From a virus, in IMG/VR virus record IMGVR_UViG_3300039456_000008, positions 1 through 37,915 of that record: 37,915 nucleotides of DNA. The stretch is one strand, 5' to 3'. The notes beneath the pieces are model-generated. The model was given only the letters and a program-made list of their open reading frames with translations, had not been told where the DNA came from and ran no database searches. A program made the position numbers and the translations under genes. Shown here one piece after another: positions 1-37,915 of this stretch (position 1 is the stretch's first letter; each line of letters begins with the position of its first letter).

Positions 1-249
1 AAGGGCTACCCCGCACCACCTCTTAAAAAAAGGTATCGCGGGGAGGTTATGCGCCTCTGGGGCCGCCGGGATTTACGTTAGATTTGCAGGTAACGTGAGG
101 CAGGATGCCGAACGAGGCTCCATACGTGTAACCAGACAGATACCCTGAGATAGACGGCTAAACCGGGAACAAACGAGATTTAACGGGAATTGATGGGACG
201 AACCCAGTAGTAATGGGGCTTACAGGGAGGTAAAACGAAAAACACATTT
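1..249. other. Probable left-end region of the prophage; no gene seen
   Basis: No convincing coding sequence is visible. In Mu the repressor gene ends about 300 bp from the left end, so a repressor stop at 302 suggests that the left end lies in or very near this stretch. It is rich in GGGA/GGGG purine runs, and around 226-246 there is an AAAACGAAAAACAC block that resembles the A/CGAAA core of Mu transposase end-binding sites. I could not fix the terminal TG dinucleotide or a host target duplication, so the exact boundary is open. This call rests on position and weak sequence resemblance. Confidence 0.35.
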
Positions 250-252
250 GAT

Positions 253-296
253 AGCGTCCAATTCTAAACGCCAAAGCTATTTAGAATTTGGACGCT
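253..296 (-). terminator. Stem-loop downstream of the repressor gene
   Basis: AGCGTCCAATTCTAAA (253-268) and its near-perfect inverse (280-296, one bulged T) form a stem of about 16 bp around an 11-nt loop. It lies 6 bp beyond the stop codon of the minus-strand repressor gene. On the minus strand it is followed, after a few bases, by a short T-rich run. A transcription terminator for the repressor message is the simplest reading. It could also insulate the transposase-binding end from read-through. Confidence 0.55.
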
Positions 297-301
297 TACT
301 T

Positions 302-1006
302 TTAGACATCCTTACCAACCCACACAACACGACCGATAAATTGAATCGACTCATCACCGTCAATCATTTTTACCATCATCGGTGGGTAGTCTTTATTGTC
401 GCTCAGCAGTTGTACGCCCTGACCAGGCACGATCTGCGTGCGTTTAACCAAGAGATGGCCATCAACGCGAATGACATACATGCGACCGTCCTGCGGCATA
501 GCATCGCTAGTATCGACCATTATCGTGTTGTTATCGCTAATTGTCGGCTCCATCGAGTCGCCTTTAGCAAACACAACAACTAAATCCTTTTCGTTTAAGC
601 CTCTGGATTTTAACCAGTTTTTTCTAAACGCTAGGCGTCGGGTAATGCTTTCGTCATCCGTTGTTATGCCTATACCAGCACTCACCTGAATGCTATACCC
701 TGGAATATATGCGTAGTCATCTTCCGGGCTGATAGCGTAGCTAGCGCCTTCTTCCCTGACAGATACCCCGTAATCACCGAGCATCATTGGCCCAGCGCCA
801 TCCATGATCCAGTTGTAGTTAACACCTGCAGCTTTAGCGATAGCTTTGATATTGGACCACTTAGGTTCACTTCCACCAGCCAGATAGGAATCCAGCGTTC
901 GTCTAGGTATTGCCGATTTCTGCGCAAGAGCACCAACCCCTCCGCAAATATCAGCGCACTCGCGAATCCTTTGCGCTAAATCCATTATCGTTTCGTTTTT
1001 CTTCAT
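302..1006 (-). CDS. LexA/CI-type phage repressor (HTH + S24 peptidase)
   Basis: A 234-residue protein and the only early gene on the minus strand. The N-terminal part (about 8-68) is a lambda-repressor-like helix-turn-helix. The C-terminal part is a LexA/UmuD S24 autoprotease: an Ala-Gly bond at 110-111 sits where the self-cleavage site is expected, Ser151 lies in GDSMEP, and Lys188 lies in LLVKR, giving the Ser-Lys dyad. By family knowledge such repressors are cleaved when RecA is activated, so this prophage is probably SOS-inducible, unlike Mu itself, whose c repressor has a different fold. It is divergent from ner across an operator-rich gap and ends at a stem-loop. It is the likely maintainer of lysogeny. 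Confidence 0.9.
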   Translation of the reverse strand: MKKNETIMDLAQRIRECADICGGVGALAQKSAIPRRTLDSYLAGGSEPKWSNIKAIAKAAGVNYNWIMDGAGPMMLGDYGVSVREEGASYAISPEDDYAYIPGYSIQVSAGIGITTDDESITRRLAFRKNWLKSRGLNEKDLVVVFAKGDSMEPTISDNNTIMVDTSDAMPQDGRMYVIRVDGHLLVKRTQIVPGQGVQLLSDNKDYPPMMVKMIDGDESIQFIGRVVWVGKDV

Positions 1007-1079
1007 GCCGAATCCGAAAAATTAGCAAATTTCTGCGCTGCTTTTCGCTTTAAATAATCCCTTGAAAATCAATAAGATA

Positions 1080-1123
1080 GCGAAATTCAGCGAAATTAAG
1101 CGCATTTCAAATACGAAATGCGC
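1080..1123. promoter_or_regulatory. Operator array: phased GCGAAATT decamers and a palindrome
   Basis: GCGAAATT occurs at 1080 and 1090, and GCGCATTTC starts at 1100, so three related half-sites are spaced exactly 10 bp apart. The third begins a perfect 9-bp inverted repeat, GCGCATTTC (1100-1108) and GAAATGCGC (1115-1123), with a 6-bp spacer. The array lies between the repressor and ner, where Mu carries its operators and internal transposition enhancer. Binding by the S24 repressor and/or Ner is inferred. Confidence 0.6.
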
Positions 1124-1133
1124 CGATTGTGGC

Positions 1134-1162
1134 TTGATTGCTGCGCTGATTCCGGCTAACTT
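1134..1162 (+). promoter_or_regulatory. Candidate early promoter (Pe) for ner-A-B
   Basis: TTGATT (1134-1139) and TAACTT (1157-1162) are separated by 17 bp, which fits sigma70 spacing, although the -10 is a moderate match. The site begins 11 bp past the palindromic operator and lies 57 bp before ner, so a bound repressor could block it. This is inferred from sequence only. Confidence 0.45.
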
Positions 1163-1218
1163 ATCCAAACCGATTAGATAAAGCGTTAAACGAAAGTCAT
1201 TAGCAAGAGGCCAAAAAA

Positions 1219-1503
1219 ATGAGCAAGTCAGAGACTCGCCCGATCAGCGACTGGCATAAAGAAGACATCAAAGCTGCGATCCGTAAACGCGGCGTCAGCA
1301 TGTCTGACTTAGCACGCGCAAATGATTACAACCCGCGCACGTTCGCAAACGTACTGCACCTCAAGTACCCAAAGCTCGAAAAGATCGTTGCCGAGTTTTT
1401 AGGTACTACGCCCGATGTCATTTGGCCTAGTCGCTACAGCGAACCTACCCCGATTCGACGGAGTAAGCACGCAACGCCAACAGTTTATAGAAATGCCTCA
1501 TAG
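1219..1503 (+). CDS. ner: Ner-like DNA-binding regulator
   Basis: A 94-residue protein of the Ner/Nlp (SfsB) family. The helix-turn-helix lies at about 12-60, with the typical order of a WHKEDIKAAIRKRG opening, SMSDLARAN, and a recognition stretch around NPRTFANVL, followed by a VIWPSRY-type tail. In Mu, Ner binds between the repressor and early promoters and turns both down after lytic onset. Its position as first gene of the rightward early operon, divergent from the repressor, supports the same role. A good ribosome site (AAGAGG) precedes the ATG. The last 20 or so residues are basic and probably unstructured. Confidence 0.9.
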   Translation: MSKSETRPISDWHKEDIKAAIRKRGVSMSDLARANDYNPRTFANVLHLKYPKLEKIVAEFLGTTPDVIWPSRYSEPTPIRRSKHATPTVYRNAS

Positions 1504-1536
1504 GATGCCGCCCCTTTTTTATCGTAGTTGATGGCT

Positions 1537-1568
1537 TATACGGTAATCCGCGCACTCAGCGCCGTATA
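1537..1568. other. Inverted repeat between ner and the next gene
   Basis: TATACGG (1537-1543) and CCGTATA (1562-1568) form a perfect 7-bp stem with an 18-nt loop, and a T-rich stretch follows at about 1581-1588. It could attenuate early transcription after ner or be a protein-binding site. The stem is short and the T-run is not adjacent, so this is a weak call. Confidence 0.3.
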
Positions 1569-1617
1569 GATGCAGAGCATGTTTTTGTTTGGAACATAAG
1601 AAAAAGAGGAACACCCA

Positions 1618-2106
1618 ATGGCGAAACGAAATTGGAAGCGTACAGCCCCCACATCACTGTGCAACGCAATGGAATTGTGCGTTGAATTTGGTCGTGTGCG
1701 TAAAAACAAAAGCGTTGAGCAAATTGCATGTGACATGGGGATGCCTAATCACTGGACGCTTTACAAATGGCTTGAATCTGGCCGTCTACCCGCCAACATG
1801 ATTCGCCCGTTTGAATTATCAACAGGCGCGTCTTATGTCACACAGTTTTTAGCAACCAGCGGTCACAAACTGTTAGTCGACATCCCAACAGCCAAGCCAG
1901 CCAACGACAATGATTTACTAACACTTAACAGCTCGTTTAACGACGCATTAAAAGTGCTTGAAGAGTTCTACAAAGGCAAAGCCTCTGGCGATCAAACCCT
2001 ACGCGAACTACGCAACGTCATGACTGGGATCGCAGGCCATCACGCACGCGTTGAGTCTTACGCCACCCCAGAACTCGGTTTGTTTGATGAGGATGGCGAC
2101 CAATGA
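1618..2106 (+). CDS. Early helix-turn-helix regulator (CII-like)
   Basis: A 162-residue protein. Residues about 13-60 contain a helix-turn-helix pattern (SVEQIACDMGMPNHWTLYKW, then an acidic/basic turn and a RPFELSTGASYVTQFL segment) as seen in small phage regulators placed between ner and the transposase in non-Mu transposable phages. The C-terminal half is helical with no recognised domain. It ends in an ATGA overlap with the transposase gene, so the two are translationally coupled. The likely role is early gene control or help in transposition. The exact family is not certain; the DNA-binding call is firmer than the CII label. Confidence 0.6.
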   Translation: MAKRNWKRTAPTSLCNAMELCVEFGRVRKNKSVEQIACDMGMPNHWTLYKWLESGRLPANMIRPFELSTGASYVTQFLATSGHKLLVDIPTAKPANDNDLLTLNSSFNDALKVLEEFYKGKASGDQTLRELRNVMTGIAGHHARVESYATPELGLFDEDGDQ

Positions 2107-4304
2107 GCGAATGGTTCACAGCTCAGCAGCTATCGGGCATCACAGGCCTACCAGCGACTGACCGAGCGATACAGATCCGCTCGCAAAAAGAAACATGGCT
2201 AAGCCGCCCGCGTGCCGCTGGCAAAGGCAACGAATACCACATCAGCAGCTTGCCAGTCGAGACGCAGCGTGCGCTAAAAATCAGCAACGGCAAACGCGCC
2301 GCAGCTGCTGCACGCAATAGCGAAACATCGCAGGCACTTGCTGTAATCGCTTCAGATCAGTCAGCCAGCCGCGAAAAATCGCTAGTGCTATATCAACAGC
2401 TTAAGCCGTACCAGCGCGCCAAAGTTGACGCTATCAGTTGCCTAATGAGCATCGTAGCCGAGTTCCTCCGTGCAACCGGTATGACCAAGGGCAAAGCGTT
2501 CGCTGAATTTTCAGTACTCTACAACCGCAAAGAAATCGAAATCTCAGCCGAGATCCGGGACGTCGTTACTAAATGCAGTCGCGCATCCCTTTACCGCTGG
2601 GAAAAAATCATCCGCGAGAAGGGCATCGCCTACCTGTGCGAAGACATCGGCGCTCATCGTCGCGGCACCGGCCTAATCGACAGCCAGCCAGAGCTGCGCG
2701 AGTACGTTGTCGGCATGCTCGTTGAGCACCCGCACGCGAAAAGCTCAACACTGCATAAAGCCATTCGTGCTGAGTTTGCAGCTACCGGCGTTTCAGTCCC
2801 TAGCGAGCGCCGCCTGTGCGATTGGGTCGCCAAATGGAAAGACGAAAACAAACAAGTATTCATGGCCGTCACCAATCCAGACGCATGGAAAAACAAATAC
2901 ATGGATGCCCAAGGCTCTGCATCCGAACACGTTATCGCGCTAAATCAACTTTGGGAGTTTGACTCAACACCCGCAGATCTCATGCTAACCGATGGGCGTT
3001 ATAGCATCCTTGGTGTTATCGACGTATACAGCCGCCGCGTCCGTTTTGTTGTCATGCCAACGTCAGACAGCAAAGGCGTTGCCAAAGTCATCCGCCGCGC
3101 CATCCTAGACTGGGGCGTGCCGGAGGGTGTGAAGACCGACAACGGTGCTGACTACAAATCCAAATGGATCAAACACGTATTCACCGCGCTTGGCATACAT
3201 CAAGAGTTTTGCCCACCGTTCCAAGGCTGGAAAAAACCGTACATCGAACGCGTATTCCGCACCTTTAGCCACGACGTCGCCGAGTTCTTACCCGGCTTTA
3301 TTGGCCACAACGTCGCCGAACGCTCCGCCATCGAGGCACGCAAAACTTTTAGCGACCGCTTATTCAAAAAAGACCAGCTCATCGAAGTCAAAATGTCATC
3401 AGCAGAGCTGCAAAAATTCTGCGATGGCTGGCTAGAAAACGAATACCACACCCGTCGTCACGACGGCATCAAAACAACACCCAACCAAATGGCCGCCAAC
3501 TACATCGGCAGCATCCGCACAATCAGTAACGAGCGCGCCCTAGATGTATTACTCAGCGAACCCGCTGGCACGCCAACCATCGGCAAAAAAGGCATCAAGC
3601 TTAATCGCGGCATGTACATACACCCACAGCTAGCGGCGCACACCGGCGACCAAGTCAGCGCCTATTACGACGAAGCCGACATAGGTCGAATCTATGTCTA
3701 CGACATGGACGGCACCTACATCTGCACAGCAGAAGACCCAGCCATTACCGGCGTTAGCCGAACAGACGTTGCCGTCGCTGCAAAAGAGATCCAGCGCGAA
3801 CAAGTGCAAGAGCGTAAACGCCAATTAAAAGCAGCCGCAAAACGTGTGACCAAACGCGACGTTGCACAACAAATTTTAGATCACCGCGCAGCCGAAGAAC
3901 GCGCCAACAAAGTGCGCCAGTTCCCGCGCCCAGAAACCGAGCACACCAGTGCCGGATTAACAGCAGCCACACACGCACTAAACGACCAAAAACCACAAAA
4001 CAACCTGCCCGCATGGTTCGACAAAGCCGCCGCAGCTAAAGAACTGCAAAGCATCAGCGCAGGCAACCAAACATCAGCACCCGCTGAAAAAGCCAACGTA
4101 GTTAAAGCGGAATTTAACCGGGGGTTAAACGCACCAGACGGCATGGCCGAGCGCTATCAATTCTGGGCAGACATCAACTTAAAAATGGAGAACGGAACAG
4201 CAACAGAAGAAGAAACAAAGTGGGCACGCAACTTCTACGGATCTGCCGCGTGGCAGTCCGGGAAATTGCTAATAGAAATGCGAACCGGGGCAACCGGCCA
4301 ATAA
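2103..4304 (+). CDS. A: Mu-type DDE transposase A
   Basis: 733 residues, slightly longer than Mu A (663). The N-terminal 60 or so residues form the winged-helix Mu DNA-binding domain (MSEWFTAQQLSGITGLP). The catalytic RNase H-like core shows the DDE triad: Asp287 in LWEFDST, Asp346 in VKTDNGADY and Glu382 in KPYIERVFRTF. A Mu-transposase C-terminal beta-barrel follows at about 500-560, and an alanine/lysine-rich helical tail takes the place of the Mu A region that contacts B and ClpX. The protein pairs the phage ends and carries out strand transfer for integration and replicative transposition. It overlaps the upstream gene by ATGA, and B follows 48 bp downstream. Confidence 0.97.
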   Translation: MSEWFTAQQLSGITGLPATDRAIQIRSQKETWLSRPRAAGKGNEYHISSLPVETQRALKISNGKRAAAAARNSETSQALAVIASDQSASREKSLVLYQQLKPYQRAKVDAISCLMSIVAEFLRATGMTKGKAFAEFSVLYNRKEIEISAEIRDVVTKCSRASLYRWEKIIREKGIAYLCEDIGAHRRGTGLIDSQPELREYVVGMLVEHPHAKSSTLHKAIRAEFAATGVSVPSERRLCDWVAKWKDENKQVFMAVTNPDAWKNKYMDAQGSASEHVIALNQLWEFDSTPADLMLTDGRYSILGVIDVYSRRVRFVVMPTSDSKGVAKVIRRAILDWGVPEGVKTDNGADYKSKWIKHVFTALGIHQEFCPPFQGWKKPYIERVFRTFSHDVAEFLPGFIGHNVAERSAIEARKTFSDRLFKKDQLIEVKMSSAELQKFCDGWLENEYHTRRHDGIKTTPNQMAANYIGSIRTISNERALDVLLSEPAGTPTIGKKGIKLNRGMYIHPQLAAHTGDQVSAYYDEADIGRIYVYDMDGTYICTAEDPAITGVSRTDVAVAAKEIQREQVQERKRQLKAAAKRVTKRDVAQQILDHRAAEERANKVRQFPRPETEHTSAGLTAATHALNDQKPQNNLPAWFDKAAAAKELQSISAGNQTSAPAEKANVVKAEFNRGLNAPDGMAERYQFWADINLKMENGTATEEETKWARNFYGSAAWQSGKLLIEMRTGATGQ

Positions 4305-4352
4305 AAAACCGCCAGCGGCAACTGACGGAAAATCAAACAAGCGGAAACGATT

Positions 4353-5075
4353 ATGACACAAACAAGCATTGCGGGAATTACCAATGTCGCCCTGTGTAAC
4401 CAGACACTGGTCAGAGCGATGGAACGAGCACACGGCCTGCCGGGCATCGTCTGCTTTTACGGCTTTTCAGGATTGGGGAAATCATTCAGCGCGTCATACG
4501 CAGCAAACAAACACCGCGCCTTTTATGTGCAGTGTAAAAGCACATGGACGCGCAAAGCATTTTTAGAAGCCATCGCAAAAGACATGGGCCTAAACCCAGC
4601 GAAAACCATCGCCGGATTAACCGAACAAGTCAGCGAAGAACTCATGCTGTCAGATCGTCCGCTCATCATTGACGAAGCCGACCACCTAGCCGACAAAAAC
4701 AAAATATTCATGGTCATGGATTTGTACGAAGGAAGTCAGGCACCGATCCTATTAATAGGCGAAGAAAAGCTGCCAGCCAAACTCGCCGCGTTTGAAAAAA
4801 TTCACAATCGCATATTGGAATGGACACCAGCCCAACCGTGCGCCATCGATGACGTAAACGAACTGGCCCGGATCTACGCCCCTGGCATCAACATTGATGA
4901 CCAACTGCTGCAAAACCTACACGCAGCAACCAAAGGCGTGACCCGCCGTGTCTGCGTAAACCTTGACGGCATCCGCGCATTTGCCCGCAACCAAGGCACC
5001 GACACAGTGACCCTAGCGAATTACGACACGCCAATGTTCACTGGCCAAGCCCCACGCGGCAGGGGGGCACTGTAA
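4353..5075 (+). CDS. B: MuB-like AAA+ target-capture ATPase
   Basis: 240 residues with Walker A GFSGLGKS (37-44) and Walker B LIIDEADH (103-110). A sensor-like stretch follows (PILLIGEEKLPAKL), then a C-terminal helical domain. It is shorter than Mu B (about 312) and lacks most of the N-terminal HTH appendage of Mu B. The known role of the family is to polymerise on DNA with ATP, select target DNA, stimulate A and give target immunity. It directly follows A, and its stop overlaps the next ATG (TAATG). A small imperfect hairpin (about 4309-4328) lies between A and B. Confidence 0.93.
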   Translation: MTQTSIAGITNVALCNQTLVRAMERAHGLPGIVCFYGFSGLGKSFSASYAANKHRAFYVQCKSTWTRKAFLEAIAKDMGLNPAKTIAGLTEQVSEELMLSDRPLIIDEADHLADKNKIFMVMDLYEGSQAPILLIGEEKLPAKLAAFEKIHNRILEWTPAQPCAIDDVNELARIYAPGINIDDQLLQNLHAATKGVTRRVCVNLDGIRAFARNQGTDTVTLANYDTPMFTGQAPRGRGAL

Positions 5076-5668
5076 TGCCACAAGTAATAGAGCTACAGAA
5101 CAAAGCAGGCTACCAAAGCGCGTGGGCAGTCATCCGAAAATTGGGCGAATTCACCCGCCAAGACGTGATCTTTGAACTATCAAAAGAGTTCGGCGACAAC
5201 GTCAACGCCGACACCATCAAAAGCTACATACAGCGATTAACGCGCGGCGGCTTTGTCGTCTCAGCGGGCCGCAAACGCACCACCGAAGGCAACTACCTCT
5301 ACATCTACAAACTGATCAAAGACATAGGCAACACAGCCCCGCGCTTAAAAGCTGACGGGAGTCTCAGCCTAAACGGCGCAGTCAATGAATCGCTCTGGCG
5401 CACCATGAAAATACTCGGCACCTTCAACCTTGCCGAGCTGCAAGCCGCTGCGAGCACAGACACAGTGCAACCCAGCGCAGACTCCACCCGCGAGTACTGC
5501 GAACACCTACGCCGAGCCGGATACCTGCGTCTAAAACGTGGCCGCTATACCGCGCTGAACTCTCGTTACACCGGCCCGCAAGCGCCCATCGTCACAAAAG
5601 TAGACACAGTCTACGACCAAAACAACCGCGAAATCGTCTACATCAAGCCAGTGGAGGTAGAGCTATGA
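5075..5668 (+). CDS. Early protein with two winged-helix-like repeats
   Basis: 197 residues. Two similar halves are visible: residues about 12-75 (SAWAVIRKLGEFTRQDVIFEL, then IKSYIQRLTRGGFVV) and about 108-165 (SLWRTMKILGTFNLAELQAAA, then YCEHLRRAGYLRLKRGRYTAL). Each reads as a helical bundle followed by a beta-wing, typical of winged-helix domains. A DNA-binding role in early transcription or transposition is inferred. It overlaps B and the next gene, which places it in the early operon. I do not recognise a named family, and similar two-domain proteins occur after B in transposable phages. Confidence 0.6.
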   Translation: MPQVIELQNKAGYQSAWAVIRKLGEFTRQDVIFELSKEFGDNVNADTIKSYIQRLTRGGFVVSAGRKRTTEGNYLYIYKLIKDIGNTAPRLKADGSLSLNGAVNESLWRTMKILGTFNLAELQAAASTDTVQPSADSTREYCEHLRRAGYLRLKRGRYTALNSRYTGPQAPIVTKVDTVYDQNNREIVYIKPVEVEL

Positions 5669-5931
5669 CACTCATGATCCCAGACGCCCAGCTCGACGCA
5701 CTGGCCGACGAATTTATTCGCCTAAACCTAGCGCGCGCAGGCGTCAACTTAGAACAGTTCATCTGTAGCCCTCAAAGCTACCGCGAGCACTACGACCTGC
5801 GCACGCAACACGACCTTGCCGAACGCCGCCAAACCAAAGCCACAACCGGGCGTGTAGACGAGCCGCTAAAGCACACACGCTACAAACGCCAGCGCGGCAA
5901 AAGCGACTTCACACGGAGGGCCAGCGTATGA
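5665..5931 (+). CDS. Small early protein of unknown function
   Basis: 88 residues, no cysteines beyond one, no membrane segment. The N-terminal half is acidic and helical (DAQLDALADEFIRLN) and the C-terminal half is strongly basic and probably disordered (residues 50-88, rich in Arg/Lys). A ribosome site (GGAGG) lies 8-10 bp before the ATG. Overlaps with both neighbours indicate tight operon translation. No function can be given; the charge split would fit nucleic-acid or nucleoprotein binding. Confidence 0.65.
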   Translation: MTLMIPDAQLDALADEFIRLNLARAGVNLEQFICSPQSYREHYDLRTQHDLAERRQTKATTGRVDEPLKHTRYKRQRGKSDFTRRASV

Positions 5932-6263
5932 ACGCAGCACTCATCGTGAGCGATCAGCCGCTCTGGTTAGACGTACTCGCACAGCAATGCGAAGCAACCA
6001 GCCAGCGCGCCGTTGCCCAAACATTAAACGTCTCGCCAACCATGATTAACCAGGCATTAAAGCGCGTTTACCCCGGCGACCTCGCAAAGCTCGAACGCGC
6101 TGTGCGCGGTGCCTACATGGGCGCGACCGTTAACTGCCCAGTGCTCGGAGAACTAGAAACACACCGCTGCATTGCCAACCAAAAGCAAAAAGCCAGCTCG
6201 GTCAACCCGACCCGCGTGCAGCTGTTTAAAGCATGCCAAAAATGCGAACACAAGGAGGCCTGA
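5928..6263 (+). CDS. Small HTH protein with a Cys-rich tail
   Basis: 111 residues. The N-terminal part (about 12-55) has a Cro/LacI-like helix-turn-helix core (TSQRAVAQTLNVSPTMINQALKRV). The C-terminal part has a cysteine set, CPVLGELETHRC and CQKC, that could hold one zinc ion. Such HTH-plus-zinc proteins are frequent in the early operons of transposable phages and are usually annotated only as regulators. Its start overlaps the upstream stop (ATGA) and it has a strong GGAGG site. Regulation of early or middle transcription is likely but not shown. Confidence 0.6.
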   Translation: MNAALIVSDQPLWLDVLAQQCEATSQRAVAQTLNVSPTMINQALKRVYPGDLAKLERAVRGAYMGATVNCPVLGELETHRCIANQKQKASSVNPTRVQLFKACQKCEHKEA

Positions 6264-6264
6264 A

Positions 6265-6540
6265 ATGCCAACCATCGCAACGCAAAAAAACTACCGCATG
6301 GCCTGCACCATCAGCCAAATCCACAACGCCATGCAAGTGCTGATGGATGCAGACGTCGCCATGCACGACATCGCCACCAACAACGGCCAGCCGACCATCA
6401 TCACCGACCCAATCCCAGAGGCGGTGAAAGCCATGCCGCTCAGCAGCGTGCGCAAAGCCGACGGCACAACCGTGCGTGCAGTGCTCTGCGGTTGCGTCAT
6501 CGAATACAACAAACCCAACAGCAATGAGGTGGCAGCATGA
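6265..6540 (+). CDS. Small early protein, unknown
   Basis: 91 residues when started at the ATG at 6265, which has AAGGAGG 8 bp upstream; an in-frame start at 6172 would overlap the previous gene heavily and lacks such a site. The protein has a helical N-terminus (QIHNAMQVLMDADVAMHDI), then a probable beta-rich part ending in AVLCGCVIEY. No known domain is recognised. The next gene starts within its stop codon region (ATGA). Confidence 0.6.
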   Translation: MPTIATQKNYRMACTISQIHNAMQVLMDADVAMHDIATNNGQPTIITDPIPEAVKAMPLSSVRKADGTTVRAVLCGCVIEYNKPNSNEVAA

Positions 6541-7235
6541 TTAGCAAACTACCCGCAGCCCTGATATTGATCGCGGCAATCGTACTGATGCAGTCACACG
6601 CCATCATTTGGTGGACACAACACGATGCAGCCACCGGCTGGCTTTGGGCCATCGCGATCGAAGCCGGTGCCGTATGGCTCTGGACACGCCGTGGAGGCAT
6701 CACCACCGGCATGGCCATCATCGCCACCACACTGGCATTAATTACACCGCTGGCCGACCTTGCAGGCCCAGTGCTAGAGAAACAACGCAGCAGCACCCAA
6801 GCCGCTGACACCTTGCCCCAGCGCACAGCAGCAACAGAGGCCCGCATCGCCACGCTAGAAACCTCGCTGGCCCAGTACCTCAGCAACAGCGAATACCGAA
6901 GCGGCTGGCACAGCCTCATCGTCAGCACCGAACAGCAGCTCACCGCTGCCCGTGCAAACCTCGCGAGCCTGCAAGGCGAACAGCGCACACCAGCACCCAC
7001 AACACTGGCCGTTTGGCTGCCACTACTCATGCAAATGGCCGCCGTCTGCCTGCTGCAGTGCCTGATCGTAATGACCACCCGAACACTGGCGCGCCCAGCA
7101 CCTAAAACAGCCGGTACCAAACACAGCACCAACGAAGACCAGCCCGAACACAGCCTAATCGGAGCTGTTGCCCAACTCGCGATCGCACGACCAAAGCCCG
7201 CCGCCAAACCCGCAGGCCAGCGCGGCAAGGCGTAG
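6537..7235 (+). CDS. Polytopic membrane protein with a coiled coil
   Basis: 232 residues. Three hydrophobic segments lie at about 6-26, 33-49 and 56-76, then an Ala/Gln/Glu-rich coiled coil (about 80-145), a fourth membrane segment (about 152-178) and a basic tail. This looks like an inner-membrane protein with a soluble helical loop. Similar membrane plus coiled-coil proteins sit in the early block of B3/D3112-like transposable phages and have no assigned role. Holin-like, exclusion or lysogenic-conversion functions are all possible. It overlaps the upstream gene by ATGA. Confidence 0.6.
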   Translation: MISKLPAALILIAAIVLMQSHAIIWWTQHDAATGWLWAIAIEAGAVWLWTRRGGITTGMAIIATTLALITPLADLAGPVLEKQRSSTQAADTLPQRTAATEARIATLETSLAQYLSNSEYRSGWHSLIVSTEQQLTAARANLASLQGEQRTPAPTTLAVWLPLLMQMAAVCLLQCLIVMTTRTLARPAPKTAGTKHSTNEDQPEHSLIGAVAQLAIARPKPAAKPAGQRGKA

Positions 7236-7299
7236 TCGTTAGCATCACCAAGGCCACCAAACAGAAAAACCAAGAAAAGAAAAACAAAGGACAACCGCC

Positions 7300-7476
7300 A
7301 TGACAGCAGCAACAAAACCGATATGGATCGGCACCTGCCCAAATTGCGGCCCGGTGCGCATTACACAAATTAGCCAGCCAAGCGCCTGCACTAACCAAAT
7401 TAAATTTGGCAAGCGCAGCTTACGAATTTGCCGCCAAACCCTAACCGACGTGCGCAGCACCCGAGGCGAAAAATAA
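7300..7476 (+). CDS. 58-residue zinc-ribbon-like protein
   Basis: A complete small reading frame filling the gap between the membrane protein and the next gene, with an AAAGG site about 10 bp before the ATG. The protein begins MTAATKPIWIGTCPNCGPVR and has four cysteines: a CPNC knuckle at 13-16, Cys30 and Cys44. The spacing suits a single zinc ribbon. The stop lies 2 bp before the ATG of the next gene, which fits an operon member. The function is unknown; small zinc ribbons of this kind often contact DNA or RNA polymerase. Confidence 0.55.
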   Translation: MTAATKPIWIGTCPNCGPVRITQISQPSACTNQIKFGKRSLRICRQTLTDVRSTRGEK

Positions 7477-7478
7477 CC

Positions 7479-7700
7479 ATGCAAACACATCCAGAAATCA
7501 GCATCACGTTTCGGCGCACCACAGACGGTGGCGTCGCCGTTATGTGCGTCGCGCGGAAATCAAAAGATAAAGACTTAAGTCTGCGCGCGCAGGTCATTGC
7601 TCAAGCGCTAAAACACCTAATGCCGCACGTCGTACAAGCAGCAGAAGAAGAAATCGCAGCAGACGCCGCAAAAAACAAACAACCGGAGGTAATGCACTGA
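7479..7700 (+). CDS. Small conserved-looking early protein
   Basis: 73 residues from the ATG at 7479. A beta-hairpin-like start (ISITFRRTTDGGVAVMCVARK) is followed by a long helix ending in an acidic/alanine stretch (VVQAAEEEIAADAAKNK). No recognised domain. It abuts the previous gene by 2 bp, and a GGAGG site at its end serves the DUF3164 gene, whose ATG overlaps its stop. Confidence 0.6.
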   Translation: MQTHPEISITFRRTTDGGVAVMCVARKSKDKDLSLRAQVIAQALKHLMPHVVQAAEEEIAADAAKNKQPEVMH

Positions 7701-8341
7701 TGAGCACAAACCAAATCCCCGAAGGCTTTATGCAAAACAGCCAAGGCCACCTAGTGCCCGAAGCCCAAGTGCGCGAGCAAGACAAACTGCGTGACAGCGT
7801 CGTCAATGACCTTGCCGCCGAAGCGCGTGAGATCAGTCTGCGTTTAATGAAATTTAAGCGCCGCGCACTGGCCGACATCAGCGACCTAATCCAAGTCGCC
7901 GCCGATAAATACGAAGTCGACTTAGGCGGCAAAAAAGGCAACGTCAGCCTAACCAGCTACAACGGCAAATACCGCATACAACGCGTCTACTCAGAACGCA
8001 TTGAATTCACCGAAGAACTACACGCCGCGCAAGCATTGTTCGCGCGTTGCTTAGATCGCTGGACGGAACATGCCGACAACAACATCCGCGCACTGGTGGA
8101 TCGTGCCTTTCGTACCAACAGCAACGGCCAAATAAAAACCGCCGAATTGCTCGGCCTGCTACGTCTAGACATCAAAGACCCAGACTGGCAGCAAGCCTGC
8201 GAAGCACTCAAAGACTCCATTACCGTCAGCGGCACCACAGTCTACATCCGCATCTATGAACGCGTAGGCGACTCAGATCGCTATCGCCTAGTGCCACTCG
8301 ATCTCGCCAGCGTAGGGGGCAACCATGTCAGCAACCACTAA
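7700..8341 (+). CDS. DUF3164 family protein
   Basis: 213 residues matching the general pattern of DUF3164 proteins of Mu-like phages: a short IPEGFMQNSQGHLVPE opening, a long helical segment (about 25-75), then a core around KGNVSLTSYNGKYRIQRV and RALVDRAFRTNSNGQIKT. In other transposable phages the family sits in the semi-essential early region near gam, but its biochemical function is not known. No gam homologue is visible in this window. The start overlaps the upstream stop by a few bases. Confidence 0.8.
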   Translation: MSTNQIPEGFMQNSQGHLVPEAQVREQDKLRDSVVNDLAAEAREISLRLMKFKRRALADISDLIQVAADKYEVDLGGKKGNVSLTSYNGKYRIQRVYSERIEFTEELHAAQALFARCLDRWTEHADNNIRALVDRAFRTNSNGQIKTAELLGLLRLDIKDPDWQQACEALKDSITVSGTTVYIRIYERVGDSDRYRLVPLDLASVGGNHVSNH

Positions 8342-8819
8342 AACACCCATCACAAAAGAACAATGGCAAGCCATCAGCGAAGAGCTGAAAGGCACTAACC
8401 CTTATGTCTGCTTTCAGTACCAAAGTCGAAAGGTTGAGGTAATTCGCGTGCGAGTCAGTGAAAGCAAATTTAATTTACGAGTTTTTGTCGATGGCAAAAT
8501 AAATACAGACTGGTTGCACCCAGAAAATGAAAAACATGACCCTATATCTACGGCGGTTTGGTGCAACAAAAAAGCCGCTATTTATACGCCATCTGAAATC
8601 AAGAAAATTGAAAAAGTATGGGGGAAGCGTGAAGCCAAAAAGGCACACCCGAATCTACATAAAAAGATTGATTGGTACTGCCCAGACTTTGGCGCAAGCC
8701 GAACCCTCATTGGTAAATACAAAAAGTTAAAAGGCCTGACGTTAGAAGTCATAGGTCACGAAAACCGTTTAATTCATTTTCACGGAGATACTTTAGATGT
8801 CAGTCACACTCACGCCTAA
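8325..8819 (+). CDS. Hypothetical protein, likely recently acquired
   Basis: 164 residues, lysine-rich, with mixed alpha/beta character (VEVIRVRVSESKFNLRVFVDG) and several tryptophan/histidine positions, but no motif I recognise. The DNA is more AT-rich than its neighbours from about 8400 onward, which suggests later acquisition. It overlaps both neighbours (ATG inside the DUF3164 end; its end overlaps the next start), so it is expressed with the early operon. It is a candidate host-takeover or anti-defence gene by position only. Confidence 0.6.
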   Translation: MSATTKTPITKEQWQAISEELKGTNPYVCFQYQSRKVEVIRVRVSESKFNLRVFVDGKINTDWLHPENEKHDPISTAVWCNKKAAIYTPSEIKKIEKVWGKREAKKAHPNLHKKIDWYCPDFGASRTLIGKYKKLKGLTLEVIGHENRLIHFHGDTLDVSHTHA

Positions 8820-9081
8820 AAACAAAGCGATTGCAGAAATCGACATAGCTAACGGCACACTAAACACACTGCTAAACGGGCCTTTAAAACCGATTTTAGG
8901 CAATGCACAAACCGTCTCAGCCAATGACCTCAGCTGCAACGCACTGCAAGCCGAAGCGTGCGCCAAAGCACTAGAAAAATGGGTGCCACCGGCTGGCTGG
9001 TTTATGGAGGGCAAAGAGTACACAGGCCTTGTCATGTTTATGGACTTTTTTCGCCGCTGTAACGGCTGCGAGCTGTCCTAA
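8797..9081 (+). CDS. Small early protein, unknown
   Basis: 94 residues. A GGAG site lies about 9 bp before the ATG. It is mostly helical, with cysteines at about 48, 54, 91, and ends in RRCNGCELS. The central KWVPPAGWFMEGKEYTGLVMFMDFF is aromatic-rich but short of a membrane span. No family recognised. It overlaps the previous gene by 23 bp and touches the next start. Confidence 0.55.
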   Translation: MSVTLTPKNKAIAEIDIANGTLNTLLNGPLKPILGNAQTVSANDLSCNALQAEACAKALEKWVPPAGWFMEGKEYTGLVMFMDFFRRCNGCELS

Positions 9082-9281
9082 TGAACGAATGCAAAATCTG
9101 CGAAAACACCGGATTTAACGAACGCTATATCGACGTCACAATCTGCTGCCGCTGCAACGAAGGCAAGCGGCAGCGGTTGATCTACCTACGCCGTCGCTTA
9201 ATAGAAATCCGAGAACAAACGGCAAGCATCAACAACGAAATCGACGAGCTAGAAAAAGAGCTAACACCAGCGAGGAGGTAA
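9081..9281 (+). CDS. Small zinc-finger plus coiled-coil protein
   Basis: 66 residues. The first 30 or so carry two CxxC-type pairs (CKIC near the start and CCRC around 22-25), resembling a minimal DnaJ-type or ribbon zinc finger. The rest (about 32-62) is one strongly charged helix with heptad leucine/isoleucine spacing. It could dimerise and bind nucleic acid or a host protein. It overlaps the previous gene by one base and ends at a GAGGAGG site serving the next ATG. Confidence 0.55.
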   Translation: MNECKICENTGFNERYIDVTICCRCNEGKRQRLIYLRRRLIEIREQTASINNEIDELEKELTPARR

Positions 9282-9283
9282 GT

Positions 9284-9469
9284 ATGAGGCAAGAGATTTT
9301 GAATTTTCTTAAAGAGAACGAATTGGGCGCGACATGGAATATGAGGCTTGCGGGAATTGGTGAGTCAAAGGAGCTGCTAAAGGCACTAAAAGAATTGGAA
9401 GCCGAAGGGGAAGTCAGACGGCATCGTTTCTCAACGGCAAACAACTTCGTCTGGGAGTTGGACGTATAA
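9284..9469 (+). CDS. Small winged-helix-like protein
   Basis: 61 residues. The layout (helix ILNFLKEN, helix ARLAGI-like segment, helix KELLKALKELEAEGEV, then a beta-wing RRHRFSTANNFVWEL) is that of a minimal winged helix. It is preceded by a very good GAGGAGGT site. It closes the early gene string before a structured gap. The DNA-binding role is inferred from pattern only. Confidence 0.5.
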   Translation: MRQEILNFLKENELGATWNMRLAGIGESKELLKALKELEAEGEVRRHRFSTANNFVWELDV

Positions 9470-9476
9470 CGCTTCG

Positions 9477-9522
9477 CACACTAGCCGAGGTCTCGTGTTG
9501 TGAGTGTGTTATTGATCGATCA
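9477..9522. promoter_or_regulatory. Structured regulatory gap before gemA-mor
   Basis: The 73-bp gap holds CACACT (9477-9482) and AGTGTG (9503-9508) as an outer inverted repeat, an inner CGAG (9486-9489) and CTCG (9492-9495), and then the palindrome TGATCGATCA (9513-9522). This could be an early terminator or attenuator followed by an operator controlling gemA and mor. No strong promoter hexamers were found. Confidence 0.35.
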
Positions 9523-9542
9523 TTTAAAACAGGTTTAAAAAC

Positions 9543-10004
9543 ATGGCTAATTTAAAAGCTCAAATCCACATCGCAAAAAGCCAGCTAAACATGGATGACG
9601 ACACCTACCGCGCACTACTGAAAGGCGCAACAGGCAAAACATCCTGCAGCGACATGACCGTGCCGGATCTGCACAAAGCCATCCACGCCTTTAAAGAGCG
9701 TGGCTTTAAAGTACGCCCCGGCAAAAAAACAGGGCCAACATCGCGCAAACGCATTAAAACCAAACACGGCACCGAGATAGGCGGCCCAACACAAGGCGAT
9801 AAGATCCGCGCACTCTGGCTAACAATGGCTGATGACGGCATCGTCCGCGACCGCTCAGAAGAAGCCCTGCGCAACTACATCCGCCGCCAGACCCGCAACC
9901 AATTTAGCGCCCCCCAGTTTTGCGACGAATACAGCGCCAGCCAAGTGATAGAAGCCCTCAAAAAATGGCACGCCCGAGCCATCAAAGAGAAGCAAGGAGC
10001 CTAG
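9543..10004 (+). CDS. gemA: GemA / Mu gp16 regulatory protein
   Basis: 153 residues of the GemA/Gp16 family (DUF1018). The N-terminus (LKAQIHIAKSQLNMDDDTYR, ALLKGATGKTSCSDMT) is the family signature, followed by a basic linker (about 58-80) and a C-terminal helical domain. In Mu, GemA lies in the middle region before mor and alters host gene expression and DNA topology. The same order is kept here, with mor starting 2 bp downstream. The start has no strong ribosome site but the N-terminus matches the family. Confidence 0.85.
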   Translation: MANLKAQIHIAKSQLNMDDDTYRALLKGATGKTSCSDMTVPDLHKAIHAFKERGFKVRPGKKTGPTSRKRIKTKHGTEIGGPTQGDKIRALWLTMADDGIVRDRSEEALRNYIRRQTRNQFSAPQFCDEYSASQVIEALKKWHARAIKEKQGA

Positions 10005-10006
10005 CA

Positions 10007-10405
10007 ATGATCCCTGAGCACATAGACACAAGCCTGCTGCCCGAGTCCATCCGCGACATGACCGACATCATCGGCATTAGTGCCGCACTGCGCATCGTAG
10101 AAGAGCGCGGCGGCATACGCCTCTATGTGCCAAAAGCCCTCAGCGACAGCCACTGGCTGGCAGATCTGATAGGCACCGAAGCACTGGCTGCACTGGTTGA
10201 AATCTACGCCGGAGAAGAGATAGAAATCCCACGCTGCGCCGCCGCACTTAAAGCCATGAAAGATCAAGAGATCGCAAACGCGAAAGGCAGCGTGGCAGAG
10301 ATTGCCCGCCGTTATGGCTACACAGAAAGAGGGATCCGAAAGATCCGCCGCCGAGTGGAAGTGCAAGGCGGCGCGAATCAGTTGAGGTTATTTTATGGAA
10401 ATTAA
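10007..10405 (+). CDS. mor: Mor-family transcription activator
   Basis: 132 residues from the ATG at 10007 (site AAGGAG 8 bp upstream); Mu Mor is 129. The N-terminal dimerisation part contains IRDMTDIIGISAALRIVEERGG and RLYVPKALS. The C-terminal helix-turn-helix is GSVAEIARRYGYTERGIRKI. Mor activates the middle promoter in Mu, and its paralogue C activates the late promoters. No intact C gene is seen here, so this protein may do both jobs, for example at the repeated elements at 11946 and 22694. A decayed copy of its 3' end lies 1 kb downstream. Confidence 0.92.
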   Translation: MIPEHIDTSLLPESIRDMTDIIGISAALRIVEERGGIRLYVPKALSDSHWLADLIGTEALAALVEIYAGEEIEIPRCAAALKAMKDQEIANAKGSVAEIARRYGYTERGIRKIRRRVEVQGGANQLRLFYGN

Positions 10406-10410
10406 AGATC

Positions 10411-10608
10411 TCACTCCTCCTCCTCCTTGCGGGAGGGGGTACGCCTTGATCGTTTCAACCTTCTGTTACCCGCATTCATAGACGCATCAATTACTCTGTT
10501 CGTCACAAATTTCTTTCTTCCAGCAGTTATGACGTCAGGCGGAGAAGGAATATCCTCTACTTTCTTATCCGATTCTGATGCCGGTAAATCTTCAGTATCC
10601 TTACCCAT
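10411..10608 (-). CDS. Small charged protein, accessory block I
   Basis: 65 residues, acidic N-terminal half and very basic C-terminal half (RRLKRSRRTPSRKEEEE), no cysteine, no membrane segment, probably disordered. It is convergent with mor (5 bp between stops) and lies 9 bp after the stop of the next minus-strand gene, so it would be the last gene of a short minus-strand operon. No family recognised; some doubt that it is expressed. Confidence 0.4.
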   Translation of the reverse strand: MGKDTEDLPASESDKKVEDIPSPPDVITAGRKKFVTNRVIDASMNAGNRRLKRSRRTPSRKEEEE

Positions 10609-10617
10609 GTTGACTCC

Positions 10618-11187
10618 CTACAAATAGTAGTTAAAAGAAAACGCTAAAAATCCTAGCGCTATAAATAGACTGGTTGCAATGGTTGCGTATGAAGAGGTGC
10701 GCAAATATGCGCCTCTCTTACCATTTGTAATTGCCCCATTGCTGCAAGCTATATCAAGCCTCGAAATCAGGTCGGTTAAGGCAGTCTCATATACTGCTGT
10801 GCTTTTTTCGTGTAGTAAGCCGTAAGCTTTGTTCAAATGTTCTGCCCAGCTCTGAGAGTACAGGATGTCATACCCCCCTATGGCTGGAATGGCTAAAATA
10901 GCCGAAATAAAGGCCAATGCGCCCGTTACCATCGCAAAACTAAGCGGCAAGAAACAGACGGTTAGAACTAAGACAGAATTATCAAAGTCGACATATTTAA
11001 TATATATCCAGTCAAATAGAGCGGCGTTAAATCCCGTGAGTACAACCGCAAGCCAAGCTAGGATGCGCGCCACTGAAACCTGATGTCGGTTTATATCAAC
11101 GATTTGGGTGTAATATTCTTTCTCGGACATCACTACCAAACGTTCAAGAGTTTTCTGGTAACCTTCCATGTCGAAGCTATTAGACAT
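10618..11187 (-). CDS. Three-span membrane protein, accessory block I
   Basis: 189 residues. Hydrophobic segments lie at about 42-62, 72-100 and 165-186, and a helical soluble region (about 103-160) lies between the second and third. The N-terminal 40 residues are charged and helical. The protein is probably an inner-membrane protein made from the prophage in the opposite direction to the lytic operons, which is typical of lysogenic-conversion or superinfection-exclusion genes. I recognise no named family. The base composition is more AT-rich than the flanking phage genes. Confidence 0.6.
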   Translation of the reverse strand: MSNSFDMEGYQKTLERLVVMSEKEYYTQIVDINRHQVSVARILAWLAVVLTGFNAALFDWIYIKYVDFDNSVLVLTVCFLPLSFAMVTGALAFISAILAIPAIGGYDILYSQSWAEHLNKAYGLLHEKSTAVYETALTDLISRLDIACSNGAITNGKRGAYLRTSSYATIATSLFIALGFLAFSFNYYL

Positions 11188-11220
11188 TCCCGATCCCTAT
11201 GCTGAATTATTGGCTTAACA

Positions 11221-11262
11221 AGTATAAGGGCAACCTCTATTAGATAGCTACCTAGTGCTATC
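11221..11262 (-). promoter_or_regulatory. Candidate promoter/operator for the minus-strand membrane gene
   Basis: On the minus strand a TATACT -10-like hexamer lies at 11226-11221, about 34 bp before the start of the 11187 gene. A perfect 7-bp inverted repeat, AGATAGC (11242-11248) and GCTATCT (11256-11262), with an 8-nt spacer covers where the -35 would be, and no good -35 hexamer is seen. This suggests regulated expression. Inference only. Confidence 0.35.
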
Positions 11263-11279
11263 TCGAAGTACAGAGCTGA

Positions 11280-11377
11280 ACCGAACTGGCCAAGCGCTAT
11301 GGATATACAGAGAGGGGCAATCAGAAAAATCCGCCCCGAGTCGGAGCACGGCGGCGCAGATCAGATGGGGTTATTTG
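11280..11377 (+). pseudogene. Decayed copy of the mor/C-family 3' end
   Basis: Reading from 11280 gives T-E-L-A-K-R-Y-G-Y-T-E-R-G, against A-E-I-A-R-R-Y-G-Y-T-E-R-G of mor (from 10295). DNA resemblance continues through small indels to a shared GGTTATTT (11369-11376; mor about 10386-10393). Identity by eye is roughly 70%. There is no start, the frame breaks after the HTH, and the N-terminal two thirds are missing. It is either a partial duplication of mor made when accessory block I was gained, or the remnant of a C gene, which in Mu lies between mor and lys. The stop codon of the opposite-strand gene at 11371 lies inside it. Confidence 0.7.
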
Positions 11378-11922
11378 ACTGAGGGGTACACCTCAAGTTT
11401 GGTGAGCAGGTCCATATACTTATCCCGTCGTTCTTTTAATTTCTGAATGTTGCCATTCTTATCCCCATGCTTACTATGCAAATAGTCCATGTATGCTGCT
11501 TCAAGATATATGAAAATTTCCGAGATATGGAGCTGTTCATTCTCTTCTAAAATCTCACATTGATTAGACAGCGCGTGAATATCAGATCTCAAAGCATCCG
11601 TTATAATTTTGGACTCTTTACTCAGATCGCCTAATTCGAATATGTTAATAGCCGATCGCAGTCGTATGAGATTTGTGAGCCATTGAATACGTAAAAAAAG
11701 CACCTTTCTTTTGACTCGACGTCGCTCTGCTCTAACTGGCATATACGCTACCAGAGCCGCAAACATGGCGACTCCGAAAGAGGCTGTAGCGACTATGAAT
11801 GTCAACCCGTCAATTAGAACTTCGTTTCCAGCCGCTGACGCAACAAGGTCTATTAATTGTTCATTAGTAATAGGGGGCGGAGCGCCGTCCCTCTCTGTTA
11901 TGTTAGTATCGAAGCCGCCCAT
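11371..11922 (-). CDS. Membrane-anchored helical protein, accessory block I
   Basis: 183 residues. A soluble N-terminal 37 residues, one clear hydrophobic segment (about 39-61), a basic stop-transfer patch (RAERRRVKRK) and then a long helical cytoplasmic domain with many charged residues (about 75-183). The ATG has AGAGAGGG upstream. It is transcribed away from the lysis operon, and its 5' end lies only 24 bp from the repeated late element at 11946. No family recognised; by position and build, an exclusion or defence role is possible but unproven. Confidence 0.6.
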   Translation of the reverse strand: MGGFDTNITERDGAPPPITNEQLIDLVASAAGNEVLIDGLTFIVATASFGVAMFAALVAYMPVRAERRRVKRKVLFLRIQWLTNLIRLRSAINIFELGDLSKESKIITDALRSDIHALSNQCEILEENEQLHISEIFIYLEAAYMDYLHSKHGDKNGNIQKLKERRDKYMDLLTKLEVYPSVK

Positions 11923-11945
11923 TTACATCCCTCTCTAAGAATAAT

Positions 11946-11969
11946 CCACCGGAACACCCACCCCCGCCC
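11946..11969 (+). promoter_or_regulatory. Copy 1 of a 24-bp element before the lysis/head operon
   Basis: This 24-bp sequence (beginning CCACCGGAACACCC) is identical to 22694-22717. It lies 83 bp before the endolysin gene, the place of Plys in Mu. About 20 bp past it there is a TACTCT (11990-11995) that could serve as a -10, which would put the element where Mor/C-type activators bind. It has no obvious dyad. It also marks the end of accessory block I, so a recombination role is an alternative. Confidence 0.45.
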
Positions 11970-12052
11970 AACACAAACACGCCCCACGTACTCTTTAGAT
12001 TCTGAAAAACGATCACGCGATCAGATCAAATCTACGAGGGTGGGGCCATGTA

Positions 12053-12568
12053 ATGCAACGTCATAAGCTAAGCGAAAACTTCTACCTAGACGAATTTACG
12101 CGCTCCCAAACGGCAGCGCGTAATAGCATAGATAACAGCGTCAAATTAGGTGGCCCGGTCTACTCTAACATAAAGCGTTTGTCTCGCAATTTGCTGCAAC
12201 CCATTCGCAGCAATGTCGGGCCAATGTTCGTCAGCTCTGGTTATCGTTGCCCAGCACTCAACACCAAAATTGGTGGCTCTGCATCATCTCAACACTGCCA
12301 AGGCTTGGCCGTTGATATAACTGCTATCGGCAAAACCCCCTTGCAACTCGCCACGCTGTTTCGCGAGCACGGCGGCTTTGATCAGCTCATTCTTGAGTTT
12401 GGTGAATGGGTGCATGTATCCATACCTGCAAAAGGTGAGTTAGCCCGTGGCGAGATACTAACCGCCGTCAAAGTCCCGCGCCCGTTTCGCAAGCCAAAAA
12501 CCGTCTACGTCCGTGGGCTGCTTTCTCAAAACGAAGCGCTGCGAATTGCACTAGGTCGTGCCGCATGA
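12053..12568 (+). CDS. Endolysin, M15-type peptidase
   Basis: 171 residues resembling the peptidase M15A / D-Ala-D-Ala carboxypeptidase-like endolysins. Zinc-site residues are visible: His in SSQHCQGLAVDI (motif HxxGxAxD, His about 83, Asp about 90) and His in EWVHVS near residue 123. It would cut the peptide part of murein at lysis. Its opening LSENFYLDEFTRSQTA and SSGYRCPALN are typical. There is no signal peptide, so release would need the holin encoded next, whose ATG overlaps the stop. A GAGGGTGG site lies upstream. Confidence 0.85.
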   Translation: MQRHKLSENFYLDEFTRSQTAARNSIDNSVKLGGPVYSNIKRLSRNLLQPIRSNVGPMFVSSGYRCPALNTKIGGSASSQHCQGLAVDITAIGKTPLQLATLFREHGGFDQLILEFGEWVHVSIPAKGELARGEILTAVKVPRPFRKPKTVYVRGLLSQNEALRIALGRAA

Positions 12569-12828
12569 TCCCAACCATGAAAGACGGTCGCGGCTGCCAA
12601 TCTAAAACCCTCACCTTTGTGGCCATTAGCTGGTTCGCATTGCTCGTTAAATTTGTGATTGCAGGCATGACCTTAGGCCCGCTCGGCACTATGCCCCCGA
12701 TGAGTGCCATCGACTTCGGCAGCGCCGTTACCGCCGTGCTCACTATATGGCTGGGCCGAGAGTGGACAGAAAAGCGCAAGCCGCAACCGTCACCACAACA
12801 CCCGCCGCCCGGAGAAAAACAGCCATGA
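12565..12828 (+). CDS. Putative holin
   Basis: 87 residues with two hydrophobic segments at about 17-37 and 47-66 and a charged, proline-rich tail (REWTEKRKPQPSPQ). Size, topology and position between the endolysin and the spanin pair all point to a holin that permeabilises the inner membrane. It overlaps the endolysin (ATGA) and the next gene (ATGA). Sequence family not recognised. Confidence 0.6.
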   Translation: MIPTMKDGRGCQSKTLTFVAISWFALLVKFVIAGMTLGPLGTMPPMSAIDFGSAVTAVLTIWLGREWTEKRKPQPSPQHPPPGEKQP

Positions 12829-13082
12829 ACTGGACATCAAAAGTCGTCGGTTTCTTAGCCGCCGCTGGTGCCATTTTTACTTTGGTCTTCCGCACCAAAT
12901 TGGCAGAAGAACGAGCCGACAGAGCCGAAGAAACTGCCGACCGGTCACAAGCGATAACCGACAACTACCAACACATCAACAATGCCCGTGCTGAATTACG
13001 CGAGCAACACGCAAAGGAGGATGCCGCCGATGCTGAAGCGCTCAAAGCTGGCCGTCGCAATCATCTTGATAACACTTACTAG
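12825..13082 (+). CDS. Rz-like inner-membrane spanin
   Basis: 85 residues from the ATG at 12825, which overlaps the holin stop. An N-terminal membrane anchor (about 5-22, VVGFLAAAGAIFTLVF) is followed by a long charged coiled coil (about 25-75). This is the classic i-spanin plan. It pairs with the lipoprotein whose gene starts inside it in another frame, to fuse inner and outer membranes at the end of lysis in Gram-negative hosts. Confidence 0.7.
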   Translation: MNWTSKVVGFLAAAGAIFTLVFRTKLAEERADRAEETADRSQAITDNYQHINNARAELREQHAKEDAADAEALKAGRRNHLDNTY

Positions 13083-13296
13083 CACCGGCTGCGCAACCCG
13101 CACCGAGTATCAGCTGGCTCCATTACCGATGCCGCCACGCCCAGAGTTGCCGCGCTTAGATGAAGCCGACATGGAATGCCTCAGCGAGCAAACCTATTAC
13201 CGCCTAATCAGGCGCGACCGTGCTCGCCGTAATTACGCCGACGAACTAGAGGCCGTTATACGCAGTACGCATATGGAGAGCACAAATGGCCGATGA
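13030..13296 (+). CDS. Rz1-like outer-membrane spanin lipoprotein
   Basis: 88 residues from the ATG at 13030, chosen because AAAGGAGG lies 8 bp upstream inside the Rz gene. A signal peptide (MLKRSKLAVAIILITLTSTG) ends in Cys21, a lipobox-like site. A proline-rich stretch follows (PLPMPPRPELPRL), as in Rz1 proteins. The first 53 bp overlap the Rz gene in a different frame, which is the usual nested arrangement. The C-terminal half is longer than in lambda Rz1 and helical. Confidence 0.75.
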   Translation: MLKRSKLAVAIILITLTSTGCATRTEYQLAPLPMPPRPELPRLDEADMECLSEQTYYRLIRRDRARRNYADELEAVIRSTHMESTNGR

Positions 13297-13516
13297 CCTC
13301 GACCGCGCAAAAGACCTCGAAAACTTTCAGCGCGATAACGCCCTAAAAGCGCAAGCATTAAAAGCAAAAGAGCCACCGCAAGACATCGACCAAGACGGCA
13401 ACGTCTGGTGCATCGATTGCGGCGACAAAGTCGCGCGCGAACGACTAAACGCAAAGCCCAACGCAGCACGCTGCATCGACTGCCAAGGCCTGCACGAACT
13501 CAAGGATCGCTGTTAA
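13286..13516 (+). CDS. DksA/TraR-type zinc-finger protein
   Basis: 76 residues: an N-terminal helix (about 4-28), then the DksA/TraR C4 finger with Cys42, Cys45, Cys63 and Cys66 (CIDCGDKV and ARCIDC). Phage members of the family act at the RNA polymerase secondary channel and can modulate host or phage transcription. It overlaps the spanin gene by 11 bp and shares TAATG with the next gene. Such genes are common in the lysis/terminase block of Mu-like phages. Confidence 0.85.
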   Translation: MADDLDRAKDLENFQRDNALKAQALKAKEPPQDIDQDGNVWCIDCGDKVARERLNAKPNAARCIDCQGLHELKDRC

Positions 13517-13866
13517 TGGATGAACTCGACTACAAAGCGCTGGGGTTTTTACTGCAAGCAATCCAACTGGTCGGAACCATCGCCGGTTTTGTCTGGGTAA
13601 TTATCAGCAATCGCCAAAAAGCTAACGCCAGCGCCATTGAAACGCTGCGCGCAGAAGTCGATGAAGATACCGAACAGCTAGGCAACCGTTTAACAAGGTT
13701 AGAAGCGCAAATGGAACACATGCCCGGCCACGAAGATTTAGGCGAAATACATAGCCGAGTTAATGAAACCGCACAACGCCTAACCAGCATGGAAGGCGAA
13801 CTAAAACAAATGAACCACACCATGCAGCTGATGCACCGCCATCTGCTCAACGGGAGTAAGTCATGA
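13516..13866 (+). CDS. DUF2730-like membrane/coiled-coil protein
   Basis: 116 residues. One membrane segment (about 8-30, LGFLLQAIQLVGTIAGFVWVI) is followed by a long coiled coil (about 38-110). Matches the build and position of Mu gp25-like DUF2730 proteins. Role unknown; lysis timing or assembly have been guessed because of location. Overlaps the next ATG. Confidence 0.7.
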   Translation: MDELDYKALGFLLQAIQLVGTIAGFVWVIISNRQKANASAIETLRAEVDEDTEQLGNRLTRLEAQMEHMPGHEDLGEIHSRVNETAQRLTSMEGELKQMNHTMQLMHRHLLNGSKS

Positions 13867-14156
13867 GCTATCACGACATCGTCACAGAAGATCAGCGCCT
13901 CGTTATTCTGCGCGGTTTAAAAGAATTAAACGGCAGCTCTAACGACTCCATTTTGCAAAAAGTATTAGGACGTTTTGGTCACAGCGTTAGCCGCGACAAA
14001 GTGAAAACGCATTTACATTGGTTGGCTGAGCAAGAGCTAGTGACCATCGAATCTGTGTTAAGCACCGACGTCGTCACACTCACGTCACGCGGCTACGACG
14101 TAGCCGAAGGTGCCGCACGCGTTCCTGGCATTGGCGTACCTCGCCGGGGGGCTTAA
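13863..14156 (+). CDS. Winged-helix phage protein (Mu gp26-like position)
   Basis: 97 residues. The pattern DQRLVILRGLKELNGSSNDS, ILQKVLGRFGHSVSRDKVKTHLHWLAEQELV, then a beta-wing VTIESVLSTDVVTLTSRG is that of an ArsR-like winged helix. A protein of this type commonly precedes the small terminase in Mu-like phages. It probably binds DNA, perhaps in packaging or late regulation. It abuts the DUF3486 gene directly. Confidence 0.7.
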   Translation: MSYHDIVTEDQRLVILRGLKELNGSSNDSILQKVLGRFGHSVSRDKVKTHLHWLAEQELVTIESVLSTDVVTLTSRGYDVAEGAARVPGIGVPRRGA

Positions 14157-14723
14157 ATGGCTAAAACTACTCGTGGCCGTGGATCAAAAATAGAACAGCT
14201 CCCCGATGCTGTTAAATCGCTGTTAAACGCCATGCTGCGCGATCAGCAATACACGCAGCAAGACATCCTAGACGAAGTTAATACGCAGCTCGAAGCGATG
14301 GGTGCAGACGACGAAAAAATCAGCCGCAGCGGATTAAATCGCTACGCCACGCGCATGGCAGCGATTGGCAAAAAGATGCAAGAACGCCAAGCCGCTGCAA
14401 ACGCCCTGACATCAAAGCTGGGCGAAGTACCACAAGGTGATATAGGCAAACTGCTGATCAACATCACCCAATCACTCGCGTTTGACATTTTATCCGACGC
14501 AGCCGAAGGCGACGACCCCGCAAGCCTTGGCATGCTCAAAGATTTATCGCTACTGATCCGCCGCCTCGAAAGCGCCAACATGGACAGCCTCAAACGCGAA
14601 AAAGAAATTCGCAAAGCCTTTGCCGAAGAAGCAGCCAACGCCGCCGAAGAAATCGCCAAAGGTGCAGGCTTAAGCCGCGAAGCCATCCGCACCATCAAAA
14701 ACGAAATACTGGGGATCGCGTAA
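14157..14723 (+). CDS. DUF3486 protein, small terminase (Mu gp27)
   Basis: 188 residues of the DUF3486 family, helical throughout, with the family opening RGRGSKIEQLPDAVK and a long second half rich in Ala/Glu. It is treated as the small terminase subunit in Mu-like phages and would recognise the packaging site near the left end and load gp28. The order gp27-gp28-gp29 is kept, and its stop overlaps the terminase ATG (TAATG). Confidence 0.85.
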   Translation: MAKTTRGRGSKIEQLPDAVKSLLNAMLRDQQYTQQDILDEVNTQLEAMGADDEKISRSGLNRYATRMAAIGKKMQERQAAANALTSKLGEVPQGDIGKLLINITQSLAFDILSDAAEGDDPASLGMLKDLSLLIRRLESANMDSLKREKEIRKAFAEEAANAAEEIAKGAGLSREAIRTIKNEILGIA

Positions 14724-16255
14724 TGCAGCTGCCTGAGCTTATTCCCTACAACTCAAACGAGCTTTTACTCGGGTATCAAAAACGTTGGGTGGCCGATGAA
14801 TCGCCGTTAAAAATCGCAGAGAAATCACGCCGCACAGGTTTAACCTGGGCCGAAGCCGCCGATGCCACCTTAACCGCAAGCGCGGCTAAATCCGCAGGCG
14901 GTACCAACCATTTTTACGTTGGCTCAAACAAAGAAATGGCCCGCGAATTTATCGACGCCGTGGCCATGTGGGCAAAAGCATTCGACAAAGTCGCGACCGA
15001 AATCAGCGAAGAAGTCTTCACCGACGAAGACAAAGACATCCTCACCTTTGTCGTCTACTTCGACAGCGGCTACAAAGTGCAGGCGCTATCGTCCAACCCA
15101 TCCAACCTGCGTGGTATGCAAGGCAATGTCACCATCGACGAGGCCGCGTTCCATGAGCGCCTAGCCGAAGTATTAAAAGCCGCACTCGCACTCACCATGT
15201 GGGGCGCGAAAGTCCGTTTAATCAGCACGCACAACGGCGACGAAAGCATCTTTAACGAGCTAATAAACGACAGCCGCGCAGGCAAAAAACGCTACAGCGT
15301 GCATCGCATCACCTTAGACGATGCCTGCCGCGAAGGCTTATACCAGCGCATTTGCGAACGTACCGGCAAAACGTGGAGCATCGAAGCCGAAGAAGACTGG
15401 AAAGCGGGCCTACTTAAAGACACAGCAACAGAAGAAGACGCCCTAGAAGAATACTACTGCGTGCCCAAGTCCGGTGGCGGCGCGTACCTACCACGCATCC
15501 TAATCGAAGCGCGCATGCGCCCAGAATATACCGTCGTGCAATATCGTGGCACGACCGAGTTCAACCAATGGCCAGAGCACATCCGTGAAGCAGAAATGCG
15601 CGAATGGTGCGAGCAAAACCTACTGCCACTGTTAGTGGGCTTAGATCCAAAACTGCACCATTGTGTGGGCGAAGACTTTGGCCGCTCATCCGACATGACC
15701 GTCATGGCCCCCATGCAAGTTGGCTTAGACCTCATCCGGCGCGTGCCGTTTTTGTGCGAGCTGCACAACGTACCGTTTAAACAACAAGAGCAAGTCTTTA
15801 ACTACATCGCCGACCGGCTGCCACGTCTTTATGCCGGAGCCTTAGACGGTCGCGGTAACGGCCAATACATGGCCGAGCAAGCGGGCTACCGCTACGGCCA
15901 AGGCCGTATGGAATCCGTCATGCTCTCGCAGAGCTTTTATTTAGAGCACATGCCCAAGTTCAAAGCCGCGTTTGAAGACGACAAAATCCACATCCCACAG
16001 CATTCCGACACCCTGTCAGATCTGCGCGCCTTGCAAGTGATAAAGGGCATACCAAAACTGCCCGATACCAAAACCGACAGCAAAAAACAACGCCACGGCG
16101 ACTCAGCTATCGCGCTCTTTCTTGCTTACTACGCCTCACTAATGGAAGTCGAAGAGTTCGCCTACCACAGCGCCGCCAAACACCAGAACCGCAACAATGA
16201 CCACCATTACCGATCCATTCGCACAACAGGCGGCTTTCGTCGCGGCTGTTTGTAG
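14723..16255 (+). CDS. Large terminase subunit (Mu gp28)
   Basis: 510 residues. ATPase part: Walker A-like EKSRRTGLTW (33-42) and Walker B VTIDEAAF (136-143; Asp139, Glu140). Nuclease part of RNase H type: Asp318 in GEDFGRSSDMT, Asp375 in GALDGRGNG and Asp460 in HGDSAIA are the likely metal ligands. It cuts and translocates DNA by headful packaging from integrated phage copies. Full length for the family. The portal gene starts 9 bp downstream after a GGAG site. Confidence 0.95.
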   Translation: MQLPELIPYNSNELLLGYQKRWVADESPLKIAEKSRRTGLTWAEAADATLTASAAKSAGGTNHFYVGSNKEMAREFIDAVAMWAKAFDKVATEISEEVFTDEDKDILTFVVYFDSGYKVQALSSNPSNLRGMQGNVTIDEAAFHERLAEVLKAALALTMWGAKVRLISTHNGDESIFNELINDSRAGKKRYSVHRITLDDACREGLYQRICERTGKTWSIEAEEDWKAGLLKDTATEEDALEEYYCVPKSGGGAYLPRILIEARMRPEYTVVQYRGTTEFNQWPEHIREAEMREWCEQNLLPLLVGLDPKLHHCVGEDFGRSSDMTVMAPMQVGLDLIRRVPFLCELHNVPFKQQEQVFNYIADRLPRLYAGALDGRGNGQYMAEQAGYRYGQGRMESVMLSQSFYLEHMPKFKAAFEDDKIHIPQHSDTLSDLRALQVIKGIPKLPDTKTDSKKQRHGDSAIALFLAYYASLMEVEEFAYHSAAKHQNRNNDHHYRSIRTTGGFRRGCL

Positions 16256-16264
16256 GAGTAACAC

Positions 16265-17929
16265 ATGGCAGACAGCACAATACTAGATCACAACGGCCAG
16301 CCGTTTAAAAAATCCGATTTAAGCAAAGAAGTTGCCCACGCATCGCTTACCGGCGTGCGCAGCGTTTGGAACTGGGGCAGCGAGGCAGAATACATAACGC
16401 CCGAACGACTGGGCGCAATCCTGCGTGCCGCCAACGACGGCGACGCCACCGCCTATTTAACACTGGCTGAGGAAATGGAAGAGCGCGACCCGCACTACGG
16501 CTCGGTGCTCGGCACCCGCAAACGCGCCGTGTCTGGTTTGCCGGTTAGCGTAGAGTCCGCGACCGACGATGCCGCCGACGTAAAACTGGCCGACGCCGTG
16601 CGCGAACTGATACGCCGCCCAGAGTTTGGCGACATGCTCGACGACTGCCTAGACGCCCTAGGCAAAGCTTACTCAGTCATAGAAATGAACTGGGACACCA
16701 AACGCACCCCGTGGACACCGCGCGATCGCAACGAGCTAATCGACGGCGAATGGCACGAAGTCGAAGGCTACGCATGGCGCGATCCGCGCTTCTTTATGTA
16801 TGACCGTGTGCAAGGCCGTCAGCTGCGGTTAATAGATGAAGAAGACACCTACAACGGCAAACCACTGCCACCGCATCGTTTTATTATTCACCGCCCGCGC
16901 TTAAAGTCAGGGTTGCCGATCCGTGGTGGTCTAGCGCGTTTGGCTGCCGTTGCCTACATGTGCAAGGCCTACACCGTCACCGACTGGATGGCATTTGCCG
17001 AAGTTTTTGGCATGCCGCTGCGTGTCGGCAAGTACGGCACCGGCGCAACGCCAGATGACATCAACACACTCATCAACGCCGTGGCCAACATAGGCACCGA
17101 TGCCGCCGCCGTTATCCCCGAGTCCATGCGCATCGAATTTGAGGCCGCAGGCAACAGCACAGGCGGTGCCGATCTCTTTAAAAACTTGGCTGAGTATTTA
17201 GACAAACAAATCTCCAAAGCCATACTCGGCCAAACTGCATCAGCAGACGGCACGCCCGGCGCGTTAGGCAACTCGGATTCCCAGGATGAAGTTCGCCAGG
17301 ATATTTTAGAATCCGACGCCCGCCAACTCAGCAACACCATCAACAAATACCTGGTGCGCTCATTCATCGACCTCAACTTCGGCCCGCAAGAAAACTACCC
17401 ACGCGTAGTGATTGCGGCAGAAGATCAAGAAGACACCAGCGCACTGGTCGACAACGTCATGAAGTTGATCCCGTTCGGTTTAAAAGTCGAAGCATCCGTC
17501 ATGCGCGACAAACTCGGTTTGCCAGATCCTGAAGACGGTGCCGAAGTGTTAGCCGTTGCAGCTGCTCCAACGCCACCTACACCGTCAGAACAGCCGCAGC
17601 CAAACCAAACCGCACTCAATCAACAGCAGCCGTGTGGATGCCACGCCTGCACCCAAGCACTGCATACCGCACGCAATCGCGAGCAGTTCAACGCCAGCGA
17701 ACAAGCACTCGATGAACTCGAAGCCGCCAGCCTTAATCATTGGCAAGCCCAGATCGACCCAATCTTGCAACCCATCCGCGACTTACTGGATGCCGTAGAC
17801 ACCGCCGAAGAGTTCGCCGCAGGCCTGCAAGAACTGCTCGAAGACATGGACGACACCGAGCTAGTGCGCAACCTAGCAGCCGCTATGTTCCTGGCGAATG
17901 GAGTGGGCGACGGATCAGCAGATGCCTGA
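16265..17929 (+). CDS. Portal protein, DUF935 (Mu gp29)
   Basis: 554 residues, the usual length of DUF935 portals. The opening ILDHNGQPF, the WNWGSEAEYITPERLGAIL segment and MEERDPHYGSVLGTRKRAV are typical. It forms the dodecameric ring for DNA entry and neck attachment. The C-terminal part (about 430-554) is an extension with a Pro/Gln linker, a CGCHAC motif (457-462) and two A-x-N-type motifs (450-452; 469-473) that also recur in the protease/scaffold. The end overlaps the F-like gene. Confidence 0.95.
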   Translation: MADSTILDHNGQPFKKSDLSKEVAHASLTGVRSVWNWGSEAEYITPERLGAILRAANDGDATAYLTLAEEMEERDPHYGSVLGTRKRAVSGLPVSVESATDDAADVKLADAVRELIRRPEFGDMLDDCLDALGKAYSVIEMNWDTKRTPWTPRDRNELIDGEWHEVEGYAWRDPRFFMYDRVQGRQLRLIDEEDTYNGKPLPPHRFIIHRPRLKSGLPIRGGLARLAAVAYMCKAYTVTDWMAFAEVFGMPLRVGKYGTGATPDDINTLINAVANIGTDAAAVIPESMRIEFEAAGNSTGGADLFKNLAEYLDKQISKAILGQTASADGTPGALGNSDSQDEVRQDILESDARQLSNTINKYLVRSFIDLNFGPQENYPRVVIAAEDQEDTSALVDNVMKLIPFGLKVEASVMRDKLGLPDPEDGAEVLAVAAAPTPPTPSEQPQPNQTALNQQQPCGCHACTQALHTARNREQFNASEQALDELEAASLNHWQAQIDPILQPIRDLLDAVDTAEEFAAGLQELLEDMDDTELVRNLAAAMFLANGVGDGSADA

Positions 17930-19442
17930 ATACCGCTTTCCCTCGCAGCCGCCAAAAGACGCCCTAGAATGGTTTCGCGCCAAAGGCTTTAAACCCGCCT
18001 TTGATCATCGCGACGTATGGCGACAAGAGCACGCTCAAGCATTCACCGTCGCCAAAGCCATGCGCATGGACGTGCTCACCAGTATTCGTGAGTCACTAGA
18101 CCAAGCCCTAGCGGAAGGCAAAACCCTAGCGCAGTTTCGCCAAGAGCTAACCCCCACACTGCAAAAGCTGGGTTGGTGGGGCCGCTCTGACGAAGTGGAT
18201 CCGCTAACAGGTGAAGTGATCAATGCTCAACTGGGCAGCCCGCGACGTTTAAAAACCATTTACCGCACCAATATGCGCACCGCCCGAGCAGCTGGGCAAT
18301 GGCAGCGCATACAGCGACGCAGCAAAACGCACCCGTATTTAGTGTATGAGCTGGGGCCATCAGAACAACACCGCGTCCAGCATGTTAACTGGGCTGGCAT
18401 CATACTGCGTGCCGACGATCCGTTCTGGTCAACGCATTACCCACCCAACGGCTGGGGCTGCAAGTGTCGCGTGCGTCAGATCAACCAACGCGAACACGAC
18501 AAACTAATGAACTCAGGCGAGTTCACCGACAAAGCCCCACAGATCCGCAACCGTGAATACATCAACGACCGCACCGGCGAAACCCTACAAGTCCCCAACG
18601 GCATCGACCCCGGTTGGGACTACAACCCCGGCATGGCACGCGGCAAAGCTGCAAAGCAGCACGTCGCGCAAACAAAAAAAACAATGACCAAGGCACTGGC
18701 AAAGCCAGTACAGACGCAAGGCGTGCAAGTATTCCCGGCAGACCTAACCTTCAGCACCTGTAAAAACGTCACACAAGAAGGCGTGCAGCAGGTGCTCTCG
18801 CAGATCCCCGGCGCAGCGCCTCAAGTTGAAAAGCTCGCCCGATTTATGGAAGCCCATCCCACTAAAACCCTGTTTCTAAAACTGAGTGACCAAGGCAAAG
18901 GGAAAAAGGCATGGGAGCTAGAAAAGCCAATAGGCGAATTTTTAGGGCTTGAAGGGCGTGAGGCGCGGTCATCCTACTACTCACCTCGTGCCGGTCGGTC
19001 AAATGGCTGGACACGTTTAAATGCAGAATATGTAGTGGTAAAAGCCAAGGCGTCAGATAAGCTCACTAAGATAGACCCCGACCTCATGGCCGCCGCTGTC
19101 GATGCCGCTAGGCATGCCCAAGAGCTGGGCGACCGTAGCCGCTTTTGGTCGATGCGGGCAACCTATGACGCCCTCAACGGCGAAAGCCATCCGGGCCTAG
19201 TGAATACATGGATACATGAAGTCGGGCACCAAGTGCATGCCTGGGCAGGACTCCCCAGAGCGCCAATGCTCAAAAGCCTGACACTATACTCAGACACAAA
19301 TAGTCTCGAATGGCACGCAGAGCACTTCACAGCGTGGCTAATGAATCGCGCCAGCTTGGCCAAGTGGGATGAAAGCGTGGCAATATATTTTGACGAACTG
19401 ATAGAGGTTGCGATCCAATCCGATCGCAAGACAACACGATGA
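17922..19442 (+). CDS. F: MuF-type head protein fused to an HExxH metallopeptidase-like domain
   Basis: 506 residues from the ATG at 17922, which overlaps the portal stop; an ATG at 17898 is possible. Residues about 110-190 are the Mu F / SPP1 gp7 head-morphogenesis domain (LKTIYRTNMRTARAAGQ, YPPNGWGCKCR). After an Ala/Lys linker (about 240-265) comes an unrelated C-terminal region of about 240 residues with TWIHEVGHQVHAW, giving His432-Glu433 and His436, and a downstream Glu about 27 residues later in SLEWHAEHF, a gluzincin-like set. MuF proteins are packaged in small numbers with the genome, and MuF C-terminal toxin domains are known in other prophages. The domain may be injected and act in the new host, or process a virion protein. 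The domain call is by motif only. Confidence 0.85.
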   Translation: MPEYRFPSQPPKDALEWFRAKGFKPAFDHRDVWRQEHAQAFTVAKAMRMDVLTSIRESLDQALAEGKTLAQFRQELTPTLQKLGWWGRSDEVDPLTGEVINAQLGSPRRLKTIYRTNMRTARAAGQWQRIQRRSKTHPYLVYELGPSEQHRVQHVNWAGIILRADDPFWSTHYPPNGWGCKCRVRQINQREHDKLMNSGEFTDKAPQIRNREYINDRTGETLQVPNGIDPGWDYNPGMARGKAAKQHVAQTKKTMTKALAKPVQTQGVQVFPADLTFSTCKNVTQEGVQQVLSQIPGAAPQVEKLARFMEAHPTKTLFLKLSDQGKGKKAWELEKPIGEFLGLEGREARSSYYSPRAGRSNGWTRLNAEYVVVKAKASDKLTKIDPDLMAAAVDAARHAQELGDRSRFWSMRATYDALNGESHPGLVNTWIHEVGHQVHAWAGLPRAPMLKSLTLYSDTNSLEWHAEHFTAWLMNRASLAKWDESVAIYFDELIEVAIQSDRKTTR

Positions 19443-19657
19443 AACAACCGCCAATGAATAAAACCAGCGAAGCATTCAAACAAGCACAACAGCTGCTTAG
19501 CCTTGACCCCTTGCCAGATGATGCCGAACAGCGACTAGAAGCGTTAGAGATGCAAATACGCCCAGATGAAAGGGGTATGTTCGGAGACTTGTGGTCGGCG
19601 TTTGAATTAATTCAACCCGCTACCGAAGATTATCCTAATCCCACCAAGAGTGCGTAG
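19439..19657 (+). CDS. Small protein downstream of the MuF fusion, possible partner
   Basis: 72 residues, acidic, helical (KTSEAFKQAQQLLSLDPLP, DDAEQRLEALEMQIRPDE), no cysteine and no signal. The ATG overlaps the stop of the MuF-metallopeptidase gene (ATGA), so the two are made together. It has no counterpart in Mu. An inhibitor/immunity partner, or a chaperone for the C-terminal domain, is a reasonable guess from size and coupling, but no sequence evidence supports a family. A second in-frame ATG lies at 19454. Confidence 0.6.
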   Translation: MKQPPMNKTSEAFKQAQQLLSLDPLPDDAEQRLEALEMQIRPDERGMFGDLWSAFELIQPATEDYPNPTKSA

Positions 19658-20064
19658 CCATGACAAGCAAGCTCAGGTAGGCCTGTGTGGCTCTCTAGTA
19701 GTTAAAAAATAGAATGGTGCGGCATCGGTATGGGAAATGAGTAATAAGGCGAATACAGGAAGGTTTAAACAGGTTTTAAACGCTATTGGTGATCAATCAT
19801 CAGCATCATTGTCAGATCAATTATAGTTACACAGTAGTAGAAGATGAAAACACTAGGTATAAATAGTCTAGTGAGACCTTGGATGATGAGTGTTGATAGG
19901 CTCAAATCCATGTATTCCATTTTGTTATTGTACAAATGCTGATCATTCTATTAGAGTGGCCGCGTTTTTTACGCACACATATCTCAAACAACAAAACTAT
20001 ATTGTACAACTACATTTATCTAGCAATTAGTTATAACAATATCGCTTTATCATAAGGATTTGGA
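19658..20064. other. 407-bp AT-rich gap with paired TTGTACAA sites
   Basis: No gene-sized reading frame. The palindrome TTGTACAA occurs at 19928-19935 and 20002-20009, 74 bp apart, close to seven helical turns. The region separates the head operon from accessory block II and has a much lower GC content. It should hold the promoter of the 20065 gene; a TATAAC near 20032-20037 is a candidate -10 but no matching -35 was found. The paired palindromes may be operators. Confidence 0.45.
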
Positions 20065-20934
20065 ATGAGCGAAACGCATATTTTCCTGAAGTACGACGGC
20101 CACTCGGATGCACTAAAGAAACACAGAATTGAGGCCAAGCAGCTTGGAGAGACTCTAATAGAGTTAGCTGATCTCATTTATGATGCCAACACTACCTTGA
20201 ATGGTGTTGACTCCTTTGTGGATGTACAAGCCCAAGCTGGCTTTATTGAAGGATCCTTCGGGCTAGAGCTTATTATTGATCAAGGCTCCGTAGAAGGTGT
20301 GATTGAGGTCGCAAAGTATTTAGGTCTTGGAGTTACAGCCGTTGCTGGGAACTTACTATCTATCTTGAAGAATAAAGGCAGGAAAGAGCCTGACCTAAAT
20401 ACCGTTGTAATTGATGAGAGTAATGGTACTGCTACAATTATGCTTGATGACGAACAAGTCCCGACAACTCCAGAAGTTATCGAACTTCTAAAATCACGCA
20501 TAATTCGCAAAAGAGTTGCCAATATAGTTAACAAACCGCTTAAAGATCCAGGCATAGATATGTTTAAGGTTATGGACTCGGCGGATGATCAAAACGAAGT
20601 TATAAGCGTTGATAAGATTGCTAGCGAGATGTTCAAGGAACCTCCGCGAGTAAAATCCGAAACCGTAGAAGAGCTGGAGACAGTTGCTTCGATTGAGTTC
20701 CTAACATCCAATAAAGAAAGTGGTAGCTCAGGGTGGAGGATGCGGCACTTAGGTCAGGATGTGAGTGTGAAAGTTCAAGATGAGGTTTTTCTAAATGCTA
20801 TCAAGAAAGAAGATGAACCAAGCATATATGGCCTAAAATACAGGGTGGATTTGTTCTACAAAAAGACACAAAGCGCATCAGGCTCCCGCGATAACTACAT
20901 AATAACCAAAGTACGATCACGAGTTCGGGAATAA
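20065..20934 (+). CDS. Unknown 289-residue protein, accessory block II
   Basis: Soluble mixed alpha/beta protein. The start (THIFLKYDGHSDALKKHRIEAK and QLGETLIELADLIYDA) is followed by a beta-rich VDVQAQAGFIEGSFGLELIID, a short hydrophobic helix (about 88-105, LGLGVTAVAGNLLSIL), a long middle helical region and a C-terminal beta-rich part (about 215-285). I have an impression of a widespread unnamed prophage/host family with the same opening, but cannot name it. The ATG has AAGGA upstream. AT-rich with its own upstream gap, so it may be expressed in the lysogen. Possible anti-phage or conversion gene. Confidence 0.6.
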   Translation: MSETHIFLKYDGHSDALKKHRIEAKQLGETLIELADLIYDANTTLNGVDSFVDVQAQAGFIEGSFGLELIIDQGSVEGVIEVAKYLGLGVTAVAGNLLSILKNKGRKEPDLNTVVIDESNGTATIMLDDEQVPTTPEVIELLKSRIIRKRVANIVNKPLKDPGIDMFKVMDSADDQNEVISVDKIASEMFKEPPRVKSETVEELETVASIEFLTSNKESGSSGWRMRHLGQDVSVKVQDEVFLNAIKKEDEPSIYGLKYRVDLFYKKTQSASGSRDNYIITKVRSRVRE

Positions 20935-20954
20935 CAGTTTCGAGGTAGGTGAAA

Positions 20955-21161
20955 ATGAATTACTTACTAACTTTAATCGCCGTTTTCTGTGTCAGTTTTA
21001 TCCTGACAGAAATCTACTATCGTTTTAAACACAAAAAGATAGTAACAGTGAAGATTATTGATAAGGATGGATCTGAGCGATTTGTGCAAATAAAGCCAGG
21101 CAGAGATCCGGAAGTTGATGCTTTAATTGCAAGCATTAAGAAACAAAAAGGGAGTGCGTAG
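20955..21161 (+). CDS. Small membrane-anchored protein
   Basis: 68 residues from the ATG at 20955 (AGGT site upstream; a GTG at 20949 is an alternative). One N-terminal membrane segment (about 2-20), a basic patch (RFKHKK), then a short soluble domain with a beta-hairpin look (IVTVKIIDKDGSERFVQIKPG). Second gene of accessory block II, 20 bp after the first. Unknown function. Confidence 0.5.
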   Translation: MNYLLTLIAVFCVSFILTEIYYRFKHKKIVTVKIIDKDGSERFVQIKPGRDPEVDALIASIKKQKGSA

Positions 21162-21162
21162 A

Positions 21163-21528
21163 TTGGCTGAAACGCATTCTCCTTATAGTAAGCAAGTTAT
21201 TGCCGCAAAAGTCATAGCGCTACCATCCCTAATTGGCTTTGTAGAGCCTGTATTTCACTGTATAGGCTTGATGCCTGCCAGTGAATTTCACACCCCAGTG
21301 AAATTATTAGTGTCAGCCGTAATCGTCCTATCTGTAGAGTCATCGTCTATATGGTGCGTAAAAAAACTAAATCATAAAGAAATTGAGAGTAAAAAATTTA
21401 AAATTTCCCAACAAATATCTGAATTGGAAGGTTATCTGATTGAGGAACTAGATACTCCAACCATTAAGAATGTCGAGAAAGAAATAAGAAGATTAAAAAA
21501 AGAACTAACAAGTCTAATAGCTAAGTAG
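21163..21528 (+). CDS. Two-span membrane protein with a coiled-coil tail
   Basis: 121 residues using the TTG at 21163, which directly follows the previous stop and has GGGAG upstream; a TTG at 21127 would also be in frame. Two hydrophobic segments (about 16-36 and 45-65) are followed by a lysine/glutamate-rich coiled coil (about 70-120). The unusual start codon suggests coupling to the preceding gene. Unknown function; together with its neighbour it could form a membrane complex. Confidence 0.5.
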   Translation: MAETHSPYSKQVIAAKVIALPSLIGFVEPVFHCIGLMPASEFHTPVKLLVSAVIVLSVESSSIWCVKKLNHKEIESKKFKISQQISELEGYLIEELDTPTIKNVEKEIRRLKKELTSLIAK

Positions 21529-21583
21529 CAGTTCTTGGCAGTGGTATATAAATAGGTCACGTTTAAGACAGGAGTCACAACGC

Positions 21584-22081
21584 ATGAAAAACCAAGGATT
21601 CACTCTCGCACAATTCGCAGGCGCTATCCTGCTAACCATCACGGCATTACTCTTCTTCATCATGCCCGAACTCAAACAGCCCGACCCCGTAACACCGCCG
21701 GTCATTGCCAACGCACAAAATGAAGTTGAAGAAGCCACACTACTGAATGCAGCCGACACTCTGATGATGGAATGCCCCGATCTAGTTAAGTACGGTGTTG
21801 ATGTCAAAGAGATCCGAATGGAGTTAGGCGCAGCGTCACTAACGGCACAGCGTGAAAAGCAATGGCAAACGCAAGCCTCTGCAGAAGTCGTCATCGTTAC
21901 TGACGCTCAATATTTGCCGAAAGGTCAGCACTGCCATTATGGTTTGGGTGTATCGCCGATTGGCGAGTGGGGATTTTACGGCTCAAAAGAAGACTGTTTA
22001 AAGCTCTGTAACATGACAGAGAGCAGCGACTATGGCTATAAGGTCATCATGCACAGCCTTGCAAGCGAGGCAGCACAGTGA
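21584..22081 (+). CDS. Protein with a prepilin-like N-terminus
   Basis: 165 residues. The first residues MKNQGFTLAQ followed by a hydrophobic helix (about 9-28) resemble a type IV prepilin leader: a short basic leader, Gly5 before Phe6, then a membrane helix. The usual Glu at +5 of the mature protein is Gln here, so cleavage by a prepilin peptidase is uncertain, and a plain membrane anchor is the alternative. The soluble part has four cysteines (about 64, 112, 138, 142). The GTGA overlap with the next gene indicates coupling. Codon use and GC are closer to the phage core than the flanking accessory genes. Confidence 0.5.
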   Translation: MKNQGFTLAQFAGAILLTITALLFFIMPELKQPDPVTPPVIANAQNEVEEATLLNAADTLMMECPDLVKYGVDVKEIRMELGAASLTAQREKQWQTQASAEVVIVTDAQYLPKGQHCHYGLGVSPIGEWGFYGSKEDCLKLCNMTESSDYGYKVIMHSLASEAAQ

Positions 22082-22692
22082 CAGCAGAAGTGACTAAGCT
22101 GGCAAATGACATAGGTTTCAGTGACTGGCTTTCAGTCGTAGCCATCATTTTATCGTTTGCAACGTTTTATCTTACGCGTCGTAAAAAAGCGTCACTAACA
22201 ATAATTGCAGACGTAAATGAAAATTCTTTTAAATACTCGCCAATTCATACTCTGTATCGTGATGATGGGGTTGACCTTGCTAGGTATCATTTTAGTTTTG
22301 AATTGCTCTTATTAAACACCGGAAATGCCTCAGTATTTATTGAATCCGTTACTTTATTAGACCCCGGCACCAACAATGGTAAAATATCATCAATTAATTT
22401 TTATTCTAAGGAAAATAGGCTGTTAACCGGTGAACAAATTCTATCGATTCAGGTTAAAGACATGATGGGTTATGATCTGGATCTTCCGAAAGAAACAACT
22501 AATCATAAGTTAATATGCGATGTAAGAGTATTTACCCCCGATGGATTACCGACAATAGTATCGTTGCCATTAATTTTATTTTTGGATGAAAAACTTCACG
22601 TTAAAAAGGTTGAATCTGAAGCAAGAGAAATAAAATATCATTCTGTTAGTCATTGGGTTTCTAAATATTTTTTAAAATTTAAAAAGAAATAA
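22078..22692 (+). CDS. Membrane-anchored protein, accessory block II
   Basis: 204 residues from a GTG that overlaps the previous stop (GTGA). One membrane segment (about 15-33), a basic RRKK stop, then a soluble domain of about 170 residues with many beta strands (FSFELLLLNTGNASVFIESVT) and a lysine-rich end. The DNA is strongly AT-rich compared with the structural genes, indicating acquisition. Last gene before the second 24-bp element. Unknown function; with the preceding gene it may form a cell-envelope pair. Confidence 0.55.
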   Translation: MTAEVTKLANDIGFSDWLSVVAIILSFATFYLTRRKKASLTIIADVNENSFKYSPIHTLYRDDGVDLARYHFSFELLLLNTGNASVFIESVTLLDPGTNNGKISSINFYSKENRLLTGEQILSIQVKDMMGYDLDLPKETTNHKLICDVRVFTPDGLPTIVSLPLILFLDEKLHVKKVESEAREIKYHSVSHWVSKYFLKFKKK

Positions 22693-22693
22693 C

Positions 22694-22717
22694 CCACCGG
22701 AACACCCACCCCCGCCC
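22694..22717 (+). promoter_or_regulatory. Copy 2 of the 24-bp element before the protease/capsid operon
   Basis: Identical to 11946-11969. It lies 1 bp after the last accessory gene and 31 bp before the protease ATG, where Mu has PI. A CATACT (22737-22742) at the same distance as in copy 1 could be a -10, but it would give a leaderless or near-leaderless message, and no ribosome site is visible before that ATG. Promoter activation by Mor or a recombination junction are the two readings. Confidence 0.45.
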
Positions 22718-22748
22718 CTCCTAAACGTAGCCAGAACATACTGGCCAC

Positions 22749-23777
22749 ATGAAAACACCAAACGTCCTTTATATCGCGCTCAATACTGAACGGTCACTGC
22801 AACTAGAGACTGCGCTTTGCTTTGAGCTACCCGCAGACGGCACCATCCCAGAATGGGTGCCGCTTATCCCCGTGGGCGAAGTTATTGGCCGCGATGGCCG
22901 CAAATGGCAAAACAATGCCGAGCAAGTAATTGCACACACGGTTGCAATGAATCGCGATCAGCCGCTGGATTATGAACACAGCACCGAGCTAAAAGCCCCG
23001 ATGGGCGAAGAAGCGCCCGCCGCTGGTTGGTTCAAAGAATACCGCATCGCTAATGGCCACATTGAAGCCCGTTTAGAGTTAAACCCTCGTGGCCTAGCCT
23101 CAGTTCAAAACCGTGAATACCGCTATCTGTCACCAGTGTTTCAGTATGACGCCACCGGCAACATCTACGACATCCGCAGTGCTGGTCTAACCAACACGCC
23201 TAATTTGCTACTGCCAGCTCTAAACCGCGAACAAACCCCCGTTACTCAAAACAATCAGGAGACATCCACTATGGATCTCGCACAACTATTAGCCGCATTA
23301 GCGACCGCTCTAAACTCTGAAATCAGCACGCCAGAGCAAGCGCTGGCCGCTATTCAAAAGCAAAATACCGACCTGCAAACCGCTCGCAATGCTGAAGCCC
23401 AGCCCGACCTCACCAAGTTTGTGCCCGTAGAAACGCACGAAGTTGTATTGCAGCGCGCCATGAACGCCGAGCAAAAGCTAACCGACAACCTGCAAACCGC
23501 ACTGAATGCCGAGATCGATGCCGCCATCGACGACGCCGTCGCCCAGGGAAAAATCGCCCCAGCGAATAAAGATTTTTATCGCACCGCCTGCAACAGCGAA
23601 GGTGGGCTGGATAAATTCCGCGAGTTCGCCAAAGCCGCACCAGTCGTTGCAGCCCCGTCCGAACTGGATGGCAAAAAGCCCGGCGAACACAAAACGGCAC
23701 TAAACGCAGAAGAGCAAAAGATCGCTGATGCGTTTGGTAACACCGCAGAAGATTTAAAAACCTACGGCGCTGATTAA
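22749..23777 (+). CDS. I: Phage protease/scaffold (Mu I-like)
   Basis: 342 residues. The N-terminal 160 or so (WVPLIPVGEVIGRDGRKW, QPLDYEHSTELKAP, GWFKEYRIANGHIEARLELN, YRYLSPVFQYD) match the Mu I-like prohead protease, with His76 of YEHS a likely catalytic residue. The C-terminal half is helical scaffold. An internal start at 23271 would make the scaffold alone. A motif A-x-N-x-(E/D) recurs nine times across the protein (Asn at 12, 68, 159, 189, 214, 239, 253, 282, 319), possibly self-cleavage sites. No good ribosome site is seen before this ATG. Confidence 0.92.
   Translation: MKTPNVLYIALNTERSLQLETALCFELPADGTIPEWVPLIPVGEVIGRDGRKWQNNAEQVIAHTVAMNRDQPLDYEHSTELKAPMGEEAPAAGWFKEYRIANGHIEARLELNPRGLASVQNREYRYLSPVFQYDATGNIYDIRSAGLTNTPNLLLPALNREQTPVTQNNQETSTMDLAQLLAALATALNSEISTPEQALAAIQKQNTDLQTARNAEAQPDLTKFVPVETHEVVLQRAMNAEQKLTDNLQTALNAEIDAAIDDAVAQGKIAPANKDFYRTACNSEGGLDKFREFAKAAPVVAAPSELDGKKPGEHKTALNAEEQKIADAFGNTAEDLKTYGAD
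23271..23777 (+). CDS. Z: Nested in-frame scaffold protein (Mu Z-like)
   Basis: An ATG in frame with the protease gene, preceded by AGGAGA at 23257-23262 with ideal spacing, begins a 168-residue product (MDLAQLLAALATALNSE). In Mu the scaffold Z is made from an internal start in I in just this way. It should form the inner scaffold of the prohead and be removed by the protease. The product is acidic and helical and contains six of the A-x-N-x-E motifs. The strong internal site, against the poor one for the full-length gene, would give excess scaffold. Confidence 0.75.
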   Translation: MDLAQLLAALATALNSEISTPEQALAAIQKQNTDLQTARNAEAQPDLTKFVPVETHEVVLQRAMNAEQKLTDNLQTALNAEIDAAIDDAVAQGKIAPANKDFYRTACNSEGGLDKFREFAKAAPVVAAPSELDGKKPGEHKTALNAEEQKIADAFGNTAEDLKTYGAD

Positions 23778-23807
23778 TAGGCGCTAATTAACAGGCGCTT
23801 AATGAAC
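23766..23807 (+). repeat. Three 14-bp tandem repeats over the protease stop codon
   Basis: GGCGCTGATTAATA (23766), GGCGCTAATTAACA (23780) and GGCGCTTAATGAAC (23794) follow one another with an exact 14-bp period. The first contains the TAA stop of the protease/scaffold gene. They lie in the 83-bp gap before the cement protein. Either a replication-slippage product or an RNA/protein-binding site. Confidence 0.7.
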
Positions 23808-23860
23808 GAATAAACGCCAATTTAAAACCGCTTTAAATAACCGCTAAACAGGAGGCCAGC

Positions 23861-24262
23861 ATGGCACTCACAGCAGATCGCAACACGCCATACCGCAACG
23901 GAGACACCATTTCTGCCCCTGTTGCTGCATCCACCGTCATCTATGCAGGCGCATTAGTCTGTGCCGACGCCAGTGGCAACGCCGTGCCAGGCGCAACCGC
24001 AACCACGCTCACGTACTTGGGCCGCGCGTCCGAACACGTCGACAACAGCGCAGGCAGCGCCGGTGACGAATCCATCGCCATCGATCACGGCAAAGCCTTC
24101 TTGTTTAAAAACTCAGGGGCCGACGCAGTCACTCAAGCTCGCTTGGGCAAGGTTTGCTACATCGTCGACGACGAAACCGTAGCAGCAACAGACGGCACAG
24201 CCACCCGTTCAGCGGCGGGCAAAGTGATTGGCATCGACTCAGAAGGCGTGTGGGTGCTGTAA
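23861..24262 (+). CDS. Capsid cement/decoration protein (DUF2190-like)
   Basis: 133 residues, Ala/Gly/Thr/Asp-rich and beta-rich. The opening ALTADRNTPYRNGDTISAPV and the repeating GALVCADASGNAVPGA / GRASEHVDNSAGSAGDESIAI style are typical of DUF2190 head-decoration proteins placed between scaffold and major capsid in Mu-like phages. It has GGAGG upstream. It would stabilise the expanded capsid. Confidence 0.8.
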   Translation: MALTADRNTPYRNGDTISAPVAASTVIYAGALVCADASGNAVPGATATTLTYLGRASEHVDNSAGSAGDESIAIDHGKAFLFKNSGADAVTQARLGKVCYIVDDETVAATDGTATRSAAGKVIGIDSEGVWVL

Positions 24263-24304
24263 GCCCATCGTCAGCATTAATTAATTTAGCAACGGAGAAA
24301 CATC

Positions 24305-25198
24305 ATGCTAATCAACAAAGCAAACATTGGTCAGGTCTTTACCAATATTAAAGCCACCTTTAATAAGGCGTTTGATTCTGCCCCTGCGCAGTGGCAAAAA
24401 ATTGCCATGTTAGTGTCATCCACAACCAGCGTCGAAGACTACGCATGGCTGGCCAATTTTCCGAAAATGCGCAAATGGATTGGTGAAAAATTCATTAAAT
24501 CACTGTCGTCATTTAAGTACACATTAGTAAATGATCCATACGAAGCGACCATCGAAATTCACAAACATCAACTCGCTGATGATCAAATCGGCTTTCTTAT
24601 GCCGCAGGCGCAAGGCGTTGGTTTCTCTGCAAAGCAGTGGCCTGATGAACTCGTGTTTGATGCTGTTAATAAAGGCACGGTAACGATCTGCCACGATGGA
24701 CAATACTTTTTCGATACCGACCACCCCGTGGGCGATGCCTCAGTCAGCAACAAGTACAACCTGACACTGGACATCTCGACTCAAGCGGCGGCTAAAGCGT
24801 CTTACGGTGCTGTCCGTACAGCCATGAAAAGCCAAAAAGACGAAGAAGGCCGCCCGCTCAACGTCAACCCAAACATCTTGCTGGTATCAACAAATCTGGA
24901 AGACACCGCTAACGCGTTAATGACGAATGATCGCTTAGAGGACGGCAAACCCAACCTGTACAAAGGCACTGCCGAAGTCGTTGTCGCACCGTGGTTGGAC
25001 GACGATACCTGGTATCTGCTCGACACCACCAAGCCCGTTAAGCCGTTCGTATTCCAGCAGCGCGAAAAGCCAATGATGGTCAGCCAAACCGACATCAATT
25101 CAGATGCGGTGTTTAACACCGGCATGTTCCGCTTCGGTGCCGAAGCACGAGGCACGGCAGGTTACGGATTCTGGCAGCTTGCTTTTAAAGGCAAGTAG
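24305..25198 (+). CDS. T: Major head protein (Mu T-like)
   Basis: 297 residues, the family length. The signature opening (NIGQVFTNIKATFNKAFDSAP, then TTSVEDYAWLANFPKMRKW) and GYGFWQLAFKGK at the end are those of Mu-like major head subunits with an HK97-type fold. It is preceded by a clear GGAG site. It lies after the cement gene and before the gp35-like gene, as in Mu. Confidence 0.95.
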   Translation: MLINKANIGQVFTNIKATFNKAFDSAPAQWQKIAMLVSSTTSVEDYAWLANFPKMRKWIGEKFIKSLSSFKYTLVNDPYEATIEIHKHQLADDQIGFLMPQAQGVGFSAKQWPDELVFDAVNKGTVTICHDGQYFFDTDHPVGDASVSNKYNLTLDISTQAAAKASYGAVRTAMKSQKDEEGRPLNVNPNILLVSTNLEDTANALMTNDRLEDGKPNLYKGTAEVVVAPWLDDDTWYLLDTTKPVKPFVFQQREKPMMVSQTDINSDAVFNTGMFRFGAEARGTAGYGFWQLAFKGK

Positions 25199-25289
25199 CC
25201 CAGCAACGAATCAGCAAAGACTCTTAAGTCGCTAACGCTGAAACGGCCAAGGAAGGCCACCTTTAAACAAATTGATAAATGGGTGAATC

Positions 25290-25610
25290 ATGGCAACTCA
25301 AAAAAAACCAACCGCAGCGGAAGAAGCGAAAGCCAAGGCAGATGCAGATGCAGAAGCACAAGCCAAGGCAGAAGCACAAGCCAAAGCAGACGCAGACGCA
25401 GAAGCTCAAGCCAAAGTAAATGCCGAAGCCACACCGGACTTTCTTGAAGTAAAAACGGTGAAAGGCGTCCCGTCATTCCGTCGCGCTGGCCTTGCGTTTA
25501 CGCAACAGCCAACGCGCATACCGCTAGCTGATCTCTCAGAAGATCAAATCGAAGCGCTAAATAGCGAGCCTCGTTTGGTTGTAACTCTAATCGCGGAAGA
25601 CGCTGAGTAA
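25290..25610 (+). CDS. Mu gp35 / HI1506-like protein with an Ala-Lys-Asp repeat arm
   Basis: 106 residues. Residues about 10-48 are a low-complexity charged helix built from repeats of the AKADADAEAQAK / AEAQAK type. The C-terminal 55 residues (FLEVKTVKGVPSFRRAGLAF, then DLSEDQIEALNSEPRLVV) match the small HI1506/gp35 domain of Mu-like phages. The repeat arm probably varies in length by slippage. Presumed head or connector accessory protein. Its stop overlaps the next ATG (TAATG). Confidence 0.75.
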   Translation: MATQKKPTAAEEAKAKADADAEAQAKAEAQAKADADAEAQAKVNAEATPDFLEVKTVKGVPSFRRAGLAFTQQPTRIPLADLSEDQIEALNSEPRLVVTLIAEDAE

Positions 25611-26026
25611 TGGCCTACGCAACTCAGCAAAATATAGTCGACCGCTACGGCGACGATCAACTCTTGATCGTCGCCGATCGCGACAACGACAGTGCTGTAG
25701 ATGCCGCCGTCGTTGAACAAGCATTGCTCGATGCAACTGCAGAAATCGACACCTACGTTGCAGCAAAATACACATTGCCATTGGCCACTACGCCCGTCGT
25801 GCTAACGCGTTTGTGTGTCGACATCAGCATGTATCGCCTTGCTGCAGATCGTGACATGGCAACCGAAGAACGGCGCAAGCGCTATGAAGACGCTGTGTAT
25901 TTGTTGCGCCGCATCGCAACCGGCGAAGTGTCTTTGGGTATTAAAACACCGCCACCAAGCTCCAACGGTGCCGTTGTAATAACAAGCCAACCCCGTCGTT
26001 TTGGGCGTGGCAAAAAGCTGCTTTAA
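25610..26026 (+). CDS. DUF1320 head-completion protein (Mu gp36)
   Basis: 138 residues with the family features: ATQQNIVDRYGDDQLLIVADRD, a helical core ending in CVDISMYRLAADRD and a basic C-terminus (RRFGRGKKLL). The family is thought to work at the head-tail connector. It starts inside the stop of the gp35-like gene. Confidence 0.9.
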   Translation: MAYATQQNIVDRYGDDQLLIVADRDNDSAVDAAVVEQALLDATAEIDTYVAAKYTLPLATTPVVLTRLCVDISMYRLAADRDMATEERRKRYEDAVYLLRRIATGEVSLGIKTPPPSSNGAVVITSQPRRFGRGKKLL

Positions 26027-26059
26027 ACAGCACTTAACAAACTTTTAAAACGAGTAATT

Positions 26060-26551
26060 ATGAGCCTGCAATTAAACATCAATATGTCACAGATCGACCG
26101 CTTGGGTGTCCGCATCCGAGCGCTTGGCGATATTGACCGCAGCGAACTACTCGAAGGCTTAGCCGCAGAAGTCGAAAGCCAAACCCGCCGACGCTTAAGC
26201 GACGAAAAAACCGCACCCGATGGCACGCCTTGGGCAGCATGGACAGACGATTACGCAGCAACACGCCACGGTGGGCACAGCCTACTAGAAAGCAGTGGCG
26301 CATTAATCGACAGCATCGAATCCGTACCCAGTGACGACAGCGTAGAAATCGGCTCCAATTTAATTTATGCCGCCATTCATAACTTGGGCGGTACCGAAGA
26401 CATGGCACCAGCGCCTGCGGGAATTCCACAACGCGAATACTTAGGCTTTTCAGACGACAACCTTACCGACCTGCAATTCGTCGTCGACGACTTTATCGAC
26501 GCCGCAATACACGAACATTTAAATGGGTTTGGAAAGGCAGGTGCGCTATGA
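26060..26551 (+). CDS. G: Virion morphogenesis protein (Mu G / P2 S-like)
   Basis: 163 residues of the phage virion morphogenesis / tail completion family (RRLSDEKTAPDGTPWAAW, LLESSGALIDSI, YAAIHNLGGTEDMAPAP, IPQREYLGFSDD). In Mu G follows F directly; here it lies after gp36, an order also seen in other Mu-like prophages. It probably helps head-tail joining. It overlaps the next gene by ATGA. Confidence 0.88.
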   Translation: MSLQLNINMSQIDRLGVRIRALGDIDRSELLEGLAAEVESQTRRRLSDEKTAPDGTPWAAWTDDYAATRHGGHSLLESSGALIDSIESVPSDDSVEIGSNLIYAAIHNLGGTEDMAPAPAGIPQREYLGFSDDNLTDLQFVVDDFIDAAIHEHLNGFGKAGAL

Positions 26552-27090
26552 GTATCGAAACCGTGCGCACCGCCATCGTTAATACAATTGCGGCAAAAAT
26601 CACAACATTAAAAACCTGCGAAGCTCACCCCGGCAGATTTGATCTTGTCGAAATTAAACGCGTGGCCGCCAACGCACCGGCTGTATTTGTAGCGGCATTA
26701 GCCACAGGTAAGCAAGAAAACTCAAGTGGCAACGTACAAGCACCCGTCAGCTTTGCCGCATTCATCGTCACAAAAGATCAGCCGCAAAAAACACGCGACA
26801 GCCTAGTGCTAGACATCGTCAATGCATTGCTCGTGCTCACAGACTCAAACGACTGGGACAGCGAAGATGTGATCGAAGACCCAGCAAATATTCGCAGCCA
26901 GAATCTGTACTCCACCAGCATCGATAAAAACGGCGTCGCAATGTGGGCCATCACATGGCAACAAAAAATCAAACTCGGCAACGTAACCGACGTGGCTGCA
27001 CTGGACGACTTCCTACGCGCAAGCGGCACCGCAGAAAATGAAAACGGCGACACCTTAATAGAAACCACAGTCAATCTGGAGGACGTTTAA
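26548..27090 (+). CDS. Gp37 family tail protein
   Basis: 180 residues matching the Mu gp37 (DUF1834) pattern: a helical opening IETVRTAIVNTIAAKI, a beta-rich centre, then LVLDIVNALLVL and a C-terminal MWAITWQQKIKLG. Likely tail terminator-like or neck protein. It sits between the G-like protein and gp38, as expected. Confidence 0.85.
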   Translation: MSIETVRTAIVNTIAAKITTLKTCEAHPGRFDLVEIKRVAANAPAVFVAALATGKQENSSGNVQAPVSFAAFIVTKDQPQKTRDSLVLDIVNALLVLTDSNDWDSEDVIEDPANIRSQNLYSTSIDKNGVAMWAITWQQKIKLGNVTDVAALDDFLRASGTAENENGDTLIETTVNLEDV

Positions 27091-27288
27091 ATGTCTGACA
27101 AGCTAAAAGTAAAACCACGCGAAGGCGTTAACGTCCGCCGTGTCGAAAGTGGCAAACACATCGATGCAAAAGGCGAAGACGTACCCAACAACTCGTACTA
27201 CCGCCGACGCATTAAAGATGGCGATTTAATTGATATTAATGCCGCTAAATCTGACACCAAAGTTGCTGCTAAAAAGGAGCCTAAATAA
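27091..27288 (+). CDS. DUF2635 small protein (Mu gp38)
   Basis: 65 residues, basic, with the DUF2635 pattern KLKVKPREGVNVRRVESGKH, IDAKGEDVPNNSYYRRRIKDGDL. It precedes the sheath gene in Mu-like phages. The exact role is unknown. It abuts gp37 and its stop overlaps the sheath ATG. Confidence 0.88.
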   Translation: MSDKLKVKPREGVNVRRVESGKHIDAKGEDVPNNSYYRRRIKDGDLIDINAAKSDTKVAAKKEPK

Positions 27289-28739
27289 TGCCTATTTCAT
27301 TCGACGCTATCCCAGCGCTACGCACCCCCGGCACGTATATCGAATTTAACAATGAATTGGCCGGTGCAACCTCCACCGAATTTAAAGCAGTAATTATCGG
27401 TCAGCGTTTAACGACGGGAACCGTTGCCGAAGGCATCCCAACTCGTGTGACCGATCCTGCGCAAGCGGCTAAATATTTTGGCCTTGGCTCACTGTTGCAC
27501 AAAATGTGCGGTAAGTGGCTAGCGGCAAATTCAACAACGCCGCTCTATGTTATCGCCCTCGATGACAACGCCGCAGGCACCGCCGCTGCAGGAACCATTA
27601 CAGTCACTGCAGCACCGACAACCGCAGGCACCTTATATGTGTATGTCGGTGGCGAGTCGGTATCCGTAGGCATCGCATCAGACGACGCGATCGCAGACGT
27701 CGCAACTAATATTGCCGCTGCTATTAACGCCGCCACCACATTGCCGGTGACTGCTCTCGCTGCTGCCGGAGTCGTCACCGTTACGGCACGCCACAAGGGC
27801 GAAGTATTTAACGGCCTGCAATTGCATGCGAGCTATTACGATGAAGCACAGCCCGACGGCCTAGCAATTACCTTTGTTAATTTAACCGGCGGCGCAGGCA
27901 ACCCGGACGCAACCACCGCGATCGATGCGATGGGTGACGTTTGGTACAACTGGATCGTCATGCCTTATACAGACACGGCGAATTTATTAGCGCTCAAAAC
28001 CGAGTTAGATAATCGCTACGGCCCGCTGGTTCAGCAAGGCGCTCGTGCGTTCTCTGCATACAGTGGAACGCTCTCTGGTACCGCAACATTTGGCGAAGGC
28101 CATAACTCGCCGCACTTGTCTGTGCTGGGTACTAACGGCGCACCGACGCCGGTCTATGAAGTTGCAGCAATCAACGGCGCAGTTGCGGCATTTAATCTCG
28201 CGATTGACCCAGCCCGTCCGCTGCAAACGCTAAAACTGGTCGGCATGCTGCCGCCAAAGTTTGGAAGCTGGAAACGTGAAGAACGTGATTCATTACTTTA
28301 CGACGGCATTGCAACGTACAAAGTCGATCCAGATGGTACGTGTCGCATCGAACGTCAAATCACAACGTATCAATTAAATGCGTCCGGTTTGCCTGATGCG
28401 TCATACATCGACATCAACACACCCGAAACACTAGAACGTCTGCGCTATTTGCAGCGCGCAACCATCGCGCAAAACTACCCACGCCATAAGCTCGCTGACG
28501 ACGGCACAAATTACGGCGCAGGCCAAGCGATCGTGACGCCCAAACTGGTTAAAGCCACATTAATCGCGCTTTATCGTGAATTTGAATCACGCGGCTGGAC
28601 AGAAGGTTTCGACGAATACGTTGCCAACTTAATTGTTGAACGCGACATCTCCGATCGTAACCGCATCAACTGGCGTGGCACGCCAAACCTCGTTAACCAA
28701 GCCCGCGTGTTCGCAGGCAAAACACAATTCATTCTGTAA
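27288..28739 (+). CDS. L: Contractile tail sheath protein (Mu L)
   Basis: 483 residues, close to Mu L (495). The opening SFDAIPALRTPGTYIEFNNE and the C-terminal LYREFESRGWTEGFDEYVANLIVERDISDRNRIN are classic. Residues about 95-205 form an inserted beta-rich domain (AAGTITVTAAPTTAGTLYVY) on the outer face. Shows that the phage is a myovirus with a contractile tail. Confidence 0.96.
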   Translation: MPISFDAIPALRTPGTYIEFNNELAGATSTEFKAVIIGQRLTTGTVAEGIPTRVTDPAQAAKYFGLGSLLHKMCGKWLAANSTTPLYVIALDDNAAGTAAAGTITVTAAPTTAGTLYVYVGGESVSVGIASDDAIADVATNIAAAINAATTLPVTALAAAGVVTVTARHKGEVFNGLQLHASYYDEAQPDGLAITFVNLTGGAGNPDATTAIDAMGDVWYNWIVMPYTDTANLLALKTELDNRYGPLVQQGARAFSAYSGTLSGTATFGEGHNSPHLSVLGTNGAPTPVYEVAAINGAVAAFNLAIDPARPLQTLKLVGMLPPKFGSWKREERDSLLYDGIATYKVDPDGTCRIERQITTYQLNASGLPDASYIDINTPETLERLRYLQRATIAQNYPRHKLADDGTNYGAGQAIVTPKLVKATLIALYREFESRGWTEGFDEYVANLIVERDISDRNRINWRGTPNLVNQARVFAGKTQFIL

Positions 28740-28749
28740 GGGGGAAGTC

Positions 28750-29109
28750 ATGTCTAAAGTCGCTAAAAAACTATTTTTTGATGTTGATGGCGTTGGGCGC
28801 ATCAATGCTATGCCCGGCGCAACATTTACCCTGGGTGGCAATAACCGCACGCCAGTAAATGCCGACAACGGCCCCGTTGGTTTCAGTGAAGAGCCAGTGC
28901 AGCCAACCATCACCGGCATTCAAATTCCGAACGATGGCACCGTGAGCATGGAGCAAATCAACGCACTCACTAACGTCAACGTCACCATTCAAGATGACAA
29001 CGGCAAAACCTACATCCAAAGCGGCAGCTATACGCCAGCACCATGCACGCAAAGCAACGGCATGATCAGCTTTGATTTTAATGGTCTGCGCACAGACGCG
29101 GTGAGCTGA
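28750..29109 (+). CDS. M: Tail tube protein (Mu M)
   Basis: 119 residues from the ATG at 28750, which has GGGGAAG upstream; a longer in-frame reading from 28633 would overlap the sheath gene. The pattern KKLFFDVDGVGRINAMPGAT, and SYTPAPCTQSNGMISFDFNG at the C-terminal side, matches the Mu-type tube. It forms the inner tube beneath the sheath. Confidence 0.92.
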   Translation: MSKVAKKLFFDVDGVGRINAMPGATFTLGGNNRTPVNADNGPVGFSEEPVQPTITGIQIPNDGTVSMEQINALTNVNVTIQDDNGKTYIQSGSYTPAPCTQSNGMISFDFNGLRTDAVS

Positions 29110-29110
29110 T

Positions 29111-29533
29111 ATGGCAGTAATTACAGGCACATTAAAGCACGGCTTAAAAGTGGGTGATGAAACACAAATCAATTTTGAGCTTCATACCCACTTAACCGCC
29201 GGGCAAATAATGGAGGCGAAAGAAGCCTCAGAGAAAGTTGTCATTAGCAATATTAATGGCCGCATGACGCCCGTGTGTGTCGAAAGCCCAGCGCGCTTAG
29301 GTGTGCTGATGCTGTGCCAGCAAATTAAAAAAATTGGAGTGATTGCAGGGCCATTAGAACCATCAATGTTTGCGCTGCTGCACGAAGAAGATTTAGCCAT
29401 ATTAAATCTGTACGCCGACGTTGCAGCCGGAGCGATCAGTGCCACCGAGTTAAGCGACAAGCTCACAGCATTAGCTCACAGCGCGTCCCCAGAGGTGACG
29501 CAACGGGGGCGAAGCGATAGCTCTGGCGAATGA
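29111..29533 (+). CDS. Tail assembly chaperone, zero-frame product (Mu gp41)
   Basis: 140 residues of the Mu/P2 E-like tail assembly chaperone family (LKHGLKVGDETQINFELHTH, LTAGQIMEAKEASE). It begins 1 bp after the tube stop. Near its 3' end the zero-frame codons read CGG GGG CGA across GGGGGCGA (29505-29512), the same slippery sequence type used in Mu. Most ribosomes should stop at the TGA at 29531; a fraction would shift and make the longer form. Confidence 0.9.
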   Translation: MAVITGTLKHGLKVGDETQINFELHTHLTAGQIMEAKEASEKVVISNINGRMTPVCVESPARLGVLMLCQQIKKIGVIAGPLEPSMFALLHEEDLAILNLYADVAAGAISATELSDKLTALAHSASPEVTQRGRSDSSGE

Positions 29534-29639
29534 GTTAGAGCAAATGGAAAGCAAACTATTAAAAAAAGGCATGAGCATTACCGACCTGCAAGCCATAAGA
29601 AAAGAACCATTAAACCGCATTCAATCACGCTTTAAATAG
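29505..29639 (+). CDS. Frameshift extension of the tail chaperone (-2 frame)
   Basis: If Gly-tRNA on GGG (29507-29509) slips back two bases to GGG (29505-29507), translation continues GGC GAA GCG ATA, giving 43 more residues (EAIALANELEQMESKLLKKG, ending RIQSRFK) to a TAG at 29637-29639. No start codon with a good ribosome site opens this frame on its own. The fusion product would be about 176 residues, a gpE/E' style chaperone that loads the tape measure. The tape measure gene follows 21 bp later. The -2 shift is established for Mu; its use here is inferred. Confidence 0.8.
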   Translation, partial: GGEAIALANELEQMESKLLKKGMSITDLQAIRKEPLNRIQSRFK

Positions 29640-29660
29640 TCGCAAAAATAGGCGCAAACA

Positions 29661-31490
29661 ATGACCGAACTCCGCACCAGTGTCGTCATCGACTTAGCAG
29701 GCAACCTAACCCAGCGAGCGCAGCAATATGGCCGCTCGTTGTCGGGTTTTAGCCAGCGCGGTCAGCGTGACCTTGGCCGCATGAGCATGGCAGCACAAAG
29801 CGCTGGTCGCAATCTGGACGGCTTAGCCGGTCGTACTGCGGCTGTGGTTGCAGGTGCTGGTGCAGCGTATGCGGGGTATCGACAAGTTATCGACTCAGCA
29901 CAGTTAGATAAAAAGCTAATTAATATTCAGCAAACTGCAGGGGCAACAGCAGAGCAAACAGCCGATCTGCGCAAAGAATTATTTTTAATGTCACTGCAAA
30001 CCGGTCAGTCATTAGATTCATTATTAGGCGGCTTTAATAATTTAATTCAAGCGGGCCAAGGTTGGGCCGAAGCACTAGCAACCATTAAAGCAATTAACCC
30101 GGCAATGGCCGTCACAGGCTCACAAGCGGAAATTCTATCCGGTGCATTAACCGTTGCCGCACAGTCCTTTGATTTTGATTTATCTAAGGCTGAAAACTCA
30201 GTTGATATTCTTGATCGAATGACAAAAGCGGGCCGCTTAGGTAATGCCGAGTTAGAAGACCTTTCTTCTATTTTTGCGCGTGTGGGTATTAACGCAAATG
30301 CGGCAGGTTTGGAGTTTGATCAAACCCTCGGCTTAATCGAACAATTGTCGCTAATGGAGCGCAACCCCGAACGCCTTGCAACATTGGTCGATTCAACGCT
30401 ACGCATATTTACCAATCAAAAGTATTTAGATAAAGCAGCACAAGCAACCGGCGTTACTTTTTACAATGCCGAAGGCGAACGCCGTGCCGCACTCGATGTA
30501 CTGGATGACATCGCGGCGGGTTATCAAAAATTCAAAACCGATGCCCAGCGCGATCAAGGTTTAAGCTTGGCATTTGGTGAGGTGGATTTAGACACCATGC
30601 GTGGCTTGCGCGTATTGCTAAGCGGCGACACGTTAAATCAAGCCCGCCAAATGAGCGCAGAAATTGCCAACGCCGGTGGCACGATAGCCAACGATTTAAG
30701 TGGCGCATTAGAAAACTCAGTAGATCAAGTATCGCGTCTTAAATCAGTATTAAAAGAAGCCGCAGACGGCTTTGCCCAGCCAATCAACGAAACAATACAA
30801 GACGCGATTAAATACCTATTAGATGACAAAAAATTCAGTGGCGGCGAATTATTAGCCGGAGGTGCCGCAGGTATATTAGGCGGCGCGCTGCTATTAAAAG
30901 GCAGCGGTAAATTACTCGGCAAGCTCGGCAGCTTAGGTGCCGGTGTTGCAGTAGGTAAAGGCCTAGAAGAGCTGGCAGGTGTTCAGCCTGTTTATGTCGT
31001 CAACATGCCCGGTATGGGCTTTGGTTCTGGGGATTTAATGTCACGCCTACCCGGTGGCCGTGGTGCGTCCGTGCCTCGTTTGCCAGCACCAGCAGGCGCA
31101 GCTGCAAGTGCGGGGGTATTAGGTCGCGCAGGTGCTTTTTTTGGTACTCGCGCCGTCCCTGTTTTGGCGGCAGGTGCCGCAGGTTGGGAGATCGGCGAAC
31201 ACGTTATAAATCCGATGCTGAGCGACAACACTAAAAAAAGCATTGGGCGTTTTACAGCCCAGCTCATGGCAGCGCTCGGCAGTGAAGTTGCACGAGCGGC
31301 ATTAGATGCTGATCCTGATCTTGCAGAATTTAAACCTAGTTCATCTCGTCGCTCACGTCGTGAGGCATCACGCGAACGCACTCAATTAGATATTAAAGTC
31401 AGTGACGATCGCATCAGCATTAAAGCCCCGAACGCAGAAAACATGGATGTGGATATTTCCGGTGCCAGCATGTTGCCAGGAGGTGCCTAA
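29661..31490 (+). CDS. Tail tape measure protein
   Basis: 609 residues. An N-terminal helical region (LTQRAQQYGRSLSGFSQRG), a TP901-type core (about 100-330), hydrophobic stretches (about 395-425 and 480-505), an arginine/serine-rich patch (about 555-575) and a short beta tail. It sets tail length and may form a channel at injection. Its stop overlaps the N gene ATG (TAATG). Confidence 0.93.
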   Translation: MTELRTSVVIDLAGNLTQRAQQYGRSLSGFSQRGQRDLGRMSMAAQSAGRNLDGLAGRTAAVVAGAGAAYAGYRQVIDSAQLDKKLINIQQTAGATAEQTADLRKELFLMSLQTGQSLDSLLGGFNNLIQAGQGWAEALATIKAINPAMAVTGSQAEILSGALTVAAQSFDFDLSKAENSVDILDRMTKAGRLGNAELEDLSSIFARVGINANAAGLEFDQTLGLIEQLSLMERNPERLATLVDSTLRIFTNQKYLDKAAQATGVTFYNAEGERRAALDVLDDIAAGYQKFKTDAQRDQGLSLAFGEVDLDTMRGLRVLLSGDTLNQARQMSAEIANAGGTIANDLSGALENSVDQVSRLKSVLKEAADGFAQPINETIQDAIKYLLDDKKFSGGELLAGGAAGILGGALLLKGSGKLLGKLGSLGAGVAVGKGLEELAGVQPVYVVNMPGMGFGSGDLMSRLPGGRGASVPRLPAPAGAAASAGVLGRAGAFFGTRAVPVLAAGAAGWEIGEHVINPMLSDNTKKSIGRFTAQLMAALGSEVARAALDADPDLAEFKPSSSRRSRREASRERTQLDIKVSDDRISIKAPNAENMDVDISGASMLPGGA

Positions 31491-32704
31491 TGTCGTGGCG
31501 CAATCGTCTACAAAAAGCCTCGTTCCGTGGTATCGAGTTTCACGTTAATCAGGCCACAGGATCAGGTGGTCGAAATGTCGTCGTACACGAATACCCACTG
31601 CAAGAAGACCACGACACCGAAGACCTCGGCAAAAAGTCTGGCCAGTTTTCATTCCAAGCTTTTTTGATCGGTGACGACTACGACATTGCCCGCGATACAT
31701 TAATATCTGCGCTGGATCAGCCGAGTGTCGCGACGCTGGTACATCCATACCTTGGCTCACTCTCAATACGCGTTGTTGATTATTCGTGGTCAATTACCAG
31801 CCACCAAGGTGGCTACTGCTCATTTAATATAAATTACGTTAAAGCGGGCCGTGGTGCGCCGGTATTTGCGGCCAACACTGCCGATGCATTGGTCGATGCT
31901 GCAACTCAGTGCCTGGCACAAACCACCGCACAATTTGTTGATAATTTCAGCGTGACCGGTCAGCCAGAGTTTGTTCGTAATGCAGCATTAGTTCAGCTTA
32001 ATAAAGCAACCGATGCAATCCGTAAAATCAACGGCAAGATCAATGCGGCAGTCGCACAAGTCGAAGACATCTCGTCAGACATCGACGATCTCGGCAACGA
32101 GCTAGCAACCCTCATCCAAGCGCCAGCCACATTAATCAGCACAATGGCAGGCGTGGTCAGCAGCTTTATCGGCATCGCTAGCGATATTGAAACCGCGTTT
32201 GGTGTATACGATCAGCTGTTAGCAGGTTTTAAAATCACCAGCCCTATATCACGCACCGCCGCCAATGGCGTGGCAACACAAAACCGCGCTGCAATGGCAG
32301 ATAACCAAGAGTTAATTGGTACAGCACTCGGCTCTATCGCCGTAGTATCAATGGCCCAAGCCATCGCTGCAGACGACGTATTATTTACAAGCTACGACGA
32401 TGCCATCGCAATACGCGATGCACTGCTCGCAGAGCTAGACGATCAATCAGCCGCCACCACATTAAGCTACAGCGAATACGCGGCAATCACCGAGCTACAA
32501 ACCGCACTCTACAAGCGCGTCGAACAACTCGCACCAGGTCTAAATAAAATTGAATACATTCAACGTCGCACGTCATTACCTGCGCTCGTGATTGCACATC
32601 AAGTATATGGCGATGCCACAAAGGCAGACGAATTAGTCAGCCGCAACAGCATCGCCAACCCTTTGTTTATGCCCGCAGGTAAAGACATCGAGGTGCTGAA
32701 ATGA
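31490..32704 (+). CDS. N: Mu N-like tail/DNA circulation protein
   Basis: 404 residues. The N-terminal SWRNRLQKASFRGIEFHVNQ and the YPLQEDHDTEDLGKK / FQAFLIGDDYD segments are signatures of the Mu N family. It is a baseplate or tail-hub protein in Mu and its relatives; the 'DNA circulation' name is historical. Middle region (about 130-300) long helical. It overlaps the P gene by ATGA. Confidence 0.92.
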   Translation: MSWRNRLQKASFRGIEFHVNQATGSGGRNVVVHEYPLQEDHDTEDLGKKSGQFSFQAFLIGDDYDIARDTLISALDQPSVATLVHPYLGSLSIRVVDYSWSITSHQGGYCSFNINYVKAGRGAPVFAANTADALVDAATQCLAQTTAQFVDNFSVTGQPEFVRNAALVQLNKATDAIRKINGKINAAVAQVEDISSDIDDLGNELATLIQAPATLISTMAGVVSSFIGIASDIETAFGVYDQLLAGFKITSPISRTAANGVATQNRAAMADNQELIGTALGSIAVVSMAQAIAADDVLFTSYDDAIAIRDALLAELDDQSAATTLSYSEYAAITELQTALYKRVEQLAPGLNKIEYIQRRTSLPALVIAHQVYGDATKADELVSRNSIANPLFMPAGKDIEVLK

Positions 32705-33759
32705 GTGAATTAGTGTTACGCGTCAACGGTCGCAATTACATAGGTTTTAAAGACGTTGTATTACTGCGCAGCATCGAGCAAGGGCCGCATCAGTTTGAAC
32801 TTAAGATAGCCCCAGATCTAAACACCAACGCCGGAGTATTTGACGTACAAGACGGCATGAGCTGCCAAGCCTATATAGATGATGACCTAGTGCTAACTGG
32901 CGCAGTCGACGATATCAACGTCGACTACGATGCAAAAACGCACGAAATCACAGTGATTGGCCGCAGTAAATGTGGCGACCTAGCCGACTGTTCAACCACT
33001 GGCCAGCAAATCAAAGCCGGTCAAACGCTCTTAAGTGTTGCGCGCCAGCTGTGCAAACCGTTTGCCATTAGCGTGCTGGTAGATAACAGTGCAACGTCTG
33101 CCGCCAACCAAGCATTTACCGCCACCGATTTAACCTTAGATGCTGGCCAGCCGATCTGGGAAGCATTGGAAGAACTAGCCCGCATTCGCGCCGTATTGTT
33201 GGTATCAGACTCCGCTGGTAATTTAGTCATTACCCGATCCGGTACCGGCAATGCCGATGTGCCTCTCTTGTTGGGCACAAACATTAAAGCAGCCAGTGCG
33301 AAGCGTAGCCATCGTTCGCTATTTTCTGAATACACAGTCGCAGGCCAAGCGGCAAACTGGGCAACGCTCAGCGCAGAAGCAAACAGCCAAAGCACCATCG
33401 CTGGCGATGCACGTCGCTATCGTCCGTCAGTCATCGTTACCGATCAGTCAGTCGACAGCGCGGCATGCCAAGCACGCGCAGAATGGCAACGACGTGTTAA
33501 CTACGGTCGCAGCCGCAGCATCAACTACACAATGTATGGCTGGCGTCAGGCGGGCGATGAGGGCCGAATCTGGATGCCTAACGAATTGGTGCGCGTAACC
33601 GATAAGTTCAGCGGCCTAGATAACACACAACGTCTGATTACCGCCGTAGCCACCAATCTAACCGCACGATCTGGCCGCACCAGCACGCTAACCGTCATGC
33701 CTAAAGCCGCGTTTGATCTGATCACACAGCCTGAGTCAACCAGCGGGGGCACGCTATGA
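32701..33759 (+). CDS. P: Baseplate hub protein (Mu P / gp44)
   Basis: 352 residues, similar to Mu gp44 / T4 gp27-like hub proteins (ELVLRVNGRNYIGFKDVVLL, SIEQGPHQFELKI, then a VIGRSKCGDLADC segment). It forms the trimeric hub above the spike. Full length for the family. Overlaps gp45 by ATGA. Confidence 0.92.
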   Translation: MSELVLRVNGRNYIGFKDVVLLRSIEQGPHQFELKIAPDLNTNAGVFDVQDGMSCQAYIDDDLVLTGAVDDINVDYDAKTHEITVIGRSKCGDLADCSTTGQQIKAGQTLLSVARQLCKPFAISVLVDNSATSAANQAFTATDLTLDAGQPIWEALEELARIRAVLLVSDSAGNLVITRSGTGNADVPLLLGTNIKAASAKRSHRSLFSEYTVAGQAANWATLSAEANSQSTIAGDARRYRPSVIVTDQSVDSAACQARAEWQRRVNYGRSRSINYTMYGWRQAGDEGRIWMPNELVRVTDKFSGLDNTQRLITAVATNLTARSGRTSTLTVMPKAAFDLITQPESTSGGTL

Positions 33760-34391
33760 CCCGCGCTCAATTAGTCCGCACCGTAACGGCATTTACAAAC
33801 CCGCTGGCCCGACGCATTAAAATGCTCGTGCAACGCAGCGTTTTAACCCGTGTTAAATACGAATCTAAAGTGCGTTTACTACAAGTGAAGGTACCAGGAG
33901 GAAATGAACTGGCAGACATCGAACACCTGGAACAATTTGGCTTTACCTCACACGCCCCTGCCGGTGCTGAATGTCTAGTTTTAGCGTTTGGTGGCAATGG
34001 TTCGCACTCAGTTGGTTTGCAAGTGGGTGATCGTCGCTATCGCATGGAAATCGAAGAAGGCGACGTTGCTATTTACAACCAAAACGCTGACTACTTGCAC
34101 TTAAAAAACGACGGCACAGCAACATTAAAAAGCAGCACAAAAGTGATTGTCGATAGCCCACAAGTTGAGATGACCGGAACCCTAAAAGTGGCTGGCGCAA
34201 CTCTATTGCAAAACACCTTAGGTGTTGCTGGCGATACTGCCTTAGCGGCCAATTTAGTCGTCGTTGGTACCGCAGGAATAACAGGCGCGGCAACCCTTGC
34301 ATCATTAACGGTTAACGGTATTGCGTTCGATACGCATGCGCACAGCTACACCGACGATGGTAATCCGCAAGTTTCAGGAGGCGCGCAATGA
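33756..34391 (+). CDS. Baseplate spike protein (Mu gp45)
   Basis: 211 residues. An N-terminal OB-like region (about 40-110) is followed by a repetitive beta-helix (VVDSPQVEMTG-type, LKVAGATLLQNTLGVAG repeats at about 130-185) and the tip FDTHAHSYTDDG. The HxH pair in the tip is the iron-binding feature of Mu gp45 and P2 gpV spikes. It pierces the outer membrane during injection. Confidence 0.93.
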   Translation: MTRAQLVRTVTAFTNPLARRIKMLVQRSVLTRVKYESKVRLLQVKVPGGNELADIEHLEQFGFTSHAPAGAECLVLAFGGNGSHSVGLQVGDRRYRMEIEEGDVAIYNQNADYLHLKNDGTATLKSSTKVIVDSPQVEMTGTLKVAGATLLQNTLGVAGDTALAANLVVVGTAGITGAATLASLTVNGIAFDTHAHSYTDDGNPQVSGGAQ

Positions 34392-34825
34392 GTCAAATTC
34401 TAGCCCTAATCTGGGACTCAAATAATCAGCGTTTAGACGTTGTTCCGCAGCCCGCAACGCAACTCACAAAGCTAACCACGGCCATCGCAATATCGCTATT
34501 TACAGACGCCAGCGTTAACGACGACGAGCTACCCAATGGCGAAAAAAATCGCGGCTACTGGGGCGATATGCACCTGCCGTCCGGTCAAAGCCTAGGCAGT
34601 AAATTATGGCTATTAGGCCGCTCAAAAATCACTACAAACACAATCAACAAAGCCCGCAACTACATCACCGAAGCTGTCCAGTGGATGATCGATGCCGGTG
34701 ATCTGTTAGCAATCAAAGTAACGGTAGAACGCAACGGGCTAGATCGCCTCGCATACCAGCTCAATTGCCAATTAAATAATGGCACGTGGGAGCAAATAAT
34801 TATGGAGCAAACCTATGTCGTTTGA
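34388..34825 (+). CDS. Gp46 baseplate protein (wedge)
   Basis: 145 residues of the Mu Gp46 family (LALIWDSNNQRLDV, NRGYWGDMHLPSGQSLGSKL, WLLGRSKITTNTINKARNY). It is the gp25/W-like baseplate wedge component. Overlaps gp45 (ATGA) and the J-like gene. Confidence 0.92.
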   Translation: MSQILALIWDSNNQRLDVVPQPATQLTKLTTAIAISLFTDASVNDDELPNGEKNRGYWGDMHLPSGQSLGSKLWLLGRSKITTNTINKARNYITEAVQWMIDAGDLLAIKVTVERNGLDRLAYQLNCQLNNGTWEQIIMEQTYVV

Positions 34826-35864
34826 GCGTCCACAACTCGCAACATTAAAGGCTCGCATTGCTGCGGATATTGAGCGCCACAGTGGCGAATCTGCAACCGC
34901 TCGCGGCGATATTTATTACCCCATCGCACAGGCCCATGCTGGGGCATGTTATGGGTTGCATACCCATTTGGATTACAACCGCGACCAACTGTTTGACGAC
35001 TCTGCAGACGACGAAAACTTACTACGCCGCGCAGCCGAAATGGGCATCTATCAAATCGCCGCTACGCGTGCCGCAGGTACGGCAACAATCGCTGCTACTG
35101 ACGGCACCGTCATACTCGCAGAAACCATATTCACCAAAGACCAAATCGCCTACCGCGTAACGTCTAACGCAACCGCCGCCGCAGGTGTTGCAACGCTCAA
35201 TTTAAGAGTTGTTGAACCAGGCATAAACGGCAATTTAACAGCCGGTAAAACACTCACTATTGCATCAACAATTGCTGGTGCAGATACCACTGCAACCGTA
35301 GTTGAAATCAGCGGCGGCGCAGAAGCAGAAACCGTCAGCCGAGTGCGCGAACGCCTAGCTGATCGCCGACAAAACCCACCGATGGGCGGTAACGCAAACG
35401 ACTATATTACCTGGGCAAAAGAAGCGCATGTAGACGTCACCCGTGCATGGAGTTACCCCAACGAAAATGGGTTAGGCACAGTGGTCGTTCGCTTCACAAC
35501 TGACGACTTATCAACACCAATTCCAACGGCTGCACACATCAACGCAGTGCAAGATTATATCGACACAGTGCGCCCAGCTGGCATGGCAGGATTCAGGGTT
35601 GCAACCATCGTCGCTGCACCGCTCGACATCACCTTCACAAGCATTACGCCCGACATATCAGACGTGCGTTTAGCAGTCGAAGCCGAACTGGATGACCTAA
35701 TCAAGCGCGAAGCAATACCCGGCGGCACGCTCACATTATCGACGATCAACGAAGCCATATCAGGCGCAGCGGGTGAAACAGACCACGTCATTGATCTAAG
35801 CGAAAACGCGACATCAACACCTAATCAATTGATTGTGCTGGGCGCAATCACATGGCCAGTATAA
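34815..35864 (+). CDS. Baseplate J-like protein (Mu gp47)
   Basis: 349 residues, with the J family signatures: opening FERPQLATLKARIAADIE, central RVRERLADRRQNPPMGGNANDYITWAKEAHVDVTRAW and VVVRFTTDDL, and a C-terminal LDITFTSITPDISDVRLAVEAEL. It connects wedges to the hub. A GGAG site lies 9 bp before its ATG, inside the gp46 gene. Confidence 0.95.
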   Translation: MSFERPQLATLKARIAADIERHSGESATARGDIYYPIAQAHAGACYGLHTHLDYNRDQLFDDSADDENLLRRAAEMGIYQIAATRAAGTATIAATDGTVILAETIFTKDQIAYRVTSNATAAAGVATLNLRVVEPGINGNLTAGKTLTIASTIAGADTTATVVEISGGAEAETVSRVRERLADRRQNPPMGGNANDYITWAKEAHVDVTRAWSYPNENGLGTVVVRFTTDDLSTPIPTAAHINAVQDYIDTVRPAGMAGFRVATIVAAPLDITFTSITPDISDVRLAVEAELDDLIKREAIPGGTLTLSTINEAISGAAGETDHVIDLSENATSTPNQLIVLGAITWPV

Positions 35865-35877
35865 AAGAGGTTTAGCG

Positions 35878-36735
35878 ATGGATTATCCACTCTCAGACAG
35901 TAATGCCCGCTTAGTTGGCGGCAAGTTCACAGACGGCGATCCAGTCAACGCCGTGCCACCGTCCAAGAACAGTGCGGAATATCAAAACGCAGTTTACGAT
36001 GAATTATTAAACGTTATTGCTGGGGGAGACGTAACACCTAATGAAGCGACATTTGATCAGTTATTTACAGCAATAGGGAATATCGCAAAAAGCGTCGTTT
36101 CATCACAGACCGCAGGTCAAATATCAAACTTTCCTGGCACTGCTGTTCCAGATGGCTGGCTAAAAGCGAATGGCCAAACAGTTAGCAGAATCGAATATTC
36201 GTATCTATGGTCGTATGCGCAGAGCAGCAGCAATATAGCCGCAAACGAAGGCGCAAAAACTGACGGACAATTTGGCCCCGGTAACGGCTCAACAACATTC
36301 AGCTTGCCAGATTTGCGAGGTGTGCACTTGCGCAACTGGGATGACGGGAAAGGCACAGATACAGGCCGCTCAATAGGTTCAGATCAAGCCGATCAAAATA
36401 AAAGTCACAACCACGGAGCCAGCACCGCAAGCGCCGGAAGTCACAGTCATTCAGCAGTCTCAACAGCTGCCGGAGGCCATAGTCATACCCAATCAGTAAG
36501 AGTAGCTCAATCGAGTTCGTCAAACGTTCTAGCTGGAGCAAGTGACATCATTGCTGGGAATATAGATGGCACAGTTGTTACGACAAATAAATCTACTAGC
36601 AGTGTCGCGGATCACAGTCACTCGATTACAGTCGAAAGCGCAGGAAGTCACAGCCATACAGTAACGATAAATAGCGACGGCGGAACAGAAACTCGCGTTA
36701 AAAACATCGCAACAATGGTCTGCATAAAATACTGA
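35878..36735 (+). CDS. Tail collar-domain fibre with five HxH motifs
   Basis: 285 residues from the ATG at 35878 (AAAGAGG 7 bp upstream). The N-terminal 75 residues form a baseplate-binding part. A phage collar domain follows (FPGTAVPDGWLKANGQTVSR at about 85-104, ending TTFSLPDLRG). The C-terminal part carries HxH at 177-179, 189-191, 201-203, 246-248 and 258-260, most of the type G-(S/G)-H-S-H, as in metal-binding trimeric fibres such as T4 gp12. Probable receptor-binding or short tail fibre. It lies before gp48, whereas in Mu the fibre gene S follows gp48. Confidence 0.85.
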   Translation: MDYPLSDSNARLVGGKFTDGDPVNAVPPSKNSAEYQNAVYDELLNVIAGGDVTPNEATFDQLFTAIGNIAKSVVSSQTAGQISNFPGTAVPDGWLKANGQTVSRIEYSYLWSYAQSSSNIAANEGAKTDGQFGPGNGSTTFSLPDLRGVHLRNWDDGKGTDTGRSIGSDQADQNKSHNHGASTASAGSHSHSAVSTAAGGHSHTQSVRVAQSSSSNVLAGASDIIAGNIDGTVVTTNKSTSSVADHSHSITVESAGSHSHTVTINSDGGTETRVKNIATMVCIKY

Positions 36736-37421
36736 TGGATATTAATAATTATACAGATGTATTACTGCAACTACTGCCGACTGGCTCCGCGTGGCATCGC
36801 GCTAATGACAGTCAATTAGCAGCATTGATGCGCGGTTTGGCTGAAGAGTTTGTGCGCATCAATATACGCGCAGAGCAACTTATTAATGAATCACTACCGA
36901 GTGGTGTCAGTGAGTTATTAGAGCGTTGGGAAGCAGACTATGGTCTGGATAACTCAAGTCAATTCGATCAGCGGCTTGTTGAGCTGAAAGCGGCATATTC
37001 AGCATATGGTAGCCAATCACGTGCGTTTTATTTATCGATAGCGACAGCCTACGGAGTCACTGCAACGATCAAAGAATACCAAGAAGCAGTGTTTGGTGAA
37101 GACTTTGGTGGCTATTTTTGGGGCACTGATTGGATGTTCGTAGTTGAGCTAGTAATGCCAACTGATGACGTACCCACAGAAATACTCAATAAAATTGAAC
37201 AAACCGTTCGCCGCTATTTTCATGCGCATAAGCTTTTAATCGTATACCGCATTCCACCAGTAATTATATACAACAGCGATATATCAATGCAGTCAGATTT
37301 GATGTTGCTAGCTGGTACTGCACAAATAACCGGAAATCCGGGTAACGCTTACATAAATGTATCGGGTGACATTTTTGATCACCAAGATAATCCTATGGAC
37401 TCAGGTCTGTTCTTAATTTAA
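36735..37421 (+). CDS. DUF2313 tail protein (Mu gp48)
   Basis: 228 residues. The first 185 or so match DUF2313/YmfQ (YTDVLLQLLPTGSAWHRAND, LVELKAAYSAYGSQSRAFYLSIA, then a QTVRRYFHAHKLLIVYRI end). The last 40 residues appear to be an added tail. It links the baseplate to fibres. The start overlaps the stop of the fibre gene (TGATGG). Confidence 0.9.
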   Translation: MDINNYTDVLLQLLPTGSAWHRANDSQLAALMRGLAEEFVRINIRAEQLINESLPSGVSELLERWEADYGLDNSSQFDQRLVELKAAYSAYGSQSRAFYLSIATAYGVTATIKEYQEAVFGEDFGGYFWGTDWMFVVELVMPTDDVPTEILNKIEQTVRRYFHAHKLLIVYRIPPVIIYNSDISMQSDLMLLAGTAQITGNPGNAYINVSGDIFDHQDNPMDSGLFLI

Positions 37422-37433
37422 AGAGAAATAACT

Positions 37434-37915
37434 ATGCACGCTAAACTCTATTTTGATGGTGTTTCGAATGGCGAATTAAGCTATGCGGATATGTTTGATG
37501 ACATAGTTGCTGTCCTATGTGGTGAAACTGATATTAACAATTTAGCCGCAGCGACATTAGGCGCGGAAGGGCACTTGGTGTCTTCTGTTGCTGCAGGCTG
37601 GAGGCTAGAGAGTCGTGATGAAACCACTACCAATGGACACATATTCTACATACTCTCTTCGTTGGTTAGCGGCGCAACAACTAAAAGAAAATATGTGTTA
37701 TTTCGTCTAAATACTTCCACAGGAGAGTATAGAGTTATATTTTCGGATGCGATAACCACAACATATAGTCTTAGGAATACTAAAAATGATTATGAAATTG
37801 CCTATTATCATTTCGACAGCAACCAACTATTTATAAATAATAGTAAAGCCTTTTATTTCTATATTAGTGCGAATTCCCAATGTATTGGTTTAATGACTAG
37901 TCATTCATCAAGCAT
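37434..37915 (+). CDS. Partial gene, unknown, cut by the window end
   Basis: An open frame from the ATG at 37434 (AAAGAGA upstream) runs 160 codons without a stop to the last base. It begins MHAKLYFDGVSNGELSYADM, is rich in Ser/Thr/Tyr/Asn, has no membrane segment and is more AT-rich than the baseplate genes. Its position just after gp48 fits a fibre-associated or receptor-binding protein, but no domain is recognised. Confidence 0.65.
   Translation, partial: MHAKLYFDGVSNGELSYADMFDDIVAVLCGETDINNLAAATLGAEGHLVSSVAAGWRLESRDETTTNGHIFYILSSLVSGATTKRKYVLFRLNTSTGEYRVIFSDAITTTYSLRNTKNDYEIAYYHFDSNQLFINNSKAFYFYISANSQCIGLMTSHSSS

What the first reader, a model, noticed from the sequence alone, without database searches (positions are those of the whole stretch)
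17922..19657. MuF head protein fused to an HExxH metallopeptidase-like domain, with a coupled small partner
Seen: the F-like domain ends near residue 240, then about 240 residues follow with HEVGH and a downstream Glu about 27 residues later, and a 72-residue gene overlaps the stop by ATGA. Known: some MuF proteins carry C-terminal toxin domains and MuF is packaged in the virion. Inferred: an injected zinc peptidase that acts on the new host, or a maturation protease, with the small protein as inhibitor or chaperone.
Basis: partly seen in the sequence, partly recalled or inferred. Interest (0 to 1): 0.85.

Follow-up and report, generated by a model that had tools for sequence, protein, structure and literature searches.

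The report
Phage head protein carrying a protease
A minor structural protein of this Mu-like phage's head ends in a domain built like the zinc proteases anthrax lethal factor and PPEP, and a tiny neighbouring gene travels with that domain in very different phages, which suggests a protease injected into the next host and kept in check by its own partner protein.

Summary
The MuF (gpF) gene (window 17898 or 17922 to 19442) has a 250-residue C-terminal domain (CTD) with HEVGH and a Glu 27 residues later; a 72-aa gene (19439-19657) overlaps its stop by ATGA. The window's CTD matches no Pfam, NCBIfam or PHROG family. A 15-member profile hits lethal factor in the PDB (E 3e-5), and an AlphaFold2 model (pLDDT 88.7) aligns best to lethal factor (Z 11.4) and PPEP proteases (Z 9.6); HExxH, Tyr and Glu correspond.

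The CTD is a swappable module: most MuF relatives drawn by the MuF domain have nothing, or other domains, there. A homologue of the small gene follows the CTD in 58 of 61 non-redundant loci (45 of 48 outside the profile's own rows) and 0 of 64 MuF genes without it. It tracks the CTD, not MuF (partial r 0.66 against 0.01). The same CTD plus a remote homologue of the partner sits on a different MuF in Prochlorococcus-type phages (61 of 61 complete loci).

Best explanation: a head-packaged peptidase effector, injected with the DNA, with a dedicated inhibitor/chaperone. Packaging, injection, activity, target and inhibition are inferred. MuF toxins with metallopeptidases and small downstream ORFs are published; this lethal-factor-like pair was not found in my searches.

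The parts
17922..19442 (+). MuF (gpF, minor head protein) with C-terminal peptidase-like domain; 506 aa from ATG 17922, 514 aa from ATG 17898
18081..18473 (+). Phage_Mu_F domain (residues 62-192 of 514)
   Evidence: Pfam PF04233, E 4.6e-19
18690..19439 (+). C-terminal domain (residues 265-514): lethal-factor/PPEP-like zinc peptidase fold
   Evidence: profile hit to PDB lethal factor E 3.2e-5; AF2 pLDDT 88.7, pTM 0.89; Z 11.4 to lethal factor, 9.6 to PPEP-3
19215..19229 (+). HEVGH (residues 440-444), predicted zinc ligands and general base
   Evidence: HExxH in 17 of 17 genome loci found by profile
19287..19289 (+). Tyr 464, aligned with the Tyr of the lethal-factor active site
   Evidence: replaced in L190
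19308..19310 (+). Glu 471, predicted third zinc ligand, 27 residues after the second His
19439..19657 (+). 72-aa acidic helical partner gene, ATGA overlap with the MuF stop
14723..16255 (+). terminase large subunit (context)
   Evidence: Pfam Terminase_6N E 3e-8
16265..17929 (+). Mu-type portal protein, upstream of and overlapping MuF (context)
   Evidence: Pfam Portal_Mu E 5e-103
22749..23777 (+). separate Mu-like head maturation protease gpI (context)
   Evidence: Pfam Mu-like_Pro E 3e-56

Best explanation
The MuF domain carries a C-terminal zinc peptidase of the lethal-factor/PPEP fold into the phage head as a few copies bound near the portal; it enters the next host with the DNA and cuts one or more host proteins at the start of infection. 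The small acidic helical protein, made from the overlapping next gene, binds the peptidase domain in the producing cell and keeps it folded but inactive until it is sealed in the capsid. Shown here: the fold match, the kept catalytic residues, the exchangeability of the domain, and the exclusive association and co-variation of the partner with the domain. Inferred: packaging and injection (from what is published for MuF), activity, the target, and the partner's inhibitor or chaperone role.
For: Fold. Kept active site. Purifying selection on the domain as strong as on the MuF part (dN/dS 0.10 and 0.15 in the domain, 0.15 and 0.18 in the MuF part, against L001 and L002). The domain is one of several at an exchangeable site. 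Partner in 58 of 61 domain-bearing and 0 of 64 domain-less non-redundant loci (Fisher p 2e-32); leaving out the loci from which the partner profile was built, 45 of 48. Partner distance follows the domain and not MuF-N: partial r 0.66 against 0.01, 53 loci. Opposite net charge: domain median +5.5 (range -7 to +11), partner median -8 (range -15 to -1), 56 loci. The same pair sits on a different MuF in cyanophage-type phages. The phage has its own head protease. Published parallel: MuF toxins Bxa and Apk2 with adjacent inhibitory immunity proteins (PMC11699363, passages; PMC12226406, abstract and outline).
Against: No direct evidence of packaging, injection or activity. In L190 the Tyr is replaced. 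Plain Foldseek against the PDB gives no match at E 0.001 or better (best 0.012). Single members also touch other zincin families, the best of all being Peptidase_M90 in one member (E 4e-4). One clade of 51 on the MuF tree is all domain-bearing, though its members were fetched by the domain. In cyanophage-type phages every locus fetched has the domain, but the search was made with the domain, so a structural role there is not excluded. A partner conserved for so long is less polymorphic than I would expect of an immunity protein.
Confidence: 0.55

Rival explanations
1. A head-assembly protease: the domain processes MuF itself or other head proteins during maturation, and the small protein delays it or is its assembly cofactor.
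For: Iyer 2017 proposes self-processing for metallopeptidase domains of virion-borne polyvalent proteins (PMC5512222 section 8). In cyanophage MED4-184 no separate head protease is annotated, and the five products after the partner that I scanned gave a scaffold, a major head protein and three of unknown or unrelated function. The cyanophage MuF also matches a PHROG called head maturation protease over its MuF part (phrog_595, residues 59-405), so MuF-protease fusions are known to that library.
Against: This phage has a Mu-type head protease. Of MuF relatives drawn by the MuF domain and complete at the 3' end, 74 of 76 lack the domain in one draw and 31 of 42 in the other. The site also takes unrelated domains.
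Confidence: 0.18
2. A weapon between bacteria: the lysogen releases particles that deliver the peptidase into competitors, and the small protein is an immunity protein protecting kin lysogens (polymorphic toxin-immunity pair in the strict sense).
For: Jamet 2017 proposes this for strongly toxic MuF proteins (PMC5576092 sections 8 and 13); Bxa and Apk2 are toxic to E. coli or other bacteria when expressed and have immunity proteins.
Against: The partner lies in the late head operon, so expression in a quiet lysogen is doubtful (inference). The pair also occurs in cyanophage isolates on Prochlorococcus; an annotated excisionase there hints at, but does not show, a temperate life. In two genome draws every full-length match was on MuF (17 of 17), not in other toxin classes, though the profile was built from MuF fusions only.
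Confidence: 0.17
3. A structural or inactive remnant: the fold is kept for head architecture, and the small protein is a minor head component.
For: Lethal-factor-fold domains without activity exist (the edema factor N-terminal region appears at Z 7.3; that it is non-catalytic is recalled). One member lacks the Tyr (L190).
Against: HExxH in 17 of 17 genome loci found by profile; Tyr in 57 of 58 and Glu in 58 of 58 rows that have a residue there (4 of 62 rows are gapped, which I put down to C-termini cut short in my script; many rows were fetched with motif patterns). Most MuF relatives do without the domain.
Confidence: 0.08

Closest known systems
MuF polymorphic toxins of temperate phages (Jamet 2017, PMC5576092; Bxa, PMC11699363; Apk2, PMC12226406)
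   Same: MuF N-terminus, exchangeable enzymatic C-terminus, small gene directly downstream. [quoted passage not shown]
   Different: The window's domain matches no Pfam, NCBIfam or PHROG family, is lethal-factor-like, lies in Mu-like phages of Gammaproteobacteria and in cyanophage-type phages while Jamet's toxins were mostly in Firmicutes, and has one partner lineage shared by both. Whether it equals some of Jamet's unspecified metallopeptidases or Ct_MAD could not be checked (supplements closed).
Peptidase family M34 fold: anthrax lethal factor C-terminal domain and PPEP-1/2/3
   Same: Best fold and profile matches; HExxH, Tyr and Glu in the same order. That both belong to family M34 is recalled.
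   Different: 16-19% identity to lethal factor over about 160-170 residues; the window domain itself gets no ATLF match in Pfam; delivered on a phage head protein.
Tox-ALFMetallopeptidase of polymorphic toxin systems (Zhang 2012, PMC3482391)
   Same: Lethal-factor-like metallopeptidase used as a C-terminal effector.
   Different: Zhang lists it for PVC and T2SS systems with a SuFu immunity protein, not for MuF (passages); the partner here is a small helical protein, 52-100 aa in the 58 loci counted.
MPTase domains of polyvalent proteins (Iyer 2017, PMC5512222)
   Same: Zincin-like domain in proteins carried by virions; remote similarity to lethal factor reported (passage).
   Different: Those are multi-domain proteins forming 12 clades said not to be specifically related to other defined clades (section 8); here the lethal-factor/PPEP fold stands out and a partner gene is fixed.
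PBECR / MuF-C domain of phage Mu gpF
   Same: Occupies the same C-terminal site of MuF.
   Different: Nuclease-like fold per Iyer 2017 (passages); the extensions here that I take for it are about 104-189 aa, and no homologue of this partner follows any of them.

Membership tests
MuF minor head proteins (Pfam PF04233) | Match above the gathering score | tested here: met
   69.7 bits against 29.6
MuF polymorphic toxins | C-terminal domain exchanged among MuF proteins | tested here: met
   domain on a different MuF class in cyanophage-type phages
MuF polymorphic toxins | Small ORF directly downstream, tied to the C-terminal domain | tested here: met
   58 of 61 against 0 of 64, 45 of 48 outside the profile's own rows; partial correlation
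MuF polymorphic toxins | C-terminal domain is toxic and neutralised by the small protein | not testable with these tools
   needs expression assays
MuF polymorphic toxins | Carried by a temperate phage | tested here: met
   Mu transposase, GemA and Mu-type tail genes in the window, taken as temperate by kinship; for the cyanophage isolates not shown
M34 / anthrax-lethal-factor-like peptidases (Pfam ATLF PF07737) | Match above the Pfam gathering score | tested here: not met
   window domain: no ATLF match up to E 5; 3 of 15 relatives match, best E 0.0024 (cut-off not printed there)
M34 / anthrax-lethal-factor-like peptidases (Pfam ATLF PF07737) | Fold of the peptidase domain | tested here: met
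   Z 11.4, rmsd 3.2, 158 residues to 4pkw; Z 9.6, rmsd 3.3, 160 residues to PPEP-3 9g5j. Plain Foldseek was weak: best E 0.012
M34 / anthrax-lethal-factor-like peptidases (Pfam ATLF PF07737) | HExxH, catalytic Tyr, Glu ligand in order | tested here: met
   PPEP titles name Glu and Tyr mutants of the enzyme
M34 / anthrax-lethal-factor-like peptidases (Pfam ATLF PF07737) | Zinc-dependent peptidase activity | not testable with these tools
   needs purified protein
Mu-type head maturation protease | Match to Mu-like_Pro | tested here: not met
   MuF protein has no such match up to E 1; the separate gene 22749-23777 does

The most novel reading that the evidence does not exclude
An old two-gene effector module, a lethal-factor-like peptidase plus a dedicated small helical inhibitor that also serves to load it, was passed as a unit between different MuF head proteins of Mu-like myophages and Prochlorococcus-type phages; it is injected with the genome and cuts a conserved host protein (defence or regulation) in the first minutes of infection. 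It would be, as far as I know, the first lethal-factor-type protease shown to work inside bacteria as a phage infection factor.
Probability: 0.35. Interest if true: 0.78.

Novelty: new member of a known kind. Interest (0 to 1): 0.52.

Why it matters
It turns an unnamed C-terminus in marine phages into a testable protease with a testable inhibitor, and gives a handle on what phages inject besides DNA. The same pair on two different head-protein backbones says the function is useful across very different hosts. Isolates with the pair exist in named phages (Pseudoalteromonas phage HS6, cyanophage MED4-184), so the experiment can be done.

Tried and rejected
Considered and rejected: a chance HExxH (rejected by fold, and kept residues); the whole C-terminus as a constant part of gpF (rejected; in 'phages' 316 records hold a MuF match at E 1e-3 and only 3 cover 80% of the protein); the small gene as a normal neck gene of all such phages (rejected). 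Searches without result: window 13000-37915 against 'phages' by megablast; the window's domain alone against NCBIfam and PHROGs (two relatives' domains do hit phrog_241); partners against Pfam, only weak scattered hits; a DNA scan from the partner alignment, which had no stretch conserved enough. Fold look-up of the partner model (pLDDT 78.6) gave nothing above Z 6.3, which says little for a small helical protein. PADLOC was not searched. Paper searches; 'lethal factor' with 'MuF' and 'bacteriophage' gave only Zhang 2012 and Iyer 2017, so 'not found in print' rests on these searches of an open-access library only. Rows left out before counts: one search dropped MuF ORFs running off the contig (192 left) and near-copies at 95% identity (126 left), and one domain-bearing locus with too little DNA downstream (62 to 61); one search used 56, then 53, of these; L186 and L187 (weak, non-MuF zincins) and L020 were left out. 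In one search I used 106 domain-less loci for a Fisher test; the recount is 105, and repeats it.
Full report
What is there. The window is a Mu-like transposable phage: Mu transposase, GemA, terminase, Mu portal, MuF, Mu-type protease, gpT head protein, sheath and Mu baseplate genes. MuF spans 17898/17922-19442; L003 and L005 start where ATG 17922 lies. Pfam sees only the MuF domain, residues 62-192, above its cut-off. PHROG 220 (minor head protein and DNA pilot) aligns over residues 15-489 of the full protein, but the window's C-terminal 250 residues alone match no NCBIfam or PHROG family and only two sub-threshold Pfam entries of no sense here (BRK, Rpn9_C). The 72-aa gene at 19439-19657 overlaps the MuF stop by ATGA.

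The C-terminal domain. Fifteen relatives align with invariant H176 E177 H180, T198, Y200, E207, E211 (domain numbering). A profile of them finds lethal factor in the PDB (seven distinct sequences, E 3.2e-5 to 0.19; the next, unrelated, at 0.36), over the HExxH helix and the Glu helix; Y200 and E207 align with a Tyr and a Glu of lethal factor (that these are its catalytic Tyr and third zinc ligand is recalled). Scanned one by one against Pfam, 3 of 15 touch ATLF (best E 0.0024), 2 DUF2268, 1 Peptidase_M90 (E 4e-4), others less. The AlphaFold2 model from 13 sequences has pLDDT 88.7 and pTM 0.89. Plain Foldseek against the PDB is weak (best E 0.012, PPEP-3, then lethal factor); in the viral library three unnamed proteins match at E 4e-4 or better. 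VIA-align puts lethal factor (Z 11.4, rmsd 3.2, 158 residues) and PPEP-1/2/3 (Z up to 9.6) in the first 44 of 50 rows shown, then edema factor, Certhrax and others at Z 7.3 or less. I call the domain lethal-factor/PPEP-like, not a member of Pfam ATLF, because the window protein gets no ATLF match.

It is a module. In a draw by the MuF domain alone 2 of 80 IMG/VR loci have the domain; the other 78 (4 of them run off the contig) have short tails or other extensions. The extensions cluster mainly into groups of 16 (two of them named phages) and 9 that I take for PBECR-type domains (by resemblance; no call names them), plus pairs and singletons. In a second draw, from a different MuF clade, 12 of 44 have the domain (one of the 12 and one of the 32 others run off the contig); others carry a second kind of zincin, a possible kinase-like domain (by eye; no Pfam match), a weak phosphoribosyltransferase match, PBECR-like tails or nothing. 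On a quick MuF tree of 126 proteins the domain needs 5 changes of state, 2 of them forced by starred branches; one clade of 51 is all domain-bearing, but its members were fetched by the domain, and the second draw shows domain-less MuF near that clade (L275-L277, 53-54% identical to L012).

The partner belongs to the domain. Profile A2 of 14 small proteins hits the downstream gene in 58 of 61 non-redundant domain-bearing loci and in 0 of 64 domain-less ones at E 0.01 (56 of 61 at 1e-5; Fisher p 2e-32). Thirteen of the 61 gave rows to A2; outside them it is 45 of 48. In the two draws made by MuF alone: 12 of 13 complete domain-bearing loci against 0 of 105 complete domain-less ones, not thinned for near-copies (Fisher p 2e-15). 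The three misses (L027, L080, L192) have small ORFs at the same place; the cyanophage partner profile hits L192 at E 0.0012 and L080 at 0.1, L027 not at all. In whole genomes, draws of 390 and 394 gave 17 full-length matches, all on MuF, all with a partner hit, the weakest L192 at E 0.04; two further weak matches (L186, L187) are non-MuF zincins without it. Across 53 loci partner distance correlates with the domain (r 0.75; given MuF-N 0.66) and not with MuF-N once the domain is accounted for (0.01); 0 of 500 permutations reach the observed r. The partner is helical in the model (pLDDT 78.6, pTM 0.61) and acidic, the domain mostly basic.

A second backbone. tblastn found the catalytic part in cyanophages MED4-184, MED4-117 and P-HS2, on a MuF of PHROG 241 (L020), again with an ATGA-coupled gene of 63 aa. 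Of 65 such loci 4 run off the contig inside MuF; all 61 complete ones have the small gene (58, one of them cut by the contig end; 3 more by direct translation). Domain profiles match at probability 99.2%, E 1.7e-19, 144 columns, and the cyanophage domain profile also finds lethal factor (E 4.6e-4). Partner profiles match only at probability 39.9% (E 3e-4); that score, 23.8, beats 300 of 300 column shuffles (best 16.2) and 300 of 300 within-segment rotations (best 22.2). The cyanophage partner profile, run over 13,668 ORFs of the Mu-like loci, has its 24 best ORFs (28 rows, E 2e-4 to 0.84; 4 of the 24 are second copies of the same contigs) next to the domain; only L090/L270, L192 and L092 are below E 0.01, and the first hit elsewhere is at E 1.1 (for four copies the place follows). 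I take the pair as homologous and moved together.

Selection. Window against L001 and L002: dN/dS in the domain 0.10 and 0.15, in the MuF part 0.15 and 0.18; in the partner, L001 only, 0.28 on 13 changes (ratios).

Mechanism. [quoted passage not shown] Bxa and Apk2 show that adjacent small proteins can block MuF toxins. With an intact active site, a separate head protease, exchange against other domains, and a locked-in partner, an injected peptidase held off by the partner fits best (0.55). Assembly protease, inter-bacterial toxin and structural remnant remain (0.18, 0.17, 0.08).

Known or new. Known: MuF toxins, 20% with metallopeptidases, small ORFs downstream; lethal-factor-like toxin domains in PVC and T2SS toxins; zincins in virion-borne proteins. 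Not found in my searches: this family, its partner lineage, or its presence on cyanophage-type MuF. Jamet's tables could not be opened, so overlap with Ct_MAD or the unspecified metallopeptidases is open.

Noticed in passing
L279, L280, L289 (MuF C-terminus and next gene): A second MuF zincin (AHEIGHFIDH) that the domain profile does not hit, with its own ATGA-coupled 54-aa gene that the partner profile does not hit: a parallel pair.
   Followed up: partly
L172:4144-6036: MuF with a 387-residue C-terminus containing HEYGH; no Pfam match besides MuF.
   Followed up: partly
L281 and L307: MuF C-termini that look kinase-like (L281, by eye, no Pfam match in the 260 residues scanned) and phosphoribosyltransferase-like (L307, Pfam E 9e-4, below cut-off).
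   Followed up: partly
window 19658-22748: Insert between the partner and the head protease with a 289-aa gene (PHROG 3243, unknown function) and small genes; in named relatives such as L015-L019 the protease follows much sooner.
   Followed up: no
L291-L295, L299-L301: ORFs of 740-748 aa in which the MuF profile match ends near residue 690, so MuF seems fused behind another protein, perhaps the portal.
   Followed up: no
L186:1435-1815 and L187 (reverse strand): Zincins in bacterial genomes, not on MuF, with weak similarity to the domain, possible cellular relatives.
   Followed up: partly
Aeromonas plasmids (hits H69-H76): Eight plasmid records carry a match to this domain (36-40% identity), annotated as phage minor head protein, so Mu-like prophages with it seem to sit on plasmids.
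   Followed up: no
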